Shown here: one piece after another, positions 1 through 64,000 of the stretch
Position numbering within the stretch: position 1 is the first letter of the stretch
Layout of the letters: each line of letters starts with the position of its first letter
Assembly (NCBI RefSeq): GCF_031432215.1
Contig: NZ_JAVKGN010000001.1
Span: 1 to 64,000, forward strand
Direction of reading: 5' to 3'
Length of the DNA: 64,000 nt
DNA from: Halodesulfurarchaeum sp. HSR-GB
Lineage (GTDB): Archaea; Halobacteriota; Halobacteria; Halobacteriales; Halobacteriaceae
The notes under the pieces: model-generated
What the model was told of the DNA's origin: nothing
What the model saw: only the letters and a program-made list of their open reading frames with translations
Database searches by the model: none
Translations under genes and position numbers: made by a program

Positions 1-19
1 AGCGTCTCGCATGCTCTTC

Positions 20-78
20 GGGATTTGAACCCGATGGCAAACGCTCACTTGCGTTCGCGTTTCTCTACTTCAAATCCC
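20..78 (-). repeat. Nested inverted repeat with T-arm-like arms behind tRNA-Glu
   Basis: Ten-base arms at 20-29 (GGGATTTGAA) and 69-78 (TTCAAATCCC) are perfect inverted copies. Together they reproduce both orientations of the T-arm half of the tRNA-Glu gene at 125-199. A second hairpin is nested inside (AAACGC at 39-44 with GCGTTT at 57-62). On the minus strand this lies 45-105 nt downstream of the tRNA. It could be a decayed attachment site or a structured processing element. The window edge hides what follows. Confidence 0.6.
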
Positions 79-124
79 TTCCGTGTGCGCTTCACTCGGG
101 GCAAAAACGCGCCCCTCGTTGCAG

Positions 125-199
<75 letters not shown>

Positions 200-261
200 G
201 CATCCGATCATATCCAGGGTTTAGGTTTAAAACCGTCGAATCGGATCCTCGTCGCCGTTCC

Positions 262-1614
262 TCACTCCTCTCCAGTCTCCTCCTCTTCCTCCTCTGTCGT
301 CCCGTTTCCGCTGTCAATGGTCCGCTTCACGTCGATCTGGTAGTGCTCCAGAATGTCCCGGCCGAGCAACAGCGAGTAGTCCATGTGGGACCGATCCTCC
401 AGGCTGGCTGCCACGGTGTGCCGATCGCCACCGATCCCGACCACGATGTCCACGATGGGCCGTGACTTCCCCGTCTTCGTACTGCCCGAACGGACCCGCG
501 TCATGCTCTTGATCGGCCCCGCGCCGATCTCGGCCGCCAGCCGGGTGTCGATGCTGGTGCGGGCGGCCCCGGTGTCGGACTTCGCCACGACCCGCTCGGT
601 GCCGGACGTGCCGCTGACGAGCACCTCCTCGGTGTAGCCGATTACTTCCATCGGCTCCCGGGTGGTGGGTTTGGTCTGGGTGACGGTCTCGGGCATCGAA
701 TCGTCGAGGACGCCGGCCAACTGCTCGACCTGATCAGGATCGACCGATCCGCCCGCGGTCTCGATGGCCAGCGTCGCGATCGAAGCCGCGGGGTTGTGGC
801 CGGTCGCCCTGAAGAGGCCTCTGAATCCGGCGGTGGGGTTGACCTCCAAGAGATGCCAGCCGTCGACGCCCTCGACGAGATCGACACCTGCGTAGTCCAG
901 TCCGATCATGTCGGCGGCCTCGACGGCCATCGAAGCCGCTTGATCGGGAAGGTCCGGCACTGCTTCGACCTCGCCACCCAGTGCCACGTTCGTCCGCCAG
1001 TCGTTGTCCGGGGCCCACCGGCGCATCGCACCTTCGATCTCCCCGTCGACCACGTAGACTCGCAGATCGGACTGTCGCTGTTCGTCGGTCTGTTCGATGA
1101 GTTCCTGGAGGAACGCGTAGCGATCACCGACCCGGGGGTTGACCGACTCGTCGCGGCCGATCTTCCAGGTCCCACCGCCGTGGGTCCCGATCGCCGTCTT
1201 GTAAACCGCCTCGTCGCCGAACTTCTCGCGGAGCGCGTTCAGCCGGTCGGCATCCAGTGCCAGGGCCGCGTCCGGAATCTGGACCGCGGAATCGGCCAGC
1301 AGGGTCGCCGTCGAGAACTTGTGAAAGGCCGTGAGGACGTTCTCCGGGCGATTTAACATTGGCCGGAGCCGGCCGAGACTCTTTGCCAGCCCCAGCAGTT
1401 CGGCCGGCTGTTCCGTATTCGAGAGCAGCAGTCGGTTCACGATCACGTCCACGTCAGGTTCCAGGGTCGCCTGCCCGTCCTCGATCTCGACGACCAGGTT
1501 GTTCTGGCGGAGCCAGTACCCCTCGTGACCAAGGGCGTTGACGGTGTTGAGAATGGATTTCGTTTCTTTGCTGTTGTGAAGACCCAGAACGCCGACGGAA
1601 ACGGGTTCGGTCAT
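262..1614 (-). CDS. RimK-type ATP-grasp glutamate ligase fused to RimB-like aspartic protease domain
   Basis: The 450-residue protein has an N-terminal region and ATP-grasp domain typical of RimK (poly-glutamate ligases acting on a protein or cofactor). After residue ~300 comes a retropepsin-like domain of the RimB family, with catalytic Asp-Thr-Gly near residue 347 and a LLLGRDIL segment late in the domain. Ligase (writer) and protease (eraser) activities would therefore sit on one chain. The protein ends in a run of six glutamates plus two more, which resembles the expected reaction product. The start is the ATG at 1612-1614; an upstream Arg-rich extension is not needed. The aspartoacylase-like gene at 1708 is divergent. 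The substrate is unknown; ribosomal protein or coenzyme F420 glutamylation are both possible. Confidence 0.82.
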   Translation of the reverse strand: MTEPVSVGVLGLHNSKETKSILNTVNALGHEGYWLRQNNLVVEIEDGQATLEPDVDVIVNRLLLSNTEQPAELLGLAKSLGRLRPMLNRPENVLTAFHKFSTATLLADSAVQIPDAALALDADRLNALREKFGDEAVYKTAIGTHGGGTWKIGRDESVNPRVGDRYAFLQELIEQTDEQRQSDLRVYVVDGEIEGAMRRWAPDNDWRTNVALGGEVEAVPDLPDQAASMAVEAADMIGLDYAGVDLVEGVDGWHLLEVNPTAGFRGLFRATGHNPAASIATLAIETAGGSVDPDQVEQLAGVLDDSMPETVTQTKPTTREPMEVIGYTEEVLVSGTSGTERVVAKSDTGAARTSIDTRLAAEIGAGPIKSMTRVRSGSTKTGKSRPIVDIVVGIGGDRHTVAASLEDRSHMDYSLLLGRDILEHYQIDVKRTIDSGNGTTEEEEEETGEE

Positions 1615-1707
1615 ACGTCGACGACGACGCCAGGGATTATAAACCAACCCGCCGGCAGTGCCCCGAAACGGGGCAACGGCTTAACCCGTGCCGGGCGAAA
1701 GGCCGGC

Positions 1708-2730
1708 ATGACAGCGGGCGCGTTCACCTACAGTGGTGGGAAAGTTGATCCGGGCGAGTCGAGTACCATCCGCTACCGGATCAGCGAGACCTACCTCGGC
1801 GATCCCGTCAAGATTCCAGTCTCCATCGTCAACGGGGCGGAACCGGGCCCAACACTGTTCATGACTGCGGCCGCCCACGGGGACGAACTCAACGGCATCG
1901 AGGTCGTTCGCGAGGTGGCACTCGACTGGGACCACTCGAAGCTCCACGGGACGTTGATTCTCCTTCCCGTGCTCAACGTCCCGGCCTTCCTGGCCCAGCA
2001 ACGGTACCTCCCGATCTACGACCGGGACCTCAACCGATCCTTTCCCGGCGATCAGGAGAGCACGAGTGCCAAGCGGATGGCCCACACCATCTTCACGAAC
2101 TTCATCGAGCCGGCGGATCTGGGACTCGACTTTCACACCTCGACTCGCGGCCGGACGAACATGCTTCACGCCCGCGGTGACATGGCCCGTGAAGACGTCT
2201 TCCGGCTCGCACACGCCTTCGGTTCACACGTGATCATCGACACGGAAGGGTCGGAGGGTACACTTCGGCGGGAGGCGACTGCGAGTGGCGCGCCGACGAT
2301 TACCGTCGAGATGGGCGAGGCCCACCGATTCCAGCGCGGACTGATCGATCGGGCCCTCGAAGGCGTGGCGAGCGTGCTCGCCGAGTTCGAGATGTGGCCG
2401 GACGAAACGGTTCACTGGCCAGGGTGGCGCACGACAATTACCGCCGAGGAGAAAACCTGGCTCAGGGCCGAGAGCGGTGGCATCGTCGAGATGCACGCCG
2501 AACGGGGCGAACTGGTGGAGACGGGTGAGACGATCGCCACCATCACGAACCCGTTCAAGACCGAGCGGACCACAGTCGAGTCCCCCTGGACCGGGCTGCT
2601 GGTCGGCGTGCTGGAGAATCCGGTCGTCTACCCTGGAAACCCACTCTGTCACCTGGTCGAAGTGGACGAGGCCACCCAGGCAGTCATCGAACAGGGCGTC
2701 GCCGACACCCACGCCGCGGGCGAGGAGTAA
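1708..2730 (+). CDS. Succinylglutamate desuccinylase/aspartoacylase-family zinc hydrolase
   Basis: This 340-residue protein belongs to the M14-like AstE/AspA zinc hydrolase family. The first zinc motif is visible as H-G-D-E in AAAHGDELNGIE around residue 55, and a later DFHTST supplies the third ligand. The C-terminal ~85 residues form a lipoyl/biotinyl-like beta domain seen in many archaeal members. It would remove an acyl or aminoacyl group from an amide. It is divergent from the RimK-RimB fusion, with 93 nt between starts, so the two may act on the same glutamate-modified substrate; that link is inference. The ATG at 1708 is chosen because family homology begins there. Confidence 0.82.
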   Translation: MTAGAFTYSGGKVDPGESSTIRYRISETYLGDPVKIPVSIVNGAEPGPTLFMTAAAHGDELNGIEVVREVALDWDHSKLHGTLILLPVLNVPAFLAQQRYLPIYDRDLNRSFPGDQESTSAKRMAHTIFTNFIEPADLGLDFHTSTRGRTNMLHARGDMAREDVFRLAHAFGSHVIIDTEGSEGTLRREATASGAPTITVEMGEAHRFQRGLIDRALEGVASVLAEFEMWPDETVHWPGWRTTITAEEKTWLRAESGGIVEMHAERGELVETGETIATITNPFKTERTTVESPWTGLLVGVLENPVVYPGNPLCHLVEVDEATQAVIEQGVADTHAAGEE

Positions 2731-2775
2731 CACTCGGGAGAAAGTTCTTTGTGCGCTGCCGTCGCCGTAGCAGGT

Positions 2776-3207
2776 ATGTCAGCGCCTTACGACCGTGGCC
2801 GGATCGAGGACTTCGGCCGCTTCCGGCGATTCTCGGCGGGGATGTGGGCCTGGGTCCTTCACAAGGCCACCGGCTGGGTTCTCATCGGGTACCTCTTCGC
2901 CCACATTGCGGTCCTCAGCACGGCGATTCCGGCGGCGGGGAACGCGGAGGCCATCGCTGCCGAGGCAGACCTCTACACGCGCACGCTCCAGGGACTGGAG
3001 GGGATTTTCCTGGTTCGCGTCCTGGAAGTCGGCCTGCTCACGGCGGCGGTCTTTCACATGGTAAACGGGATTCGGCTCCTGCTGGTGGATCTGGGAATCG
3101 GCCTCGAACGACAGGTCCAGACCTTCTACGCGTCACTCGTGGTGACGGCAGTGATCGTGCTCGCGAGTATCCCCGTCTTCCTTCCGCCGGAGGTCGTTCC
3201 CTGGTAA
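2776..3207 (+). CDS. sdhC: Succinate dehydrogenase cytochrome b subunit (SdhC)
   Basis: This 143-residue membrane protein has three predicted helices. It carries the SdhC pattern of a His-containing first helix region (WVLHKATG) and a conserved FHMVNGIR segment in the third helix, where heme b and quinone would bind. It anchors the flavoprotein and iron-sulfur subunits to the membrane in complex II, feeding succinate electrons to menaquinone. It is first in an sdhCDBA operon, and its stop codon overlaps the sdhD start by one base (TAATG). The ATG at 2776 is preferred to alternatives upstream because the family N-terminus starts here. Confidence 0.9.
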
Positions 3208-3575
3208 TGACGGGGTCACGACCCACGTTCCGCCACGGATCTCTCGCCTGGTTCCTCCAGCGTGTCACCGCCGTGGTGCTCCTGTTCACGCTCGCCTTTC
3301 ACTTCCTCTGGCTACACTTCGTGAACCACGCCGCCGAGGTCACGCTCTGGGGGTCGGCGCTCCGCATGGACCGGCTCTCCTATCTCCTGTTGATGGTCGT
3401 CTTCCTGCTGACAGCGGCCTTTCACGGGATCAACGGGATCTACAACGCGCTGGTCAACGAGGGTCTCTCCGGGCGGGCACGACGTGTCACCGCCTGGGTG
3501 CTGGCCATCGCTGGAACGATCCTGGTCGTCCAGGGACTCCGGGTTTCGGTTGCACTCGCGGGGGTGGTGAACTGA
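3207..3575 (+). CDS. sdhD: Succinate dehydrogenase membrane anchor subunit (SdhD)
   Basis: This 122-residue, three-helix membrane protein has FLQRVTAV at the start of helix 1, a His-rich FHFLWLH segment, and FHGINGIYN in helix 2/3, parallel to the equivalent motif in SdhC. It completes the quinone and heme site of complex II. It overlaps sdhC by one base at its start and sdhB by one base at its end (TGATG), indicating translational coupling. The length is normal for haloarchaeal SdhD. Confidence 0.9.
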   Translation: MTGSRPTFRHGSLAWFLQRVTAVVLLFTLAFHFLWLHFVNHAAEVTLWGSALRMDRLSYLLLMVVFLLTAAFHGINGIYNALVNEGLSGRARRVTAWVLAIAGTILVVQGLRVSVALAGVVN

Positions 3576-4369
3576 TGGCGGAATCGGTCGACCCGGACAC
3601 GAGCGGGCTCCAGGGTGGGGACACACAGCCCAAATCAGAGGGCGAGACGGTCGAGTTGCAGATTTTCCGGTACGATCCGGAGATCGAGTCCAAGACCGAG
3701 GCCCACTTCGAGGGGTTCCGTGTCCAGACCCACGAGGGGATGACAGTCCTCGACGCCCTGATCGAGGCCCGGGACGAACAGGACCCCTCGCTCACCTTCA
3801 GACACTCCTGTCGGCAAGGGGTCTGCGGGTCGGACGCGTTGTTCATCAACGGCAGGCAACGCCTCGGGTGCAAGACCCAGATCGACGAGCTCTCGACGCC
3901 GATCCGAATCGAACCGCTACCCCATCACCCGGTCGTCAAGGACCTCGTCGTGGACATGGACGACTTCTACGAGCGAATGCGGGCGGTCGAACCGTACTTC
4001 GACCCCGACGATCCACCACCCGGTGAACTCGAAGAGCGCAAACAGACCCGGGAGAACCGCGAGGCGGTCAAGCTGAGTACCCGGTGTATCTGGTGTGGGG
4101 CCTGTACCTCCTCCTGTTCCATCGCCGCCGACGAGGACGTCTATCTGGGACCGGCGGCCATCAACAAGGGGTATCGCTTCTACGCCGACGAGCGGGAGGG
4201 CGAGGATCGCAAAGCAAAGCGACTGGAGCTGTTGACCGAGACCGACGGCGTCTGGCGGTGTCAGACCCAGTTCTCCTGCACGACGGTCTGTCCCCAGGAG
4301 ATCCCGCTCACCGAACACATCCAGCAACTCAAACGCGACGCGACGAAGGCGGACCTGAAATTCTGGTAA
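3575..4369 (+). CDS. sdhB: Succinate dehydrogenase iron-sulfur subunit (SdhB)
   Basis: This 264-residue iron-sulfur subunit transfers electrons from FAD in SdhA to quinone through three clusters. The [2Fe-2S] motif CRQGVCGSDA with a later Cys is near residues 87-105. The ferredoxin-like C-terminal half has CIWCGACTSSC and CQTQFSCTTVCP for the [4Fe-4S] and [3Fe-4S] clusters. The ~25-residue acidic N-terminal extension is usual in haloarchaea. It is the third gene of sdhCDBA and is followed 2 nt later by sdhA. Confidence 0.95.
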   Translation: MAESVDPDTSGLQGGDTQPKSEGETVELQIFRYDPEIESKTEAHFEGFRVQTHEGMTVLDALIEARDEQDPSLTFRHSCRQGVCGSDALFINGRQRLGCKTQIDELSTPIRIEPLPHHPVVKDLVVDMDDFYERMRAVEPYFDPDDPPPGELEERKQTRENREAVKLSTRCIWCGACTSSCSIAADEDVYLGPAAINKGYRFYADEREGEDRKAKRLELLTETDGVWRCQTQFSCTTVCPQEIPLTEHIQQLKRDATKADLKFW

Positions 4370-4371
4370 CC

Positions 4372-6198
4372 ATGTACGAACACGACGTACTCGTGATCGG
4401 CGGCGGCGGAGCCGGCCTGCGGGCAGCCATCGCGGCCCAGGAGGCCGGGGCTGACGTGGCCATCGTCTCGAAACTCCACCCGGTGCGGAGCCACACGGGG
4501 GCCGCCGAAGGCGGGATCAACGCCGCGCTGCAGGCCGGGGACTCCTGGGAGGCCCACGCGACGGACACGATGAAGGGCGCGGACTATCTGGCAGACGCCC
4601 CCGCAGTCGAGACCTTCGCCCGGCGAGCGCCCAAAGAAGTGATGCAACTCGAACACTGGGGGATGCCCTTCTCCAGGGACGAGGACGGGACGGTCTCCCA
4701 GCGCCCCTTTGGTGGGCTCTCCTTCCCCCGGACAACCTACGCCGGCGCGGAAACCGGCCACCATCTCCTGCACACCCTCTACGAGCAGGTCATCAAGCGC
4801 GGGATCACCGTCTACGAGGAGTACTTCGTCACTCGACTCGCGGTGACCGACGAGCCCGACCCGAACGAGCGAACCTGTCACGGCGTGACCGCGCTGGACC
4901 TCAAAACTGGAGCCGTGGAGGGGTTCAAAGCTACCGGCGGGGTGATTCTCGCCACGGGCGGCCTCGGGCAGGTGTACGACCACACGACCAACGCCGTGGC
5001 GAACACCGGCGACGGGATGGCGATGGCCTACCGGGTTGGCGTCCCCCTGGAGGACATGGAGATGATCCAGTTCCACCCGACGACCCTGCCCTCGACCGGC
5101 GTGCTCATCACTGAGGGCGTCCGCGGCGAGGGGGGCCGCCTCTTCAACAGCGAGGGCGAGCGGTTCATGTTCGAGCGCGGGTACGCCGCCGACGAGGGCG
5201 AACTCGCCTCCCGTGACGTGGTCTCCCGGGCGGAACTGACCGAGATCCAGGAGGGACGTGGCTTCGGCGATGGCCACGTCAAACTCGACATGCGTCACCT
5301 GGGCGAAGAGCGGATCATGGACCGGCTTGAGAACATCGTCGGCCTGGCCCGGCACTTCGAGGGCGTCGATCCGCTCGAAGAGCCCATGCCGGTGAAGCCA
5401 GGCCAGCACTACGCCATGGGTGGCATCGAGACCGACGAGTACGGTTCGACCTGTATCGAGGGACTCTATGCGGCCGGCGAGGCGGCCTGCGTGAGCCTCC
5501 ACGGGGCGAACCGGCTGGGCGGGAACGCGCTCCCGGAACTGTTCGTCTTCGGGGCCGAAGCCGGCCGACACGCCGCGGGCGTGGCTCTGGACCCGCCAGC
5601 GATCGGGGTCGGGCCCGACCCGGACGCGGATCGGGAGGACCGCGAGTGGCCAACCGACCTGGGTACGGCAGGAGCCGAAACCGACGTCGTCCCGGACGGC
5701 CGGGATCTCGAACCCGGCGAACTCCTCGGCGAGGCCGTCGCTGCCGAGCGGGAACGCGTCGAGGAGTTATTAGAAGGCGACGGCGACCGGAGCCACGTCG
5801 AGGTCCGCGAGCAGGTCCAGGAGACCATGACCGCCCACGTCAACGTCTTCCGGGAGGCCGAGGGCCTGGAGACGGCCCTGGAGGACATCAGCGCCGCACG
5901 TGAAGCATACGAGGACGTCACGGTCACGGACCCATCACGAACCTTCAACACCGACCTCCAGCAGACGATCGAGACGCGGAACGTCATCGACCTCGCGGAG
6001 GTCATCACGATGGGCGCACTCGCTCGGCCCGAGTCACGAGGCGCTCACTGGCGGGCCGAACATCAAACGCGTCGCGACGAGGAGTGGCTCCGCCACACGC
6101 TCGTGAACTGGCGGGACGGCGACCCGGAACTCTTCTATCGGCCAGCGATCCTCGAAAGCGAGTCGGTCACCTACGAACCGGAAGAACGGTCCTACTGA
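4372..6198 (+). CDS. sdhA: Succinate dehydrogenase flavoprotein subunit (SdhA)
   Basis: This 608-residue FAD protein oxidises succinate to fumarate in the TCA cycle. The dinucleotide-binding motif GGGGAGLRAA is at residues 9-18. The covalent-FAD His lies in VRSHTGAAEGG near residue 43. The substrate-site motif HPTT and the RGEGG segment follow, and the capping and C-terminal helical domains are complete. The start is the ATG at 4372, two bases after the sdhB stop; the frame is open further upstream but only as a shadow of sdhB. The acidic insert around residues 400-470 is typical of halophiles. The gene ends exactly where the convergent XapX gene ends. Confidence 0.96.
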   Translation: MYEHDVLVIGGGGAGLRAAIAAQEAGADVAIVSKLHPVRSHTGAAEGGINAALQAGDSWEAHATDTMKGADYLADAPAVETFARRAPKEVMQLEHWGMPFSRDEDGTVSQRPFGGLSFPRTTYAGAETGHHLLHTLYEQVIKRGITVYEEYFVTRLAVTDEPDPNERTCHGVTALDLKTGAVEGFKATGGVILATGGLGQVYDHTTNAVANTGDGMAMAYRVGVPLEDMEMIQFHPTTLPSTGVLITEGVRGEGGRLFNSEGERFMFERGYAADEGELASRDVVSRAELTEIQEGRGFGDGHVKLDMRHLGEERIMDRLENIVGLARHFEGVDPLEEPMPVKPGQHYAMGGIETDEYGSTCIEGLYAAGEAACVSLHGANRLGGNALPELFVFGAEAGRHAAGVALDPPAIGVGPDPDADREDREWPTDLGTAGAETDVVPDGRDLEPGELLGEAVAAERERVEELLEGDGDRSHVEVREQVQETMTAHVNVFREAEGLETALEDISAAREAYEDVTVTDPSRTFNTDLQQTIETRNVIDLAEVITMGALARPESRGAHWRAEHQTRRDEEWLRHTLVNWRDGDPELFYRPAILESESVTYEPEERSY

Positions 6199-6396
6199 TC
6201 AGCGGAGGCCGAGGATCGCCAGCAGGTCCACGCCAATTTCGGTCCCCTCGATGGCGACGTAGCCGAGATAGATCCCCAGAATGCCCAGCACGCCGGAGAT
6301 GCTCGGCGGCGCGGGAATCGGGGCCTTGAGCAGTCCGAAGACGACACCCGTGAGCAAGCCGGTGAGTAATGCCAGGACGGGAACGGCGGCGTTCAT
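6199..6396 (-). CDS. XapX domain small membrane protein
   Basis: This 65-residue protein is made of two hydrophobic helices, with the XapX signature around KAPIPAPPSISGVLGILG. The family (DUF1427) is a set of small bacterial and archaeal membrane proteins of unknown function, named after a gene next to xanthosine utilisation. Its stop codon directly abuts that of sdhA, so the genes converge. Its nearest same-strand upstream gene is purD, 38 nt away. No function can be assigned. Confidence 0.8.
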   Translation of the reverse strand: MNAAVPVLALLTGLLTGVVFGLLKAPIPAPPSISGVLGILGIYLGYVAIEGTEIGVDLLAILGLR

Positions 6397-6434
6397 ACCT
6401 CATCTGGACCATGACTCCCAAAAAGCGGTTCGGC

Positions 6435-7721
6435 TCAGCTATCGCCGCGAAGCGAGCGCATGTGCTCGATACGCGTCTGGATCAGGGCCTCGGTGCCGAT
6501 GTCGTGGCGGACGTGAAAGCCCTCGCCGACAGCAGCGAGTGCGACCTCGGCCCGGTTTTCGGCGGCCGAGATGGTCTCGCCCCGCCCGAGCACCGCAAAG
6601 GACCGTGAAGTCGTCGTGTAGAGGCCGTCCTCGCGCTCGTCGACGGAAGCATAGAAGAGATCCGTGTCCTCGACTGTGTCCACGTCGACGGTCACCCTGG
6701 CCCCCGCGGTGGGGTCGGTCGGATAGCCCTCGGGGACGGCGTACTTGCACACCGTCGCCTGGTTCGCAAAGGAGAGGGGCGGCAGCGAGTCGCCCTCCCG
6801 GGCCGCCGTCAGAACGTCGAGGAAATCGGTTTTGAGCACCGGGAGCGTATTCATGGCCTCCGGGTCACCGAACCGAACGTTGTACTCGATCACTTTCGGG
6901 CCGTCGGCGGTGAGCATGAACTGTCCGTAGAGGACCCCGCGATAGTCGGCCATCGCGTTGACAGTCTCCCGGAGGACCTCGACGGCGGCCTCGTAGTCCG
7001 CCGCCTCCATGAACGGCAAGATGGCGCGGGCATCGCTGTACGACCCCATGCCGCCCGTATTGGGCCCCTCGTCGCCCTCGTAGGCGCGTTTGTGGTCCTG
7101 GACGGCCGGTGTCGGCCGGAGCGTCCCGTTGGCGACGAAGGCCTGAATCGTGAACTCCTCGCCCACCAGTCGCTCCTCGATGACCCACTCGTCGTACCCG
7201 CTCTCCCGCATGTACTCGAGTGCTTCGGCTTTCGAGACCTGATCGCCGGTCACTCGAACGCCCTTCCCACCCGTGAGCCCGCGGGGCTTGACAGCCACGT
7301 CGCCGTCGACCCGTTCGACGTACTCGACAGCCGCTTCCACCGATTCGAAACTCTCGAATTCGGGCCGGGCGTCGATCCCGTGCTCGACCATGAACTCCCG
7401 CTGGTAGGCCTTGTCCGTCTCCAGCCGGGCCTGGGCAGCGCGAGGGCCGAACGCGTAGATCCCGGCGTCTTCCAGCGCGTCCACCACGCCGGCAGCCAGC
7501 GCCGCCTCGGGCCCGATGATCGCCAGGGTCGCCTCGATCTCGGTTGCGAAGTCGACGATTGCCTCGGTGTCGGTCTCCGAGCCGATTTGAACCTCGCTCG
7601 CGAGGTCGGCGATACCCGGGTTCCGATTGCTACTGTACGCAAACAGCGTGGCCGTCGAGAGGGCCCGGGCGATCGCGTGTTCCCGGCCGCCACCGCCGAC
7701 GAGAAGCACTCGCTCTTCCAT
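6435..7721 (-). CDS. purD: Phosphoribosylamine-glycine ligase (PurD)
   Basis: This 428-residue ATP-grasp enzyme catalyses step 2 of purine synthesis: ATP-dependent ligation of phosphoribosylamine and glycine to give GAR. GGGGREHA at residues 8-15 is the N-terminal signature. VKPRGLTGGKGV and the EYNVRFGDPEA metal-site segment are diagnostic of PurD. The start is the ATG at 7719-7721; the reading frame stays open for 24 more codons without family similarity. It lies upstream of the XapX gene on the minus strand. The length is normal. Confidence 0.96.
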   Translation of the reverse strand: MEERVLLVGGGGREHAIARALSTATLFAYSSNRNPGIADLASEVQIGSETDTEAIVDFATEIEATLAIIGPEAALAAGVVDALEDAGIYAFGPRAAQARLETDKAYQREFMVEHGIDARPEFESFESVEAAVEYVERVDGDVAVKPRGLTGGKGVRVTGDQVSKAEALEYMRESGYDEWVIEERLVGEEFTIQAFVANGTLRPTPAVQDHKRAYEGDEGPNTGGMGSYSDARAILPFMEAADYEAAVEVLRETVNAMADYRGVLYGQFMLTADGPKVIEYNVRFGDPEAMNTLPVLKTDFLDVLTAAREGDSLPPLSFANQATVCKYAVPEGYPTDPTAGARVTVDVDTVEDTDLFYASVDEREDGLYTTTSRSFAVLGRGETISAAENRAEVALAAVGEGFHVRHDIGTEALIQTRIEHMRSLRGDS

Positions 7722-7793
7722 GGGCGAGGAATGGACCCACGCTCGTGTAAGTTTTATCCTGTCGAACGGGTCGAAATGTCCACGATCTCGCAA

Positions 7794-8249
7794 CTATCCT
7801 CGCTCGAACTCCCGCTCGGTCACCCTGACCACGACGGTCGCCTCGACGTCTGCGAGGTCGTACTCCGGGATCGAATCCGCCCGGCGGGTCACATACATCG
7901 GCTCGATGAGTTCCCGGTCCGCGAGGCCGTACACTTTGAGGTACTGGCCGGTGTCGTCCGGCGGGATCTCGCCGTTTCGAACCTGTTCGGCCAGGTCACG
8001 CGAGAGCCACTCCGAAGCCGAGACGGAGGGATCCCGGAGCAGCGTCCCTCGGGTGGTGCGGGCGAGATACCAGTCGAGGTCGTTCAGCAGCGAGATCGCC
8101 GCGCCCAGGCTCACGGTCTCGACGGCGATGGTGTTCTCGAAGGGGTGGTGGTGCTGGTAGGGGGCCAGCGCCGAGCGCGCGGTCTCGTAGGCCAACAGCG
8201 CCTCCTGGATGTCAGTATCGGGCTGGCCGCGGAGACAGACCTCGGTCAT
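7794..8249 (-). CDS. Conserved haloarchaeal protein (DUF5804-like)
   Basis: This 151-residue soluble protein appears restricted to haloarchaea; from memory it matches the DUF5804 family. Visible features are an N-terminal LRGQPDTDI, a conserved HHPFENTIAVETVSLG block and a LYLKVYGL-like segment near the C-terminus. There is no recognisable catalytic motif, membrane segment or signal peptide. Its ATG overlaps the thiI stop by four bases (ATGA), so it is probably translated together with the tRNA thiolation gene. A role in tRNA or sulfur metabolism would be inference from that coupling alone. Confidence 0.75.
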   Translation of the reverse strand: MTEVCLRGQPDTDIQEALLAYETARSALAPYQHHHPFENTIAVETVSLGAAISLLNDLDWYLARTTRGTLLRDPSVSASEWLSRDLAEQVRNGEIPPDDTGQYLKVYGLADRELIEPMYVTRRADSIPEYDLADVEATVVVRVTEREFERG

Positions 8250-9442
8250 GGCTTGTGCAGGTCGACCGACGGCTCGATGGACTGTATGTCTGCTGCCGCC
8301 GCGGCCTGTCTCGCCCAGCCCGGCAGTTCGTCTGGTTCGGCTCCCTCGACGCGTTCGATGGGAGCCTGGGTCTCGGGCTGGTCGGGCGCGATCCGATTAC
8401 ATCCCGCGTCGACGGTTGCAGTTTCGTAGGTGCCGATGGCCCGGGCTTTCGCGATGATCTCCTGTTTGTCCAGCGCGAGCAGCGGGCGGTGGACTGGCCA
8501 GTCGGTCACCCGATCGGTAACCTGGAGATTGGTCACCGTCTGACTGGACTTCTGACCGATCGACTCCCCGGTGACGATTCCGCGGGCCCCGGTCTCGGCA
8601 GCGATCTCCCCCGCGACCATGAGCATGAGCCGCCGGACTGAGAGCATCCGGGTGTCGCCAACCCGGGCGTCGAGGGCCTGGAGTGGCTCGCCGATCGGCG
8701 CGATCCGCAGCGACCAATCCTGGCCAGGTGCAAAGGCGGCCAGCCGCGAGACGGTCTCGATGGCTCGGGCGCGGTGGTCGGCCCCACCGTACGGCCCGAG
8801 ATCGAGATAGACGGGTATGACGGGTGCGCCACGCTTCATCGCGAGCCAGGCCGCCACTGGCGAGTCGATCCCGCCGCTCACCAGCGCGACCAGCGGTGCC
8901 TGGGTGCCGACGGGGAGCCCACCCGGCCCGTCGACCCGCTCGGTGAAGACGTAGGCCTCGCCGTCCCGCACTTCGACCTCGAAACGGTGATCGGGGTCGT
9001 CCAGATCGACTTCGGGCTCGAACTCGTCCGCGACGGCCGTCCAGATCGCGTCGCCCCCGACCCGGCCGACGTCCTGGCTCGTAAAGTCGTGGTCGCCGGC
9101 CCGGCTCGCGTCGACGGCAAACGAGCCCCCGTCGTAGGTCGCCCGCGCGGTCTCGGCCAGGGCCTCGCCAATCGCGTCGAGGGTCGGCTCGACGGTGCGT
9201 GCGGGGCTGGCCGACACGATCCCGAAAACGGTCGCCGCCGCCCTGGCGGCCATCTCGGGGTCCCGAGTCCGGACGAAGAGCCGGCCCCAGTGCTGCTCGA
9301 CGCGGCCGGGAACGTCCCAGACGTCGAGGGTCGCCTCGAGGTTCGCTGCCAAGGTCTCCTCCATCCAGGACTGGACCCGACTGGACTTGACCCCGATATC
9401 CCCGTGACGGACGATGACCACGTCCGCTCCCGGTACCTGCAT
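8246..9442 (-). CDS. thiI: tRNA 4-thiouridine synthase ThiI
   Basis: This 398-residue enzyme adenylates and thiolates uridine 8 of tRNA, and in some organisms also supplies sulfur for thiamine. The order is an N-terminal ferredoxin-like domain, a THUMP RNA-binding domain, then a PP-loop ATPase with SGGIDSPVA near residue 190 and GESIGQKSSQT later. There is no C-terminal rhodanese domain, as in other archaeal ThiI, so another persulfide carrier must serve. Start ATG is at 9440-9442. It is followed by a four-base overlap with the conserved gene downstream. Confidence 0.93.
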   Translation of the reverse strand: MQVPGADVVIVRHGDIGVKSSRVQSWMEETLAANLEATLDVWDVPGRVEQHWGRLFVRTRDPEMAARAAATVFGIVSASPARTVEPTLDAIGEALAETARATYDGGSFAVDASRAGDHDFTSQDVGRVGGDAIWTAVADEFEPEVDLDDPDHRFEVEVRDGEAYVFTERVDGPGGLPVGTQAPLVALVSGGIDSPVAAWLAMKRGAPVIPVYLDLGPYGGADHRARAIETVSRLAAFAPGQDWSLRIAPIGEPLQALDARVGDTRMLSVRRLMLMVAGEIAAETGARGIVTGESIGQKSSQTVTNLQVTDRVTDWPVHRPLLALDKQEIIAKARAIGTYETATVDAGCNRIAPDQPETQAPIERVEGAEPDELPGWARQAAAAADIQSIEPSVDLHKP

Positions 9443-9483
9443 ACCCCAAGAAAGACCCCGCGGTTAAAGCGCCCTTCGAAGGC

Positions 9484-10689
9484 TCAGAACGTGGATAGCT
9501 CGCCGCGGATGACCGCCGCGGTCAGGTCCTCCACGCTGGCCAGGGCGTCGTCCACGATCTGGCGAATCTCGGGGTCCACGTCGCCCAGTTCGTAGCCCGC
9601 CTCGGTAATGACGTGGAGGTCGGCGACGTGTGGCTGGTCGATCGGGCTCCCGATCTGACTGAGCAGCCGGACCCGGAGATCACGGATGCCCTCGACCTCT
9701 TCGACGACCTCCATGGCGATCTTCGTGGAGAGGAGGTTGTAGATCTTCCCGATGTGGTTGACCGGGTTCTTGCCGCTCGTGGCCTCCATGGACATCGACC
9801 GGTTCGGCGTGATCAGCCCGTTGGCCCGGTTCCCCCGGCCGACTGACCCATCGTCACCCTGTTCGGCGCTGGTGCCGGTCGTCGTGAGATAGATCGCCCC
9901 CGAAGCGGTGTCGTCCGCGGTGTTGACGTGCACCCGGACCTCCCGGTCCGTGTACTCGTAGGCCAGGTCGGTGACGTACGCCCGGATCGCGTCGATCTCG
10001 GCCTCGTAGGCCTCCATGTTCGGAACGTAAGTGTCCACGAGCGCCGCGGCGACGGTGAGATCGATCGTCGACCCCTCGCGCTTGCCCATCACCTTGATGT
10101 CCTGGCCCAGCGCGGGGTGGTCCTCGCCGAAGTCCTCGATCAGCCGTCGCTCGGTGTTGTACACGATCTGTTCGGTTTCCGAGAGCGGGGCGTGACCGAC
10201 GCCGAAACTCGTGTCGTTGGCCATCGGAACGGTTCCGCCGTCCTCGGAGAAGACCTCCTGGAGGTCCCCCGAGCCCTCGCCGAGTCGAACGTCCACGATG
10301 ACGTCCGTTTCGAGATCGAGGTTGGGCAGGTTCTCCCGGAGGTAGTTCCGGGCCGCCTTCAGGGCGATCGAGTCGACGGGGATCTCCTGGCCCTCGTAGC
10401 GTTTCGTGGCGCGGCCGACGATGAGGATGTAGATCGGCTCGACGACCTCGCCACCGCCGAAGGCCGGGGCGGCGTCACCGGCGACCAGCTGGGTCTCGTC
10501 GGTGTTGTAGTGAAGGACTTTCCCGACGCGGTCGAGATACGCCTGCGCAAGCGCCCGAGAGACGGCCTCGGCGATGCCGTCACAGATCGAGTCGGGGTGG
10601 CCGATCCCCTTTCGTTCGACGATCTCGATCTCCTGGTCCTCGACCGCGCCCCGGTCGAGGGACTGGATGCGGATGTTCCGATCGGTCAT
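9484..10689 (-). CDS. mat: Archaeal S-adenosylmethionine synthetase
   Basis: This 401-residue enzyme makes SAM from methionine and ATP. It is the archaeal MAT family, divergent from bacterial MetK: an N-terminal [14 protein letters not shown] block, a [11 protein letters not shown] segment, [11 protein letters not shown] and [14 protein letters not shown] are its typical motifs. Length and both ends match the family. It has its own upstream region (10690-10760) and lies just upstream of thiI on the minus strand. Confidence 0.95.
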
Positions 10690-10761
10690 TGGAGAACCTA
10701 TCCGATGGCCGCTCCTATAACTTGCGAAAACTTATTTGTCGGCGCTTATGTCCCTGGTGCA

Positions 10762-11298
10762 TCAGTCGTCCAGGAGCATTCCGAGGTACGAACGGCGGAT
10801 CTGAGCCTCGGGGTCGAGATCGAGGCGCGAGAGGACCGCTGCGACGGCCTCCCGGGTCGCTGCGAGGTCGGCTTCCCTGGCCTCGGCTTCGGCCTCCACG
10901 AACTCTCCGAGTCCCGAGACCGTATCGAGGGAGACGACGATCCCGTCGAGTTCGAAGCGTTCGCGGGTCTTCTCGACGGTCGCAGCCGGTTCGAATCCCA
11001 GGGCCGAAAGGGCCGCCTGCATCTCCTCGCGGGAGCCGACGGTCGTCTCGAACTCCTGGCGGGTTTTCGACGTGGCATCGACCTTCGGCCCCTTGTAGGT
11101 GAGTGCCGTGGTCGTCCCCTCGGGATCAGTCTCCTCGCGCAATCGGAGGGCTTCGTCCCGGGCCGCAAAATCGCGGTGCGGGGCGTCGAAGTACACGTCG
11201 ACCTGCTCCACACGCCCCAGGGAGCGGGCTCCTTCCCGCTCCAGGGCCGCCCGAACAGGCTCGTGGGCTGCCTGTACCTTCATCTCGACTTCGTACAT
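10762..11298 (-). CDS. CYTH-domain (class IV adenylate cyclase-like) protein
   Basis: This 178-residue protein has the CYTH signature E-x-E-x-K at the N-terminus (YEVEMKV). Further charged strands form the triphosphate tunnel (LRLREE, LTYKGPK, SLDTVSGLGEFVEAE). The fold covers CyaB adenylate cyclases, thiamine triphosphatase and inorganic triphosphatases, so the exact substrate is open. Haloarchaeal members are usually annotated as class IV adenylate cyclase. It is a single domain without HD or CHAD partners. It lies between MAT and the Nramp-like gene on the minus strand. Confidence 0.85.
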   Translation of the reverse strand: MYEVEMKVQAAHEPVRAALEREGARSLGRVEQVDVYFDAPHRDFAARDEALRLREETDPEGTTTALTYKGPKVDATSKTRQEFETTVGSREEMQAALSALGFEPAATVEKTRERFELDGIVVSLDTVSGLGEFVEAEAEAREADLAATREAVAAVLSRLDLDPEAQIRRSYLGMLLDD

Positions 11299-11340
11299 GC
11301 CCGGCCGGAGGGGCCCGGGGTAGAAAAGTGCGGGTTTCGA

Positions 11341-12702
11341 TCAGCCGACGAGGCCGAGTCGACTCATTCCGCCCATGATGCCAAAGCCGAGCACGAGCAA
11401 CATTGTGACGGCATAATAGATCGTGTGGGCCCGGTCGGGCTGGAAGGCCTCGGGGAGGTGTTTCCGGACGATGTAGTAGTTCGCGAAGTAGAAGAAGACC
11501 TGGAGGATCGCCATCAGCGCGGCGGAGAACACCATCAGGGTGACCGGCAACTGCCCGATGACCAGGATCGGAATCACACTCGCCGTCCCCATGAGCAGGA
11601 TGAACCCGCGACGGAGGCGGTCGGTGTCCATCTCACGTTCCAGCACGAGCGGGAGCGTGTCGGCGTTGACCCGAGCGGCTCCGTCCATGACCGTGATGAC
11701 GGTGGAGTAAAGCGCCGCGAACGCGCCGACGACCACCAGGTAGAACGTCCAGTCACCGAAGCCCTCCTGGAGAATGCTCCCGATCGCGATCGCGAGGTTC
11801 TGATCCTGTGGCGGCGTGGGATAGAGGACGGAGGTCGCCAAGAGAATCATGCTCACGAGGAGGAGGAAGCTAAAGCCGAAGGCGACCCGGAAGTCCCGGG
11901 TCCCGGTCCGCATCCAGCTCGCGATGTACTCCCGGAAGCGCTCGTCGGTCGGGTCATAATCCTTGCGGCGCAGGGCCCGTGCGCCCTGCTCTTTCGCGAG
12001 ACTCCAGCTCCCGATCGTGACGGTGGTGCTCAGCCCGGTCGGGGCGTACCCCGCGAGGGCGGCGAAGATGCCCAGGAAGGCCGGCGCGGTCAGATCGGGC
12101 ACCGAGAAGGCCGTCTCGGCGACCAGGGATGGCGACGGGGGCGAGACGAACACGCCCAGGACGATGAGGCCGCCGAGCACGAGGACGAAGAGTTTCATCA
12201 GGTTCTCGATCCAGGCATAGCGGGAGACGATGGTCAGGGCCACCGCGAAGCCGATCAACAGGAGATACAGTTGAATGGCCGAAAGCGAGGGCACCAGTGC
12301 CGCGAGGAAGGTCGCCGCGCTGAAGCCGACCGAGGCGAGGATGACCGTCCAGCCCACCAGGTAGACCAGCATCGTGAAGACCTGTCCCCAGTGGTCCGGC
12401 CCGGGGAGGTCCCCGTAGCCCTCAACTGGATTGCGCCCGATCCCGTAGTTGTACCGGATGCCCAGTTCCCAGCCCCCGTACTTCGCCAGGTAGATGATCG
12501 CGATAACCCAGACCCCGAACATCCCGTAGAGGCCACCGAGGGTCGGCGCCAGGACGATGTGACTGCCGCCGATTCCAAGCAGCGCCCAGAGAAGCGACGG
12601 GCCCAGGTGCTCGCGGATAAATCCGGGCCAGTCCTCCTCGGGATACGTAAGTTCGGGCATGTCCTCGGCTGTGGACTCACCCGACGCGTCGGCTGATGAC
12701 AT
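11341..12702 (-). CDS. Nramp-fold transporter lacking canonical metal-site motifs
   Basis: This 453-residue membrane protein has about eleven hydrophobic helices and overall Nramp (SLC11) similarity, including the GPSLLWALLGIG opening of TM1. The DPGN metal motif expected in TM1 is absent; the position reads GSHIVLAPT. The MPHN motif expected in TM6 is replaced by GYAPTGLST. Canonical Mn/Fe transport is therefore unlikely; Mg-type or other substrates are possible. An acidic ~30-residue N-terminal tail precedes TM1. The start is the ATG at 12700-12702, divergent from the FKBP gene. Confidence 0.8.
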   Translation of the reverse strand: MSSADASGESTAEDMPELTYPEEDWPGFIREHLGPSLLWALLGIGGSHIVLAPTLGGLYGMFGVWVIAIIYLAKYGGWELGIRYNYGIGRNPVEGYGDLPGPDHWGQVFTMLVYLVGWTVILASVGFSAATFLAALVPSLSAIQLYLLLIGFAVALTIVSRYAWIENLMKLFVLVLGGLIVLGVFVSPPSPSLVAETAFSVPDLTAPAFLGIFAALAGYAPTGLSTTVTIGSWSLAKEQGARALRRKDYDPTDERFREYIASWMRTGTRDFRVAFGFSFLLLVSMILLATSVLYPTPPQDQNLAIAIGSILQEGFGDWTFYLVVVGAFAALYSTVITVMDGAARVNADTLPLVLEREMDTDRLRRGFILLMGTASVIPILVIGQLPVTLMVFSAALMAILQVFFYFANYYIVRKHLPEAFQPDRAHTIYYAVTMLLVLGFGIMGGMSRLGLVG

Positions 12703-12776
12703 GAGTGTCTGTGACCTTGTCACGGGCAGGGGTCTAAACGTTGCGATGCGACGGAGCGGCTGTGGTCGGACCGTGA

Positions 12777-12785
12777 TTCTTAAGG
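12777..12785 (+). promoter_or_regulatory. TATA-like element for the FKBP gene
   Basis: The AT-rich TTCTTAAGG stands out in GC-rich sequence 24 nt before the ATG at 12809, the spacing expected for an archaeal TATA box with a leaderless or near-leaderless transcript. No Shine-Dalgarno motif precedes the start. Confidence 0.5.
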
Positions 12786-12808
12786 GTCGAACGGGACTCC
12801 CTTGGGGT

Positions 12809-13729
12809 ATGAGTGACGAACAGACGGCCGAATCGGCCGATGATGCGGCGGAGACCGCCGAGGAGTCGGGACTCCAGAACGGCGACTTCGTAAAAGTGGC
12901 GTACACCGCCCGAACAGTCGAGGGCGGCGACCTCGTGGACACGACCGACGAAGAGATTGCAGAAGAAGAGGGCGTCGACACGGAGGGCCAGGAGTTCGCC
13001 CCGCGTACGATCGTGCTGGGTGACGGTCACCTCTTCCCCGCCGTCGAGTCCGACATCGTGGGCCAGGAGGTCGGTGACTCCGGCAGCGTCGTCGTGCCCG
13101 CCACCGAAGCCTTCGGCGAGTACAACGAGGACGAAGTCCGGACGGTCAGCGCCGAGAAGATCCCGGAGGACGACCGTTACCCCGGCGCACACGTCGACGT
13201 CGACGGACAGCACGGCCACGTCGAGACGATCATCGGCGGCCGCGCCCGCGTGGACTTCAACCACCCGCTGGCCGGCGAGGACGTCGAGTACGAGTACGAG
13301 ATCCTCGACACCGTCGAGGACCAGGTCGAACAGGCCACGGGCCTGCTCCAGACCTTCTTCGACGTCGAACTGGACATGCACCTCGCGACCGACGAGGTCG
13401 AGGAGGAAGTCGAAGTCGAGGACGACGACGGCGAGACCGAAACGGAGCTCCAGACCGTCGAGAAGGAGACCCTCTACATCGAGAGCAACCCACAACTGCA
13501 GTTCAACCAGCAGTGGATGATGTCCAAACAGCAGATCCTCGGTGACGTCATCGAGAAGCTGGACATCGATCGGGTCATCGTCCAGGAGATCATCGACGGC
13601 GCGCCCGCGATGCCCGGCATGGGTGGCATGGGCGGCGGACTCGGCGACATCGAGGCGTCCCTCGAAGACGCCGACGTCGACGCCGACGAGATCATGGACG
13701 AACTCGACGTGGACGAACTCGAGGAGTAA
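12809..13729 (+). CDS. FKBP-type peptidyl-prolyl isomerase (long archaeal type)
   Basis: This 306-residue cytoplasmic protein combines a SlyD-like FKBP domain with the insert-in-flap chaperone domain (residues ~25-170; GDFVKVAYTART opening, FPAVESDIVGQ, VDFNHPLAG signature). The archaeal C-terminal extension follows. It ends in a Met/Gly-rich PGMGGMGGG stretch and an acidic tail. It accelerates proline isomerisation and helps fold proteins. An acidic ~20-residue N-terminus precedes the domain. A TATA-like element 24 nt upstream suggests a leaderless transcript. Its stop directly abuts that of the convergent RAD55-like gene. Confidence 0.92.
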   Translation: MSDEQTAESADDAAETAEESGLQNGDFVKVAYTARTVEGGDLVDTTDEEIAEEEGVDTEGQEFAPRTIVLGDGHLFPAVESDIVGQEVGDSGSVVVPATEAFGEYNEDEVRTVSAEKIPEDDRYPGAHVDVDGQHGHVETIIGGRARVDFNHPLAGEDVEYEYEILDTVEDQVEQATGLLQTFFDVELDMHLATDEVEEEVEVEDDDGETETELQTVEKETLYIESNPQLQFNQQWMMSKQQILGDVIEKLDIDRVIVQEIIDGAPAMPGMGGMGGGLGDIEASLEDADVDADEIMDELDVDELEE

Positions 13730-14383
13730 TCAGGCGATATCCCGGCTCGTATCGACCCGCACCCGCTCGGTGAGGTCGAGTTTGATCGACTCGCTGGGAA
13801 TCTTCCCGCCGCGATACTTCTGCACGGTGAGCCGACTGTCTATCTCGCTGCCCTTTCGATCGACATCGAGATCCAGCACCACGTCCGCCATGTGCTGGGT
13901 GGTCTCCCGGTGTGCGGGCGGGTTCGGCCCCTCCAGGGCGTGCAGGAAGGCGATCCCGCCCGTGTTGATCATGTGGTTTCGAATCTCGTTGAGCAGTTGC
14001 TCGTAGCGGGCCCGATCGGCCCGTTCGAGGGGGTCGATGGGATCGATGATCACCGTCATGCCCTCGAAGGCGTTGCGAACGGCCCGGCGAGTCGAGTCGA
14101 TCGGATCCTCGCCAGTCACGAGTTCGATCTTCGGCTCGCCAGTCGGTGCCTTGGCGGCCTCGATCGCGTCCGCGACGGCGTCCTCGGTCCGAATGGTGGT
14201 GAGATACAGCGTCTCCCGAGGCCGGGTCAACTCGTAGAGAAGCAACTCTCCCTGGCTCGCGGCGGGGGCCTGGTAGGCGACGACGCTCCCGGCCGGGAGC
14301 CCGCCGGCGAGTTCGCGGTCGAGGACCTCGACCCCGGTGGAGAGTTTCTCCGCCATCCCCTGAACCGTCGGTTCCCTGGACAT
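13730..14383 (-). CDS. RAD55/KaiC-like protein with degenerate P-loop
   Basis: This 217-residue protein has RecA-superfamily architecture of the RAD55/KaiC type: STGVEVLDRELAGGLPAGSVV opens the fold and TVIIDPIDPLE gives a Walker B-like strand. At the Walker A position the sequence is YQAPAASQGELL, without Gly-Lys-Thr/Ser, so ATP hydrolysis is doubtful. It starts inside the stop codon of the MinD-like gene (TAATG), so the pair is translationally coupled. A regulatory or scaffold role with that ATPase is inference. Confidence 0.78.
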   Translation of the reverse strand: MSREPTVQGMAEKLSTGVEVLDRELAGGLPAGSVVAYQAPAASQGELLLYELTRPRETLYLTTIRTEDAVADAIEAAKAPTGEPKIELVTGEDPIDSTRRAVRNAFEGMTVIIDPIDPLERADRARYEQLLNEIRNHMINTGGIAFLHALEGPNPPAHRETTQHMADVVLDLDVDRKGSEIDSRLTVQKYRGGKIPSESIKLDLTERVRVDTSRDIA

Positions 14384-14994
14384 TAAGCGTTCGCCCACTC
14401 GTCGAGGAGTCGATCGTACGCCACGCGAGCCTGCTCGTGGGCGATCGGGTCCGATACCGACGGGATGGGCAACAGCGGCTCCACCCCAAGTGCTTTTTCG
14501 ACCGACGCCGGCACGTCCGCGGCACGGCTGAGAATTGCCCCGGCGACGGGCGCATCGACGGCGCGACTCATTCGGATCGACTTCACGCTATCCGTAACGG
14601 CCGCGGGGGTCTGCCGGGCGACGACGACCGCAGCGTCGGCGTGTCGCAGCGGCGTCACCGCGCGCTCGTCGGCCCCGGCAGCCCCATCGAGAATCACTGG
14701 GCGGTCGGTCCGGACCTGTCGGAGCGCGCGTTCCAGATCGGTCCCGGGGGTGGCCCCGACGATCGACACGCCGGGATAGCGTTCGGCGGGCGTGGCCGCC
14801 TCCTCGATCGGCGTGCCCGCTGCGAGAGCGGTCAGCCCGGAATCATCAGTACCCGCCCGAATATGCAAGTTCGGCATGTCCACGTCCGCGTCGAGGACGA
14901 TCGGATCGCGACGGCGCTCGGCGAGCGCGACGGCCAGTCCCAGCGCGGTCGTCGTCTTGCCGGTGCCACCCTTTCCCCCAGTCACGGCGAGCAT
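14383..14994 (-). CDS. MinD/ParA-family P-loop ATPase
   Basis: This 203-residue ATPase has the deviant Walker A motif GGKGGTGKTT at residues 6-15, a switch segment (LDADVDMPNLH) and a Walker B-like VILDGAAG. It lacks an evident C-terminal amphipathic membrane helix, so it resembles orphan haloarchaeal MinD-like proteins rather than cell-division MinD. The start is the ATG at 14992-14994, because the deviant Walker motif must be near the N-terminus. It is coupled by a one-base overlap to the RAD55-like gene. The cargo or target is unknown. Confidence 0.85.
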   Translation of the reverse strand: MLAVTGGKGGTGKTTTALGLAVALAERRRDPIVLDADVDMPNLHIRAGTDDSGLTALAAGTPIEEAATPAERYPGVSIVGATPGTDLERALRQVRTDRPVILDGAAGADERAVTPLRHADAAVVVARQTPAAVTDSVKSIRMSRAVDAPVAGAILSRAADVPASVEKALGVEPLLPIPSVSDPIAHEQARVAYDRLLDEWANA

Positions 14995-15089
14995 GAACCC
15001 CACTGGCCCGGTCCTCCCTGAAAAAGGGCCGGCCGGGGCGTGCCCACCAAACGGGAGATTCAAGACCGTTCCACGAGCGAGTGAGAGTA

Positions 15090-15989
15090 ATGCGTCACGA
15101 GCACGTGATCTCCGCGAAACAGTTCTCGCGGGCGGATATCGAGGCGGTGTTGGACCGGGCCGCCGACTTCGCCGCCGACCCGCAGGCAGCAAGCGGACAC
15201 GAGGGGGCCCTGCTCGCACTCGCCTTCTTCGAACCCAGCACCCGAACGAAGATGAGTTTCGAGACGGCCATCAAGCGCCTGGGCGGGGACACGATCGACA
15301 TGGGACCGGTCGAGTTCTCGAGTGTGAGCAAAGGGGAAACGCTCGCGGATACGCTCCGGGTCATCGAGGGGTATGCCGACGGGATCGTGTTGCGTCATCC
15401 GATGGAGGGGGCGGCAACGATGGCCTCGGAGTTCGTCGACGTCCCGCTTTTCAATGCGGGAGACGGCGCCGGCCAGCACCCGACCCAGACGTTGCTCGAC
15501 CTGTTCACCATCCGGGAGGAAGTCGGACTCGATGATCTCACTATCGGGATCATGGGCGACCTGAAGTACGGCCGCACCGTCCACTCCCTCGCCCAGTCGC
15601 TGACGAACTTCGACACCCGACAGCACTTCATCAGCCCCGACTCCCTTCGACTCCCCAGGAGTGTCCGATATGACCTCCACGAACAGGGTGCGCAGGTCCG
15701 CGAACACGAGGGCTACGAGGAGATCCTCTCGGAACTCGACGTGCTCTATGTCACCCGGATCCAGCGCGAGCGGTTCCCCGACGAGGACGAGTACCACGCC
15801 GTCGCCGGCAAGTACCGTCTCGACGCCGAGACCATCCGCGAGTACAACGAAGACCTGACCGTCCTCCACCCGCTTCCCCGGGTCGACGAGATCGCAGCGG
15901 ACGTGGATGACCTGCCAGGTGCGACGTACTTCGAACAGGCCCACAACGGCGTGCCAGTCCGAATGGCACTCCTGGATATGCTACTATGA
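15090..15989 (+). CDS. pyrB: Aspartate carbamoyltransferase catalytic subunit (PyrB)
   Basis: This 299-residue enzyme joins carbamoyl phosphate and aspartate, the first committed pyrimidine step. The carbamoyl-phosphate motif [12 protein letters not shown] is near residue 50, and [11 protein letters not shown] and [10 protein letters not shown] complete the active site. The ATG at 15090 is preferred to a GTG three codons upstream because the family begins MRHEHVIS. The gene overlaps pyrI by four bases (ATGA), matching the paired catalytic and regulatory subunits of the enzyme. Confidence 0.96.
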
Positions 15990-16450
15990 CCCAGCCAGAC
16001 ACCGAACTCCGCGTGAGCAAGATCGAGAACGGGACCGTCATCGACCACGTCACCGCCGGCGAAGCCCTCCGGGTACTTGGCATCCTCGGCATCGACGGCA
16101 CCGAGGGGGAGACAGTGAGTGTCGGCATCAACGTCCCGAGCGATCGTCTCGGGCGCAAAGACGTGGTGAAAGTCGAGGGGATGGAACTCAGCCAGGACGA
16201 GGTGGACGTGCTCTCCCTGATCGCGCCGGATGCCACCATCAACATCATCCGGGAGTACGAGGTCATCGAGAAGTCCCGGGTCGATCGGCCCGAATCAGTG
16301 GTCGGCGTGCTCACCTGTCCGAACACCAACTGCATCACCAACGCGGGCGAACCGGTGAACACACACTTTGACGTGCTTGATACCGGCGTACAGTGTCGCT
16401 ACTGCGAGACCATCATTCGGGAGAACATCACCGACCACATCGAGACCTAG
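15986..16450 (+). CDS. pyrI: Aspartate carbamoyltransferase regulatory subunit (PyrI)
   Basis: This 154-residue regulatory chain binds nucleotide effectors (CTP/ATP) through its N-terminal allosteric domain. It contacts PyrB through a C-terminal zinc domain whose four Cys ligands are visible as CPNTNC and CRYCE (residues ~110-145). It overlaps pyrB by four bases, so the two are made together. Full family length. Confidence 0.96.
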
Positions 16451-16471
16451 GCGACCCCGCTCGCCAGAAAG

Positions 16472-16479
16472 TGTATAAC
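16472..16479 (+). promoter_or_regulatory. TATA box of the 35-residue membrane protein gene
   Basis: TGTATAAC lies 23-30 nt before the ATG at 16502, the normal archaeal distance for transcription to start at or just before the start codon. It is followed immediately by a perfect 19-bp palindrome. Confidence 0.6.
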
Positions 16480-16483
16480 GTAT

Positions 16484-16502
16484 TACCACTTAGTAAGTGG
16501 TA
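16484..16502. promoter_or_regulatory. Perfect 19-bp palindrome at the transcription/translation start
   Basis: Arms TACCACTTA (16484-16492) and TAAGTGGTA (16494-16502) are exact reverse complements around a single central G. The last base is the A of the ATG start codon of the 35-residue protein. Its position between TATA box and start codon is that of a repressor operator. In RNA it could instead form a hairpin occluding the start. Confidence 0.6.
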
Positions 16503-16609
16503 TGGGACGCACAATCCTCAAAGTCGGCGTCGCGCTCATCCTGATCGCCCTGGTCTGGAAGCTTGTACTGGGCCGAGAAGACGAAGAGACCATCGACCGC
16601 ATCGACTGA
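16502..16609 (+). CDS. 35-residue single-pass membrane protein
   Basis: A short gene encoding a 35-residue protein: a hydrophobic helix at about residues 6-23 (VGVALILIALVWKLVLG) followed by an acidic tail (EDEETIDRID). The helix and acidic tail, the TATA box 23 nt upstream and a palindrome ending at the start codon all support a real gene. There is no Shine-Dalgarno motif. I do not recognise a family with known function. Small single-pass proteins often regulate larger membrane complexes, but no partner is indicated here. Confidence 0.65.
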   Translation: MGRTILKVGVALILIALVWKLVLGREDEETIDRID

Positions 16610-16744
16610 CGACCACGGCGACGGACGAGTTCGAATTTTCACCCGGTTCTCGAGCCACGAGTCCCCGACCAGCACCAGCAGTTCGAATCGGTCACCGGAA
16701 AAGAGACCGGTTGACTTTAATGAGCCGGGGAAATATCCCGTGAT

Positions 16745-16939
16745 ATGCCATTCGAAGAAGACGACGAGGTGCTCCTGCACGACGAGCACAGCGAGTTCGA
16801 CGGCGAGATCGGGACCGTGACACAGGTCGTCGAGACCATGTTCGGCGACGCCAACTACACCGTGTCCTTCGAGGACGGCCAGGAGGCCGGCGTCCCCGAG
16901 GACCACCTCGAGGCCGCCCCCGAGGAGACCGACGACTGA
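16745..16939 (+). CDS. Small acidic SH3-like protein, conserved in haloarchaea
   Basis: This 64-residue, highly acidic protein has a likely small beta-barrel: DEVLLHDEHSEFDGEIGTV then YTVSFEDGQEAGVPEDHL, reminiscent of DUF1918/KOW-type SH3 barrels. Such barrels often bind nucleic acid or protein, but no function is established. The AT-rich CTTTAAT 20-25 nt upstream may be its TATA box. The exosome-associated gene follows only 6 nt downstream, so it may share a transcript with RNA-processing genes. Confidence 0.7.
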   Translation: MPFEEDDEVLLHDEHSEFDGEIGTVTQVVETMFGDANYTVSFEDGQEAGVPEDHLEAAPEETDD

Positions 16940-16945
16940 GCGGGC

Positions 16946-17362
16946 ATGGGCCTTCCCTTCCACTACGTCGACCTCCGGGCCTTCTGCTACGAGACGGAGG
17001 CCGAGGACCGCGTGCGTTCGGCACTCCGGACGTTACTCCCGCCGGACGCCGAAATCGAGTCCTCGGTCGGGGAGGGCCATCACGGCGATCGAATCGTCGT
17101 CCTCAGCGCCCGACTGGAACGCACCGACGAGATCAAACACGTCTTCGACCGGCTCCAGGACGGCGTGAACATGACCGTTCTCCTGGACGAACTGGGGGAT
17201 CGACTCGACGACAACAACGCCTTCTACGTGACACTGGACAAGCAGGCCGCCGCCCGTGGCGAGGTCACACGTGGCGACGGCATCACCCTCCGGGCGAAGG
17301 TCGAGGCCTACCCGGCCAACCGGGAGAACGCCCTCGAAAACGCCCGGGAGGCACTCTCCTGA
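16946..17362 (+). CDS. RNA-binding protein of the COG1325 exosome-associated family
   Basis: This 138-residue protein matches the archaeal RNA-binding family (COG1325, PF01877) often encoded with exosome and RNase P genes. Visible blocks are FHYVDLRAFCYETE, a GHHGDRIVVLSA segment and AFYVTLDKQAAARGE. It probably binds structured RNA. It is followed by the RNase P gene with one base between stop and start. Rrp4 and Rrp41, often nearby in archaea, are not in this window. Confidence 0.88.
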   Translation: MGLPFHYVDLRAFCYETEAEDRVRSALRTLLPPDAEIESSVGEGHHGDRIVVLSARLERTDEIKHVFDRLQDGVNMTVLLDELGDRLDDNNAFYVTLDKQAAARGEVTRGDGITLRAKVEAYPANRENALENAREALS

Positions 17363-17363
17363 G

Positions 17364-18062
17364 ATGTACGAATCCGTCCGCGTTCACGAGGACGGGCCGA
17401 CGACCCCCGACAGGTTCGGGCTGACCGTCAAAAACGCCGGGTTCGAGGGGCTGGTCGTCCGGAACCGTCAGTCGGTTCCGGCGGCCGTCGATCACGAGGC
17501 CATCGCAAAGAGACACGGCATCGACGTGGTCCAGGGCATCGAGATCACCGCCGACGAACCGCGGACGGCAAGCGGCGCGATCGGGAATCGCCGGCCCGAA
17601 GCCGAGGTGCTTCTCGTCCAGGGTCGCGATCCGGAGATGAACCGCTTCGTGGTCGAGCGAGCGCAGGTGGACGTCCTCGCCGACCCCATGGGCGGGGCCG
17701 GGGACATCAACCACGTAATCGCCCAGACCGCCGCCGAGAACGACGTCGCACTGGAGCTAAATCTCGGTCCCGTGCTCCGATCGAGTGGCGGCGACCGGGT
17801 CCGAGCGATCAAAGGCCTCCGAAAACTCCACGAACTCGTCGCTGACGCGGGCGCGCCGTTCGTCGTTTCTGGAGCCCCATCGAGCCATCTTCAGGTTCGC
17901 GGGCCGCGGGAGTTGTTCGCGGTGGGGGCCCAGATCGGCTTCGACCGCGAGACGATCCAGCAGGGACTGGCGACCTGGCGAACCATCGCCGAGCGGAATC
18001 GACACCGGCGGGACCCGGACACCGTGGGGCCGGGGGTCACCGTCTCAGAGCCCGAGAACTGA
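17364..18062 (+). CDS. rnp3: RNase P protein component 3 (Rpp30)
   Basis: This 232-residue TIM-barrel-like protein of archaeal and eukaryotic RNase P helps process tRNA 5' ends. The family features are the N-terminal YESVRVHEDG, a central VDVLADPMGG, and a late FVVSGAPSSHLQVRGPRE segment. The ATG at 17364 lies one base after the preceding stop. With Pop5 (18112) it gives two of the four archaeal RNase P proteins; in known complexes Pop5 and Rpp30 form a heterodimer. Confidence 0.92.
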   Translation: MYESVRVHEDGPTTPDRFGLTVKNAGFEGLVVRNRQSVPAAVDHEAIAKRHGIDVVQGIEITADEPRTASGAIGNRRPEAEVLLVQGRDPEMNRFVVERAQVDVLADPMGGAGDINHVIAQTAAENDVALELNLGPVLRSSGGDRVRAIKGLRKLHELVADAGAPFVVSGAPSSHLQVRGPRELFAVGAQIGFDRETIQQGLATWRTIAERNRHRRDPDTVGPGVTVSEPEN

Positions 18063-18111
18063 GACCACCTCGATCCGTGGAGTTACAACAGTCCACGTGT
18101 AACCCCTTGCC

Positions 18112-18588
18112 GTGCGCCACCTCCCGAAACACCTCCGACCGCGCTATCGCTATCTCGCCGTCGAGATAGAGACGTGGCCGGATGTCACCCTCGCGGAGCG
18201 ACCCCTCCAGGAGAGAATCTGGACGGCGACACGGACGCTTTTGGGCGATCCCGGAAGCGCCGAGGCTGATCCGCGTGTCCTGGAGACCGACCTGTATCCC
18301 GGCGGTGGCTGGGCGCTCGTTCGGGTCCGGCGAGGGACCGTCGAGCAGGCCCGGGCGGCACTCGCCTGTGTCGATTCCGTGCAGGACCATCCGGTTCGGG
18401 TCGGCGTTCGGGGGGTGGGCGGAACAGTTCGAGCCACCAGGCGGTCGTTCCTGCAGGGACCGCCGGCCGTGACCGACTCGACGGCCGTGACCTTTCGTGA
18501 CGGTGAGGCGGTCGCTCACCTGCGGGAGGACCGCGTCGACGTCGAGTGCGCGGACACCTTCGTCGGGGCAACACCCCGGGATCTCTAA
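18112..18588 (+). CDS. rnp2: RNase P protein component 2 (Pop5)
   Basis: This 158-residue Pop5/Rpp14 family protein has a ferredoxin-like fold; RPRYRYLAVEIE opens the domain and GWALVRVRRG gives the central strand. It pairs with Rpp30 to activate the catalytic RNA. The start is GTG at 18112, with no closer ATG in frame. The stop codon directly abuts the ATG of psmA, so RNase P and proteasome genes are likely co-transcribed. The acidic C-terminal tail (~40 residues) is longer than in methanogens. Confidence 0.88.
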   Translation: MRHLPKHLRPRYRYLAVEIETWPDVTLAERPLQERIWTATRTLLGDPGSAEADPRVLETDLYPGGGWALVRVRRGTVEQARAALACVDSVQDHPVRVGVRGVGGTVRATRRSFLQGPPAVTDSTAVTFRDGEAVAHLREDRVDVECADTFVGATPRDL

Positions 18589-19302
18589 ATGCAAGGACAA
18601 CAACAGCAAGCGTACGATCGTGGCATCACCATCTTCTCCCCGGACGGCCGACTCTACCAGGTCGAGTACGCCCGGGAGGCAGTCAAGCGAGGCACGGCGA
18701 GCATCGGGGTGCGAGCCAGCGACGGGGTTGCACTGATCGTCGACAAGCCGGTTCGATCCCCGCTGGTCGAACAGGACTCCGTGGAGAAACTCCACAAGGT
18801 CGACGATCACATCGGGACCGCGAGTGCGGGCCACGTCGCGGACGCACGCCGACTCATCGACTTCGCCCGCCGGGACGCCCAGGTGGAGCGACTGCGGTAC
18901 GAACAGGCCATCGGGGTCGAAACCCTGACCAAGGACGTGACCGATCACATCCAGCAGTTCACCCAGATCGGCGGGGCCCGGCCCTTCGGCGTGGCCCTGC
19001 TGGTCGGTGGACTGGACGACGGCCAGCCGCGCCTCTTCGAGACGGACCCGAGTGGTACGCCCTACGAGTGGCAGGCGATCGCCATCGGCTCCGACCGGGA
19101 GGAGATCCAGTCGTATCTCGAAGCCGAGTACGATCCCGAGATCGAACTGGCCGAAGCCGTCGAACTCGGGCTCGAGGCCCTCGCGTCGGTCCAGGAGGAG
19201 CCACTCGATCCCGCTGGCGTGGGCGCGGCGACGGTCGACGCCGAGTCCGAGCAGTACATAACACTCACCGAGGAAGAGATCCGGGCGGCCCGCCCGGAGT
19301 GA
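18589..19302 (+). CDS. psmA: Proteasome subunit alpha (PsmA)
   Basis: This 237-residue alpha subunit of the 20S proteasome forms the outer rings and gate. The alpha signature YDRGITIFSPDGRLYQVEYA occupies residues 9-28, and its N-terminal segment forms the gate for regulatory ATPases. No catalytic Thr is expected in alpha subunits. It starts immediately after the rnp2 stop (TAAATG). CDC48, also in this window at 39995, is a known partner of archaeal proteasomes. Confidence 0.96.
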   Translation: MQGQQQQAYDRGITIFSPDGRLYQVEYAREAVKRGTASIGVRASDGVALIVDKPVRSPLVEQDSVEKLHKVDDHIGTASAGHVADARRLIDFARRDAQVERLRYEQAIGVETLTKDVTDHIQQFTQIGGARPFGVALLVGGLDDGQPRLFETDPSGTPYEWQAIAIGSDREEIQSYLEAEYDPEIELAEAVELGLEALASVQEEPLDPAGVGAATVDAESEQYITLTEEEIRAARPE

Positions 19303-19341
19303 CGTGCTACATTTTTCACCCTCCACGCCGTAGCGCAGGCC

Positions 19342-20067
19342 ATGATATCACTTGACGATGCAGTGACGGCGCGGCTCGAGTCCCACGGGGCGCGTTTCGA
19401 AGTCCTCGTCGATCCGGACGCGGCCCTCGCGATCAAACGCGGGGAGTTCGACGGCGACCTCGAGGACGTGATCGCCGCCCGGGACGTGTTCGAGAACGCC
19501 TCGCGGGGCGATCGACCGGCCGAGTCGGACGTCGAGAAGGTCTTTGACACCACAGATCCCATGGAGATCATCCCCCAGGTGATCGAGCGCGGGGAGATCC
19601 AGATCACCGCCGAGCAGCGCCGGGAGATGCTCGAACGCAAGCGACGCGAACTCATCGACCGCATCGCGCGCAACGCCGTGAACCCCCAGATGGACGACGC
19701 CCCACACCCCCCGGATCGAATCGAAAACGCCCTGGAGGAGGCCGGGTTCGACGTCGATCCGATGGAGCGTGTCGAATCGCAGGTCGAAGACGCCCTGGAC
19801 GCGTTGCGACCCGTCATTCCGATCCGGTTCGACGAGGTAACGATGGCCGTCCAGGTCCCGCCGGACTATGCCGGGAGCGCCCAGGCCCAGATCCGACAGT
19901 TCGGAGAACTAGAACGGGAGGAGTGGCAGGCTGATGGCTCCTGGATCGGGGTCCTGACCTTCCCGGCGGGGCTGCAAAACGACTTCTACGATCTGGTCAA
20001 CGAGCACACGAGCGGCGAGGCGGAGGTCCAGATCATTCGGGACGAGGACGAGATCGCCCGCCGCTGA
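19342..20067 (+). CDS. Ribosome assembly factor SBDS
   Basis: This 241-residue protein of the Shwachman-Bodian-Diamond family assists 50S maturation and release of the anti-association factor IF6. The N-terminal FYSH domain (FEVLVDPDAALAIKRGE), a three-helix middle domain (PPDRIENALEEAGFDVDP) and the C-terminal ferredoxin-like domain (RPVIPIRFDEVTMAVQVPPDYAG) are all present. The 39-nt gap after psmA holds an ACATTTTTC element, so it may also have its own promoter. The position beside psmA is conserved in archaea. Confidence 0.95.
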   Translation: MISLDDAVTARLESHGARFEVLVDPDAALAIKRGEFDGDLEDVIAARDVFENASRGDRPAESDVEKVFDTTDPMEIIPQVIERGEIQITAEQRREMLERKRRELIDRIARNAVNPQMDDAPHPPDRIENALEEAGFDVDPMERVESQVEDALDALRPVIPIRFDEVTMAVQVPPDYAGSAQAQIRQFGELEREEWQADGSWIGVLTFPAGLQNDFYDLVNEHTSGEAEVQIIRDEDEIARR

Positions 20068-20071
20068 AGAA

Positions 20072-20392
20072 TTATCCCTTCTTGAAGCCGACGAGGAAGC
20101 CGCCGGTGAAGCCGGCCCCAACGGAGAGTGTCGAGAGGAAGGTGTTCACCCAGGGCGGCGGGGTCTCCATCGAGGCAGTCTGTGTCAGATCCAGGACCCC
20201 GCCCGTGAGGCGGTCCCAGTCCACGGTCAAGATGCCCCGCGATTCGAGGAACTTGAACAGCGCGAGTTCGAGGCCCACGATGACCGCGATCACCTTCGCG
20301 ATCTTCTTGAAGGCAAACCCGATAATTGCGCCGATCACGGCCCCGCTACCGAATTCGAGGCCGAGTTGCGTCGGGTCCAGTTCGAGCGCCAT
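20072..20392 (-). CDS. FUN14-domain membrane protein
   Basis: This 106-residue membrane protein has three hydrophobic segments. It carries the FUN14 signature of a Gly-rich first helix (FGSGAVIGAIIGFAFKKIAKVIAVIVG) and a C-terminal GAGFTGGFLVGFKKG. Eukaryotic FUNDC1 is a mitophagy receptor; prokaryotic members have no established function. It converges on SBDS with a 4-nt gap and is divergent from HflX. Confidence 0.82.
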   Translation of the reverse strand: MALELDPTQLGLEFGSGAVIGAIIGFAFKKIAKVIAVIVGLELALFKFLESRGILTVDWDRLTGGVLDLTQTASMETPPPWVNTFLSTLSVGAGFTGGFLVGFKKG

Positions 20393-20446
20393 ACCACTCG
20401 TTGGGCCGTTCTCCGGTAAGTCCTTTGTGCCCCGCCTGGCCCTTAA

Positions 20447-21775
20447 GTGATCTCGGCCCCTACGAAGCGGCGAGTGACGGAAACCGACCGGGCGATCATC
20501 GCGAAGCGAGTCAGGGACGGCCAGCCGGACACGACCGAGATCCGACAGTTAGCGGCTGCAGCCGGCTACGAGGTCGTCGGCGAGTGCACACAGCGTCGAA
20601 AACCAGATCCGGCCCTGCAACTGGGCGCTGGCAAGGTCGAGGAACTCACCGAGCAGGTCGAGGCAACTGGCGCAAAGACGGTGATCTTCGACAACCGACT
20701 CGGCCCCTATCAGGTGTACAACCTCGGGAACGAACTCCCCGAGGGCGTGGCGGTCAAGGACCGGTTCCGGCTGATACTGGACATCTTCGGGCAGCGGGCC
20801 CAGACCCGGAAAGCCCAGCTCCAGGTCGAACTCGCCGAACTGCGCTATGAACTCCCGCGAGCCGAGGCCAAGACCAGCCTCGCCAAACGCGAGGAACGAC
20901 CGGGGTTCATGGGCCTGGGCGAGTACGACGAGAGCCGCGAGCAGGACATCAAATCCCGGATCAGCCGGATCCGGGACGAACTCGAACGGATCGAGGAGAC
21001 CGAGCAGGACCGACGCGAGAAACGCCGGGAGTCCGGGTTCGACCTGGTCGCCCTGGCAGGCTATACGAACGCCGGGAAATCGACCCTGATGCAGGCCCTG
21101 GCAGAGGATCTGGAGGTCGGGGAGAACGAGTCGATCCACCCCGACCTCGATCCGACGGCTGAGCGCGAAGACCGGCTGTTCACCACCCTCGGGACGACCA
21201 CCCGGCGACTCGATCTCGAACGACGGGACGCCCTGCTCACCGACACGGTCGGGTTCATCAGCGATTTACCCCACTGGCTGGTCGAGTCCTTCAAATCGAC
21301 CCTCGAATCGGTCTACCGGGCCGATCTCGTGCTGCTCGTCGTGGACGTGAGCGAGCCGATCGCGGAGATCCGCAAGAAGCTCATGACCAGCCACGACACG
21401 CTCTACGAGCGTAACGAAGCGCCGATCGTAACGGTCCTCAACAAGATCGACCGGATCGACGACGCCGAGCTGGAGCAGAAACGGGCGGCGCTGCGTGCGC
21501 TGGCCCCGAATCCGGTCGCGGTCAGCGCGAAAGCGGAGACGAACCTGGAGGAGTTGCGGGCGCGTATCCACGAGGAACTGCCCGACCGCAAGCGCGAACG
21601 GCTGGTCCTCCCGATGACCGAGGACACGATGAGCGTGGTCTCCTGGGTTCACGACAACGCCTTCGTCGAGGACGTGGAGTACCGTGATTCGGAGGTCATC
21701 GTGGACTTTCTGGCCCGACCGGCGGTCGTCGAACAGACACGTGCCAAGGCGAGTGACCTGGCGGCGGACGCCTGA
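20447..21775 (+). CDS. hflX: HflX-type GTPase
   Basis: This 442-residue GTPase of the HflX family binds 50S subunits and splits or rescues stalled ribosomes. The N-terminal nucleotide-binding domain (LQLGAGKVEELTEQ, FDNRLGPYQVYNLG) and coiled-coil linker (residues ~120-190) precede the G domain, with G1 GYTNAGKST, G3 DTVGF and G4 NKID. The start is GTG at 20447, right after a TTAA stretch. A C-terminal ~60-residue domain completes the protein. It converges on moaC with no gap. Confidence 0.93.
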   Translation: MISAPTKRRVTETDRAIIAKRVRDGQPDTTEIRQLAAAAGYEVVGECTQRRKPDPALQLGAGKVEELTEQVEATGAKTVIFDNRLGPYQVYNLGNELPEGVAVKDRFRLILDIFGQRAQTRKAQLQVELAELRYELPRAEAKTSLAKREERPGFMGLGEYDESREQDIKSRISRIRDELERIEETEQDRREKRRESGFDLVALAGYTNAGKSTLMQALAEDLEVGENESIHPDLDPTAEREDRLFTTLGTTTRRLDLERRDALLTDTVGFISDLPHWLVESFKSTLESVYRADLVLLVVDVSEPIAEIRKKLMTSHDTLYERNEAPIVTVLNKIDRIDDAELEQKRAALRALAPNPVAVSAKAETNLEELRARIHEELPDRKRERLVLPMTEDTMSVVSWVHDNAFVEDVEYRDSEVIVDFLARPAVVEQTRAKASDLAADA

Positions 21776-22261
21776 TCAATCGAGCGCCCGTTTTTCCTTC
21801 TCGACGACCCGAACGTCGCCGATAGCCGTGTCCGGATACTGCCCGTCGGCGTCTTTCTCGGCGGCCTTCACCATGTCCCAGATCACGTCGAGGCCGGTCG
21901 TCGTGCCCTGGAGGGCCTCCATCTCGCAGCCAGTTTTCCCCGTCGTCTCGACGGCCACGGTGAGCGTGATCGTCTCTCGTGCCACGTCAAAGTCGGTCTC
22001 GACGTTCGTGATCGGGATCTGATGGCACATCGGAATCGTCTCCCAGGTGTGTTTGACGGCCTGGATCGCCCCGACACGAGCCGTAGCCAGGACGTTCCCC
22101 TTGCCCACCGAATCGGCCTGAATCGCGTCGATCGTCGAGGGCTGGAGGTGGATCGTCCCACGAGCGACAGCCCGCCTGGCGGTGTCCGGTTTGTCCCCCA
22201 CGTCGACCATCTGGGCCTCGCCCTCGGCGGTGGTGTGGGTAAGTTCGTCCTCGTCGCTCAT
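21776..22261 (-). CDS. moaC: Cyclic pyranopterin monophosphate synthase (MoaC)
   Basis: This 161-residue enzyme converts the MoaA product to cPMP in molybdenum cofactor synthesis. Recognised by MVDVGDKPDTARRAVA near the start, PMCHQIPIT in the active site, and a GCEMEALQG segment; the catalytic Asp/Lys region (GLDVIWDMVKAAEKD) is present. It overlaps nnr by four bases (ATGA) on the minus strand. No other Mo-cofactor gene is in the window. Confidence 0.95.
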   Translation of the reverse strand: MSDEDELTHTTAEGEAQMVDVGDKPDTARRAVARGTIHLQPSTIDAIQADSVGKGNVLATARVGAIQAVKHTWETIPMCHQIPITNVETDFDVARETITLTVAVETTGKTGCEMEALQGTTTGLDVIWDMVKAAEKDADGQYPDTAIGDVRVVEKEKRALD

Positions 22262-23691
22262 GCCTGTTCACCCCCGAGTGCCGGCGGCAGCGTCCCAAGC
22301 AGATCGGAGGCGAGGAGCCCACCGTTCCGTGACTCCGCAGCGAGGTCGCCAGCCGTTCCGGTGAGGTAGGCCGCGACCGCCGCGGCCGGCACCGGATCGA
22401 GAGTTGCGAACGTCGCCCCCGTGACCCCAGCGAGCACGTCGCCAGTCCCACCCACGGTCATACCGGGGTTTCCGGTCCGGTTGATGCGCGTGCGATCACC
22501 GTCGGTGACCACGTCGTGGGGGCCCTTGAGGAGCAGCGTCTGGCCCAGATCGGCAGCGACCTGGGCAGCCGATGTGGCCCAGCCGTCACGGTCATCTGCG
22601 GACTCGCCGCCGAGTTGTTGAAACTCGCCACGGTGGGGAGTCAGAATCAGCGACGCGTCAGTCTCGACGGCCGAAACCACGCTGATCGCGTCCGCGTCGA
22701 CGACCGCTTTGCCCTCGTAGGCCTCCAGAATCTGTCCCACGGCTTCACGGGTTGGATCGGCCGCCCCCAGACCCGGGCCGAGTATCATGACGTCCTGGTC
22801 GGCTGCGGCCTCCAGGATCGTCGAGACGTGCGTGGGCTCGATTCGAGTGCCGGGAAGCCCCCGAACGATCAGGTCCTCGCTGAAGCCCTGAACCTGATCG
22901 GCAACCGGTTCAGGCGTGAGAACCGTCGCGAGGTCAGCCCCGGCCCGGAGCGCGGCCTGAGCGGCAAGTGCGGGTGCGCCCGTGTACGGGCCCCCGCCGA
23001 CCACCAGCACTCGGCCGAAGTCGCCCTTGTGAGCGTCCGTGGGGCGGGTGAGTCGTTGCAGGTCTCCCGGGCCAGTGAATCGCTCGGCGGCGGGTGGAAT
23101 CCCGATGTTCGCGACTGTCACGTTCTCGTGGTCTGCCAGCCCGGGTTTCGTGTCGTGGAACGTGACGACCCGGTCCGCGACGACCGAATCACCTGGTCGC
23201 TCACCCGTATCCACGTCCATCCCGGAGGGGACGTCGACCGAGACGACCGTCGCCTCGCTGTCGTTGATGGCCTGGATCGCCGTGCGCTCCGGCTCTCGGG
23301 GAGTCCCGGAGACCCCGGTTCCGAGCACGCCATCGATGATCACCTCGGGCTCACCGATCGAGAGGGCACTCGCGTCCCGGATGACGTTCGTCGCCACCTC
23401 GGCGGACTGGAGGGCGTCGTACTTCTCCCGGGTGACCGCACTCCGGATGCGGTCCGGATGGCCCAGGAGGTGAACCGTCGGATCCAGATCGGCGAGAAAG
23501 CGGGCCGCCGTGAGTGCGTCCCCACCGTTGTTACCTCGACCAGCGAGGACCGCGACCTCGGGCGTGTCCCGGTCCAGATCCCGGACTGCCCGCGCCACCG
23601 CGTTGCCGGCCGACTCCATGAGGTTCGTCTCGCGAACGCCCAGGGCCACGGCGTTGCGGTCGACGATCGCCATCTCGGTGCTGTCGATCAT
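22258..23691 (-). CDS. nnr: Bifunctional NAD(P)H-hydrate repair enzyme (Nnr)
   Basis: This 477-residue fusion repairs damaged nicotinamide cofactors. The N-terminal epimerase domain (residues ~1-210; AGRGNNGGDAL, VDVPSGMDVDTG) interconverts R and S NAD(P)HX. The C-terminal ADP-dependent dehydratase domain (VVGGGPYTGAPALAA, LTPHRGEF, NPGMTVGGTGDVLAG) regenerates NAD(P)H. The ATG at 23689-23691 is the family start; the open frame extends upstream without similarity. It is followed by moaC with a four-base overlap. Confidence 0.95.
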   Translation of the reverse strand: MIDSTEMAIVDRNAVALGVRETNLMESAGNAVARAVRDLDRDTPEVAVLAGRGNNGGDALTAARFLADLDPTVHLLGHPDRIRSAVTREKYDALQSAEVATNVIRDASALSIGEPEVIIDGVLGTGVSGTPREPERTAIQAINDSEATVVSVDVPSGMDVDTGERPGDSVVADRVVTFHDTKPGLADHENVTVANIGIPPAAERFTGPGDLQRLTRPTDAHKGDFGRVLVVGGGPYTGAPALAAQAALRAGADLATVLTPEPVADQVQGFSEDLIVRGLPGTRIEPTHVSTILEAAADQDVMILGPGLGAADPTREAVGQILEAYEGKAVVDADAISVVSAVETDASLILTPHRGEFQQLGGESADDRDGWATSAAQVAADLGQTLLLKGPHDVVTDGDRTRINRTGNPGMTVGGTGDVLAGVTGATFATLDPVPAAAVAAYLTGTAGDLAAESRNGGLLASDLLGTLPPALGGEQA

Positions 23692-23740
23692 GTCACGAGG
23701 TACACGGCCGACCCCACTAAAGGAAGTGGTCGGGCGGCGG

Positions 23741-24604
23741 CTACGGGTCCCCGCCCGTCCGGAGGTGTGTAAACAGATATGTCTGGGCGTAGCCCGGATT
23801 CGGGCCGAGTCGATCGCGGATCGCTCGCGAGGTCGACTCGTAGGAATCGCCCGCCGCGTCCGGGAAGTGCTCCTCGATCGCGGTGTTGATCCAGGTGTCG
23901 AGGGGAACCGGCTCGTCGAAGTCCATCGCGAACAGCAGGACACAGTCCGCGACTTTCGGGCCCACGCCGACGAACTGGGTCAGCGCTGCTCTCGCTTCCT
24001 CGTAGGGCCTGGCAGCGATCTCGTCCAGGGAGACCTCGTCGTCCCGAAGCATCTCGGCGGTCGCCTCGATGTAGGGGGCTCGATAGCCCAATCCCAGATC
24101 GCGTAACTCGGCTTCGCCCGCCCGTGCCAGGGCTGACGGCGTCGGGAACGCGTGAACGGTCGTGTCCCGCCAGGCGATCGGTTCGCCGTAGGCCGCTCTG
24201 AGGGCCGTGACGTTCTCGTGGATCCGGTCGACCCGCATCTGGGCCGAGAGGATGAAGGAGAAAATCGTGGGCACTACTGGCGCGTCGACCACTCGAAGCC
24301 CTGGATACCGGGCCGTCGCCGCTTCGAGCACCGGGTGGTCGGGAAACGCCGACTGGATCGCCGGGAGGTCGTCATCGAGACCGAGGCGACGGCGGACGAT
24401 CCCGGCGGCGTCGGTCGACGAGCGCCAGGTGAGGCCGCCGGCTTCTTCTCGTACCTCGATCACGTCCGTCCCGGCCACGGTCCGAAACCAGGTGCCGTCG
24501 GCGGACTCGAGCCGTCGCCAGAGGAAGGTCTGCCCACTCTCCAGGATGACCTGAAGGTCGACCGAGCCACGGACGGACGTCGCATCGATGTGCCCGGATT
24601 CCAT
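23741..24604 (-). CDS. OGG-type DNA glycosylase/AP lyase (HhH-GPD)
   Basis: This 287-residue base-excision repair enzyme has the 8-oxoguanine glycosylase architecture. An N-terminal OGG domain (SGQTFLWRRLE) is followed by a helix-hairpin-helix GPD domain. The active-site Lys is K217 in GVGPKVADC and the catalytic Asp is D236 in VPLDTW, so it should be a bifunctional glycosylase/lyase. The substrate could be 8-oxoG or an alkylated base. ATG 24604 is chosen over an in-frame TTG 63 nt upstream, because the domain begins shortly after and the TTG lies in the shared promoter with 24691. Confidence 0.88.
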   Translation of the reverse strand: MESGHIDATSVRGSVDLQVILESGQTFLWRRLESADGTWFRTVAGTDVIEVREEAGGLTWRSSTDAAGIVRRRLGLDDDLPAIQSAFPDHPVLEAATARYPGLRVVDAPVVPTIFSFILSAQMRVDRIHENVTALRAAYGEPIAWRDTTVHAFPTPSALARAGEAELRDLGLGYRAPYIEATAEMLRDDEVSLDEIAARPYEEARAALTQFVGVGPKVADCVLLFAMDFDEPVPLDTWINTAIEEHFPDAAGDSYESTSRAIRDRLGPNPGYAQTYLFTHLRTGGDP

Positions 24605-24690
24605 CGACAGACCTGGGCGTTTGCCCCCGGAAAGGCTGTCGGTTCGGGGCCAATCTATTTTTACCAAGGGCGTGCTATGCCAACATACCC

Positions 24691-25128
24691 ATGGATTGTA
24701 GGGTCGTTGTCGAGGCCGCGGTTCCGGTGTACGACGTAGAAACGCCCGACGAGGCCGTCCGGATCGCGATCTCGAAGACGGGCGAGATGCTGAATCCCGA
24801 CCTCAACTACGTGGAGATCGACATGGGGGAACGGACCTGCCCCCACTGCGGGGAGGAGCTGGAGCCGGCCTTCGTCGCGGCCGACGAGAGCCTGGTCGCT
24901 CTCGAACTCGAAATGACGGTCTTCAACGTCGAACGAACCGAACACGCCTCGCGGATCGCCCGCAAAGAGATCGGCCAGCGTCTGGAGAACATCCCACTCG
25001 AAGTCCTGGAGGTCGAAGTCATCGAGGAGGACGAGGACGAGGCGGCGGAGGAAGAGGAGTCGGCCGAGGAAACTGAATCGGACGAGGAAGACGTGTTACC
25101 GGAGTTCGACGAGCTCATCGAGGGGTGA
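24691..25128 (+). CDS. UPF0212 (DUF555) protein
   Basis: This 145-residue archaeal protein matches UPF0212/DUF555 closely: VVVEAAVPVYDVET, a conserved ISKTGEMLNPDLNYVEI block, and a CPHC motif that may bind metal with other ligands. The last ~45 residues are almost entirely acidic, a halophile addition. The biochemical function is unknown. An AT-rich TCTATTTTTA element 35-25 nt upstream probably serves as its promoter, divergent from the glycosylase gene. Confidence 0.88.
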   Translation: MDCRVVVEAAVPVYDVETPDEAVRIAISKTGEMLNPDLNYVEIDMGERTCPHCGEELEPAFVAADESLVALELEMTVFNVERTEHASRIARKEIGQRLENIPLEVLEVEVIEEDEDEAAEEEESAEETESDEEDVLPEFDELIEG

Positions 25129-25202
25129 TCGCGGCGGTTTTCTACTCGCAGACCCGCCGCTGACTGGCGCGTGCTTCGCGGGTCGCGGGTCGGTGAGAAC
25201 AG

Positions 25203-25445
25203 TTAGTCGGCCTTGGCCGTCACGGTCTCTTCTGCACTCTCGGCCTCGTCCATGGTGCCGGTGATGCCCTTCGCGAGTGCAAAAACAGCCGATTTGTGAT
25301 CAGTTTTCGATTTGTGGATCGATGTCGGTCGGACGCCCTTGGATTCGTATTCGGAAAGTTCCAGTTCTCGTGTGGATACTCGCTCGTAGTAATTCCCGAC
25401 CTCGGCGAGGAGTCCATGCAGGTGGATGAGCTCCTGTTTTTTCAT
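25203..25445 (-). CDS. UPF0058-family small protein
   Basis: This 80-residue haloarchaeal protein of the UPF0058 type has a helical N-terminus (KKQELIHLHGLLAEVGNYYE) and a highly conserved GVRPTSIHKSKTDHKSAVFALAKGI block. The function is unknown; the charged conserved core suggests binding to nucleic acid or another protein. ATG 25445 sits 28 nt from a TATA box, so the mRNA is probably leaderless. An alternative GTG two codons upstream is less likely. Confidence 0.82.
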   Translation of the reverse strand: MKKQELIHLHGLLAEVGNYYERVSTRELELSEYESKGVRPTSIHKSKTDHKSAVFALAKGITGTMDEAESAEETVTAKAD

Positions 25446-25472
25446 GTGCACCCTATCGTAACGAGTACAGGG

Positions 25473-25480
25473 TTATAGTA
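25473..25480 (-). promoter_or_regulatory. TATA box of the UPF0058 gene
   Basis: Read on the minus strand, TACTATAA lies 28-35 nt before the ATG at 25445. Archaeal TATA boxes sit about 26-30 nt before the transcription start, which puts that start at or next to the A of the ATG and fits a leaderless transcript. Confidence 0.55.
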
Positions 25481-25572
25481 TTACTCTGAGGAGAGTTACC
25501 AAGCCTTGTACCCTGGATTCCCGGGACAGGCGGCCTGAAAGGCTTTTAGGGGGCCCGCCCGCTTGCATCGGT

Positions 25573-25971
25573 ATGGACTACGACGAGCAACTCGAGCGAG
25601 CCCTCGAAGAGAAACCCGACATCGCCGAAAAGGAGAGTCGCTTCGAGGTCCCGGACCCGAAGCTTCGAACGGAGGGGAACGTCACGGTCTTCGAGAACTT
25701 CCAGGCGCTTTTGGACCGACTCGATCGGGAAGACGAACACGTCCTCAAGTTCCTGCAGGACGAACTCGGCACGGCCGCCCAGATCGATGAACGGGGCCGC
25801 GCACGGCTGACCGGGGAGTTCAACGAGTCACGCGTACAGGCCGTGATCGACGAGTACGTCGATCAGTACGTCATCTGCCCGGAGTGTGGGCTTCCCGACA
25901 CCCATCTGACCCACGAACAGGGAGCGGAACTGCTGGAGTGTGACGCCTGTGGCGCCCGCTCCTCGGTCTAA
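25573..25971 (+). CDS. eif2b: Translation initiation factor aIF2 subunit beta
   Basis: This 132-residue subunit of aIF2 helps deliver initiator Met-tRNA to the small ribosomal subunit. An N-terminal helix, a central alpha/beta domain (NVTVFENFQALLDRLDRE, LQDELGTAAQIDERGRA) and a C-terminal zinc ribbon (CPECG...CDACG) are all present. An AT-rich TTTTAG at 25544-25549 lies about 28 nt upstream of the start and may be its promoter. Length is normal for haloarchaea. Confidence 0.94.
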   Translation: MDYDEQLERALEEKPDIAEKESRFEVPDPKLRTEGNVTVFENFQALLDRLDREDEHVLKFLQDELGTAAQIDERGRARLTGEFNESRVQAVIDEYVDQYVICPECGLPDTHLTHEQGAELLECDACGARSSV

Positions 25972-25977
25972 AACCGG

Positions 25978-26160
25978 CTACGCGAGTTTCTTGAGGTTCT
26001 GGAGATCGCGTTCTGTCCGCATGAACTCGGCCGTCCGGCGGGTCGCGTGACAGTTCGGACAGCTAAAGTTCGCTTCCGGAGCCGGGAGTTCGCTCGGCGT
26101 CGCTTCCCAGGCCTTCTGGCACTCCGGACAGACCAACTGGACGTAGGCCTCGTGTGGCAT
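25978..26160 (-). CDS. Small zinc-ribbon protein
   Basis: This 60-residue protein has two CPxC pairs (CPECQ and CPNCHAT) separated by ~18 residues, forming one zinc ribbon. It converges on aIF2-beta with a 6-nt gap. It belongs to the large set of uncharacterised haloarchaeal CPxCG micro-proteins. A nucleic-acid-binding role is plausible but not shown. Confidence 0.72.
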   Translation of the reverse strand: MPHEAYVQLVCPECQKAWEATPSELPAPEANFSCPNCHATRRTAEFMRTERDLQNLKKLA

Positions 26161-26200
26161 GCACCCACACAGTCGGGGGCCGGGGAGAAAAGCTTGCTGC

Positions 26201-26467
26201 CTAAATCCGGCCGACTTCTTCGACGGCGACCGATTCGACGCCCTCGACGGTCCGGAAGGCCTCCTCGACGGCCTCGGTCCCGCCAGCGTCGTCGGGGACG
26301 ATAACCGTGGGGTAGAGCGCGACGAGGCCGAAGGCGACTTCCTCCTGGTCCACGTCGTTGATCTTCGCGCCTTCCGGCAGCGAACTCTCCAGTCGCTCCG
26401 TAAGTACGTCCAGGTCCAGTTCCGGACTCTGGGGCATCACCTTGATGACGGCGGCGACTTTGCCCAT
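26201..26467 (-). CDS. ef1b: Translation elongation factor 1-beta (aEF1B)
   Basis: This 88-residue protein is the guanine-nucleotide exchange factor for aEF1A. It opens [18 protein letters not shown] and ends with a [22 protein letters not shown] helix-strand typical of the family. The ATG at 26465-26467 is one base after the stop of the zinc-finger gene upstream (TAACATG), so both are translated from one mRNA. The open frame extends further upstream only as a shadow of that gene. Confidence 0.94.
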
Positions 26468-26468
26468 G

Positions 26469-26642
26469 TTATGGCCCCCGGAAACCGCACTCGGGACACT
26501 CATAGAGGTTGCTCTGCTTGCGACAGGTGGCACACCGATAGATCTGGTGACCACACTCCGGACACTTGAAGGCCGCCGCGTTGGTCCCGGAGATGTTGAT
26601 CCCACAGGAGACACATCGGCGGGCCCGGTCGGTCTCACTCAT
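26469..26642 (-). CDS. HVO_2753-like zinc-finger micro-protein
   Basis: This 57-residue protein has four CxxC-type motifs (CVSCG, CPECG, CATC, CPECG), enough for two zinc fingers. It closely resembles the characterised Haloferax volcanii micro-protein HVO_2753, which I recall as a two-zinc-finger protein affecting biofilm and swarming. It is coupled to aEF1B by a TAACATG junction. The short length and clear Cys pattern make the assignment strong even though the molecular function is unknown. Confidence 0.85.
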
Positions 26643-26741
26643 GATCGATACGTGTCTCTACCTGTCCCGTGCGGTTTAACCGTTGTCTTTCGACCGCCGC
26701 CCGACCGTCCCACTTAACCCGACTGCCCGGGAAGCACGCCC

Positions 26742-27572
26742 ATGGAAGAGGCGTGGTTCGCGGAACTGGACGACGACCCCGCGAGCGCCACACGGGCCAT
26801 TCGATCGGGAAGCGCGGAGACGCCCCGGGACTGGCCGGCGCTAGCAGTCGAATCGGGGTTCGCCCCGGACGAGTCGGGGTACTACGAATTGCTTCACGAG
26901 GCGACCGTCGCGGCCGCCCGCGAGGCGGTGAGTGAGCGGGAGCGGGCCGACGACCAGCAACTCGTGCACGCGGTCCGGGCGATGGACGACCTCACCGAAG
27001 TCAAAAACGAGCTCGCCGAACGGGCCGCGGAGTGGGCCGGCAGTCAGTTCGGTGAGTCCCGCGAGGGGCTTGACTACGTCCTCGAAGTCGCCGCGAGGGA
27101 CCCCGAAGGACCGGTCGAGGCGGAAGTCGTAGCGTTTGCCGAGTCGGTTCGAGATCTCGAACAGCGAGGACAGGCCCTTCGATCGTTCGTCGAGACACAG
27201 GCCCCCGCCGTGGCCCCGAACCTCTCGAACCTCGCCGAGCCGTTCCTGGCCGCCCGATTGATCGCCCTGGCCGGCGGCCTCGAAACACTCGCGAAAAAGC
27301 CAAGCGGCACCGTCCAGGTGCTCGGGGCCGAAGACGCCCTGTTCGCCCATCTCGAGGGCCACGCGCCATCGCCCAAACACGGGATCATCTTCACGCACGA
27401 GTACGTGCGCGGGACCCGTCCCGAAAAGCGGGGATCGGCGGCCCGGGCCCTGGCCGGGAAACTGTCGATCGCCGCTCGCATTGATCACTATCGCGGTGAA
27501 CTGCATCCGGAGCTGAGAGCAGATCTCGAGGAGCGAATCGCGACGATCCGCGCCGGAGGGGCTGCGCAATGA
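26742..27572 (+). CDS. Nop5/Nop56-family box C/D RNP protein
   Basis: This 276-residue scaffold protein of the box C/D sRNP holds fibrillarin and the guide RNA together for 2'-O-methylation of rRNA and tRNA. An acidic N-terminal domain and coiled-coil (~70-150) precede the Nop domain, with APNLSNLAEPFLAARLIALAGG and the signature GAEDALFAHLEGHAPSPKHGIIF. It is shorter than many archaeal Nop5 proteins because the N-terminal domain is reduced, as in other haloarchaea. It overlaps flpA by four bases. Confidence 0.93.
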   Translation: MEEAWFAELDDDPASATRAIRSGSAETPRDWPALAVESGFAPDESGYYELLHEATVAAAREAVSERERADDQQLVHAVRAMDDLTEVKNELAERAAEWAGSQFGESREGLDYVLEVAARDPEGPVEAEVVAFAESVRDLEQRGQALRSFVETQAPAVAPNLSNLAEPFLAARLIALAGGLETLAKKPSGTVQVLGAEDALFAHLEGHAPSPKHGIIFTHEYVRGTRPEKRGSAARALAGKLSIAARIDHYRGELHPELRADLEERIATIRAGGAAQ

Positions 27573-28213
27573 GTCTGCCAGCGGGCGTCGAACGCCGGGA
27601 ATTCGACGGCGAGATGGCACTCGCGACGCGGGGTGAGCCGGTCTACGGCGAGCCGACGGCGGACGGCTGGCGTCGCTGGGACCCCCACCGCTCGAAGCTC
27701 GGAGCGTTGCTCGAGTTGGGGCTCGACACCGGGTTCGAGGCTGGCGACGGGGTCCTCTACCTCGGCGCGGCGAGTGGCACGACAGTGAGCCACGTCGCTG
27801 ACGTGGCCGGGCCGACCTACGCCGTCGAGTTCGCACCCCGACCGGTCAGGGACCTCCTTTCAGTCTGTGAGAGCCGGCCAAATCTCTTCCCGCTGCTCGC
27901 GGACGCGCGGCAGCCAGCGTCCTACGGTCACGTGGTGGAGGCGAATCTGGATGTGATCGTCCAGGACGTCGCAACGACCGGCCAGGCTGCGGTCGCACTC
28001 GAAAACGCCCGCTTTCTCGCCCCGGACGGCCGGCTGCTGCTCTCGATCAAGGCCCGCAGCGAGGATGTCACCCGCGAGCCGAGTGCCGTGTTCGAGGAAT
28101 CGATCGAAACTCTCGAATCTGGCTATGAGGTACTCACGACTCGCGAACTCGACCCGTTCCACGAGGACCACCTGGGAGTGATCGCGACGCCACGAGCTCC
28201 CCCGGCTGAATAA
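27569..28213 (+). CDS. flpA: Fibrillarin-like rRNA/tRNA 2'-O-methyltransferase (FlpA)
   Basis: This 214-residue SAM-dependent methyltransferase works in the box C/D RNP with Nop5, its overlapping neighbour. YLGAASGTTVSHVADV forms the SAM-binding loop, VIVQDVATTGQA the catalytic strand, and LLSIKARSEDV follows. The KDKE-type catalytic residues appear conserved. Length is normal. Confidence 0.95.
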   Translation: MSLPAGVERREFDGEMALATRGEPVYGEPTADGWRRWDPHRSKLGALLELGLDTGFEAGDGVLYLGAASGTTVSHVADVAGPTYAVEFAPRPVRDLLSVCESRPNLFPLLADARQPASYGHVVEANLDVIVQDVATTGQAAVALENARFLAPDGRLLLSIKARSEDVTREPSAVFEESIETLESGYEVLTTRELDPFHEDHLGVIATPRAPPAE

Positions 28214-28258
28214 CCGACTTCAGGAACTATTTACGTCGACCACCCTTCGATTCCCGCG

Positions 28259-29341
28259 ATGGCGAACGGGTCCGGAACCGTCTTCGACGAGATGGGAACC
28301 CTCGGCGTCGAGGAGGAGTACTTCGTCGTCGACAGCGACGGCGTTCCAGTCGCGGGGTCGGACGAGTTGGTCTACGAGCACGACGCGCCGCCGCCGATCA
28401 CCGGCGACGTCGATCACGAACTCTTCAAGTTCGTGCTGGAGACCCGCACCCGGAAACTCGATGGTCCCGAGGCCGCGCCAGCGGCGGTCCGGACCGTTCG
28501 TGAAACCCTCCAGGAGTACGCGGCCGAACACGGCTTCCAGATCGCGGCGGCGGGGGTCCATCCCGCGGCCGACTGGCAACTCCACGAGCACGCCGAAAAA
28601 CCGCGGTATCGAGCCCAACTCGATCGGATTCAGTATCCACAACATCGCAACACGACTGCCGGGCTGCACGTCCACGTCGGTGTGGACGGCCCCGAGAAGG
28701 CTGTCTGGATCACCAACGAGATCCGGCGCTATCTCCCGATCTTCCTCGCGCTTTCGGCGAATTCGCCGTTCTGGAACGGCTTTGACACCGGACTCTGCTC
28801 GGCCCGGGCCAAGATCTTCGAGAACCTGCCGAACACCGGGATGCCGACGAACTTCGAGGACTTTGCGGCCTACGAGCGCTTCGAATCCCGGATGCTCGAG
28901 ACGGACTCGATTCGGGACTCGGGGGAACTCTGGTACGACGTCCGGCCCCACACCGGCATCGGGACAGTCGAGGTCCGGATCCCGGACGCCCAGGATCGCG
29001 TTGGCCACGTGGATGCCTTCGTCGAATACGCCCACGCACTCGTCCTGGACCTCGCGGCCCGATACGAGGACGGCGAGTCCTCACAGGCGTTGCGCTGGGA
29101 ACTCCTCGACGAGAACAAGTGGCGAGCCCTGCGATACGGCCAGGAGACGGACCTCATTCAGCCGGATGGATCGACGCTGTCTCTCGCCGAGATCGTCGAC
29201 CGGGAGGCCGACCGCCTCGGGATCGAGGGCATCAAACGCGTGTACGAAGCCGAAAGCGGGGCGACTCGCCAGCGGCGTATCCTGGAGGAGTCAGGCCCCG
29301 AAGCGCTTCGCGAGGCGCTCCTCATCGAGCCGAGGGTTTAA
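28259..29341 (+). CDS. gshA: Glutamate-cysteine ligase (GCS2 family)
   Basis: This 360-residue GCS2-family enzyme makes gamma-glutamylcysteine, the main low-molecular-weight thiol of haloarchaea. [13 protein letters not shown] is the N-terminal signature, [11 protein letters not shown] gives active-site His residues, and [15 protein letters not shown] is a conserved core block. No glutathione synthetase is nearby, as expected. The upstream GAACTATTTACG at ~28224-28235 could be the TATA region; the ATG is at 28259. Confidence 0.92.
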
Positions 29342-29357
29342 ACGGCCTCGTCACTTG

Positions 29358-29376
29358 TGTCCTCGTAGAGAGGACA
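29358..29376. promoter_or_regulatory. Inverted repeat overlapping the start codon of the winged-helix gene
   Basis: TGTCCTC (29358-29364) and GAGGACA (29370-29376) are exact reverse complements around five bases. The second arm ends with the A of the ATG. This is a candidate operator for autoregulation, or an RNA hairpin over the start codon. Confidence 0.4.
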
Positions 29377-29981
29377 TGACAGACGAAGACACAGAAGACA
29401 CCACGGAAGCGGAGTCCACGGACGTGGCGGGCGAGCCGGTCGAAGTGAAGACTGGAGATGACATAGGGGAGACTGGAGAAGACAGAGAAGAGACTGGAGA
29501 GGGCGAAGACGAGACCGAAGAGCCCACGACGGGCCGGGGCGCACGGGAGCGCCTGGAGGAAAGCGCCGACCGGGCGGTCGACGAACTCGACACCAAGGTC
29601 ATCGACATCCTCTCCTGGGTCCTCGACACCGAGACCCGGGGCCGGATCTACGTCTACCTGCGACAGCACCCCTGGAGCACCAGCGAGGAGGTCGCCGAAG
29701 GAACTGGCCTGTACCCGAGTACGGTGCGGGAGGCGCTGGCCGAACTCGCCGAGGAGGACATCGTCGAGCGACAGAAGCGCGAGAGCGAGGGGGCCGGGAA
29801 CAACCCCTACGAGTACAAGTCCATCGCGCCCAGCGACCTCGTGGGCTCGGTCGTCGGCCGCGTGCAGGAGGAGCTGAACACCATCTTCAACATGGATCAG
29901 GTGCTCGATTCGGAGGAAACTGAAACCACCGAGCCGGTGCAGATCGAGGTGCACGACGAGTCCGACGAAGACGAGGACTGA
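29376..29981 (+). CDS. Winged helix-turn-helix protein with acidic N-terminus
   Basis: This 201-residue protein has a ~60-residue acidic, Thr/Glu-rich low-complexity N-terminus. A winged HTH follows (residues ~75-150: DILSWVLDTETRGRIYVYLRQHPWSTSEEVAE, STVREALAELAEEDIVERQK) and then a short C-terminal helix. The HTH resembles TrmB/MarR-type domains. The target genes are unknown. An inverted repeat overlapping its start codon would suit autoregulation. It lies 35 nt after the glutamate-cysteine ligase gene. Confidence 0.82.
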   Translation: MTDEDTEDTTEAESTDVAGEPVEVKTGDDIGETGEDREETGEGEDETEEPTTGRGARERLEESADRAVDELDTKVIDILSWVLDTETRGRIYVYLRQHPWSTSEEVAEGTGLYPSTVREALAELAEEDIVERQKRESEGAGNNPYEYKSIAPSDLVGSVVGRVQEELNTIFNMDQVLDSEETETTEPVQIEVHDESDEDED

Positions 29982-30025
29982 GCCGAAACCCAACCTCTAA
30001 ACGCGCGGGCACCCTCCGGCGGAGT

Positions 30026-30517
30026 ATGGACGTGGCGCTGGGGGGAACGTTCGATCCCATCCACGACGGGCACCGTCGCCTTTTTCGTCGCGGATTCGAA
30101 CTCGGTGACCTGACTGTCGGCTTGACCAGCGACGACCTGGCCCCCGAGACGCGTCACGAACCCCGATACGTGCGACCCTTCGAGGAGCGGCAGGCGAAAC
30201 TGCGTGAGGAACTGGCCGAGATGGCCGCCACCTACGATCGGGACTTTGCAGTTCGAAAGCTTACCGAACCCACGGGCATCGCCGTCGAGCCGCCGTTCGA
30301 GGCCCTGGTCGTCACGCCGGAGACCCAGGCCGGTGGCGAGCGCATCAACCGTATTCGACGGGAGCGCGGGCTCGACCCCCTGGAGATCGTCGTGGTCGAG
30401 CGGCTCCTGGCGGACGACGGGGAGATCATTTCGAGCACGCGGATCGTCCGCGGTGAAATCGACGAGCACGGCCACGTCACGGAGGGGCCGGAGAACGAGC
30501 GCTCGGCGGTCCGCTGA
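30026..30517 (+). CDS. coaD: Archaeal phosphopantetheine adenylyltransferase (CoaD)
   Basis: This 163-residue nucleotidyltransferase makes dephospho-CoA from 4'-phosphopantetheine and ATP. The HxGH-type signature GGTFDPIHDGHRRL is at residues 6-19, and ISSTRI forms the second ATP motif near residue 140. It is the archaeal/eukaryotic type rather than bacterial CoaD. PanB, an earlier pantothenate step, is encoded at 38827 in this window. It converges on the TFIIB-like gene without a gap. Confidence 0.93.
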   Translation: MDVALGGTFDPIHDGHRRLFRRGFELGDLTVGLTSDDLAPETRHEPRYVRPFEERQAKLREELAEMAATYDRDFAVRKLTEPTGIAVEPPFEALVVTPETQAGGERINRIRRERGLDPLEIVVVERLLADDGEIISSTRIVRGEIDEHGHVTEGPENERSAVR

Positions 30518-30826
30518 TCACCAGGACGGCGGCTCGAAGCCCGCGTCCCGTAACAACTCCCGCCACTGTTGCTGAATCGTAAGCCGAGAGACGTCCCCGG
30601 CTTCAGCGACGACCGTCTGGGAGCGTTGATCGCCAGCGATGAGCGAGCCGGCATAGAGGCTCGCGGCGCGAAGCCCGGGTTTGGAGCGGTCTGGAGCCGG
30701 GAGCTGGGAGAGGTAGAGTTCGCGGGCGGCCGATCGGGCCTGGGAGTCGAGTTCGAGTCGGTCTGCGACCTGCTCCAGGGCCGCGAGGTTGGCTTCTTCG
30801 GCTCGTTCCGTGCCGGCCCGGTACAT
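30518..30826 (-). CDS. Single-domain TFIIB-like (cyclin fold) protein
   Basis: This 102-residue protein resembles one cyclin repeat of TFB: DRSKPGLRAASLYAGSLIAGDQRSQTVVAEAGDVSRLTIQQQWRELL. It lacks the zinc ribbon and B-finger and the second cyclin repeat, so it is not a general factor itself. Haloarchaea encode similar short TFIIB-family proteins of unknown function. The only in-frame ATG giving the full repeat is 30824-30826. It could compete for TBP or DNA, or regulate TFB use, but that is inference. Confidence 0.75.
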   Translation of the reverse strand: MYRAGTERAEEANLAALEQVADRLELDSQARSAARELYLSQLPAPDRSKPGLRAASLYAGSLIAGDQRSQTVVAEAGDVSRLTIQQQWRELLRDAGFEPPSW

Positions 30827-30915
30827 GAAAGACTGCAGTCGGGGCAGGGAGTTAACGGTGTTGCCAGGTGACTCGTGAGTCTTATTGTGAGCGGGGTCGA
30901 AAGTCGGCTGCAGAG

Positions 30916-30997
30916 CGCGGGTAGCCAAGTGGTCAACGGCGCAGCGCTTAGGACGCTGTGGGGTAGCCCTCCGCAGGTTCGAATCCTGTCCCGCGCA
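30916..30997 (+). tRNA. tRNA-Leu (anticodon UAG)
   Basis: This is an 82-nt class II tRNA. The acceptor arms GCGCGGG and CCCGCGC pair, with discriminator A at 30997. Anticodon stem CAGCG/CGCTG closes loop CTTAGGA, giving TAG. A long variable arm (TGGGGTAGCCCTCC region) identifies leucine. The T-arm is CAGG-TTCGAAT-CCTG. CCA is not encoded and there is no intron. Its 3' end is duplicated 150 nt downstream within an unusual tail. Confidence 0.94.
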
Positions 30998-31056
30998 GTG
31001 CGAGGTCGAACGAAGTGAGACCTCGGGTGGCGAACGGGGAGGAACGACCCGTGAGC
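30976..31056 (+). repeat. 81-bp direct repeat, copy 1 (tRNA-Leu 3' end plus tail)
   Basis: The first copy covers the last 22 bases of tRNA-Leu (T-arm 3' part and acceptor) and 59 bases beyond it. The second copy, identical as far as I can read, begins exactly 150 bases later at 31126. The post-tRNA part holds an inverted repeat (CGAGGTC at 31001-31007 with GACCTCG at 31019-31025). Confidence 0.85.
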
Positions 31057-31090
31057 AGTGAGCGAGCGTAGCGAGCGAACGAGCAGGCAC

Positions 31091-31136
31091 GGATTCGAAG
31101 CAGGGAGGAGCTTTGCTCCGACCGTGGTTCGAATCC
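31091..31136 (+). repeat. Nested hairpin with T-arm arms behind tRNA-Leu
   Basis: GGATTCGAA (31091-31099) is the exact reverse complement of TTCGAATCC (31128-31136), which is itself the duplicated T-loop sequence. A GGAGC-TTT-GCTCC hairpin (31107-31119) sits inside. The layout parallels the element behind tRNA-Glu at 20-78. Confidence 0.7.
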
Positions 31137-31206
31137 TGTCCCGCGCAGTGCGAGGTCGAACGAAGTGAGACCTCGGGTGGCGAACGGGGAGGAACGACCC
31201 GTGAGC
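31126..31206 (+). repeat. 81-bp direct repeat, copy 2 (tRNA-Leu 3' end plus tail)
   Basis: This copy matches 30976-31056. It contains only the 3' end of a tRNA (from GGTTCGAATCC to the acceptor strand), with no 5' half, so it is not a second functional tRNA gene. Duplicated tRNA ends are typical of attachment sites, but only 69 bp separate the copies. Confidence 0.85.
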
Positions 31207-31209
31207 CCA

Positions 31210-31260
31210 CTTTTTCCGAGAGGTTGCGTAGCAGCCGCTCGCAAAAACTTGGGGAAAAAG
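31210..31260. repeat. Inverted repeat (possible terminator or processing hairpin)
   Basis: CTTTTTCC (31210-31217) pairs with GGAAAAAG (31253-31260), and TTGCG/CGCAA arms are nested inside. It closes the tRNA-Leu tail. The remainder up to 31366 (about 105 bp) holds no gene I can see, only the promoter region of the P-type ATPase. Confidence 0.45.
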
Positions 31261-31366
31261 ACCGCTAGCAGTCGTGGAGATTCGTGCTTGGAGTGCCACC
31301 CCAACCCAAAAACCGACGGTGCTGTTATCGTGACGGGAGTCCAACAGGCCAGGCGAACGCGAGCCT

Positions 31367-33934
31367 ATGGCCTGGCACGACCGGCCCGTCGCGGCGGTGT
31401 TCGAGACACTGGATAGCGACGCCAGCGGCCTGACGGACACGGAAGCCAGGGCGCGACTCGAATCCGGCGGGCCGAACGAGATCGAGAGCGAGGGGGGCCG
31501 AACCCCGCTCGCGGTCTTCGTCTCGCAGTTCACGAGCGGGCTGATTCTCGTGCTGATCGGGGCCGCGATCCTCTCGGCGGCGATCGGCCACCTCGTCGAT
31601 GCCGTCCTCATCGCCGTGATCCTGCTGGCAAACGGCCTCTTCGGGTTCGTCCAGGAGTACCGCGCCGAGCGGAGCCTCCAGGCCCTCGCCGAGATGGCCA
31701 CCCCGGAAGCGACGGTGATCCGGAACGGCGAGCGAGTGGAACGCAGCCAGCGGGCAGTCGTCCCGGGGGACGTGATCGTCCTGGAGGGCGGGGACGCAAT
31801 CCCGGCCGACGCTCGCGTGCTTGAGACCGCGAGCCTGGAAGTCGACGAGGCGCCGCTGACCGGCGAGAGTGTCCCCGTCGAGAAACAGAGCGGGAAACTG
31901 GCGGCAGCAACCCCGGTCGCGGAGCGGACAAACATGGTCTTCCGCGGGACAATGGTTACCCGCGGGCGGGGTCGAGCCGTCGTGGTCGAGACCGGGATGG
32001 CCACCGAGGTGGGGGCCATCGCGGACGAACTGGCCACCGCCCGGGAGCGCCAGACGCCGCTCCAGCGCGACCTCGACCGACTGGGGAAGCGGATCGGCCT
32101 GGGCGTGCTCGCACTCTCCGCGCTCGTCGTCCCGCTTTTGGTCTGGCGGGGAACGGCGCTCGTGGACGCCGCCCTGGCTGCCGTCTCCCTGGCCGTCGCC
32201 GCAATTCCGGAGGGACTGCCAGCCGTGGTCACCTTGACCCTCGCGCTTGGCGTCAGGCGGATGGCCGACGCGAACGCGCTGGTGCGAACCCTCCCGGCTG
32301 TGGAGTCCCTCGGTTCGGTCGACGTGGTCTGTACGGACAAGACGGGGACCCTGACCGAGGGGCGGATGCACGTCGATCGGTTCTGGGTCTACGACGAGAG
32401 CCACGAGCAGTTCGACGGCACCAGGCAAATAGAGACGCTGCTCACCATCGGCGCGCTCTGTAACGACGCCGATGAGGACCGGGGCGAACCCACGGAAAAG
32501 GCCCTCTACGAGGCGGCCCTCGAAGCGGGAATCGACGTGGCGGCACTGCGAGCGCGGCGACCGCGGACGGACGAGATTCCGTTCTCGGCGGATCGCAAAC
32601 GCATGACGACGATCCACGAGGACCGGGTCCGGATGAAAGGAGCCCCCACCGTGGTTCTGGAGCGCTCGAACCGAATCCTGACCGCCGACGGCGTGAAACC
32701 CCTTGACCGAGAGACACGGGACCGGATCGAAGCACAGGTCGCGGCCTTCGCCGACGACGCACTCCGGGTCCTGGGCTTTGCGTACAAAGAAGCGGGGGCG
32801 GGGGACCCCGAGTCGGACCTGGTGTTCGTCGGGCTACAGGGGCTGATCGACCCACCCCGCCCGGAGGTCGAGGCCGCCATCGCAGAGACTCGGCGTGCCG
32901 GCATCGCAGTCAAGATGATCACGGGGGACAACCGGCGCACGGCGAGGGCAATCGGGCGGGCGGTCGGCATCGAGTCCGCCGTCCTCACCGGCCCGGAGAT
33001 CGACACGATGGACGAGAAGACCCTCGCCGAGCAGGTCGCGGAAGTGGATATCTTCGCGCGCACGACCCCAACCCACAAGGTCCGGATCCTGCAGGCCTTG
33101 CAGAACAACGGCCGAACCGTCGCGATGACGGGCGATGGGGTGAACGACGCGCCCGCGCTGAAGAACGCCGACGTGGGCATCGCGATGGGCATCAGAGGCA
33201 CCGACGTCGCCAAGCAAGCCAGTGACATCACGCTCCTGGACGACAACTACGCGACAATCGAGGGAGCCATCCAGCGCGGGCGGGCGGTCTTCGACAACAT
33301 CTGGAAGTTCGTGGGCTATCTCCTCTCGGCGAACCTCGCGGAGGTGCTCCTGGTCCTGATCGCCTCGCTCTGGGGCTATCTCGTCCTCCCGGCGGTGCAG
33401 TTGCTCTGGATCAACCTGCTCACCGACGGCCTTCCGGCACTCGCGATCGGGGCAGACCCGGAGGCCTCGGACGTGATGAAACGCGGCCCGCGCACGGAGA
33501 GCGGCGTCATCGACCGGCCGATGCTGACGCTCATCGGGGGCTTCGGCGGAACGGCGACGGTCGTGCTGCTCGGCGTGCTGGTACTCACCCTCGATGGCGC
33601 TCCAGCGGTGACGTCCTACGCGATGACGATGGTGTTCACCGGCTTCGTCGTCTTCGAAATCGCGAAGCTGTATCTCGTCCGGTTCACCCGCGGGACGAGC
33701 CCGCTCTCGAATCCCTGGCTCTCGGCTGCGGTCCTCCTCTCCATCCTGCTACAGCTAGCCGTCCTGTACACCCCGCTGAACCGGTACTTCGGCACGATTC
33801 CGTTGAGCCTGAGCGACTGGGGCATTTTACTCGGCGCGCTAGGCCTGGCGATGCCTGCCTTCCTCACCGTCGCATGGGTAGTGCGGCGCTCCGTCACGGC
33901 CCAGTGGGAGCGAGATCGGACAGAGGGACCGTAA
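31367..33934 (+). CDS. P-type (P2A, Ca2+-ATPase-like) cation pump
   Basis: This 855-residue P-type ATPase is complete: actuator motif TGES, phosphorylation site DKTGTLT with D324, and the hinge TGDGVNDAPALKNADVG. IPEGLP in M4 and LLWINLLTDGLPALAIG in M6 are characteristic of P2A calcium pumps. N-terminal residues resemble the cation-ATPase N domain. It should export Ca2+ (possibly Mn2+) across the cytoplasmic membrane. The next gene, an exchanger of the CaCA family, overlaps by one base, supporting a calcium role for the pair. Confidence 0.9.
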   Translation: MAWHDRPVAAVFETLDSDASGLTDTEARARLESGGPNEIESEGGRTPLAVFVSQFTSGLILVLIGAAILSAAIGHLVDAVLIAVILLANGLFGFVQEYRAERSLQALAEMATPEATVIRNGERVERSQRAVVPGDVIVLEGGDAIPADARVLETASLEVDEAPLTGESVPVEKQSGKLAAATPVAERTNMVFRGTMVTRGRGRAVVVETGMATEVGAIADELATARERQTPLQRDLDRLGKRIGLGVLALSALVVPLLVWRGTALVDAALAAVSLAVAAIPEGLPAVVTLTLALGVRRMADANALVRTLPAVESLGSVDVVCTDKTGTLTEGRMHVDRFWVYDESHEQFDGTRQIETLLTIGALCNDADEDRGEPTEKALYEAALEAGIDVAALRARRPRTDEIPFSADRKRMTTIHEDRVRMKGAPTVVLERSNRILTADGVKPLDRETRDRIEAQVAAFADDALRVLGFAYKEAGAGDPESDLVFVGLQGLIDPPRPEVEAAIAETRRAGIAVKMITGDNRRTARAIGRAVGIESAVLTGPEIDTMDEKTLAEQVAEVDIFARTTPTHKVRILQALQNNGRTVAMTGDGVNDAPALKNADVGIAMGIRGTDVAKQASDITLLDDNYATIEGAIQRGRAVFDNIWKFVGYLLSANLAEVLLVLIASLWGYLVLPAVQLLWINLLTDGLPALAIGADPEASDVMKRGPRTESGVIDRPMLTLIGGFGGTATVVLLGVLVLTLDGAPAVTSYAMTMVFTGFVVFEIAKLYLVRFTRGTSPLSNPWLSAAVLLSILLQLAVLYTPLNRYFGTIPLSLSDWGILLGALGLAMPAFLTVAWVVRRSVTAQWERDRTEGP

Positions 33935-34848
33935 TGCTCGTCGAACTCGCGCTGTTCGTCCTCGGGCTGGCAATGTTGGTCTTCGGAGCCGACCGGGCCG
34001 TGACTGCCGCTGCCGGGCTGGCCCTCTTCTACGGCGTCTCGCCCTTCTTCGTGGGCGTGACCGTCATCTCGATCGGGACCTCGGTCCCGGAGATGGTCAC
34101 GTCGATCACCGGGGCGTACTTCGGGGCGGGCGATCTGGTCGTGGGCAACATCGTCGGCTCCGAGACCGCCCAGATCACCCTCGCGATCGCGATCGTCGCG
34201 TTCATCACCCCGATCGTGGCCAAGCGGCGAAACGTGCTCACCTACGGGAGTGCGATGCTCCTCGCGATGACGGTAATGCTGCTGGCCCTCGAAGACGGCT
34301 CGATCGGTCGCTCAGAAGGATTCCTCATGATGCTCGCCTACGTGCAGTTCGTCTACATCCTGTACACGAACGAGGGCGGGGCAGAGATCGGCGAAGAGAT
34401 AGAGGGGCGACTCAGCCCTCGTGAGGCCCTGCCGTGGATCATTGGGGGACTGGCGCTGGTCGTGGTCGGCAGCCAGATCATGGTGACTAATGGCATGGAA
34501 GTAGCCCGTATCGTGGGGGTCCCGGAGTACACGATCGGCCTGTTGACCGGTCTCGGCACGACGCTACCGGAGATCGCCATCGCCGGACTCGCCGCCACCA
34601 GGGGCCAGCAGGGGATCTCGGTGGGCTCACTGCTGGGGAGCAACGTCACGGACCCGGTCTTCTCGCTGGGGATCGGCGCCCTGTTCTTCGAGATCAGTGT
34701 GAGCAACCCCGAGCAAGTGCTGCTCTCGGCGAGTTACATGGTGCTCGTCTCGGTGGCCGTGCTCGGACTCTTGTACTGGCGGCGGGGGATTTCCCGCCCA
34801 CTCGCGGTGGTCTGTCTACTGCTCTATCTCCCCTCGCTGGTCATCTGA
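33934..34848 (+). CDS. Sodium/calcium exchanger family (CaCA) protein
   Basis: This 304-residue membrane protein with about ten helices has the two inverted alpha repeats of CaCA exchangers. GTSVPEMVTSI and VVGNIVGSETAQ lie in the first half, and GTTLPEIAIAGLAA and SVGSLLGSNVTDP in the second. It exchanges Na+ or H+ for Ca2+ or a similar ion. Its start overlaps the stop of the P-type ATPase (TAATG), so pump and exchanger are co-translated. Confidence 0.9.
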   Translation: MLVELALFVLGLAMLVFGADRAVTAAAGLALFYGVSPFFVGVTVISIGTSVPEMVTSITGAYFGAGDLVVGNIVGSETAQITLAIAIVAFITPIVAKRRNVLTYGSAMLLAMTVMLLALEDGSIGRSEGFLMMLAYVQFVYILYTNEGGAEIGEEIEGRLSPREALPWIIGGLALVVVGSQIMVTNGMEVARIVGVPEYTIGLLTGLGTTLPEIAIAGLAATRGQQGISVGSLLGSNVTDPVFSLGIGALFFEISVSNPEQVLLSASYMVLVSVAVLGLLYWRRGISRPLAVVCLLLYLPSLVI

Positions 34849-34912
34849 GCGACCATGTGGAGTGAAACCATGGCGCCCAAAGTTATCGCTGGTGAAAATT
34901 GGGCCATAGATC

Positions 34913-34920
34913 TTTATATC
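34913..34920 (+). promoter_or_regulatory. TATA box of the transducer gene
   Basis: TTTATATC lies 34 nt before the ATG at 34954 in an otherwise GC-rich region. A transcription start ~25 nt downstream gives a leader of only ~10 nt. This also argues that the upstream in-frame ATGs at 34855 and 34870 are not used. Confidence 0.65.
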
Positions 34921-34953
34921 GCCCATCGGAGTTTTAATCGAACAGTTGCCACC

Positions 34954-36765
34954 ATGCCCAGCCAGTACTCAAGTGGCCCGATGGGTCACTACGAACGGTT
35001 CCTCTGGGGCGTCATGGACGCCCTGGGCGTGACCGCCACCGTGGAGCGGAAGATGTTGATGGCGACGCTGCTCCAGTTCGGGGCCATCGTCACTATCTTC
35101 GTCCTCGGGGTCGCGCTGATCGGCGTCCAGGAGTTCCAGACCGTCTTCACGACTGGCGAGATCGCGGTCTTCGCCGCCGTGTTCGTCCTCGCCGTGGGAG
35201 CGCTCTTGAACACCTGGCTCATTCTCAAGCGTGATTTCGTCACGCCGATCGAGGAAGTGAAGAACGCCGCCGCAGCCATCTCCGAGGGCGAACTCGACGA
35301 GGGAGTCCCAGCGACCGACCAACGGGACGAGATCGGCGAACTCGTCCGCTGTTTCGACCGGATGCACGGCTATCTCGGGACGGTCAGCTCCCAGGCCGAG
35401 GCCCTCAGCCGCGAAGAGTTCGACGCCGAGGTTCTCGAAGCCGACGTTCCGGGCAGCTTCGGTGAGTCCCTCGAACAGATGGAGGACAACCTCCGGACCA
35501 GAATCGAGGACCTCGAAGCGAAACGCGAGGCTATCGAGCGTCGGAACGAGGAACTGACGGAGACCGCCGCGGCCTACCAGCAGACGATGGGGCACGTAGC
35601 CGACGGCGATCTCACGCGACGCCTCGATGCGGACACGGACCACGAGGCCCTGGCGGGGATCGCCGACTCGTTCAACCGCATGGTCGGCGAGTGGGAGGAG
35701 ATGCTCGGTGAACTCCGGCAGTTCGCCGACCAGGTCGCCGACGAGAGCCAGGCCCTGGAGACCAACGCGGCCGAGGTCAGGAACGCGAGTGAGGACATCA
35801 GCGAGTCCGTCCAGGAGATCTCGGCGGGTGTCGATCAGGAGAGCCGGCGGCTCGACGAGGCCTCGAACGAGTCCGAGAACCTCTCCGCGACGATCCAGGA
35901 GATCACCGCGTCCTCGGACAACGTCGCGACCCTCACCGAGCAGACTGCGGAAGTTGGCGAGACCGGCCAGGAAGCCGCCCAGAACGCCGAGACAGAGATG
36001 GCCGCGCTCCGGGAGCGAAGCCAGTCGGTCACTGACGCAGTCAGGACGCTCAACGGGACCCTAGAGGAGATCGGGGAGATCACCGACGTCATCCTCGACA
36101 TCGCCGACCAGACGAACATTCTGGCCCTGAACGCGGGCATCGAGGCGGCGCGGGCCGACGCCGGGGGCGACGGCTTCGCCGTGGTGGCCGAGGAGGTCAA
36201 GTCCCTGGCCCAGGACACCAAAGAGTCAGCCGAGGAGATCGAGGGCCTCATCGGCGAGGTCCAGGCCCAGTCCGAAGAGACCGTCACGGAGATCGACGAG
36301 ATGGCGGATCGGGTCGAGAGCGGGACCGAGACCGTCGAGACCGCGACGGCCGCCTTCGGGGAGATGGCCGAGAACGTCTCCGAGATCAACACCTCGATCA
36401 AGGAGGTCAACGACGCAACTGCCGAACAGGCCGAATCGATGCAGGACGTGGTGGCGATGATCCAGGAGATCGCGGCCATCAGCGACCAGACGGCGACCGA
36501 ATCCCAGTCCGTGGCCGCGGCGGCCGAAGAACAGGCCGCGACACTGTCGAGTGTCGCCGACAACGCCACGGACCTGGCTGACAACGCCGAGGGGCTGGAG
36601 TCCCGGCTCTCTCAGTTCGAGGTGCGGGGAACCAGGTCGAGTGCTGGCGGGTCGAACGCCGGGTTCGAGGGTGATACGGGCCCGTCCGCGAGCGGCAAAA
36701 CGGGTGCCGGCGCGGACTCGATGGAGTGGCAATCGGTCGCGACGGACGGCAGCGGCGACGACTAG
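34954..36765 (+). CDS. Methyl-accepting chemotaxis transducer (Htr-like)
   Basis: This 603-residue transducer has two N-terminal membrane helices (residues ~36-57 and ~70-90) with almost no extracellular domain between them. Two HAMP-like regions follow ([24 protein letters not shown]). A long coiled-coil signalling domain comes next, with the hairpin tip [35 protein letters not shown]. With no ligand domain it may sense membrane state, or a signal from a separate partner such as a rhodopsin or binding protein. No che or rhodopsin gene is adjacent. Candidate methylation sites are Glu-rich. The start is set by the TATA box. Confidence 0.9.
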
Positions 36766-36814
36766 GGCCGAGTCAAACGGATTATTCAAATGCCCGGACC
36801 CAATACGGGGGAGT

Positions 36815-37327
36815 ATGGCGAAGTATTCCACCGGCGGCACCGACGGCGGTGGCGACGGCGGGACCTGTGAGCTCTGCGGGACCGCCACCGACGACCTGCA
36901 TACGGTGACCGTCGAGGGCGCGACACTGTCTGTCTGTTCGGACTGTGCCTCACTCGGCGAAACAACGGGCGGTCCGGCGGCGGACACTCCAAACGAGTCA
37001 GGATCGGAGACCGAACGGCGCAAGCGGGCCGCCCAGCATACCGCCCAGGCCTTCGACGCGGCCACGGGGGATTCGACCCACTGGGAAGAGGAGGGCACGA
37101 ACTACGAGGGCGATCGGCTCCCCTACCTCGTCGCCGACTACGGCGAGCGGGTCCTCAGGGCCCGCCAGGAGGCCGGCTATCAGCGCGAGGAACTCGCCGA
37201 GTCCATGGACATCGACGAGAACGACCTGCTCGCCGTCGAACAGGGCCGGGCGACATCGGCGTCAGTCGGTGGCTCGCTGATCCGGGCCCTCGAAGCGGAA
37301 CTCGACGTCGAGTTGATCGAGGAGTAG
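36815..37327 (+). CDS. aMBF1-like protein (zinc ribbon plus XRE HTH)
   Basis: This 170-residue protein has an N-terminal zinc ribbon (CELCG, CSDC), a flexible acidic linker with a basic patch (ERRKRAAQ), and a C-terminal helix-turn-helix of XRE/Cro type (GERVLRARQEAGYQREELAESMDIDENDLLAVEQG). This is the domain order of archaeal multiprotein bridging factor 1, which is associated with ribosomes and transcription. The ATG at 36815 follows an ATTATTCAAA element by 25 nt. Confidence 0.88.
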   Translation: MAKYSTGGTDGGGDGGTCELCGTATDDLHTVTVEGATLSVCSDCASLGETTGGPAADTPNESGSETERRKRAAQHTAQAFDAATGDSTHWEEEGTNYEGDRLPYLVADYGERVLRARQEAGYQREELAESMDIDENDLLAVEQGRATSASVGGSLIRALEAELDVELIEE

Positions 37328-37373
37328 CCCGCGACCGACCCGCTTTTTACGGGGCGGCGAATTCGGCCCAGTA

Positions 37374-38570
37374 ATGGCAGCCTCACGCGGGCCAACGGAG
37401 CCCGAAGTCAGAGCGTTCGAATCGACCGTCGAGTCGATCGACGGGACGGAGGTCGTCCTCGAGGAGACCTGGTTCTACCCCGAAGGCGGCGGACAGCCCG
37501 CCGATCGCGGCGCCATCGAGGGCGTGCCGGTCCTCGACGTCCAGTCCGTCGACGAGCAGGTCGTCCATACCCTCGAACGGGCCCCGGACTTCGAGGTCGG
37601 GGACACGATCGGCGCGGTCATCGATGATGAGTTCCGGACCTACGCGATGCGGGCCCACACCGCCAGTCACGTGCTTTACGGTGCGGGCCGGCAGGTCTTC
37701 GCCGACATCGGCTACGGCGGCTTTGGAATCACCGACCAGAAGGTCCGGGTCGACTTCGAGACGTCGACGGAGATCGACGATGACACGCTCGTCGAACTGG
37801 AGCGACTGACCAACCGCGCGATCTGGGACTCCCGGGAGGTTACCTGGGAGGAACTCCCGCGCGAGGAGGCCCTGGAGCTGGACGACATCGCCTTCAACAC
37901 CGCGACGGAGGAGGGAGTGATGGCCGACGCGGACACCGTCCGGGTCGTGACCGTCGAGGACTGGGACGTGGGTGCCTGCGGGGGAACCCACGTCTCGAAC
38001 ACGCGGGAGATCGGCCCGGTTTCGGTGCTGGAACGCTCGAATCCGGGCGAGGGGCTCACCCGTGTGGAGTTCGCCGTCGGCCCAAGCGCCGTCGAAGAGC
38101 GGGCCGCGGAGCATCAGGCCGCGCTGCAGGCCGCAAACGAGATCGGGACGAACATTACCTCGCTGCCACAGGCCGTCACGCGACTCCAGTCCGAGGTCGA
38201 GTCCCTGGAATCGGAGGTCGAGGACCTCACCGACACGGTCCTCACCGCGGAGTTGCGGGACCTCGATGCGGTCGGCGACTGGCAGGTGGGCGTGATCGAC
38301 GACCACGAGGCGAACGCGGTCGGGGAACGTGTTCAGGAACTCGCCGGGGAGGTCGCCCCCGTGCTGGCCGCGACGGGCGGGAACGGCCGACCCTTCGTCG
38401 TGGTCGGGACCGACGGGACGGCGGACGCCGCCGAAATCGTCGACGCCGTGACCGAGGAGTTCGGCGGCGGAGGCGGCGGCGGCCCAACCTTCGCACAGGG
38501 TGGTGGCCTCGACGCCGACGCCGCGGACGTGAAGGCCTTTCTCGTCGAACGAGCCGAAACGGGCAAGTAG
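37374..38570 (+). CDS. alaX: Alanyl-tRNA editing protein AlaX with DHHA1 domain
   Basis: This 398-residue free-standing editing protein hydrolyses Ser-tRNA(Ala) or Gly-tRNA(Ala). The first domain (WFYPEGGGQPADRG) is followed by the editing site HTASH (HxxxH) near residue 95 and CGGTH (CxxxH) near residue 200. A coiled coil leads to a C-terminal DHHA1 domain with a Gly-rich GGGGGGGPTFAQGGG, as in full AlaRS. It is the long AlaX type. The two very small genes downstream may be in the same transcript. Confidence 0.92.
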   Translation: MAASRGPTEPEVRAFESTVESIDGTEVVLEETWFYPEGGGQPADRGAIEGVPVLDVQSVDEQVVHTLERAPDFEVGDTIGAVIDDEFRTYAMRAHTASHVLYGAGRQVFADIGYGGFGITDQKVRVDFETSTEIDDDTLVELERLTNRAIWDSREVTWEELPREEALELDDIAFNTATEEGVMADADTVRVVTVEDWDVGACGGTHVSNTREIGPVSVLERSNPGEGLTRVEFAVGPSAVEERAAEHQAALQAANEIGTNITSLPQAVTRLQSEVESLESEVEDLTDTVLTAELRDLDAVGDWQVGVIDDHEANAVGERVQELAGEVAPVLAATGGNGRPFVVVGTDGTADAAEIVDAVTEEFGGGGGGGPTFAQGGGLDADAADVKAFLVERAETGK

Positions 38571-38591
38571 CCGATTCCCGTAGTCGGAAGT

Positions 38592-38639
38592 ATGCACGAA
38601 CAGGGCCGGACAATCGAGCGCGTCTCGGGGTGGGACTGA
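38592..38639 (+). CDS. Possible 15-residue leader peptide
   Basis: An ATG 22 nt after the alaX stop opens a 15-codon frame (MHEQGRTIERVSGWD) whose TGA overlaps the ATG of the next small gene (TGATG). The exact coupling junction is the main support. It might be a leader peptide or the 5' part of the following gene separated by a frameshift. There is no homology I recognise. Confidence 0.25.
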   Translation: MHEQGRTIERVSGWD

Positions 38640-38788
38640 TGCCCTGGGGCGTTCACAGCGAGTACAACGACGACGGCGGGCCGGAGGTCGAAATCGACGA
38701 GGAGCAGGAGGACGTCGACCGAAGCGAGGAGGGCGAGGAGCGAACCGAGGCCTTCGACGTCGGCGAGGCGCTCTCCAAACTCGACTGA
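38639..38788 (+). CDS. Small acidic protein (49 residues)
   Basis: A 49-residue acidic protein starting MPWGVHSEYNDD and ending EALSKLD, with ~20 Asp/Glu. It has halophile-like codon use and composition and lies between alaX and panB on the same strand; its stop is ~4 nt before the panB TATA element. No domain is recognisable. It may be a real micro-protein; its start overlaps the stop of a 15-codon frame. Confidence 0.5.
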   Translation: MPWGVHSEYNDDGGPEVEIDEEQEDVDRSEEGEERTEAFDVGEALSKLD

Positions 38789-38791
38789 GAC

Positions 38792-38800
38792 GTATTTTCA
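38792..38800 (+). promoter_or_regulatory. TATA-like element of panB
   Basis: GTATTTTCA lies 27-35 nt before the ATG at 38827, consistent with a leaderless panB mRNA and with choosing that ATG over a GTG at 38806. Confidence 0.5.
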
Positions 38801-38826
38801 AGGTAGTGGCCGTGGGAGCTAGTCCC

Positions 38827-39600
38827 ATGAGCGGCATCGCGGCGATCAACAAGGACACCGGGGACGCGCCGATCACGATGCTCACGGCCGCGGACGCCCC
38901 GACGGCCAAGATCATCGAGGAGAGCGGCATCGACGTCATTCTGGTCGGTGACAGTCTCGGCAACACCCTCCTGGGCTATGACTCGACGATCCCGGTGACA
39001 CAGGACGAGATGGAGAGTCACACCGCCGCCGTCGTCCGGGGAACTGAAACTGTGCCCGTCGTCGCCGACGTTCCCTTCCTCTCCTACGGGGCTGATCGGG
39101 CCGAGAGCATCCGGAACTGCGGCCGGTTCATCAAGGAAGCGGGCGCCGATGCCGTCAAACTGGAGAGTGGCCCCCACACCGTCTCGCTCACGGACCGACT
39201 GACGGACATGGGCATCCCGGTGATGGCCCACGTCGGAACCCGACCACAGCACGAGAGACAGACGGGTGGGCTCGGCCAGACAGGGGGAAGCGAGTCCGAA
39301 GCGGACGCCATCGTCTCGCTCGCCGAAGCCCACGAGTCGGCGGGCGCGTTCGCCGTGGTCGTCGAGCACGTTCCGGACGAGGTCGGGCAAACCGTCACCG
39401 AGGCGCTCTCGGTCCCCACGATTGGCATCGGGGCCGGCCCGGCCACTGACGGCCAGGTGCTGGTGCTCGCCGACGTGCTGGGACTCTCCGAGTCGGTGCC
39501 ACCCTTCGCCGAGCAGTTCGGGGACGTCAGGCGCGAGATGCGGGCCGCGATCGAGGGCTACCAGGACGCAGTGACTCGCGGAGCCTTTCCCCGCGAGTGA
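38827..39600 (+). CDS. panB: Ketopantoate hydroxymethyltransferase (PanB)
   Basis: This 257-residue TIM-barrel enzyme adds a hydroxymethyl group to 2-ketoisovalerate to give ketopantoate, an early CoA-pathway step. TMLTAADAPTAKI, VGDSLGNTLLG, DAVKLESG and AHVGTRPQ carry the metal- and substrate-binding residues; GIGAGPATDGQVLVLADVLG is the C-terminal signature. It has its own TATA-like element. A GC-rich hairpin with TTAATT at 39677-39698 could end the transcript. CoaD is encoded at 30026. Confidence 0.94.
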   Translation: MSGIAAINKDTGDAPITMLTAADAPTAKIIEESGIDVILVGDSLGNTLLGYDSTIPVTQDEMESHTAAVVRGTETVPVVADVPFLSYGADRAESIRNCGRFIKEAGADAVKLESGPHTVSLTDRLTDMGIPVMAHVGTRPQHERQTGGLGQTGGSESEADAIVSLAEAHESAGAFAVVVEHVPDEVGQTVTEALSVPTIGIGAGPATDGQVLVLADVLGLSESVPPFAEQFGDVRREMRAAIEGYQDAVTRGAFPRE

Positions 39601-39707
39601 CTTCTGTCGGACAGACTGAATCAGCGCCAATCCGGCGCACGTTCCGGACCGCAATACCATCGTGCTTTCATCGCCCCGACGCCTTCGGCGGGTTAATTAG
39701 CGATAGA

Positions 39708-39716
39708 TTTTTATAG
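39708..39716 (+). promoter_or_regulatory. TATA box of the CS-like/CDC48 operon
   Basis: TTTTTATAG stands 28 nt before the ATG at 39744, the standard archaeal spacing, in an AT-rich island. It likely drives both the small CS-domain-like gene and the overlapping CDC48 gene. Confidence 0.65.
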
Positions 39717-39743
39717 AAGAACAAATTACATCGAGTTAGCAAC

Positions 39744-39998
39744 ATGGAGAGAAATGCGCAGGTTCGGTCGGACGTACCGGTGCGGCGATACCAGACCGAA
39801 GGCGGGGCACGGATCGTCGCCGACCTCGGGGCGACGGTGGCCGACGCGAGCGTCGAGGTCCTCGGAGACGTGGCGCTCGTGGTCGTCGAACGGGCCGATG
39901 GGGAGGATCGGCAGTTCGAGATCGACCTGCCGACGGGTAGCCTCGCGGATACGTTTATCAGGAACGGCATCCTCACTATCGAGGTGAACGAGGCATGA
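39744..39998 (+). CDS. Small Hsp20/CS-like protein (DUF7127-type)
   Basis: This 84-residue haloarchaeal protein is predicted to be mostly beta-strand ([31 protein letters not shown]) and ends in [15 protein letters not shown]. That last segment is like the G-x-L-x-I/V strand end of Hsp20 alpha-crystallin/CS domains. From memory it is the DUF7127 type. It overlaps CDC48 by four bases (ATGA), so the two are made together. A role as adaptor or co-chaperone of the AAA machine is inference. Confidence 0.72.
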
Positions 39999-42283
39999 GC
40001 GACACGCTCAAACTGGTTGTCAAGCCCCTCAAGCAGAAGGACGCGGGGCGGGGACTGGCAGCCATCGACCGGCGAGCGATGGAGGAACTGGACTTGGAGA
40101 ACGGCGATTACATCCTCATCGAGGGGCCGAACCAGGGGCGGGCCGTCGCCCGCGTCTGGCCCGGCTATCCCGAGGACGAGGGCAAGAACATCGTCCGGAT
40201 CGACGGTCGCCTCCGCCAGGAGGCCAACGTCGGCATCGACGACCGCGTGGAGATCACGAAAGCCGACATCAAGCCAGCCACATCCGTGACGATCGCCCTG
40301 CCGCAGAACCTCCGGATTCGTGGCAACGTCGAGCCGATGCTCCGGGAGAAACTCTCCGGCCGCCCCGTCACCACCGGACAGACGGTCCCGGTCTCGCTCG
40401 GCTTCGGTGGCATCGCCAGCGTCTCGGGCCAGCAGATCCCGCTCAAGATCGCGGACACCAACCCCGAGGGGACCGTCGTCGTCACCGACTCGACGGAGAT
40501 CCACGTGAGCGAGCGCCCCGCAGAGGAGATCACCGCCGAGACCGAGACCGTCGACACCCAGACCCCCAGCATTACCTACGAGGACATCGGCGGCCTGGAC
40601 GACGAACTCGAACAGGTCCGGGAGATGATCGAGTTGCCGATGCGCCACCCCGAGCTCTTCCAGCAGCTCGGCATCGAGCCGCCCAAAGGCGTGCTCCTCC
40701 ACGGGCCGCCCGGCACGGGCAAGACCCTGATCGCGAAGGCCGTCGCCAGCGAGATCGACGCGCACTTCCAGACGATCTCCGGGCCGGAGATCATGTCCAA
40801 ATACTACGGGGAGTCCGAGGAACAGCTCCGGGAGGTCTTCGAGGAGGCCGAGGAGAAGGCCCCCGCAGTCATCTTCATCGACGAACTGGACTCCATCGCG
40901 CCGAAACGCGACGAAACGGCCGGCGACGTCGAGCGACGGGTCGTCGCCCAGTTGCTCTCCCTGATGGACGGGCTCGAAGAGCGTGGCGACGTGGTCGTCA
41001 TCGCTGCCTCGAACCGCGTGGACGCGATCGATCCCGCGCTCCGTCGTGGCGGTCGCTTCGACCGGGAGATCGAGATCGGCGTCCCGGATCGGGACGGCCG
41101 TACCGAGATCCTCCAGGTCCACACCCGCGGAATGCCACTGGCCGACAGCGTGGACATCGACGAGTACGCGGAGAACACCCACGGCTACGTGGGCGCGGAC
41201 ATCGAGCAACTGGCCAAAGAGGCCGCGATGAACGCCCTGCGGCGCATCCGTCCCCAGATCGATCTGGAGGCCGACGAGATCGACGCCGAGATCCTGGAGG
41301 AACTCACGGTCACGGACCGTGACTTCACCGAGGCCATGAAGGGCATCACGCCCTCCGGGCTTCGGGAGGTCTTCATCGAGGTCCCCGACGTGACCTGGGA
41401 ACAGGTCGGTGGCCTCGAAGAGACCAAAGAGCGCCTGCGCGAGACCGTCCAGTGGCCCCTGGAGTTCCCCGAGGTCTTCGAGCAGATGGACCTCGATTCG
41501 CCGCGTGGAATCCTCCTGTATGGCCCGCCCGGAACGGGGAAGACCCTCCTCGCGAAAGCCGTCGCCAGCGAGGCCAAGAACAACTTCATCTCGGTGAAAG
41601 GCCCCGAACTGCTGAACAAGTACGTGGGCGAATCCGAGAAGGGGATCCGGGAGATCTTCCAGAAGGCCCGGCAGAACGCACCGACCGTGATCTTCTTCGA
41701 CGAGATCGACGCCATCGCGGGCCAGCGCGGCCGGCAGATGGGCGATTCGGGCGTGGGCGAACGCGTGGTCTCCCAACTGCTGAGTGAACTCGACGGCATC
41801 GAGTCCCTGGAGGACGTGGTCGTGATCGCGACGACGAACCGTCCGGACCTGATCGACGACGCCCTGCTCCGTCCCGGCCGGCTGGACCGGCACATCCACG
41901 TGCCGATCCCCGACGAGGCGGCCCGCCGGGCCATCTTCGAGGTCCACACGGAGAACAAACCCCTGGCCGACAGCGTCGATCTGGACGAGTTGGCCCGTCG
42001 CACCGAGAACTACGTCGGTGCGGACATCGAGGCGGTCTGCCGCGAGGCGACCATGCAGGCCACCCGGGAGTTCCTCAACAGCGTCGATCCCGAAGAGGCC
42101 ACCCAGGGCGCGGCCAACGTTCGTGTGACCGCCGAGCACTTCGAGCACGCACTCGAAGAAGTCTCACCCTCGATCGACGACGAGATCAAGCGCCGCTACG
42201 AGGAACTCGAAGAACGGTTCACGAAGGCCCGGGCCGAATCCGAAGCCGGGGTCGACGACCAGTTCGGCCGGAGCTTCCAGTAA
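39995..42283 (+). CDS. CDC48-family AAA ATPase
   Basis: This 762-residue CDC48/p97 homologue has an N-terminal double-psi barrel and cap (residues ~1-190), then two AAA domains. Each has GPPGTGKT (near residues 236 and 510) and a Walker B ([31 protein letters not shown]); arginine fingers lie in [11 protein letters not shown] and [10 protein letters not shown]. It unfolds proteins for the proteasome and for complex disassembly. The C-terminus is acidic with an aromatic-containing end (FGRSFQ). It overlaps the upstream CS-like gene by four bases. Confidence 0.96.
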
Positions 42284-42284
42284 C

Positions 42285-43055
42285 TCACTCCACTCGTTCT
42301 GCAGCGTCCCGCTCGACGAGCGGGTCGGCGTTCTCCCGTGGCAAATCGACCACGTCCGAGGGGTGCAGTTCGTAATCCTCGGCGTCCACGCCGAAGATCT
42401 CGCCCACCTCGCTCGTGACTCGAACCGTCTGGCGCTCCAGGCCGTCTTCGTCGCTTGTCGTCTCCGGCTCGCCCGCAGCCGCGTCTTCAGCGCCCTCGTC
42501 CTCGGTCTCCTCCGATTCGGACGCCGCGTCCGGGCCCATGACCGCGGCGGGGCTCGTCTCGATATCCTCCGACGGGGGATCCGGCGGGACCCGGTCGGAA
42601 TCCGTGTCGGATTCGGTATCCGGCGTGTCAGTTTCGGTCGAGTCCGTCGGCATTGTGGCCGGCGAGCGATCCCCAGCGACCGTTTCGAGGACGGTTTGCT
42701 GGTTCGCCTGGATGCGATCGACCAGATCCTCGTAGAGGTCCCGCTCTTCTGCAGTTAACCCGTCGGCGCCACCCCCGTTGCCCGTCGCCGTCAGGGTAGC
42801 CTCGTCGACCAGCTTGCCGATTCGGCGCTGATAGATCGCCTCGACCACGTGCTCGGCGGTCTCGATTTCGCGGGTCAACTCGCTCACGCGATCGGAGCGG
42901 AAAGGATCGACCGCCTCCGCGGCGGCGTCGGCCCGCTTCTCGCGCAGGGATTCGAGGTAGGCAGCGACGTCGGCATAAAAGGACTCCCGGAGCTCCTGGA
43001 GGCTGTCCGTCGCTCGCTCCTGCCGTTGGACGCGGTGTAGCTCCGATAGATCCAT
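42285..43055 (-). CDS. GINS complex subunit (Gins51-like)
   Basis: This 256-residue replication factor is an archaeal GINS protein. The helical A domain is at residues ~1-125 (LHRVQRQERATDSLQELRESFYADVAAYLESLREK). A long acidic disordered linker follows (~130-200), then the small beta B domain at the C-terminus (VRVTSEVGEIFGVDAEDYELHPSDVVDLPRENADPLV). The A-then-B order indicates Gins51. It associates with MCM helicase. The start is one base after the priS stop (TAACATG), so primase and GINS are co-translated, a conserved archaeal pairing. Confidence 0.88.
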   Translation of the reverse strand: MDLSELHRVQRQERATDSLQELRESFYADVAAYLESLREKRADAAAEAVDPFRSDRVSELTREIETAEHVVEAIYQRRIGKLVDEATLTATGNGGGADGLTAEERDLYEDLVDRIQANQQTVLETVAGDRSPATMPTDSTETDTPDTESDTDSDRVPPDPPSEDIETSPAAVMGPDAASESEETEDEGAEDAAAGEPETTSDEDGLERQTVRVTSEVGEIFGVDAEDYELHPSDVVDLPRENADPLVERDAAERVE

Positions 43056-43056
43056 G

Positions 43057-44232
43057 TTATTCTGTGGGCTTCTCGGCCTGGCCGCGGGTCATGAGGAAGA
43101 TGCCCGCGTACTCGGGTACTGTCTCGTTGCCCGGGCTCACACTAAGGCTTTCCCCGTCGAAGGTGACCGTCGTCGCCTCGGTGACCTCCACTGTTATCTC
43201 GTGCCCGCGGAAGGGTTCTGGCACGGCGTCGCTAAGTGGGTCGAAATCGGGGACGGCCGCCCGCTCGATGGGAACGACCTTGAGCCCAGTCCCACCGTGG
43301 AGGGATCCGGGGAGTCGAATCAGTCGATGTGTGTCGGTCGTGACCGGTTCGTCGATCGGCGAGGATTCCGCCCGGACAGTCTCCTCGACCATCGCCCGGG
43401 CGACCGGCAGGAACGCCGGATGCACGTCGACGTTGCCCGCCTCCACGGCCGCCGTGTTCTCCTGGAGAACCGAGAGGACCGCCGTGGCGTTCTTCTCGCC
43501 GATCCCGTCGAACTCGGTTAGCCGATCGATCGCGTCTGGTTCCTCGAGTGCCAGCAGTTGATCTGTGAGTTCCTGGATGTGCTCCACCACGCGGCGACCC
43601 CAGCCACCCGCCGTGGGGATCGACCGCCTGTTCGCCGGGGTCTTTCGCCCCCGGCCACTGACCGGCTCCTCGGTCAGCAGTGATTCCAGGGAGAGCCCGC
43701 TGCCCCGGACGTACTCCACGACCTCCCGGCGCTGCTCGCGATCCAGGTTCCGAACCGACTGGTCCCGGACGTGGACGTGATAGCCGCGCCCGCCGGAGAA
43801 CGTGATCGTCAGGTCTTCGAACCCGAAATCGGTCTCCAGGAGATCCAAGAGCCGCATCAGTGCCCCTTTACAGGCCTCGAGCATCTCCGCGTAGGTATCC
43901 GTGCCGGGATCGACACTCGGCAGGTGATCGGCGTCCAGGTCGAAGACCAGATCCGAGCCCTGCCAGCCCTTCTCGTCCATCGTTCGCGCGCTCGGGTCCG
44001 CGTAGTGGCCGGCCGAGAAGTAGACGTGTCGGGGTCGCTCGCGGACCAGAAACGAGTCCAGCGAGCCCAGGTCGTGCACCGATCGGTGTCGGACCATGGT
44101 CGTCCCGGGCCCGGACTCCCAGGGGATGTACCCCCACTCGCGGGCGGTCACGTCCGGTGGGTCAGCCGGGGGCTCCCGGCGGTAGAAATCCCGGAACCGA
44201 CCCCGGAGATAGGACCGCGTGCGCTCCTCCAT
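43057..44232 (-). CDS. priS: DNA primase small subunit (PriS)
   Basis: This 391-residue catalytic subunit of archaeal/eukaryotic primase has the metal-binding Asp pair D98 and D100 in DLVFDLDADH and the nucleotide motif SGGRGYHVHV. Zinc-binding residues expected between them are reduced, as in several archaea. A C-terminal beta region completes it. ATG 44230-44232 is used; the frame stays open 8 codons upstream. It is coupled to the GINS gene. PriL is not in the window. Confidence 0.94.
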   Translation of the reverse strand: MEERTRSYLRGRFRDFYRREPPADPPDVTAREWGYIPWESGPGTTMVRHRSVHDLGSLDSFLVRERPRHVYFSAGHYADPSARTMDEKGWQGSDLVFDLDADHLPSVDPGTDTYAEMLEACKGALMRLLDLLETDFGFEDLTITFSGGRGYHVHVRDQSVRNLDREQRREVVEYVRGSGLSLESLLTEEPVSGRGRKTPANRRSIPTAGGWGRRVVEHIQELTDQLLALEEPDAIDRLTEFDGIGEKNATAVLSVLQENTAAVEAGNVDVHPAFLPVARAMVEETVRAESSPIDEPVTTDTHRLIRLPGSLHGGTGLKVVPIERAAVPDFDPLSDAVPEPFRGHEITVEVTEATTVTFDGESLSVSPGNETVPEYAGIFLMTRGQAEKPTE

Positions 44233-44279
44233 GGGTCCTCCCGTACTCGACGGCACGGTAAAGAGGTTTCTTCACCGGC

Positions 44280-44756
44280 TCACCGACCGAACAGTTCGGT
44301 CAGCCGTTCGAGGAGTCGATCGCTGTCCCCAAGTCGGAGGTAGTACGCGTCGACCCCGTCCTCGTAGTAGTCCTGGATCCGCCGCACCCGCTCGAAGCCC
44401 AGATGCTCGTAGAACTCCAGGGCGTTTCGATTCGACACCCGCGCGTGACAGGACACGCCCGTCGCGTCCTCGGCGATGGCCGCGATGAGTCGTTCGCCCA
44501 GCCCCCGACCACGGTAGTCCGGGTCGATACCCAGAAACAGGATGTAGCCGTCCCCACGGGCCGCGGCGAAACCGGCCAGGGTCTCGCCGTCGAAAAACGC
44601 GTGCACGGTCGCCTTCCGGTAGGCATCCGCGAAAAAGCCCCACCGCTGTTTGAGGAGCCCCTCCTCCTCGCGGATGGCCTCCTTGAGCTCCCAGGCCGCC
44701 TGGAGGTAGTCATCCTCCCCTGGCGGGACGACCCGCCGTTCCAGCGTCACGCTCAC
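44280..44756 (-). CDS. GNAT-family N-acetyltransferase
   Basis: This 158-residue acetyltransferase has the GNAT fold. The acetyl-CoA loop is in PDYRGRGLGERLIAAIAE (R/Q-x-x-G-x-G/A type), with SNRNALEFYEHLGFERV as the C-terminal motif. It resembles RimI-like enzymes that acetylate protein N-termini or small amines, but the substrate is unknown. The start is GTG at 44754-44756. It is divergent from archease and upstream of priS by 48 nt. Confidence 0.85.
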   Translation of the reverse strand: MSVTLERRVVPPGEDDYLQAAWELKEAIREEEGLLKQRWGFFADAYRKATVHAFFDGETLAGFAAARGDGYILFLGIDPDYRGRGLGERLIAAIAEDATGVSCHARVSNRNALEFYEHLGFERVRRIQDYYEDGVDAYYLRLGDSDRLLERLTELFGR

Positions 44757-44780
44757 TAGTTGCTGCTATCCCGTCCCGAA

Positions 44781-44809
44781 ACATAATACCTCCGCCCACC
44801 GGCAGGTAT
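44781..44809 (+). promoter_or_regulatory. Archease promoter with inverted repeat
   Basis: ACATAATA (44781-44788) is a TATA-like element 25-32 nt before the ATG at 44813. ATACCT (44786-44791) and AGGTAT (44804-44809) form an inverted repeat overlapping the box. The region also serves the divergent acetyltransferase gene. Confidence 0.4.
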
Positions 44810-44812
44810 CAT

Positions 44813-45268
44813 ATGGGGATGGACAGTCACGCAGGGGACGGGCAGCCGGCGTCGGGCGAGTTCGAACTGCGATCACACACCGCCGACGTGGCCGTGGAAG
44901 CGACCGGAGACAGCATCTCCGCGGTTTTCGGGGCCACCGCAGAGGGACTGGCAGCGGCCCACGTCGATACCCTGCCCGAAGACGGCGGCTCGACACACGA
45001 GTTTTCGGTAACCGCCGAGAGCCAGACCGCACTGCTCTTTGACTACCTCGACCGGCTGATCTACCTGCGGGATGTCGAGAACGTGTTGCCAGTCGACAAC
45101 GAGGCCAGGGTTACGGAAGCAAACGGCGAGTGGCAGGTTGAGGCGCGGTTCCGGGGAGTCCCACTTGAGTCGATCACTGCCAGGGAGGTGAAAGCGGCCA
45201 CGTACTCCGAAATGGACCTCAGTCAGCAACACGGCCGGTGGCACGCCTACGTGGTCCTGGACGTTTGA
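44813..45268 (+). CDS. Archease (RtcB activator)
   Basis: This 151-residue archease stimulates the RNA ligase RtcB by promoting guanylylation and turnover. RSHTADVAVEATGDS and LLFDYLDRLIYLRDVENVL are typical, and acidic metal-binding residues are present in the HTAD segment and C-terminal strand. About 15 acidic/polar residues precede the conserved part. rtcB follows after 50 nt, matching the known functional pair in tRNA intron joining and RNA repair. Confidence 0.93.
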   Translation: MGMDSHAGDGQPASGEFELRSHTADVAVEATGDSISAVFGATAEGLAAAHVDTLPEDGGSTHEFSVTAESQTALLFDYLDRLIYLRDVENVLPVDNEARVTEANGEWQVEARFRGVPLESITAREVKAATYSEMDLSQQHGRWHAYVVLDV

Positions 45269-45318
45269 AATCGATCCGACCGGCCAAAGCTTTGTACGCC
45301 CGGGCCTAGCTGTCATCT

Positions 45319-48204
45319 ATGAAGACATTCGAGACCGACGGGCTCACCCTGGAGCAGGTCGCCCCCTTCACCTGGGAGATCGAGCAGACCGGCGGGATGA
45401 ACGTCCCCGCCCGGGTGTTCGCGAGCGAATCGCTGCTGGAAGAGATCGCCGATGACAAGTCCCTCGAACAGCTCCAGAACGTGGCCCATCTGCCGGGCAT
45501 CGAGTCCCCCGCGCTGGCCATGCCTGACGCCCACCAGGGCTATGGATTTCCGGTGGGGGGCGTCGCTGCCATAAGTGCTGAAGATGGAGTAATCAGCCCT
45601 GGCGGTGTGGGCTACGACATCAACTGCCTCGCCGGGGACAGCGAGGTCGTCCTCTCGTTCGGCCGCCGTCGGCAAATCGAGTCCCTGGCGACGGATTTTG
45701 CCGCCGAGAACGCACGGGTCATCGGCGATCGACCCATCGATTCCTCGATTCAGCTGTTCACCACGGACGAAAAACCCGTTCGCAAGGTGACGACCGAGAC
45801 TGGCGATCGGATCGAGGCCAGTCCCGATCACCCCTTCAAAACCCCGAACGGGATGGTCACCGTCGAGGAGTTGCAGGAAGGCGACACCGTTTCGGTGCAT
45901 CCGTTCGAGGGATTGCCGGACGAAACCCCACCCGCAAAAACCGTGCTGACCGCCGAGGACTTCGCGGACGAGGATCCACAACTCGTCCGTGCCCTCGAAA
46001 AACGGGATCTGTTACCGCTCAGGACCGACGACGACGCCTTCAATCACCTCCTGAAACTGCTCGGGTTCCACACCGGGGACGGTTCATTCAGCGGTTCACA
46101 GACCTGGTTCTACGGGGACCCGACGGACCTCGAATCGATCCAGGACGACATCGAGGCACTCGGGTTCACCCCCTCGAAGATCTACGAGCGCGAGCGGACA
46201 CACACGATCGACGGCGAATCCTTCGAGCGAACCGAGTACAGCGTCCGGGCAACGGCGAGTTCCGTTGCCGCGCTGCTCAAACGGCTCGGCGCTCCGGAGG
46301 GACGCAAGGTCGAGTCGGCCTTCGGGGTCCCTGCCTTCCTCGATCAGCTTGCAGATTGGCAGCAGGCACTCTACCTCTCGGCTTTTTTCGGGGCCGAGAT
46401 GAGTCGTCCCGATACCGCCTCGGCCACGAACTTCTACGCGCCGACCGTCTCTCACAATCGACTGGAGCGTGTCGAATCGGCGGGGAAGGACTTCCTCGCC
46501 GACCTCAAGTCCCTGCTCGCCGATCTGGGGATCGAGACGAACGAGATCGAAACGGTCGAGCGCACCGAACGAGCGGGCACAACGAGTGTCCGGTTCCGAT
46601 TCGGCGTTTCGAGTACACCGGACAACTTGATCCGGTTTTTCACGCGGGTAGGGTACCGGTACAACGAAGCAAAGCAAAAGCGAGGGCTCCAGGCGGCCCA
46701 GTACCTGAAGGCAAAGGAACGACACATCCAATCACGCGCGTCGATCGCAAACGAGGCGGCCACACTGGCCGACGGCGGCGAATCGATCGGATCGATCGAG
46801 GACCGTTTCGACGCGGTGAACAGACGGTTCCTGGAGCGGAGTATCTACGACCAACGCGAGGGCCGACCGCGGCCGGCCGCCGATTTCCCCGACTTCGAGA
46901 CGTTCGCCGACCGCCATCCGGTCGCCGAGGACATGACCATCCCGGTCGAAATTGCGTCGATCACATCCGCCGGAACCAAGCCAGTCTACGACATCGGCGT
47001 CGAGCACGACGCTCACAACTTCGTCGCGAACGGGTTCGTGGTCTCGAACTGCGGCGTCAGAATGATCCGAACGAACCTGACCCGCGAGGACCTCGCCGGG
47101 AAGGAAGAACAACTCGTCGACGCCCTCTTCGAGGCAGTCCCGTCGGGCCTCGGCGCGGGTGGAGTGATCCAGGGGACGACGAGCACGATCGAGTCGATTC
47201 TCGACCGGGGCATGCAGTGGGCCCTCGATGAGGGGTATGCCGTCGAGTCGGATCTCGAACACTGCGAGGACAACGGCTTCCGCGAGGAAGCCGACCCGAG
47301 CATGGTCTCCGAAGAGGCCAAAAACCGGGGGCGCAAGCAGATCGGCAGCCTCGGGAGCGGGAACCACTTCCTCGAAGTGCAGGAGGTGACCGACGTCTAC
47401 GAGGAAGCGGTCGCAGACGCGTTCGGACTCGAACCGAATCAGCTGGTCGTCCTCATCCACTGTGGGTCACGCGGGCTGGGCCACCAGGTGTGTACGGACT
47501 ACCTCCGGAAGATCGAGAAGCGCCACGGCGACCTGCTCGAATCCCTTCCGGACCGCGAGTTGGCCGCCGCACCGGCCGGGAGCGAACTCGCCGCGGAGTA
47601 CTACGGCGCGATGAACGCGGCGATCAACTTCGCGTGGGTCAATCGGCAGCTCATCACCTACCAGACCAGACAGACCTTCGCCGAGGTCTTCGACCGGGAC
47701 TGGCAGGACATGGGGATGGAACTGCTCTACGACGTGGCCCACAACATCGCCAAGAAGGAGATCCACGAGATCGACGGCGAGGACAAAGAACTGTACGTCC
47801 ACCGGAAGGGAGCCACGCGGGCCTTCCCCGCGGGCCACCCCGACGTTCCCGAGCAGTACCGCGACGTGGGCCAGCCCGTGATTATTCCGGGCTCGATGGG
47901 AGCCGGCAGCTACGTGCTCCGGGGCGGCGAGCACTCGATGGAGCGATCCTTCGGCTCGACGGCCCACGGCGCGGGCCGGCTGATGAGCCGAACCCAGGCC
48001 AAACAGGAGTTCTGGGGCGAGGACGTCCAGGAAGAACTCGAGAGCCGAGATCACATCTACGTCCGCGCCCAGAGCGGAGCCACGATCGCCGAGGAAGCCC
48101 CGGGAGTCTACAAGGATATCGACGAAGTGATTCGAGTCTCCAAAGAACTGGGGATCGGCGACCCGGTCGCCCGGACCTTCCCGGTGTTGAACATCAAGGG
48201 GTGA
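45319..48204 (+). CDS. rtcB: RNA-splicing ligase RtcB, intein-containing precursor
   Basis: The 961-residue precursor is a 486-residue RtcB interrupted by a 475-residue intein (residues 103-577). RtcB joins 2',3'-cyclic phosphate and 5'-OH RNA ends using GTP and Mn2+. N-extein PDAHQGYGFPVGG and GVGYDIN lead to C-extein CGVRM; the latter Cys is an Mn ligand, so the intein splits an active-site motif and the ligase is inactive until splicing. IHCGSRGLGHQV and HRKGATRA (the guanylylated His) are in the C-extein. Archease is encoded just upstream. Confidence 0.95.
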   Translation: MKTFETDGLTLEQVAPFTWEIEQTGGMNVPARVFASESLLEEIADDKSLEQLQNVAHLPGIESPALAMPDAHQGYGFPVGGVAAISAEDGVISPGGVGYDINCLAGDSEVVLSFGRRRQIESLATDFAAENARVIGDRPIDSSIQLFTTDEKPVRKVTTETGDRIEASPDHPFKTPNGMVTVEELQEGDTVSVHPFEGLPDETPPAKTVLTAEDFADEDPQLVRALEKRDLLPLRTDDDAFNHLLKLLGFHTGDGSFSGSQTWFYGDPTDLESIQDDIEALGFTPSKIYERERTHTIDGESFERTEYSVRATASSVAALLKRLGAPEGRKVESAFGVPAFLDQLADWQQALYLSAFFGAEMSRPDTASATNFYAPTVSHNRLERVESAGKDFLADLKSLLADLGIETNEIETVERTERAGTTSVRFRFGVSSTPDNLIRFFTRVGYRYNEAKQKRGLQAAQYLKAKERHIQSRASIANEAATLADGGESIGSIEDRFDAVNRRFLERSIYDQREGRPRPAADFPDFETFADRHPVAEDMTIPVEIASITSAGTKPVYDIGVEHDAHNFVANGFVVSNCGVRMIRTNLTREDLAGKEEQLVDALFEAVPSGLGAGGVIQGTTSTIESILDRGMQWALDEGYAVESDLEHCEDNGFREEADPSMVSEEAKNRGRKQIGSLGSGNHFLEVQEVTDVYEEAVADAFGLEPNQLVVLIHCGSRGLGHQVCTDYLRKIEKRHGDLLESLPDRELAAAPAGSELAAEYYGAMNAAINFAWVNRQLITYQTRQTFAEVFDRDWQDMGMELLYDVAHNIAKKEIHEIDGEDKELYVHRKGATRAFPAGHPDVPEQYRDVGQPVIIPGSMGAGSYVLRGGEHSMERSFGSTAHGAGRLMSRTQAKQEFWGEDVQEELESRDHIYVRAQSGATIAEEAPGVYKDIDEVIRVSKELGIGDPVARTFPVLNIKG
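45625..47049 (+). other. Intein (with LAGLIDADG-type endonuclease region) inside rtcB
   Basis: The 475-residue intein begins with Cys (CLAGDSEVVLS, block A) and has a block B-like TGDRIEASPDHPF. It ends in VEHDAHNFVANGFVVSN before the +1 Cys. The penultimate residue is Ser instead of the usual His. The middle carries LAGLIDADG-like helices: LLGFHTGDGSF and LSAFFGAEMSR. The second keeps an acidic residue (Glu), so the endonuclease may still be functional or recently decayed. Insertion is at GYDIN/CGVR, a site also used by inteins in other archaeal RtcB. Confidence 0.93.
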
Positions 48205-48246
48205 GCCTGTCGGGAGCTTTTTGCCGAGTCGGAGCCGAGAGTTCGT

Positions 48247-49098
48247 ATGATCGATGAGACCGCCGAGGAGATCCGTTCGATGCGGACCCACAGCTCCTCG
48301 GTCGTCGCGGCCAATGCCGCCCACGCCCTCGAAGAACTGCTCGACCGGGAGTACCCGAGCGTCGAGGAGTACCTCCGCGAACTGGAACACAACAGTTCCG
48401 CGCTGCGCCGAGCCAACCCCTCACACGCCTCGCTGGTGACGACCCAGCGGGAGATCATCGAGACGGTCCGGGAGGCCGACCCGGACACCGTCCCCGCAGC
48501 CAAGGCCCGCACCGAAGGAGCCATCGAGGCGGTCGTCTCCACGATCGAGACGGCCAAACACCGGGCCGCCGAGGCCACGGCCGACCGGATCGAGGACGGC
48601 ACGACCATCCTGACCCACGACTACTCCTCGACCGTGCTGGAGGCACTCGAATCCGCAGCCCGGGACGGGAAACACCTCCAGGTGTTTGTCACCGAGGCCA
48701 GGCCCCGGCACCTCGGGCGCAAGACCGCCCGCGTGCTGGGCGAGATCGACCGGATCGAGACGACACTGATCGTCGACAGCGCCGCGGGCTATTACCTCTC
48801 GGAGATCGACGAGGTCATCATCGGGATGGACTGCATCGTCGAGGACGAACTCTACAACCGCGTCGGCACCTACCCCATCGCCGCCACGGCGGCCGACCGG
48901 AACGTCCCCGTCACCGTCACCGGTTCGAGCGCGAAGGTCGTCGAGGAGGGCTTTCGCTTCGAGAACGACTTCCGACCGCCAAGCGAGGTCATCCGCGAAC
49001 CACCGGAGGGGTTCGACGTGGCGAACCCGGCCTACGACGCGACGCCGATCCGGCTTATCGACACGGTGGTCACCGAAACTGGCGTCACCGGCCTGTGA
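48247..49098 (+). CDS. eIF2B alpha/beta/delta-family protein
   Basis: This 283-residue protein has the eIF2B/MtnA/R15P-isomerase fold: helical N-terminus (MRTHSSSVVAANAAHALEEL), then the Rossmann-like domain with TILTHDYSSTVLEAL, VFVTEARPRHLGRKTA, and the signature IDEVIIGMDCIVEDELYNRVGTYPIAATA. Archaeal members are either AMP-pathway ribose-1,5-bisphosphate isomerases or proteins of unknown role. The Cys/Asp pair seen in the isomerases (C-x-D) is not clearly present, so I prefer the general name. It follows rtcB by 42 nt. Confidence 0.85.
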   Translation: MIDETAEEIRSMRTHSSSVVAANAAHALEELLDREYPSVEEYLRELEHNSSALRRANPSHASLVTTQREIIETVREADPDTVPAAKARTEGAIEAVVSTIETAKHRAAEATADRIEDGTTILTHDYSSTVLEALESAARDGKHLQVFVTEARPRHLGRKTARVLGEIDRIETTLIVDSAAGYYLSEIDEVIIGMDCIVEDELYNRVGTYPIAATAADRNVPVTVTGSSAKVVEEGFRFENDFRPPSEVIREPPEGFDVANPAYDATPIRLIDTVVTETGVTGL

Positions 49099-49150
49099 GT
49101 GACTCACACCGAGAAACGGCTTTAAGCGGTCGGCGACCATACCAGATACC

Positions 49151-50056
49151 ATGTTCGTCGGCCACGCCGCGCTCGCCCTCGCCCTGGTCGGCCTCGGGGC
49201 ATACGGATTCGGCTTCTCCCGCGAGCGAGCGCTGGCACTTGGGGCCGTCGCGGCTGTCGCGGCGACCCTCCCGGACGTCGACGTCCTCTACGCGCTCCCC
49301 ACACTTCTCGGGGGCGTGAGTCTGGGCGGTGTCCCAGTGGAAGCCTTCTGGGACGGAGCCGCGGCCCACCGATCGATCACACACTCGCTCGTCGTGGGCG
49401 TGCCAATCGCGGCGACGGTGGGGCTCGTGGCCGCCCGGGGTCGGTACCGACTGGCTGGTCTGGGACTCGCCCTGGGGCTCACTGGAGCGCTGTTGACGCT
49501 GCCAGCGGGCCAGCCGACGATCGTCGTTCCGTTCGTCCTCGGGGCCGTCGTGCTGGGGGTCGCAGCCGCCAGGCTATCGGTTCCCTGGCCCGCCGTGACT
49601 CTGGCGGCGGGCATCGCCCTGTTCAGCCACCCGTTCGGTGACCTCGTGACTGGCGATCCGCCCTGGCTCCTCTATCCAGCCGGGTTCGAGGTCCTCACCG
49701 GCCGGGTCACGCTCGCCCCCGATCCCACAGTCCACCTGCTGGCGGCCTTCTTCCTGGAACTCGGGGCGATCTGGGTCGGGCTCGCCACCGTGACGTGGCT
49801 CCGGGGCGATTCGATTGTCGAGCGAGTTCGGCCCCGTGCCGCCCTCGGGGCAGTCTTCGCACTGTTCGCCTTCGTGATTCCAGCCCCCACACTCGCGGAG
49901 TCCTATCAGTTCGTCTTCGGGGTCACGGCCGTCGGCCTGATCGGGCTCGTTCCCCGAAACCGCCGGGCGCCGCTGTCCTGGGCGATCACCGGCCTCACGG
50001 CGATCACGCTGGCTGCCGTGGCCTACACCGGCGCGTATCTCCTCCTCGGTCTCTGA
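49151..50056 (+). CDS. YdjM-like membrane-bound metal-dependent hydrolase
   Basis: This 301-residue protein with about nine predicted helices has an N-terminal half matching the YdjM/DUF457 family. MFVGHAALA opens it with a conserved His, LPDVDVL carries metal-binding Asp residues, and AHRSITHSLV supplies further His. A second His/Asp cluster (FSHPFGDLVTG) lies near residue 158. The family is thought to be membrane phosphohydrolases; the substrate is unknown. Two more membrane protein genes follow on the same strand. Confidence 0.75.
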   Translation: MFVGHAALALALVGLGAYGFGFSRERALALGAVAAVAATLPDVDVLYALPTLLGGVSLGGVPVEAFWDGAAAHRSITHSLVVGVPIAATVGLVAARGRYRLAGLGLALGLTGALLTLPAGQPTIVVPFVLGAVVLGVAAARLSVPWPAVTLAAGIALFSHPFGDLVTGDPPWLLYPAGFEVLTGRVTLAPDPTVHLLAAFFLELGAIWVGLATVTWLRGDSIVERVRPRAALGAVFALFAFVIPAPTLAESYQFVFGVTAVGLIGLVPRNRRAPLSWAITGLTAITLAAVAYTGAYLLLGL

Positions 50057-50095
50057 GACGAAGCTTTCCTAACCGTCCCACGCGAAGGACACCCA

Positions 50096-50740
50096 ATGGC
50101 ACGAACCGGTGAGCTCGCTGCGGTGATGAGCGAGACCCGCCTCAACGCCGCGCTGGGCTGGCTCCTGCTTCTGGCGATCGCGCTCGTCGGAATCGAGAGT
50201 GCGATCGACGCGGACTGGGTCTGGGTCGCGATCGCCCTGATCGTCCTCGGGCTCGCGGTCTTTCCCCCTCTCACGTTCCGGAACCCGCTGGTTATGTTGC
50301 CCTGGGAGGTACTGGGGCTCGTGATCCTGCCGCTTTTCGTCCGTGGGTTCTTCGGCGGCCTGCTCGGGACCATTGCAGCTTACCTGGGGGTCGCGGCAGT
50401 GGCCCTGGTGGTCGCGGTGGACCTGGACGTGTTCACACCGGTTCGGATGACCACCTGGTTCGCCGTGATCTTCGTGGGCGTCACCACGATGGCGACGGCG
50501 GGTATCTGGGCGGTGCTCCGGTGGCTCTCCGATATCTTCCTGGGGACGACGATGGTGTACCCGACACCGCCACCGGTCACCCCGGCCGTCGAGCAGATCG
50601 CGCTGGAGGCGCTGATGTGGGACTTCGTCGGCGCGACCCTGGCCGGCCTGTTTGCCGGCGTGATCTTCGCGTGGTACTTCAGACGACTCGCCGCCGGCCG
50701 GAGCCGCCTCCCCCCGGAAATCGCGGAGGCGATCGAATGA
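50096..50740 (+). CDS. Multi-pass membrane protein of unknown function
   Basis: This 214-residue protein has about six predicted helices (e.g. AALGWLLLLAIALVGIE; VWVAIALIVLGLAVF; LGVAAVALVVAV) and a Pro-rich loop (YPTPPPVTP) before the last helix. Its ATG is at 50096; an internal ATG at 50126 is possible. It overlaps the next gene by four bases (ATGA). No family is recognised. Coupling suggests that the two proteins form a complex. Confidence 0.7.
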   Translation: MARTGELAAVMSETRLNAALGWLLLLAIALVGIESAIDADWVWVAIALIVLGLAVFPPLTFRNPLVMLPWEVLGLVILPLFVRGFFGGLLGTIAAYLGVAAVALVVAVDLDVFTPVRMTTWFAVIFVGVTTMATAGIWAVLRWLSDIFLGTTMVYPTPPPVTPAVEQIALEALMWDFVGATLAGLFAGVIFAWYFRRLAAGRSRLPPEIAEAIE

Positions 50741-51390
50741 AAATCCGCGAGCGCCTGGGCATCGACCGAAAACGGCAGGCCCAGATCAGTCGACTCATGC
50801 AGCTCTCTCTCGTGGGCTTTCTCTTCGTCGGACTCTACGAGATCGACGTGGGTATCATCGTAAACTCGACGCTGGGGCTGGTGATAACGACCCTTCCCGC
50901 GATCATCAGCCGTGACTACCAACTCCCGATGGACCCAGCATTGACCCTCTGGATCACCGCAGCGGTGTTCTTACACACGCTCGGTGCGGTCGGCTTGCCG
51001 GGTATGGAGCAGAACGTCTATCAGTCGGTGTGGTGGTGGGACCACCTCACACACATGGTCTCGGCCTCGCTCGTGGCCGGGGCGGGCTACGCAACCGTTC
51101 GGGCCCTCCAGGGACACGTCGAGAACGTCGAGTTCCCGCGACGATTCGAGTTCGCGCTCATCGTCGTCCTGGTGATCGCCTTCGGCGTGCTCTGGGAGGT
51201 CGCGGAGTTCGTGATCGCCGAACTCTCCCTGTGGCTCGGCGCGGAACCCGTGCTCACCCAGTACGGGGTCGGCGACACTATGCTTGATTTGATCTTTGAC
51301 GTGGTGGGAGCGGTGCTCGTCGGCATCCTCGGGAGCACACGTGTCGACGCCATGACCGCGATGCTGGCGGGACATCTCTCGCGAAGCTGA
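50737..51390 (+). CDS. YjdF-like (DUF2238-type) membrane protein
   Basis: This 217-residue membrane protein has about six helices and a DHLTHM motif with preceding WWW, resembling the YjdF/DUF2238 family. [10 protein letters not shown] and [18 protein letters not shown] are further conserved-type segments with acidic residues inside the membrane. The function is unknown; the His/Asp motif suggests metal binding. It overlaps the preceding membrane protein gene by four bases. Confidence 0.72.
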
Positions 51391-51418
51391 CAGTCCCGAA
51401 CCCCCTCACCGGCGCGTA

Positions 51419-51426
51419 GTTTTATC
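51419..51426 (+). promoter_or_regulatory. TATA box of the dodecin gene
   Basis: GTTTTATC lies 26-33 nt before the ATG at 51452, the correct spacing for a leaderless transcript. Confidence 0.6.
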
Positions 51427-51451
51427 GGTGATCAAACCATACACTCACTCG

Positions 51452-51661
51452 ATGGTCTTCAAGAAGATCACCCTGACCGGGACGAGCGAGGAGAGTTTCG
51501 AAGCCGCCGCCGACAACGCCGTCGACCGGGCGGAGATGACACTCGACAACGTCATGTGGGCCGAAGTAACCGAGATGGGCGTCGAGGTCGCCTCCGTCGA
51601 GGGCCGACAGTACCAGGTCGAACTGGAGGTCGCCTTCGAACTCGAAGAGCCCGAGGCCTAG
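51452..51661 (+). CDS. Dodecin (flavin-binding protein)
   Basis: This 69-residue dodecin opens [32 protein letters not shown] and ends with a [13 protein letters not shown] strand. Family members assemble into hollow 12-mers. Haloarchaeal dodecins bind riboflavin/lumichrome between paired Trp residues; the Trp of VMWAEV is present. It is thought to store and quench flavins. Its stop overlaps the convergent hisD stop by three bases. Confidence 0.93.
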
Positions 51662-52935
51662 TCCTCGAGCCTGACCGAGACACTCGCCTCGTGGGCGTCT
51701 AATCCTTCGGTTGCGGCGAGGGTCCGGATCGTGTCCGCAAGCCCCGAGAGCGAGTCGTCGTCCAACCGCTGGACGGTCGTCGCCCGAAGGAAGGTATCGA
51801 CGGAGAGCCCACCGACGATTTTCGCCTGGCCACCGGTCGGCAGGACGTGGTTCGTCCCAGTCGCGTAGTCCCCAGCAGCCACCGGCGTCTGGTGGCCCAG
51901 AAACACCGAGCCAGCGCTATCGATGGCATCGAGTACCGCCTCGTCGTCGGCCGTCTGGATCGAGAGGTGCTCGGCCGCATAGGCCTCGGCGAACGTCGCG
52001 GCCGCCGTCAGCGAATCGGCGACGAGGATCGCGGATTGGGGGCCATCCAGGGCCGCCTCGATGGTCTCGGCGCGGTCGCGCTCCGGGATCTGGGCGTCGA
52101 TCGCGGCCCGGATGGAATCAGCGACCGCCGCGTCGTCCGTGATGGCGACCACCGAGGAGTCGGGATCGTGCTCGGCCTGGGCGAGCATGTCCGCCGCCAC
52201 GGCGGCCGGATCGGCGGTGTCGTCGGCGATCGCGAGCAGTTCACTGGGGCCCGCCAGGAAGTCGATCGCCGCGTCGCCCTGGACTTCGGCCTTCGCCGCG
52301 GTCACGAACCGATTGCCGGGCCCGGCGATCTTCTGAACTGGTTCCACCGACTCGGTTCCGTAAGCCAGCGCCGCGATGGCCTGTGCCCCACCGATCTGGT
52401 AGACCGCATCGGCCTCAGCGACGTCGGCCGCGTAGAGGGTCGCCGGGTGGATCTCCTCGGCCGGCGGCGTCGCGACCACGACCTCCTCGACCCCGGCGAC
52501 CTTCGCGGGAATCACACCCATGAGCACGCTCGACGGGTACGCGGCGGTCCCACCCGGGGCGTAGATCCCGACTCGATCGAGGGGCCGGAACCGACGACCC
52601 AGTTCCCGGCCGTCAAAATCCGCACGCCAGTCCTCCGGCACCTCCGCGGCGTGGAACTCGCGGATGTTCGCGGCGGCGGTTTCGATCGCTGCTTTGATGT
52701 CGGAATCCAGTGCCGAACCCGCCTCGTCGATTCGCGCTGTGACCTCGATCGACTCGACCTCGACGCCGTCGAAGCGACTGCTCAATTCCTTGAGTGCGGC
52801 GTCGCCGTCGGCTCTGACCTGTTCGATGATCTCCCGGACGGTCTCCCGTTCGGCCTCGACCCCGGAATCCCGATCGACGAGCGCGGCCCGACGATCGGCA
52901 TCCAGATCCGAAAGCTGCATCGGCGACAGTTGCAT
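51658..52935 (-). CDS. hisD: Histidinol dehydrogenase (HisD)
   Basis: This 425-residue enzyme oxidises histidinol to histidine with NAD+. [36 protein letters not shown] and AEHLS are the diagnostic segments; zinc ligands lie in AQAEHDPD and near VLPTGG. The N-terminus reads [10 protein letters not shown], an imperfect 15-nt repeat giving two in-frame ATGs (52935 and 52920); the second matches the family start better. It is isolated from other his genes. Confidence 0.94.
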
Positions 52936-52990
52936 ACCTGTCTTCTCGAAGGGCGGCAGGAAAACGGTTGGCATCGGCCCCGAGTTGGGC

Positions 52991-53560
52991 CTACTCCGAA
53001 ATGTAGGGGTTCTCTCGCCAGTCGACGCCGCCGTCCTCGCCGTCCCCGCCCGGTTCGACCGGTTCCTCGACGACCTCGACGGTGGCGGCGGTCGGCTCAC
53101 CGTCGACGATCTTCAGGGGTTCGAGGGTGCCATCCACCGCGGTGATCGCGGTGAGGGTGCCCTCGGTGTCGAGCAGCGCGATATCGCGCAGGACGGTGAA
53201 CATCTCGTACTGCAGCGCCGTGTTCTGGAGGACCGCCTCGCGGTCCCCGCTGAAAGAGGCCATCGTGACGAGTTCGCTCGGGATCTCCTCGTCCTCGTCG
53301 AGAGAGTTCCAGCGGCGGCCCCGCGGGGGCTCCTCCTCGTAGACGCGTTTCTCCTCGATGCTCGCTTTGAGCTGGGCCGTCGGCGTGTACTTGCCCACGC
53401 CGTCCCCCGCGGCCACGGCCTTGATGAGCAAGATGTTGTTTCGTCTCGTCCGCTCGAGGGACTCGATTTCCGGGGGAAGGTCTGGGTCCTCGAGATAGGC
53501 CTCGAGGTCCTCGAGCGGGAGTTCGAACGACGCGGAGAGTCGGAATACCTGACCAGTCAT
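52991..53560 (-). CDS. Conserved haloarchaeal protein (DUF7110-like)
   Basis: This 189-residue soluble protein is, as far as I recall, confined to haloarchaea (DUF7110 type). Conserved blocks are VFRLSASFELPLEDLEAYLED, GKYTPTAQLKASIEEKRVYEEEPPRGRRW and VLQNTALQYEMF. The C-terminus is acidic and ends NPYISE. There is no membrane segment or catalytic motif. It lies upstream of hisD on the same strand, and nothing obvious ties it to histidine synthesis. Confidence 0.72.
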   Translation of the reverse strand: MTGQVFRLSASFELPLEDLEAYLEDPDLPPEIESLERTRRNNILLIKAVAAGDGVGKYTPTAQLKASIEEKRVYEEEPPRGRRWNSLDEDEEIPSELVTMASFSGDREAVLQNTALQYEMFTVLRDIALLDTEGTLTAITAVDGTLEPLKIVDGEPTAATVEVVEEPVEPGGDGEDGGVDWRENPYISE

Positions 53561-53742
53561 GTGTACCCGTTACCCCGAGGTCGGCGCTGGGCCTCAGAGC
53601 AATCACTACTACCTACGAGCCCGTTGCTTAAATGGGTCCGGTTCCAGTGGCATCAGGTAAGCCCCGCCTAAGCCCCGAGTTAGTCGCCGATTATCCCCGC
53701 CAATCGGTGCGTTCAACTGCCCGCCCCCCACACTCCGAGCGT

Positions 53743-55176
53743 ATGGCACGCGGGGAGCGATGGGGAGAGCCGGAGTTGCGGGAAGCAAAGCGAGCGATCG
53801 GCCGTCGGTTGCTCGAGGCGGCCCGCCAGCGAGTGACCAGTACCGACATCCTCCTGCACCTGATGGTCCTGTTTGTCGTCCCGCTCCTCCTGGCCGGACT
53901 TACCTTCCTCTCGAATTCCATCTCCTTGCTTCCGTTCGTCATTTACCCACCGCTGGCCTCGGGCACCTACACGCTCTTTGCCAACCCGGAGAGCATCTAT
54001 GCCGAACCCAGGCGCTTTGTCGGTGGGATGACACTGGGTGCGTTCTCCGGCTGGGTCGCGCTCAAGATCGCCACGACGCTCTGGTATACGGTGCCGCCGG
54101 GTGAGATGGAGGTCCACGCCGGCGCAACCGCCCTCGCCGTAGCGCTCACCACCCTCTCCACCTGGGCGCTGAAACTCGAAGTGCCGGTGGCCTTCTCCGC
54201 GGCGCTTCTGGCGCTGGTGGCCGGCACCAATCTGACCTACGTCATCGCGATCGGCCTGTCCAGTTCCCTCGTCGCCGGGGTCTACCTGGTCTGGCACGAC
54301 CGGATCTACGAGCAGCGGGGCCAGTTTCTCTACCGCACGGTCACGAGCGACGACCGGGTGCTCATCCCTGTTCGTGACCGACCTGCAGACGCGGAGACCG
54401 GCCAGTTCGGAGCGCTCCTCGCCGCGGCACACGAGGCCGGAACGGTCGTCCTCTACCGCGCCTCGCCCAGACAGGAGCTTCCAGCCCCACAATTCGAAGT
54501 GGAACCGACACTGGTGCCAGTACCCGGTGCCGAGGGCGAAGACCCACGGACACCCACCCCGGATATCGCCGCGGTCAACCAGGTTCGCACCGCCATCGAG
54601 GACACCGTCGATGTCCCCTGTGAAGTGGCCATCGAGCCGGGTGAACCGGACGACCCGGAGGGCATCCGCGCCGCGGCCGCGGCCCTGGACTGTGATCTGA
54701 TCGTCACCAGTCACGAGGGGGCCCTGGCCGATCCGACCGATTACCTCGTGGGGATCTTCAGCGGCGACATCGACGCGATCGCCTTCCACGCGGCCGAGGA
54801 GGCGACGAGCTGGAGTCGAATCCTCGTCCTCGTCAGAGGTCCCGGGAAGACCTCCCGAGCGATGATCGACTTTGCGACCCGTATCGCGACCGCCCCCGAA
54901 CGGGTGAGTGTCGCCCACACCATCGAGGAACGCGAACGACGCCGGGAGGCCGAAACCATGCTCGCTGAACTGGTCGACTCCTTCGATTCGAGCATCGAGA
55001 CCCGGGTCGCCCGGGGGCCAGTCGGACGATTTCTGGAGCACAACGCCAGGTACTACGACGTGGTCTTCGTGGGATCGAGCACGGACCGGTCGGTCGCCTC
55101 CCGGATCCTCTCGCCGCCGACCTTCCAGCACCTCACCGAAGTCGAGGCCGACATCGCGCTGGTTCATCGTGGGTGA
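53743..55176 (+). CDS. HPP-family membrane protein fused to two Usp-like domains
   Basis: This 477-residue protein has an N-terminal membrane domain (residues ~38-190) with four helices of the HPP family (FVIYPPLASGTYTLFANPES carries the PPLASG/P motif). Two universal-stress-protein-like domains follow (~205-350 and ~365-475), the second with VGSSTDRS resembling a nucleotide loop. HPP proteins include nitrite transporters; Usp domains could gate the channel in response to nucleotide. The substrate is unknown. ATG 53743 is preferred over upstream in-frame starts that lie in the promoter region. Confidence 0.82.
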   Translation: MARGERWGEPELREAKRAIGRRLLEAARQRVTSTDILLHLMVLFVVPLLLAGLTFLSNSISLLPFVIYPPLASGTYTLFANPESIYAEPRRFVGGMTLGAFSGWVALKIATTLWYTVPPGEMEVHAGATALAVALTTLSTWALKLEVPVAFSAALLALVAGTNLTYVIAIGLSSSLVAGVYLVWHDRIYEQRGQFLYRTVTSDDRVLIPVRDRPADAETGQFGALLAAAHEAGTVVLYRASPRQELPAPQFEVEPTLVPVPGAEGEDPRTPTPDIAAVNQVRTAIEDTVDVPCEVAIEPGEPDDPEGIRAAAAALDCDLIVTSHEGALADPTDYLVGIFSGDIDAIAFHAAEEATSWSRILVLVRGPGKTSRAMIDFATRIATAPERVSVAHTIEERERRREAETMLAELVDSFDSSIETRVARGPVGRFLEHNARYYDVVFVGSSTDRSVASRILSPPTFQHLTEVEADIALVHRG

Positions 55177-55214
55177 TCGGCACGCAGATGGGGCTCCCCG
55201 CTCAATCACGGCCC

Positions 55215-55406
55215 ATGACAGAAGAGCGGACGATGATCGGCGTGCACGAAATCGATGCCGACGGGACCATCGAACTCGACGAGGCGGTCTTCGAGGCCTG
55301 TCAACTCGAACGGGACAGCCGTGTCCTGGTGGTCGCTTCACCCGAGGGCGGCATCACCGTTCGGCCAGTCACGACGGAGTTTTCGCCCAGAAAAAGCGGC
55401 CAGTAG
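55215..55406 (+). CDS. Small AbrB-like protein
   Basis: A 63-residue protein with an AbrB/SpoVT-like strand pattern (IDADGTIELDEAVFEACQLERDSRVLVVASPEGGITVRPV). ATG 55215 is favoured, but a GTG at 55173 overlapping the preceding stop (GTGA) would add 14 residues. It may sense or regulate with the HPP-Usp protein as a coupled pair. DNA binding is not demonstrated. Confidence 0.6.
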   Translation: MTEERTMIGVHEIDADGTIELDEAVFEACQLERDSRVLVVASPEGGITVRPVTTEFSPRKSGQ

Positions 55407-55407
55407 C

Positions 55408-55929
55408 TCAGCGGCGATCATCCCGATCAGGTTCGTCCAGCCGGCCTTCAGCCGCCAGTTCCGCGTCGATCTCCGCCTGGGTGAAATCGAAGAAGTGCTC
55501 CTCGGGAAGTTCGATGTCGAGGACCTCCAGGGTGGTCTGCCGGCCCTCGTTGTCGAAGACCTTCCAGTCCCCCCAGCCGTAGGGCGCGCCGACGATGATG
55601 TGGACCTGCCCCTGTCCGAAGGTCGCCAGGTCGGCATCGCTCGGCTGGAGGACGCCGTTTGGGTGTGAGTGGACCGATCCGACCGATCGCATGTCGTTTG
55701 GCTTCATGTGTGAGCGGACCGAGGCGCTCACCGGACTGGACTCCGTACCGGGAATCACCAGCACGTCCGTGATGACCTGGCCGGTCCGGTCGAGGCCCAG
55801 TTTGCTGGCGTCCTCGGCCCGGAGAAAGCCCATGTACTCGTTGGGATGGGTCGCCTCACAGGCTTCGAGGGTAAACTCCATCGTCTCCCTCGCGATGCCG
55901 AGGAGCTCACTCGACCGGAACAGGCGCAT
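55408..55929 (-). CDS. JAMM/Mov34 metalloprotease (desampylase-like)
   Basis: This 173-residue protein has a complete JAMM zinc motif: an upstream Glu in EYMGFLRAE, and HSHPNGVLQPSDAD (HxHP-x7-SxxD). Archaeal JAMM enzymes of this type remove ubiquitin-like SAMP proteins from targets; Haloferax has at least two. The C-terminal ~45 residues are an acidic extension. ATG is at 55927-55929. The gene shares an upstream region with azlC. Whether it acts on SAMP conjugates is inference. Confidence 0.87.
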   Translation of the reverse strand: MRLFRSSELLGIARETMEFTLEACEATHPNEYMGFLRAEDASKLGLDRTGQVITDVLVIPGTESSPVSASVRSHMKPNDMRSVGSVHSHPNGVLQPSDADLATFGQGQVHIIVGAPYGWGDWKVFDNEGRQTTLEVLDIELPEEHFFDFTQAEIDAELAAEGRLDEPDRDDRR

Positions 55930-56029
55930 AGGGAGTCCTAATCGAGGGACGCCTAAAGACCTCCGGGTCGTGTAGATCACGTCCTTTAACGTGCCGGCCG
56001 GCAACTATCCGAGCAACACAGTCGATTCG

Positions 56030-56707
56030 ATGCACACTGCAGACCTCCGTCGTGGCGTCAGGGATGTCGCCCCGCTGTTGCTCGGTATCGCTCCCTTCGG
56101 CCTGGTTGTCGGAGTCGCCGCCTCGAACGCCGGCCTCGACCTCGAACTGGCCGTCGGGATGTCGGTCCTGGTCTTCGCGGGAGCCGCCCAGCTCGCCGCC
56201 CTCGAACTGCTGCGGACGGATGCGCCCCTCGTGGTCGTCATCTCGACGGCCGCGATCATCAACCTCCGGATGCTCATGTACTCCGCCTCGATCGCCCCGC
56301 ACTTCCGGGACCTCGGGGCCCGTCTGAAGGGCGGGCTGGCCTACGTCCTCACCGACCAGGCCTACGCCCTCTCGATTGCCCGTTTCGAGAACGGGCCGAA
56401 CGTCGACCGGGTGTCCTACTACGTCGGCGTCGCGGTGCCAATCTGGCTCGTCTGGCAGGTGATGACCGTCGCGGGGGCCCTCCTCGGGGCCGGGGTCCCT
56501 GAATCCTGGGGGCTCGATTTCACGGTCCCGCTGGTCTTTCTGGCACTGCTTGTTCCCGCCGTAGAGGACCAGGCGACCATGGCGGCTGCACTCGTCGGTG
56601 GAAGCGTCGCGGTGATTGGAGCGGGTTTGCCGCTCAACCTGGGGCTCCCTGTCGGGGCCACGGTCGGCGTCCTGGCCGGAGCGACGTTCGAAACGGTGAG
56701 ACAATGA
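56030..56707 (+). CDS. azlC: AzlC-family branched-chain amino acid exporter subunit
   Basis: This 225-residue membrane protein with about seven helices is the larger subunit of an AzlCD exporter for branched-chain amino acids or analogues. LLLGIAPFGLVVGVAA, FAGAAQLAALELL and INLRMLMYSASIAPHF are the family signatures. ATG 56030 is chosen; a GTG at 55991 would extend it by 13 residues. It overlaps azlD by four bases. Confidence 0.92.
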   Translation: MHTADLRRGVRDVAPLLLGIAPFGLVVGVAASNAGLDLELAVGMSVLVFAGAAQLAALELLRTDAPLVVVISTAAIINLRMLMYSASIAPHFRDLGARLKGGLAYVLTDQAYALSIARFENGPNVDRVSYYVGVAVPIWLVWQVMTVAGALLGAGVPESWGLDFTVPLVFLALLVPAVEDQATMAAALVGGSVAVIGAGLPLNLGLPVGATVGVLAGATFETVRQ

Positions 56708-57039
56708 CCACGGGCTATCCCGACCCCATCGTCTGGCTTGCCATCCTCGCCATCGGCGTGCTGACCTTCGCGATCAGGGTCTCCTTCATCGCGCTGTTCG
56801 GTCGGCTGGACGAGATCCCAGCCCGGGCGAAGCTCTTCCTCCGATACGTCCCCGCGGCCGTCCTCGCTGGCCTGGTCTTCCCGGCGTTTCTCACCTTCGA
56901 AGGAGGTGGCGGCCCCGCGATGGACAAGCTTCTGGCCGGCGGGATCGCGGCGGCGATCGCCTGGCGGACCGAGAACGTCCTCGCGACGCTGCTCGCGGGG
57001 ATGGGCTCGCTGTGGATACTTCGGTTCCTGGGGCTGTAG
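56704..57039 (+). CDS. azlD: AzlD-family small exporter subunit
   Basis: This 111-residue protein with four helices is the small partner of AzlC. LAILAIGVLTFAIRVSFIALFGR and FLRYVPAAVLAGLVFPAFL are characteristic. The start overlaps azlC by four bases (ATGA). Together they should export branched-chain amino acids, avoiding toxic analogues. Confidence 0.9.
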   Translation: MTTGYPDPIVWLAILAIGVLTFAIRVSFIALFGRLDEIPARAKLFLRYVPAAVLAGLVFPAFLTFEGGGGPAMDKLLAGGIAAAIAWRTENVLATLLAGMGSLWILRFLGL

Positions 57040-57135
57040 CTGGGTTGTCGATTGCCCTCGAAAAATCACGAGTTCGGTCGGTTTCGGCGAAGAGAAAAGG
57101 AAGGCCAGAACGAGAGATTACTCGTTCTGTCTCAC

Positions 57136-57666
57136 TTACCAGCCGCCAGCCCAGCCCGAGCCCTGGCCACCCATGCCGTAGCCGCCCATGCCGTGGCCAC
57201 CCATTCCGTAGCCGCCCATGCCGTGGCCACCCATTCCGTAGCCGCCCTGATGGGGTGCCTGCGAACCGTATCCACCGGGTCCGGCGCTGGGCCCGTAGTT
57301 ATCGGCCGGCCCGAACCAGCTCGGACCACTCCCGGACGGACCGTACTGGCTTCGTTCGGACGCGGTCCCGCCCCACGGGACCATGTGCTCGGCCATCCCC
57401 TGGGCCACGGCTTCGACCGTCGTGCCGGTCTCTTCCTCGAAGGCGGCAACACCATCAGGGCCCATCCGCTCTTCCATCCAGTAGGCGATGGACTCCGCGC
57501 GAGTGTCAGTCGTATTCTCGGCGTCCGCGTCCGGCGAGGCGTCCCCGTACGGGTTCGATGTTTGCGTGTCGGTTCCAGAGTGGGCAAGCGCGGTCGGGGC
57601 AAATGCCCCCACGGCGAGTGCCGTAATAATCGCCCCAGTGATCAGGACGAGTGTGGTTCGTCGCAT
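57136..57666 (-). CDS. Secreted Gly/Met/His-rich protein
   Basis: This 176-residue protein has a Sec-type signal peptide (residues ~1-28, ending PTALA). An acidic Thr/Asp segment and a helical region (SIAYWMEERMGPDGVAAFEEETG) follow. The C-terminal ~50 residues are Gly-rich with repeats of GYGMGGHGMG. The Met/His/Gly pattern would suit binding of soft metals such as Cu(I)/Ag(I) outside the cell; that is inference. The gene is downstream of a membrane-tethered winged-helix regulator on the same strand. No family is recognised. Confidence 0.78.
   Translation of the reverse strand: MRRTTLVLITGAIITALAVGAFAPTALAHSGTDTQTSNPYGDASPDADAENTTDTRAESIAYWMEERMGPDGVAAFEEETGTTVEAVAQGMAEHMVPWGGTASERSQYGPSGSGPSWFGPADNYGPSAGPGGYGSQAPHQGGYGMGGHGMGGYGMGGHGMGGYGMGGQGSGWAGGW
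57161..57246. repeat. 30-bp tandem repeat encoding GYGMGGHGMG
   Basis: Two exact 30-bp units (57181-57210, 57211-57240) lie between partial copies on each side. The repeat stays in frame and likely expands or contracts by slippage. Confidence 0.85.
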
Positions 57667-57721
57667 TGCAAATGAACCTATAGACCGGGGAGGGTTTGTC
57701 TCCGTGGCCGTGAACGAACTC

Positions 57722-57746
57722 AGGAGAACGTTGTAAAACGTTTCTC
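57722..57746. promoter_or_regulatory. Paired AACGTT motif upstream of the secreted protein gene
   Basis: GAGAACGTTGTAAAACGTTTCTC contains two AACGTT hexamers four bases apart inside an imperfect inverted repeat (GAGA...TCTC). On the minus strand the central TTTTACAA could act as a TATA box for the gene starting at 57666. This is a plausible binding site for the neighbouring winged-helix regulator. Confidence 0.4.
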
Positions 57747-57793
57747 GACAGAGCTGAGCGTTTTTGAGAACAGAGACCGTTCGTCGAGCCCGG

Positions 57794-58411
57794 TCACTCG
57801 GTTACGCCGGGCAATTGCTCGGCCGGGTAGACACGATAGGTCCGCCCCTGCTTTTCGCGATACACGAGCCCCCGCTTTTCCAGGTCCGAGATCGTCTGGC
57901 TCACCTTGCTCTTCGAGAAGTCCGATCGGTCCCTGACCTCGATCTGGGTGAGGCCGGGCGATTCCAGAACGGGTTCGAGAATCCGCCGCTCGTCTTCGGG
58001 CAGCAGGTCGAGCAGTGCGCGCTGTGATTCGAGCCCTGCCACCGATTCCACACTCGACGTGGCGTCCGTGGGGACGTCCGTGGACTCCTCGTCTGGTTCG
58101 TGGGCAGCGGATTCGATGTCGGACGTGCCCATTTGCGGTGCCGCCTGGGTTTCGGGTTCGGTCCACTCGTCTCGCAGGACGAGATAGCCGCCGCCCAGCA
58201 CCCCCGCCACCACTAGCGTGCCGACGGCGATGACCAGGGGATCTGCACCCTGTGTCGTACCCATCCCGTCCATCATCGATCCCATCATGCCGTCCATCTG
58301 GCTGTCGAAGGCCTGCTGGGCCTGGTACCGGTCCCAGGTCCACAACCCGCCCAGCAGCAGGACCGCACCCACGACGATCGCCGCCAGGCGGTCCGCGCGT
58401 CGTCTGTTCAT
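57794..58411 (-). CDS. Membrane-tethered winged-helix regulator with Met-rich external loop
   Basis: This 205-residue protein has TM1 (residues ~9-26), a Met-rich loop predicted outside the cell (Met 39, 42, 43, 46, 47, 50), TM2 (~58-79), an acidic linker, and a cytoplasmic winged HTH (~130-200; LTQIEVRDRSDFSKSKVSQTISDLEKRGLVYREKQGR). It looks like a one-component regulator sensing something at the cell surface; the Met cluster suggests a soft metal. It lies upstream of the secreted Met/Gly-rich gene and is divergent from the SHOCT gene with the same loop layout. Confidence 0.82.
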   Translation of the reverse strand: MNRRRADRLAAIVVGAVLLLGGLWTWDRYQAQQAFDSQMDGMMGSMMDGMGTTQGADPLVIAVGTLVVAGVLGGGYLVLRDEWTEPETQAAPQMGTSDIESAAHEPDEESTDVPTDATSSVESVAGLESQRALLDLLPEDERRILEPVLESPGLTQIEVRDRSDFSKSKVSQTISDLEKRGLVYREKQGRTYRVYPAEQLPGVTE

Positions 58412-58542
58412 CTTATGAAGAGGAAGGCTTCGAAGACATGAAAGCCCTCCCCTCCCGGCTGGCGGCGGACCCGGCCAACCGTGATGGGGTCGATCTCGCC
58501 ACCGATGAACGATCTCTCGAACGAAAAACGATTAGCAGGCAG

Positions 58543-58549
58543 TATAAAA
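58543..58549. promoter_or_regulatory. TATA box in the divergent promoter region
   Basis: TATAAAA sits in the 300-bp intergenic region 58412-58711 between two divergent genes. Read on the plus strand it would start transcription near 58572, before the mini-gene and SHOCT genes; read on the minus strand, TTTTATA could also serve the regulator. I see no other gene in the region except the 28-codon frame at 58624. Confidence 0.5.
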
Positions 58550-58623
58550 TCTCTAAGCTGATTTGCACACTGCATTTTCGGGCAGGTAGATAACCCCTGG
58601 GGAGATCTATGGGGCAATAGACG

Positions 58624-58710
58624 ATGACCGATCTACCAACCGAACCGATACGCGTTCCAGTCCGACCGAGTCCCACCCATACGACCGCCGGTTCCGGAGG
58701 TGACCGATAA
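58624..58710 (+). CDS. Candidate 28-residue upstream peptide
   Basis: A 28-codon frame (starts MTDLPTEPIRV, ends GSGGDR) stops one base before the ATG of the SHOCT gene, giving the same TAACATG junction as aEF1B and GINS in this window. Its last codons form the GGAGGTGA Shine-Dalgarno-like sequence for the next gene. It is Pro/Arg/Thr-rich and not acidic, so it may act mainly in coupling. No homology is recognised. Confidence 0.35.
   Translation: MTDLPTEPIRVPVRPSPTHTTAGSGGDR
58696..58703 (+). promoter_or_regulatory. Strong Shine-Dalgarno site before the SHOCT gene
   Basis: GGAGGTGA lies 8 nt before the ATG at 58712. It is unusual among the leaderless genes here and decides the start over the in-frame GTG at 58700, which lies within the motif itself. 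Confidence 0.55.
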
Positions 58711-58711
58711 C

Positions 58712-59086
58712 ATGAACAGCCTGCACAAACGGATCGGGCTGGGCGTGTTGGCACTCGCGGGACTCATCCTCCTCGTGCCGACGTTCCTCTCGGGGGCCAC
58801 CGGGGGCTATGGCATGATGGGTGGTGGGTACGGCGGCATGATGGGTGGTGGGTACGGCGGCGGAATGGGACTGCTGGGGCCGTTCACACAACTGCTCTTC
58901 CTGGCACTCCTCGTCGCGGGGGCGTACGTTCTCTTCCAGGCGGTCGCCGGAGACGGTGGTCCCCGACCCGGCCGTTCCGGGGATGCGGCCATCGAGGAAC
59001 TGCGGAACGCCTACGCCCGCGGTGACATCTCGGAGGAGGAGTTCGAGCGACGCCGGGCGACGCTCCGTCTCGACGGCGAGCGATGA
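58712..59086 (+). CDS. SHOCT-domain membrane protein with Met/Gly-rich loop
   Basis: This 124-residue protein has TM1 (~8-26), a loop GGYGMMGGGYGGMMGGG (Met 35, 36, 43, 44, 52), TM2 (~57-79), and a cytoplasmic SHOCT domain (~92-120; AIEELRNAYARGDISEEEFERR). SHOCT is a short C-terminal oligomerisation motif. The topology and Met-rich external loop copy those of the divergent regulator. The loop is encoded by two exact 24-bp repeats. Confidence 0.82.
   Translation: MNSLHKRIGLGVLALAGLILLVPTFLSGATGGYGMMGGGYGGMMGGGYGGGMGLLGPFTQLLFLALLVAGAYVLFQAVAGDGGPRPGRSGDAAIEELRNAYARGDISEEEFERRRATLRLDGER
58811..58858. repeat. 24-bp tandem repeat encoding GMMGGGYG
   Basis: Units 58811-58834 and 58835-58858 are identical in-frame 24-bp copies in the SHOCT gene. 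They expand the Met-rich external loop in the same manner as the 30-bp repeat in the secreted protein gene. Confidence 0.8.
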
Positions 59087-59120
59087 CCGACCGACGGACA
59101 TACCATCTAAAGAAATTCGA

Positions 59121-59573
59121 ATGAGGCGGCTTTGGCCACTACTTGCGCTCGCGGGAGGGATCCTCGGTGTCGTGCTGGCACAGACGAGCCTCGGACTGGG
59201 CCAGTGGCCAATACTGGCCCTTGTTGTAGCTGCCGTTCTCGTCGCGTTCACAGCGAGCGGGTCGCTCTCGATCGGCGAGGACAGCACCAGTCAGTCCACC
59301 GGAAAGGCAACGAGCCTCGAAGCACTCAAACAACGGTACGTCGCCGGCGAGATTGACGACGTCGAGTTCGAGCGAAAGCTGGAGACGCTGTTCGAGAACG
59401 AGACGGTCTCGGACGTCGAGCGCTCGCTCCAGCGTGAAACCGATTCGACGGGCGACCCGGAATCGAGCCCGGAGACGGTCGAGCCAGAACCACGGGTCGA
59501 GGATACACACCCGGAACGGCGGAAATCCCGGCACGACAGACGTTGCGGCTCCCGACGACGGTCGTGCAGGTAG
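59121..59573 (+). CDS. Second SHOCT-domain membrane protein
   Basis: This 150-residue protein has two N-terminal helices (~3-20 and ~28-45), an external loop too short for a Met cluster, and a SHOCT domain (SLEALKQRYVAGEIDDVEFERKLETLF, ~62-90). A hydrophilic tail follows and ends in an unusually basic RRKSRHDRRCGSRRRSCR. That tail is out of character for a haloarchaeon and may come from a late frameshift. It lies 34 nt after the first SHOCT gene and is probably co-transcribed. Confidence 0.72.
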   Translation: MRRLWPLLALAGGILGVVLAQTSLGLGQWPILALVVAAVLVAFTASGSLSIGEDSTSQSTGKATSLEALKQRYVAGEIDDVEFERKLETLFENETVSDVERSLQRETDSTGDPESSPETVEPEPRVEDTHPERRKSRHDRRCGSRRRSCR

Positions 59574-59627
59574 TGGGCCCTCCCAACAGCCCACAAACCT
59601 ATGCCCGAGCCGCTCCGAGTTTGTGGT

Positions 59628-60227
59628 ATGCCTGATGACAAACGAGGCCGGGAGAAGCAGGCCAGGAACGCGGACCGACGACAGCGAAAGCGAGCGATCG
59701 CGTCGGAGCTCGAACGGATGGACGAGCCTGAACCCGAAATCGACGAGGGGGAACTTGCCCTCTTCGAGACCGCCCTCGAAGAGCTCGAATTCCCCGTCAC
59801 GGCGACCGAGGTCGTCTTCGAGATGGGGCATCAGGAACTCGAAGGGATCGAGCAGGCCTACAGTGTCGCCGAACTCCTGCCAGCGACCGAGTCGATCTCG
59901 TTCAACCGCCCGGAGGAGGTTCGCGTACAGGTCCAGCGGCCGTCGATCGCCACGGCACTCAAACGAATCGTCGAGGAGACCGATTCCATTCAGGGAGCCT
60001 CCCTCACGGGGTCACAGCTGGAAACCTACGAGAAGACGTTCCTCGAACTGAAGGCGATCGACGCGGTCGACGATGACGAGGGGATACCCGTCCTCCGGGA
60101 CTGGATCCTCGAAAGCCTCCGGGAGAACGGGGAACTTCCCGGGTCGCGGGGCGTGCGTCGCCGGGCCGCGGACTACTGCCGCGAGAACGGCTACGAGGTC
60201 CGCAACGACGAGTGGCTCGGCATCTGA
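59628..60227 (+). CDS. Conserved haloarchaeal protein (DUF5789-like)
   Basis: This 199-residue acidic soluble protein has a charged N-terminal helix (DDKRGREKQARNADRRQRKR) and then a LEELEFPVTATEVVFEMGHQELEG segment like the DUF5789/DUF2795-type haloarchaeal proteins. The C-terminal half has a helical PVLRDWILESLRENGELPGSRGVRRRAADYC. ATG 59628 is preferred to 59601 because the charged helix is the usual family start. Function unknown. Confidence 0.68.
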   Translation: MPDDKRGREKQARNADRRQRKRAIASELERMDEPEPEIDEGELALFETALEELEFPVTATEVVFEMGHQELEGIEQAYSVAELLPATESISFNRPEEVRVQVQRPSIATALKRIVEETDSIQGASLTGSQLETYEKTFLELKAIDAVDDDEGIPVLRDWILESLRENGELPGSRGVRRRAADYCRENGYEVRNDEWLGI

Positions 60228-60279
60228 AAGTCCAGATTTTTCGCTGATGGGATTCGTTCGCGAACTGGCAACCCGCCTA

Positions 60280-60440
60280 CGGCCGCCCAACTGGGGGCTC
60301 GGCGACCTGGATCGTGTTCACCACCAGGTTTCGGATGGCCCGGCGCAATCGCGCGGTCATTGCCTGATCCGAGACGTCGACCTCGGCGGCGAGGGCCTTC
60401 GTGGTGATCTGTCGCGGGATCTCGTGACTTCGGTCGGGAG
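60280..60440 (-). pseudogene. Remnant of a Bat-type HTH-10 transcriptional regulator
   Basis: On the minus strand the frame encodes HEIPRQITTKALAAEVDVSDQAMTARLRRAIRNLVVNT. This is the C-terminal HTH-10 domain of bacterio-opsin-activator-like regulators, which are much larger proteins. Upstream codons show no PAS/GAF or other domain, so only the last ~45 residues survive. It is most likely a decayed gene end. Confidence 0.7.
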
Positions 60441-60749
60441 GTCCGTTTCCCGACAATGGGTTCGAAAGTCGTTCCGTTCCTCGCGTGTGCGGGTGCCTGA
60501 CCGGGAAGGACAGGTCACCGAACTGGAAAACCCAGTTGAAGGCCTTGCTCGTTTTGAAACCGGTCAACGAGTTATTGAATCACAAGGGATATCGCTACAC
60601 CTGGCATACAAGGGACCGGTGTCTCTCCGGAGACACTGGGGAGTGTGGGATGACGTCGGTTCTCTCCCCCCCCTGATTCCCGGGCTTCCCCTGATACTAC
60701 TTCAGTCGAGTCCAAACAGTGCAGATTTCCGTGGGCACACTCCGCTCGC

Positions 60750-60765
60750 ACCTGAAATTTCAGGT
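60750..60765. repeat. Perfect 16-bp palindrome
   Basis: ACCTGAAATTTCAGGT is fully self-complementary, in an AT-rich patch between the decayed regulator and the dehydrogenase gene. It could be an operator for an unidentified regulator. Confidence 0.5.
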
Positions 60766-61032
60766 ACCGTGGTTGGAAGTTGGTAACAGTACGCGGACGA
60801 AGCGAGCGCTGCTTAATCGAGTGTCGCCCGGAACACTAACTCCCGACGTCATCCCTGGCGGCGTGCCGCGTCGGCCGGGTAACCCTCGTGCCGGGCGTGT
60901 CTGTCGCGTGCCGGGGTTCTCCACCGGTCATTGCGCCCTAATAGGCCTGCTCGGGCGGGGACTACGGCACGCAGGTGAGTATCCGCGGGCATCGCGGAAA
61001 AACCTGTCCGCCGACCGGGGCCGAAACTTTTC

Positions 61033-62016
61033 ATGGGGCTCCCCCTACCGGAAACTGTGACAGTCGACATCGTCGTGCTCAGACAGCAGTTGCAGGGACT
61101 GGACGGCGAGTCCTACGCCGCGGCCCTCGAAGAACGGCTCCCCGAAGCCGAAATCAACGTCGCACGGACACCGAGCGAGGAGCGAGCGTTGCTACGGACC
61201 GCCCAGATCGCGGCCGGGACGAACATCGACCCGGAAGCCGTCGAGAGCGCCGAGAATCTCGAACTCTTCGCCGGGACCTACGCCGGGACCGAACATCTCC
61301 CACTCGACGTCCTCGAGGACCACGGCGTCGCCGTGACCAACGGTTCGGGCGTCCACGGGCCGAACATCGCCGAGTACGTCCTCGGGAGCATCCTGGCGTT
61401 CGCTCGGGGATTCCCGACCGCCTGGCGACAGAAGGAACGCCGGGAGTGGCAGGCCTTCGAGACCCACGAACTCCAGGGGAGTACCGTGACCGTCATCGGC
61501 CTCGGCGCGATCGGCCAGGCCGTCCTCAAGCGACTCAAGCCCTTCGGCGTGCACACGATCGGCCTGCGATACACCCCGGAGAAGGGCGGCCCGGCCGACG
61601 AAATTGCGGGGCTCGAAGCAAACCCACTCCACGACGCGCTCGCACGCAGCGACTACGTCGTCGTCGCGAGTCCGCTCACCGAAACCACTCGCGGATTGAT
61701 CGACGAGACGGCCCTCGAAACGATGTCGCCTGAGAGTGTGCTCGTCAACATCGCCCGGGGCCCGATCGTCGAGACCGAGGCGCTGGTGCATGAACTCCAG
61801 CGAAACGGAATCCGCGGGGCCGCACTGGACGTGACCGACCCCGAGCCGCTGCCCGCCGATCACGAACTCTGGGGACTGGACAACGTCTTTCTGACACCCC
61901 ATCACGCCGGCTTCACGCCGAACTACTGGGAGCGGCGGGCAGACATTTTGGCCGAAAACGTCGAAATCGCTGAAGAAACGGGCTCCTTCGACGGGTTATG
62001 CAACCAGATTCGGTAG
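61033..62016 (+). CDS. D-2-hydroxyacid dehydrogenase family protein
   Basis: This protein of ~320 residues belongs to the D-isomer specific 2-hydroxyacid dehydrogenases. The NAD-binding motif VIGLGAIGQAVLKRL and the catalytic set R (NIARGPIVET), E (DPEPLP) and H (TPHHAG) are present. The substrate cannot be fixed (phosphoglycerate, glyoxylate or others); it lacks the ACT domain of SerA. ATG 61033 gives 327 residues. A GTG at 61057 is possible: the family start TVDIVVLR begins there and a GAAACTTTT element lies ~28 nt upstream, fitting a leaderless mRNA. Confidence 0.88.
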   Translation: MGLPLPETVTVDIVVLRQQLQGLDGESYAAALEERLPEAEINVARTPSEERALLRTAQIAAGTNIDPEAVESAENLELFAGTYAGTEHLPLDVLEDHGVAVTNGSGVHGPNIAEYVLGSILAFARGFPTAWRQKERREWQAFETHELQGSTVTVIGLGAIGQAVLKRLKPFGVHTIGLRYTPEKGGPADEIAGLEANPLHDALARSDYVVVASPLTETTRGLIDETALETMSPESVLVNIARGPIVETEALVHELQRNGIRGAALDVTDPEPLPADHELWGLDNVFLTPHHAGFTPNYWERRADILAENVEIAEETGSFDGLCNQIR

Positions 62017-63048
62017 TTACAGCCAGCCCTCGGCGGCCAGCAGTTCGCCGTTCAGCACGCTCGCGCCGGCCGCACCGCGGATCGTGTTGTGCGCGAGGAC
62101 GTTGAACTTGATCCCCGACTCGGTCTCCTGAATGCCACCGACCGCGATACCCATGCCGTCCTCGACCATGCGATCCAGTCGCGGCTGTGGCCGCTCCGGA
62201 TCCTCGAAGACGGTAATGAGCGGGTCCGGGGCCGTCGGCAGGTCGATGGTCTCGGCGTCCTCGAAGGCGGCTGTGACGGCCTCGATAGAGGGGTTCTCCG
62301 CAAACTCCACGAAGACGTTCTCCAGGTGGCCGTCGATCGTGGGGATCCGGTTGCAGGAAGCGGTGACCGCAGCATCGTGGTACTGAACCTCGCCGTCGCC
62401 GAGCTCGCCCAGCAGTTTCCGGGACTCCCCTTCCATCTTCTCCTCCTCGCCGCCGATGTGCGGGATCGCGTTGTCGATGATGTCCATCGAGGAGACCCCG
62501 GAGTAGCCGGCCCCCGAGACCGCCTGGAGGGTCGCGACGTGGACCCGCTCGATTCCGAACTGCTCCAGAGCTGCGAGGGCGGGAACCATCGTGATCGTCG
62601 AGCAGTTCGGGTTCTTGATGAGCGCGCCGTCCCAGCCACGATTTGCCCGCTGGACCTCGATCAGTTCGAGGTGTTCGGGGTTGACCTCCGGAATGACCAG
62701 GGGCACGTCCGCCGCCCGGCGCTCGTTCGAGGAGTTCGAGGAGACCACGTAACCCGCCTCCACGAAGTCGTGTTCGACTTCCGCAGCCACGTCGGAGGGC
62801 AGGGAGGAAAAGAGCAAGTCGACGTCGTCGGGAATCGCGTCGGGTTCCGTTCGTCGCACCGTCTGTTCCGCGACGCGCTCTGGGATGGGCGAGTCGACCC
62901 GCCACTTGGCGGCCGATCGGTAGGACTCACCGGCACTGGCGTCACTGGCAGTCAGAACCCGCAGTTCGAACTCCGGATGATCGGTGAGAAGCTGAATGAA
63001 ACGCTGTCCGACGGCGCCGGTCGCACCGAGGATGCCAACCTGAATCAT
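62017..63048 (-). CDS. asd: Aspartate-semialdehyde dehydrogenase (Asd)
   Basis: This 343-residue enzyme reduces aspartyl phosphate to aspartate semialdehyde, the branch point to Lys, Met and Thr. ILGATGAVGQRF binds NADP, NPNCSTITM carries the catalytic Cys, and SGAGYSGVSSMD and the late HNTIRGAAG are typical of the archaeal/fungal-type enzyme. It converges on the dehydrogenase gene without a gap. Upstream on the same strand, 55 nt away, lies S17e. Confidence 0.95.
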   Translation of the reverse strand: MIQVGILGATGAVGQRFIQLLTDHPEFELRVLTASDASAGESYRSAAKWRVDSPIPERVAEQTVRRTEPDAIPDDVDLLFSSLPSDVAAEVEHDFVEAGYVVSSNSSNERRAADVPLVIPEVNPEHLELIEVQRANRGWDGALIKNPNCSTITMVPALAALEQFGIERVHVATLQAVSGAGYSGVSSMDIIDNAIPHIGGEEEKMEGESRKLLGELGDGEVQYHDAAVTASCNRIPTIDGHLENVFVEFAENPSIEAVTAAFEDAETIDLPTAPDPLITVFEDPERPQPRLDRMVEDGMGIAVGGIQETESGIKFNVLAHNTIRGAAGASVLNGELLAAEGWL

Positions 63049-63103
63049 ACCCGGCGTTTGGCAGCCCGGCCCTAAGCCCTTCTGATTGGGAGCGATTTGC
63101 CGC

Positions 63104-63283
63104 TCAGTTGAGCTTGCGCGTGACGTAGCCGGCGATCCGGTTGCGGACCCCCTTTGACTCGATGTTGGTCAGGGCGGTCACGCTCTCCTTGTTGTGCTCG
63201 AAGTCATCAGCCTGGAAGGCCTGGGGATACCGTTCGAGCAGGATCGTTCCGGTCTTTTTGACGTAGTCGGGCTTGATAGCCAT
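63104..63283 (-). CDS. rps17e: 30S ribosomal protein S17e
   Basis: This 59-residue archaeal/eukaryotic ribosomal protein opens AIKPDYVKKTGTILLERYP and ends GVRNRIAGYVTRKLN, the exact family pattern. The full short length is typical of archaeal S17e. It lies upstream of asd on the minus strand, a pairing common in haloarchaea. Confidence 0.93.
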   Translation of the reverse strand: MAIKPDYVKKTGTILLERYPQAFQADDFEHNKESVTALTNIESKGVRNRIAGYVTRKLN

Positions 63284-63323
63284 ATCGGCGCTTACCGGCC
63301 GGCCGGGTTAAAAACATTCGTTC

Positions 63324-64000
63324 CTAGCTCTGCTGGACGCCCCGAAGGACCCGATCCAGCACGCGCGGATCGTCACTGGGCCGGGCCACGCTGACGGCAT
63401 CTGCACCCCGTTGCAGGTAGTTTCGAGCCGTCTCCCGGTCACGAACCCCGTTGTTCGCGATGAGGAAGGCGTCGACCCGGTCGGCGATCTCTCCAATCAC
63501 CGGCTCCGAGTCCATCGCGTCGACGTGCAGGATATCCGCCCCAGCCGCGGCGAGAGACTCACTGAGCGCGGGGAGAGCAACCCCGTCGACCTCCGCACGA
63601 ACTTTCACACTCACCGTCGCGCCGGCCGAACTCACGATCTCGACCTGCTCGCGGAGCCGTTCGGGTTCGCGGAGTAGGGCCTGCCCGCCACCCCGATCGG
63701 TCATCTCGGGTTGCCGGCAGTGGGCGTTGATTTCGAGGACCGCGTCGTGATCCACACAGAGGGACGCCGCCCGGCGTAGCGCAGTTGGCTCGACGGCCCG
63801 GACGTTGAATCCGGGCTCGATATTCAGATCCGCCAGCTGGCCGAGCTGAGCGTCCATGAACACAAAGGGGTCGTCGGGAAGGAACTCCGAGCGATCACGC
63901 TCGGCGACCAGTTCGCGAGCAGCGTCCCGAGTCGGGTCGTCGAGGGCCAGCCCACCGAGAAACGCCAGTCCGGCCCACGGCGAGGCCGCGATCGCCCACT
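63324..64000 (-). CDS. tRNA-dihydrouridine synthase-like TIM-barrel protein (partial)
   Basis: The gene runs off the window's right edge, so its N-terminus is missing; about 225 residues are visible. DAVLEINAHCRQPEM, VSVKVRAEVDG, ADILHVDAMDSEP, IANNGVRD and GADAVSVARP are DUS/dihydroorotate-dehydrogenase-like flavin TIM-barrel motifs. Haloarchaeal annotation varies between tRNA-dihydrouridine synthase and a methanogenesis-marker-like protein. The GTG at 63863 is not a start, because similarity continues upstream (AGLAFLGGLALDDPTRDAA). Confidence 0.8.
   Translation of the reverse strand, partial: WAIAASPWAGLAFLGGLALDDPTRDAARELVAERDRSEFLPDDPFVFMDAQLGQLADLNIEPGFNVRAVEPTALRRAASLCVDHDAVLEINAHCRQPEMTDRGGGQALLREPERLREQVEIVSSAGATVSVKVRAEVDGVALPALSESLAAAGADILHVDAMDSEPVIGEIADRVDAFLIANNGVRDRETARNYLQRGADAVSVARPSDDPRVLDRVLRGVQQS

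Follow-up and report, generated by a model that had tools for sequence, protein, structure and literature searches.

A haloarchaeal RimK-RimB fusion protein with a conserved terminal Glu-Glu and an AstE-type partner gene

Introduction

One of the closest described relatives of the locus reported here is the RimABK system of Pseudomonas, in which a RimK ligase and a RimB protease with opposing activities are separate proteins that target ribosomal protein S6 and are coupled both physically and functionally (PMC11957791, PMC10092738). RimA, the third component of that system, is an EAL phosphodiesterase rather than a member of the AstE family, and the sections of these two papers used here report no glutamylation of the enzymes themselves. 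Bacterial S6 is so far the only protein on which poly-alpha-glutamylation of the C-terminus is known, and Pseudomonas RimB cuts at least six contiguous glutamates, or five when the encoded terminal glutamate is the first of them; aspartate is no substitute for glutamate in this cleavage, and both of the bacterial S6 proteins tested with the enzyme end in glutamate (PMC11957791). Self-modification by an ATP-grasp enzyme was suggested earlier for CDC123 (PMC4431377).

The two families also occur in a single chain. The bacterial RimBK hybrid (for example Desulfotalea psychrophila DP2392), found mostly in Flavobacteriales and Rhodobacterales, carries RimB at the N-terminus and RimK at the C-terminus; its RimB part is an active protease on oligo-glutamate, and the RimBK protein tested did not glutamylate S6 (PMC11957791). 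That survey lists bacterial accessions only, and the word "archaea" does not occur in it (PMC11957791). RloABC of Pseudomonas aeruginosa likewise combines a retropepsin with an ATP-grasp protein, but it has a secreted protease and a transglutaminase-like RloB (PMC12239564), and the NCBIfam RloA models score far below cut-off against the fusion described below. MptN, CofF and LysX belong, like the ligase part of this fusion, to the RimK-like ATP-grasp superfamily, but they have no protease domain and their models stay below cut-off. Their acceptors are small molecules or a carrier protein, and we know of no archaeal counterpart of ribosomal protein S6.

We describe here a gene at the start of the window, which is the stretch of 64,000 nucleotides of Halodesulfurarchaeum sp. 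HSR-GB (contig NZ_JAVKGN010000001.1) that was analysed as a whole. The original prediction had presented its product as a fusion of two proteins that are separate in Pseudomonas; this holds, but a bacterial RimB-RimK hybrid of the opposite domain order has been published (PMC11957791). What appears to be new is therefore the archaeal occurrence, the RimK-first order and the terminal Glu-Glu. A literature search, mostly of non-subscription papers, returned no archaeal RimK-RimB fusion, RimK-first order, terminal Glu-Glu or AstE partner.

Results and Discussion

A RimK-like ligase and a RimB-like protease in one chain

The fusion open reading frame runs from an ATG at 1614, which matches the starts of the orthologues, to a stop codon ending at 262 (Table 1). 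Pfam match positions place RimK first and RimB second, and both domains score above the curated cut-offs, so that the predicted combination of ligase and aspartic protease in one chain was upheld. The translated frame was also read to the predicted terminus: the protein ends in GNGTTEEEEEETGEE, encoded by a mixture of GAG and GAA codons, its last ten residues being EEEEEETGEE.

Table 1. Features of the fusion locus and of stand-alone RimB-like proteins (positions are those of the window unless a locus is named)
Feature	Position	Strand	Basis or remark
RimK-RimB fusion gene	262..1614	-	450 aa; open reading frame, Pfam/NCBIfam and full-length relatives
RimK-like ATP-grasp ligase domain	775..1323	-	residues 98-280; PF08443 match
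RimB-like retropepsin domain	322..642	-	about residues 325-431; PF05618, profile-profile match, PDB 9g59
DTGA aspartic-protease motif, D347	565..576	-	aligns with DTGA of stand-alone RimB-type proteins
C-terminal tail, residues 430-450	265..327	-	freely variable among relatives
Six-Glu run, residues 441-446	277..294	-	unconserved; at least six Glu in 5/53 relatives
Terminal Glu-Glu, residues 449-450	265..270	-	conserved element
AstE/AspA-type deacylase gene (PF24827)	1708..2730	+	divergent neighbour of the fusion, conserved partner
Stand-alone RimB-like retropepsin	L085 9550-9903		
Stand-alone RimB-like retropepsin	L086 9997-10380		
Stand-alone RimB-like retropepsin	L201 2995-3369		

The ligase part matched PF08443 at residues 98-280 with 79.7 bits (cut-off 21); all 26 relatives used for alignment match this family too. 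The window protein narrowly missed the cut-off of the NCBIfam rimK_fam subfamily (137.1 versus 143.4 bits), for which the best E-value among the 26 relatives was 4.1e-49, and a profile of these relatives found E. coli RimK as its best match in the PDB (5zct, 4.7e-29), with RimK 7qyr also matched. Nine residues show no variation among the 26 aligned proteins: R61, which lies N-terminal to the PF08443 stretch, and K139, D183, R185, R199, R207, D245, E257 and N259. By alignment these correspond to RimK R64, K141, D187, R189, R203, R211, D248, E260 and N262, and K99, the counterpart of RimK K100, is kept in most of the 26; the RimK numbering was taken through a Salinivibrio RimK whose residues agree at the published positions. 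We take K141, D248, E260 and the other mapped positions that do not contact the product to be catalytic. The contacts to poly-glutamate in the RimK crystal are S68, S7, R8, R64, S14, N262 and R189 (PMC10092738), among which the N-terminal contacts R8 (L or T here) and S14 (E here) are lost in the 26-protein alignment.

The S6-specific equivalog PRK10446 did not reach its cut-off (52 versus 331 bits). MptN, the best-scoring NCBIfam equivalog with 117.9 bits and thus ahead of S6-RimK, raises the possibility that the ligase glutamylates a coenzyme in the manner of MptN or CofF, with the protease domain trimming or regulating. We regard such a small-molecule acceptor as very improbable, given that MptN requires 350 bits and every equivalog score lies far below its cut-off, that RimB cleaves peptide oligo-glutamate (PMC11957791), and that the terminal Glu-Glu would be left unexplained.

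The C-terminal part matched PF05618, the Zn_protease or RimB family of dimeric retropepsins, at residues 368-431 with 31.9 bits (cut-off 27), and 25 of the 26 relatives did so at an E-value of 0.001; gag-asp_proteas scored under its cut-off at residues 341-424. The profile of the relatives matched the PDB retropepsins 9g59 (1.7e-8) and 9g58, and profile-profile comparison with stand-alone family members aligned their DTGA with that at D347 (probability 94, E 1.2e-7), a residue that is invariant across the aligned relatives. The catalytic aspartate of Pseudomonas RimB is D31 (PMC11957791). Since the AlphaFold model has a pLDDT of 60, which drops below 50 in the tail and over most of the RimB domain, no structural conclusion was drawn from it. 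Both active sites thus retain their motif residues across haloarchaea, which answers the doubt raised with the original prediction, namely that no relative might have a Glu tail and neither domain might retain catalytic residues.

Distribution of the fusion

The archaeal RimK-RimB fusion is an old haloarchaeal protein. A full-length fusion was present in 49 of 59 related genomes searched, the genome of origin included, and second copies in four genomes bring the set to 53 proteins; at least five of the ten genomes without a full-length fusion are at least 98% complete. A profile search found PF05618 in 138 of 392 genomes of the phylum. Among the matches listed, those in the same order lie mostly in open frames of at least 440 residues, and the others in frames of about 100-300 residues, a size at which the RimB-type protein apparently stands alone. 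In a second collection the 80 named haloarchaeal loci listed, a subset of 356 stretches that encode a relative, were all fused. Haloarchaea also encode small stand-alone RimB-like retropepsins of 117-127 aa (Table 1), which have neither ligase nor Glu tail. At locus L227 (6941-8350, minus strand) a fusion of the second-copy type, beside an astE gene, is split over two frames, one holding the ligase start and the other the remainder, which ends VEE; this is either a broken gene or a sequencing error. A viral origin of the fusion was considered and rejected, because none of its relatives turned up when viral contigs were scanned.

An AstE-type partner gene

The divergent neighbour of the fusion gene matched PF24827 with 165.6 bits. 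An astE gene is oriented divergently within the fetched stretch at 46 of the 53 loci, directly adjoining the fusion in all but two, and it also adjoins the diverged second family copy (G016b, G008b and G371). The ends of these AstE neighbours vary, and across the 53 loci no terminal Glu-Glu pattern was found in them beyond the genus of origin.

The same three families occur together, as separate genes on one strand, in a bacterium and in other archaea of the phylum. Two plasmids of Salinivibrio carry the annotated order "ATP-dependent zinc protease", rimK, "desuccinylase/aspartoacylase", and the AstE of the window is 36% identical to the AstE of this rimB-rimK-astE operon. Nine stretches taken from further families of this phylum (L218-L226) were examined: seven carry rimB-rimK, six of them with astE alongside, and the remaining two gave no match. 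The RimK proteins of those seven archaeal stretches are 73-77% identical to Salinivibrio RimK, which ends ...RGKG; none of the seven ends in glutamate, so that the terminal Glu-Glu sets the haloarchaeal protein apart from this operon. We therefore consider it very probable that the haloarchaeal locus, with RimK and RimB in one chain and astE divergent next door, represents the haloarchaeal version of a glutamylation module with three parts.

Other genes around the fusion were noted. A tRNA-Glu(UUC) gene lies at 124-199 (minus strand), 63 bp downstream of the fusion gene, a gap that is also 63 bp in the nearest relative and 689 bp in one other genome; as no tRNA-Glu lies near the fusion in the rest of the 53 loci, the linkage was taken as chance. 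The contig start (1-60) resembles by eye the 3' half of another tRNA, and ARAGORN, with introns allowed, found only the tRNA-Glu there. Next to the AstE-like gene, open reading frames at 2749-6198 (plus strand) resemble a succinate dehydrogenase operon (named by eye), and two families with ends fitting its large and iron-sulphur subunits occur in the fetched loci of 33 and 26 genomes.

Selection on the last two residues

Tails were defined in the 53 proteins by a cut after the conserved GRDILxxYQVDV and range from 1 to 24 residues (median 15). The last position is glutamate in 47 of 53 and the penultimate one in 44 of 50, with aspartate at neither; at position -3 glutamate falls to 31% and aspartate reaches 16%. 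Shuffling residues within each tail 20,000 times gave a mean of 15.4 and a maximum of 28 proteins ending in Glu (observed 47), and a mean of 4.4 and a maximum of 13 ending in Glu-Glu (observed 42). Among the 80 named loci listed (of 356 stretches), terminal Glu occurs in 78, Glu-Glu in 69 and terminal Asp in none, leaving two exceptions to terminal Glu. Because these sets share species and common descent with each other and with the 123 distinct sequences of a tree, changes were counted on that tree: position -1 changed 7 times and position -2 12 times, against 35-59 changes at each of positions -3 to -12 and 59 in the length of the tail. As the last two residues rarely change while the tail before them drifts, selection holds them in place, and the acidic stretch preceding them is mostly filler.

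Comparison of homologous C-termini, which the original prediction had called for, thus sustained the terminal Glu-Glu and not the poly-Glu run on which that prediction centred. Runs of at least five glutamates occur in only 11 of 53 tails and of at least six in 5 of 53, and the run was therefore rejected as a functional element.

Six of the 53 proteins depart from terminal Glu: the three of one genus (G026, G042 and G055), which are tail-less yet keep the DTGA and ExNP motifs and the astE neighbour, the second copy of G046, G038 (ending EEEEL) and G037 (ending EIEQ). In a looser family cluster terminal Glu is found in 93 of 113 fusions, lower than in the curated sets of 53, 80 and 123 on which our conclusions rest.

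The conserved terminus could also be read as a tethered pseudosubstrate, with Glu-Glu seated in the acceptor site of RimK or the cleft of RimB, where it would hold the enzyme off, or order it, until the true acceptor displaced it and no glutamate would be added. This would predict the same conservation, as RimK recognises a free C-terminal glutamate, and would suit G016b, whose tail reaches only 6 residues beyond the core and still keeps Glu-Glu. A tethered Glu-Glu would nevertheless be extended like a substrate unless geometry prevented it, tail lengths from 1 to 24 residues fit such an arrangement poorly, and the AlphaFold model lends it no structural support; we consider it unlikely.

Terminal glutamate in other haloarchaeal proteins

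Among 396 neighbouring control genes from the same loci, 49 end in Glu, 50 in Asp and one in Glu-Glu, and among 24 controls with acidic ends the corresponding numbers are 6, 7 and 0; the gene caller used for these controls favours acidic proteins and drops genes that have no homologue in the set. In a 384-kb sample of the genome of origin, 47 of 290 called genes end in Glu and five in Glu-Glu, the fusion included, a count that omits the AstE-like gene, which also ends in Glu-Glu and was missed by the gene caller. The fusion is the sole gene of the 290 with a run of at least five glutamates in its last 25 residues, and its Glu-rich terminus exceeds chance.

The other four genes of this sample ending in Glu-Glu were traced in relatives; chosen for that ending, they form a biased sample. 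Terminal Glu was found in 25 of 30 FKBP sequences (Glu-Glu 20/30, Asp 0), in 27 of 30 of proteasome alpha, PsmA (Glu-Glu 13/30, Asp 1), in 16 of 30 of DUF2150 (Asp 10/30) and in 4 of 28 of an SRPBCC protein. Of the 21 families represented by ten or more distinct ends, three reach a fraction of 0.8 terminal Glu, namely the fusion, FKBP and proteasome alpha; none of the 17 families included irrespective of their ends does so. Where the genome has no full-length fusion, terminal Glu is still present in 5 of 7 FKBP and 6 of 7 proteasome alpha proteins, two of these seven genomes being under 90% complete. Selection for terminal Glu can therefore have another cause, and this is the strongest result against taking it as a sign of glutamylation by the fusion enzyme.

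It also gives weight to the view that the terminal Glu-Glu is unrelated to the chemistry of the fusion and reflects a C-terminal preference, for stability, docking or protection from carboxypeptidases, with the enzyme acting on another protein or making free poly-alpha-glutamate. The tail-less lineage agrees with this, as does the formation of free poly-glutamate by Pseudomonas RimK with RimB (PMC11957791). Such a preference would not be general, given the near-equal use of Glu and Asp by the neighbours and the behaviour of the 17 unselected families, and the pattern of Glu but never Asp fits the reported RimB specificity; we judge this reading somewhat unlikely.

As candidate acceptors in trans sharing a terminal Glu-Glu, FKBP, PsmA, DUF2150 and the SRPBCC protein were rejected: DUF2150 and the SRPBCC protein do not keep terminal Glu, and no dependence on the fusion was seen. 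The window encodes an FKBP26-type peptidyl-prolyl isomerase ending DELEE (12659-13729, plus strand), and the proteasome alpha of locus L212 (6924-7652, plus strand) has a hypervariable acidic tail in which Asp and Glu are both common.

A proposed cycle on the enzyme's own C-terminus

Given the kept terminal Glu-Glu, the fusion itself may be among the targets of its activity. In the model that we prefer, which is drawn from sequence comparison, the RimK ligase would add alpha-linked glutamate to a C-terminal glutamate, the RimB retropepsin would cut oligo-glutamate, and the AstE/AspA-type hydrolase would be the third part. The encoded Glu-Glu would serve as a seed on the chain's own C-terminus, to be extended by the RimK domain, whether of its own subunit or of an adjacent one, until five or six glutamates in a row were reached, whereupon the RimB domain would trim the extension. 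Such a cycle might act as a timer, as an activity switch or as a means of growing polymer on the enzyme. Since most haloarchaeal tails encode fewer glutamates at the end than RimB needs, the Glu-Glu seed would have to be extended before it could be cleaved. The full statement, combining module, fusion and self-acceptor, is put forward tentatively, as possible rather than probable.

Reading the tail as a self-acceptor or as a mimic of the substrate, as the original prediction suggested, agrees with the conserved Glu-Glu, but the run of acidic residues varies freely and one genus is tail-less. The internal six-Glu run of the window protein is already at the cleavage limit of RimB, which the self-acceptor proposal does not account for. 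Stand-alone RimK and an example of the bacterial RimBK-type layout, in Thioclava, whose rimK product ends ...VVGLA, carry no such tail, which also argues against self-acceptance.

A bolder version would make the fusion a self-primed poly-alpha-glutamate synthase, in which terminal Glu-Glu is the primer, the ligase elongates, the retropepsin releases and AstE processes the product. We think this quite improbable; if true, archaea would possess a polymer machine that is primed by protein and releases its own product, with a logic comparable to that of glycogenin.

Beyond the fusion, a conserved terminal glutamate emerged in FKBP and proteasome alpha as well. With its C-terminus the fusion provides a specific candidate acceptor that can readily be tested in Haloferax, a host amenable to genetics, and the conserved neighbour suggests that AstE/AspA is a third, overlooked component of the Rim module in two domains of life.

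Follow-up and report, generated by a model that had tools for sequence, protein, structure and literature searches.

Organization of the locus

The window, that is, the whole stretch of 64,000 nucleotides of Halodesulfurarchaeum sp. HSR-GB that was analysed, carries four genes at positions 57136-59573: P0001, REG (P0002), P0003 and P0004. All four were found by an ORF check, as an earlier note on this DNA had claimed. Promoter elements were located with R1, a sequence-only model built from other genera, with the window's genus left out. The features are the following.

57136..57666, minus: P0001, secreted Met/His/Gly protein, 176 aa (ORF, signal-like N-terminus)
about 57160-57249, minus: Gly-Tyr-Gly-Met repeats of P0001 (sequence)
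57583-57666, minus: predicted signal peptide of P0001, cleaved between ..TALA and HS (cleavage judged by eye)
57681..57784, minus: promoter element before P0001, with half-sites, TATA region and leader (model R1, E 2.4e-14)
57794..58411, minus: REG (P0002), membrane-tethered winged-HTH regulator, 205 aa (Pfam, hydropathy, homologues)
57833..57997, minus: cytoplasmic winged-HTH of REG, residues 139-193 (Pfam, DUF7343 E 4.4e-10, MarR_2 E 3.6e-8)
58238..58330, minus: Met-rich extracytoplasmic loop of REG, residues about 28-58, QMDGMMGSMMDGMGTTQ (homologue alignment)
58505..58614, plus: promoter element before P0003 (model R1, E 2.5e-9; alignment)
58507-58514 and 58527-58535, plus: half-sites GAACGATC and AACGATTAG, respectively, of the P0003 promoter (element alignment)
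58543-58549, plus: TATAAAA of the P0003 promoter, with GATAACCCC in the leader
58712..59086, plus: P0003, TM-Met loop-TM-SHOCT (Pfam SHOCT, hydropathy)
58793-58885, plus: Met/Gly-rich loop of P0003, between the two TMs
58985-59065, plus: SHOCT domain of P0003 (Pfam 35.8 bits, cut-off 27)
59121..59573, plus: P0004, 2TM-SHOCT with a basic Arg/His/Cys tail, cluster C15 (start ATG 59121)
59313-59390, plus: SHOCT domain of P0004 (Pfam 28.5 bits, cut-off 27)

P0001 has one N-terminal hydrophobic segment (residues 5-23 by hydropathy) resembling a signal peptide, and it matches no known family in Pfam or NCBIfam. Its own family comprises 36 loci and 21 non-redundant members, in all of which (21/21) the predicted mature N-terminus, with cleavage judged by eye, is a His. 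A C-terminal Cys is found in 20/21 members and is absent from P0001. The GYGMGGHGMG-type repeats, which the earlier note had seen in a secreted protein beside the regulator, are indeed present in P0001 and are specific to the window's genus.

By hydropathy, the TMs of P0003 lie at residues 8-26 and 61-79, and those of P0004 at about 7-26 and 31-49. P0004 is a second SHOCT protein, as proposed, with a domain score above the cut-off, but it has no Met loop. The layout said to be common to REG and P0003 holds for the TMs and the Met loop, and in a comparison of the two family profiles (hhalign 92%, E 8e-7) the matched region comprises the Met loop and TM2. This match is significant, so that the likeness is more than an impression, although sequences of this kind are of low complexity. 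When the best 34-aa stretches of the 75 called window genes were compared for Met density, REG ranked first (6 Met), and P0001 and P0003 (5 Met per 34 aa) tied for second with one other gene, against a background of 1.5% Met. The Met richness of the cluster is not a matter of chance.

A membrane-tethered regulator with a conserved Met/His loop

REG has two TMs (residues 9-27 and 60-78 by hydropathy) around the loop, and an acidic linker between this part and the winged helix. The winged HTH that had been placed at its cytoplasmic end was recovered as matches to DUF7343 (39.7 bits, cut-off 27.6) and MarR_2 (33.9 bits, cut-off 27). Residues 139-193 alone match; a soluble MarR dimer fold across the whole of REG was not found, the remainder of the protein being the two TMs, loop and linker. 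Two solved MarR chains match REG weakly, over 30-38 residues, and the AlphaFold model has two TM helices and wHTH-like elements, although it is poor (pLDDT 60) and no fold search was based on it. The RefSeq label of the homologues is only 'MarR family transcriptional regulator'.

An order-wide search for full-length homologues (E<=1e-20) detected REG in 118/392 haloarchaeal genomes and 45/95 genera, with hosts that include Haloarcula, Halorubrum, Haloferax, Natrinema, Halorussus and Natronomonas and identities mostly of 42-59%. In the homologue alignment the wHTH is nearly invariant, with most columns fixed, the linker is not conserved, and the loop keeps M-x-x-M/H-M...M...H across the haloarchaeal homologues. 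Among 46 non-redundant sequences, Met43 is present in 46, position 42 is Met in 42 and His in 4, and Met39, Met50 and His54 are found in 40, 36 and 42, respectively. Met/His conservation is higher in the loop than in the linker, and no Cys occurs in the loop across the aligned homologues. The earlier note had made its reading depend on conservation of the Met residues, and they are conserved, with a Met/His exchange at one position. In the window's genus the loop His is lost, position 54 of the window REG being Gln, and the loop of the window REG has more Met.

Met and His are soft-metal ligands, as in CusS, CusF and similar proteins. Because Met and His exchange at a fixed site and Cys is absent, the loop fits Cu(I)/Ag(I) ligands. 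The conserved Met/His set is present both in the REG family and in distant homologues: a phylum profile search found proteins of the type TM-(HHMMM or HMGMMGMMG)-TM-linker-DUF7343 in other families, and some homologues outside the haloarchaea adjoin Met-rich, cytochrome c-like, DUF411 or cupredoxin-like proteins.

A rigid promoter element that accompanies REG

Model R1 has exactly two matches in the window, one before P0001 and one before P0003, and across the whole own genome no other match is strong (next E 0.004). The pattern GAACGNTC-N12-AACGNTTA has a single exact match in the 2.25-Mb genome, at 58507, and three one-mismatch matches, one of which, at 57755-57782, is the P0001 promoter. 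The sharing of this element by the two promoters gives independent support for one regulon.

Nineteen promoters from other genera align over 131 nt with zero internal indels, in the order GAACGNTC ... AAACGNTTAGA ... TATA ... ACGTTCTCGAACGTTC ... TTCACACCC ... GATAAC ... GAGG ... ATG. Four ACGNT half-sites, starting at columns 7, 26, 46 and 56 in 18-19/19 promoters, flank the TATA box with spacings of about 2, 2 and 1 helical turns. Among 80 named loci, the exact pattern with a 13-base gap occurs in 53, whereas other gaps give 0-1 and 12 shuffled patterns give 0. The sequence CGTTC-N2-GAACG lies upstream of the secreted gene in 21/36 loci and in 0/460 control upstreams. This 131-nt indel-free element, with its four half-sites round a TATA box, is new here.

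Two other readings of the 131-nt stretch were rejected. A small ORF is contradicted by equal codon-phase entropies, a start codon missing in 6-7/19 and stops in 4/19, and a structured RNA leader by the finding of only 5 weak pairs with no compensatory change or covariation.

Across 146 genomes, the exact pattern was found in 24/38 REG-positive and 6/108 REG-negative genomes (p 1.5e-12), 24 of its 32 matches lay within 7 kb of REG, and a reversed control pattern gave 0 matches. From this co-conservation we infer that REG regulates transcription from the membrane. The six REG-negative genomes with an exact match, and one genome (G005) with the element before a SHOCT array where no REG was detected, would also suit an element bound by another regulator, for example an AsnC/TRASH copper regulator, with REG merely tuning the response or reading the same signal. 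AsnC-type (AsnC/TRASH) regulators are indeed found in several copper islands of relatives, and in relatives the promoter of REG itself has a different conserved box. However, the exact matches track REG and mostly adjoin it, and the TRASH protein of the own genome has no strong element match at its locus (1.47 Mb), so that control by another regulator seems unlikely to us.

Gene neighbourhood in relatives

The neighbourhood was compared between 40 REG loci and 40 paired control regions from the same genomes, within about 6 kb. Genes for Met-rich SHOCT proteins were found at 32/40 REG loci versus 2/40 controls, for the secreted protein at 28/40 versus 0/40, for a COG0701 permease at 21/40 versus 2/40, for DUF302 at 20/40 versus 0/40 and for a P1B ATPase at 17/40 versus 2/40. 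Any metal transporter or cuproprotein was present at 30/40 versus 6/40 (p 5e-8). The p-values of this comparison are rough, as the REG loci also served to build its family models. Like the p-value for the promoter pattern, they overstate independence, given the kinship of the loci and the near-identity of some islands. The neighbourhood, whose conservation the earlier note had made a test of its reading, is thus conserved and specific with respect to the paired control regions, and the CopA/CopZ-type genes that it predicted nearby are present at REG loci of relatives.

In a survey of 55 REG genes, the secreted family was encoded on the strand of REG in 34 of the 36 loci having it, usually just downstream; SHOCT - DUF302 - SHOCT came next in many loci, with a permease, P-type ATPases, a multicopper oxidase or Csp nearby. 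By Pfam/NCBIfam domains, these neighbours are ArsP_1+YHS proteins (the COG0701 permease), heavy-metal P1B copper ATPases with CopZ-like HMA domains, copper_res_A-like multicopper oxidases and Csp1-like four-helix proteins of the Csp storage type. One RefSeq plasmid has the order SHOCT - permease - 'MarR family' - multicopper oxidase - hypothetical - SHOCT - DUF302 - SHOCT ... AsnC - HMA - copper-translocating P-type ATPase, and a second plasmid is similar.

The own genome is arranged differently. CopA (with a CPC motif), CopZ and the TRASH-domain protein are encoded at about 1.47 Mb and the one COG0701 permease at 1.97 Mb, and neither a metal transporter nor the copper-gene neighbourhood of relatives was found beside REG in the window. 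The P-type ATPase of the window (31367-33934) was rejected as CopA, having no CPC motif. The description of the cluster as self-contained is therefore wrong in general, since relatives have the REG module inside larger copper islands and the own genome has CopA/CopZ and a TRASH protein at a separate locus. This separate locus implies a separate cytoplasmic copper response, with the window cluster as the putative arm for the envelope. The loss of the loop His in the window REG, the lack of a metal transporter beside it and the genome's own TRASH-type CopA/CopZ elsewhere speak against a metal-sensor model.

A place in copper islands is no proof of the ligand of REG, and loops rich in Met and Gly could serve other purposes. 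REG might answer general envelope or membrane stress, its Met/Gly loops being structural and the copper genes being there by way of accessory resistance islands. The many REG loci on plasmids and the window copy without an adjoining transporter agree with this, as does the unknown function of SHOCT (PMC3581485). Yet REG copies on chromosomes have this Met loop and element as well, the loop Met/His are better conserved than the linker, and the Met/His loop is kept outside the haloarchaea, in some cases beside cupredoxin-like or DUF411 genes. There is also a natural fusion (L048:5314-6060) of a plastocyanin-type copper-binding domain, a Met-rich segment, a TM and SHOCT. We consider a general stress response rather unlikely.

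Sensing of oxidative damage (e.g. of hypochlorous acid, through conversion of loop Met to Met-sulfoxide), with the Met-rich surface proteins as sacrificial antioxidants, is improbable. In its favour, oxidants of this type attack Met above all, such proteins are plausible scavengers and thioredoxin-like genes occur in some loci (5/40 versus 0/40 controls). However, the representative loci that were scanned encode copper ATPases, permeases and cuproproteins as neighbours, and no peroxidases or Met-sulfoxide reductases; the Met-to-His exchange at position 42 and the His in 42/46 homologues are also better explained by metal binding than by oxidation.

A proposed envelope copper/silver response

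Taking the observed architecture, conservation, neighbourhood and element together, we think it probable that REG, as a one-component protein tethered to the membrane, senses Cu(I)/Ag(I) and acts at the element to control envelope metal-binding proteins. Binding of a soft metal, probably Cu(I), Ag(I) or both, to the Met/His loop outside the cytoplasmic membrane would change the TM hairpin, and this change would be passed on to the cytoplasmic wHTH, which is predicted to bind the element, with its four ACGNT half-sites round the TATA, at the P0001 and P0003 promoters. The output would be secreted and membrane-bound Met-rich proteins expected to bind metal at the surface, so that extracellular metal would lead to more envelope metal ligands. 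These targets may sequester the metal, or may hand it over to the efflux or oxidase machinery encoded nearby in relatives. On metal switching, REG may either activate or derepress, as half-sites lie on either side of the TATA, upstream where an activator would sit and downstream where a repressor would.

Silver raises the expression of copA and of genes for a SHOCT membrane protein and a COG0701 permease in Haloferax alexandrinus (PMC10694973), which by analogy is consistent with reading the cluster as a Cu/Ag regulon. The earlier interpretation as a soft-metal surface system is partly supported. On the evidence of sequence, we incline slightly towards a broader claim, namely that this is an undescribed archaeal form of envelope copper/silver control, haloarchaea-wide, in which a tethered regulator is coupled to a rigid 131-nt promoter, its loop being built from the TM-Met loop-TM module of the SHOCT effector and its sensor part occurring also in other archaeal families.

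The archaeal copper regulators characterised so far are, as far as we know, cytoplasmic. REG is a concrete and widespread candidate for archaeal sensing of metal outside the membrane, and it comes with sensor residues, a putative DNA site and targets, and with easy genetics in Haloferax-type hosts. If the proposal is true, it would provide a function for two groups that lack one, the common family of Met-rich SHOCT proteins and the orphan secreted family of P0001.

Comparison with known systems

The archaeal TRASH copper regulators (CopR/CopT type; HVO_1752-like) are copper-linked wHTH proteins. They are cytoplasmic and have a Cys metal site, whereas REG is membrane-bound with almost no Cys; REG has no Pfam match to TRASH, and in the own genome this domain was found in a separate protein. 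Among the profiles of other copper regulators, CopY reaches 12.5 bits against REG (cut-off 122), and neither CsoR nor CueR is among the matches listed.

The bacterial proteins CopC, PcoE, CusF and CinA are Met-rich, secreted or periplasmic, and bind soft metals by Met/His. CinA is cited in PMC10694973. P0001 differs from these in belonging to no Pfam/NCBIfam family, and its relatives have a common WMExxM-type core and end in GHC/HGC. P0003 and P0004 share the C-terminal SHOCT with PF09851 membrane proteins (PMC3581485), a domain for which the available part of the founding paper proposes no metal role; the SHOCT proteins described here are associated with a conserved Met-rich extracytoplasmic segment, with copper genes and with a dedicated promoter.

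No description of the REG system was found in a literature search outside of which most subscription journals lay, and the search returned nothing on DUF7343 and nothing specific on membrane-bound copper regulators in haloarchaea. The known transmembrane transcription regulators (TTRs) include ToxR, CadC and TcpP and the archaeal ArnR/ArnR1 (PMC10269533, PMC6396743). As in TTRs, a TM segment and a DNA-binding domain are joined in one protein throughout the REG family. In ArnR the HTH is N-terminal and the two TMs are C-terminal, and the protein also has a HAMP-like part and a sensing domain. REG has the opposite arrangement, its two TMs being N-terminal, with a short Met/His outer loop, and its DUF7343/MarR wHTH C-terminal. 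Neither 'copper' nor 'metal' is used in the main text of the TTR survey.

Sensor kinases of the CusS/CopS type sense Cu/Ag outside the membrane via Met/His ligands. These are two-component systems, with a kinase and a response regulator, whereas REG is a one-component protein with a loop of about 30 residues and no histidine kinase domain in Pfam or NCBIfam. REG is thus not a TRASH, CsoR, CueR or CopY regulator, nor a two-component system; by analogy, it would work like a TTR crossed with a CusS-type sensor loop.

A box in the REG promoter and further sites of the ACGNT element

In many relatives (loci L047-L122), the promoter of the gene for REG, the predicted membrane-tethered winged-HTH regulator, carried a second conserved box, AATC(A/C)(A/C)AACTGGTACA, located about 85 nt 5' of the gene and roughly 25 nt ahead of a TATGA; no such box was seen within the window. 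The conserved ACGNT half-site/TATA element, a putative REG site, was found ahead of a SHOCT array in genome G005 (G005:C2:54278-54359), where no REG was detected, and at an additional site in G012 (G012:C1:1879308-1879405). Both are possible members of the regulon distant from REG.

SHOCT proteins

The second SHOCT protein of the cluster, P0004, and its relatives end in a basic Arg/His/Cys C-terminal tail, presumably cytoplasmic:

Window 59500-59573, plus strand: tail of P0004, HPERRKSRHDRRCGSRRRSCR
L104:7433-7894: tail of the P0004 relative, HHRQKCHRRRKHHHGRH

A third SHOCT protein of the genome (G000:C1:1511452-1511532; L003) is not close to the cluster, and the promoter element has no strong match there.

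Neighbouring genes

In the sister genome G001, the same cluster as in the window is adjoined by two genes resembling a transposase pair of the IS200/IS605 type, placed between the AzlC and JAB genes (L046:10852-12718) and missing from the window. Window positions 31367-34848 hold a cation P-type ATPase of non-P1B kind, in which the CPC motif is absent. The gene immediately after it encodes a membrane protein which, judged by eye, resembles a Ca/Na exchanger.

A COG0701/ArsP_1 permease that carries a YHS/TRASH-like Cys domain at its C-terminus was a repeated neighbour of REG (L108:7895-9283, L085 and others). It may represent a distinct haloarchaeal metal permease; against the SO_0444 Cu/Zn efflux equivalog it scored 72 bits, far under the 300-bit cut-off.
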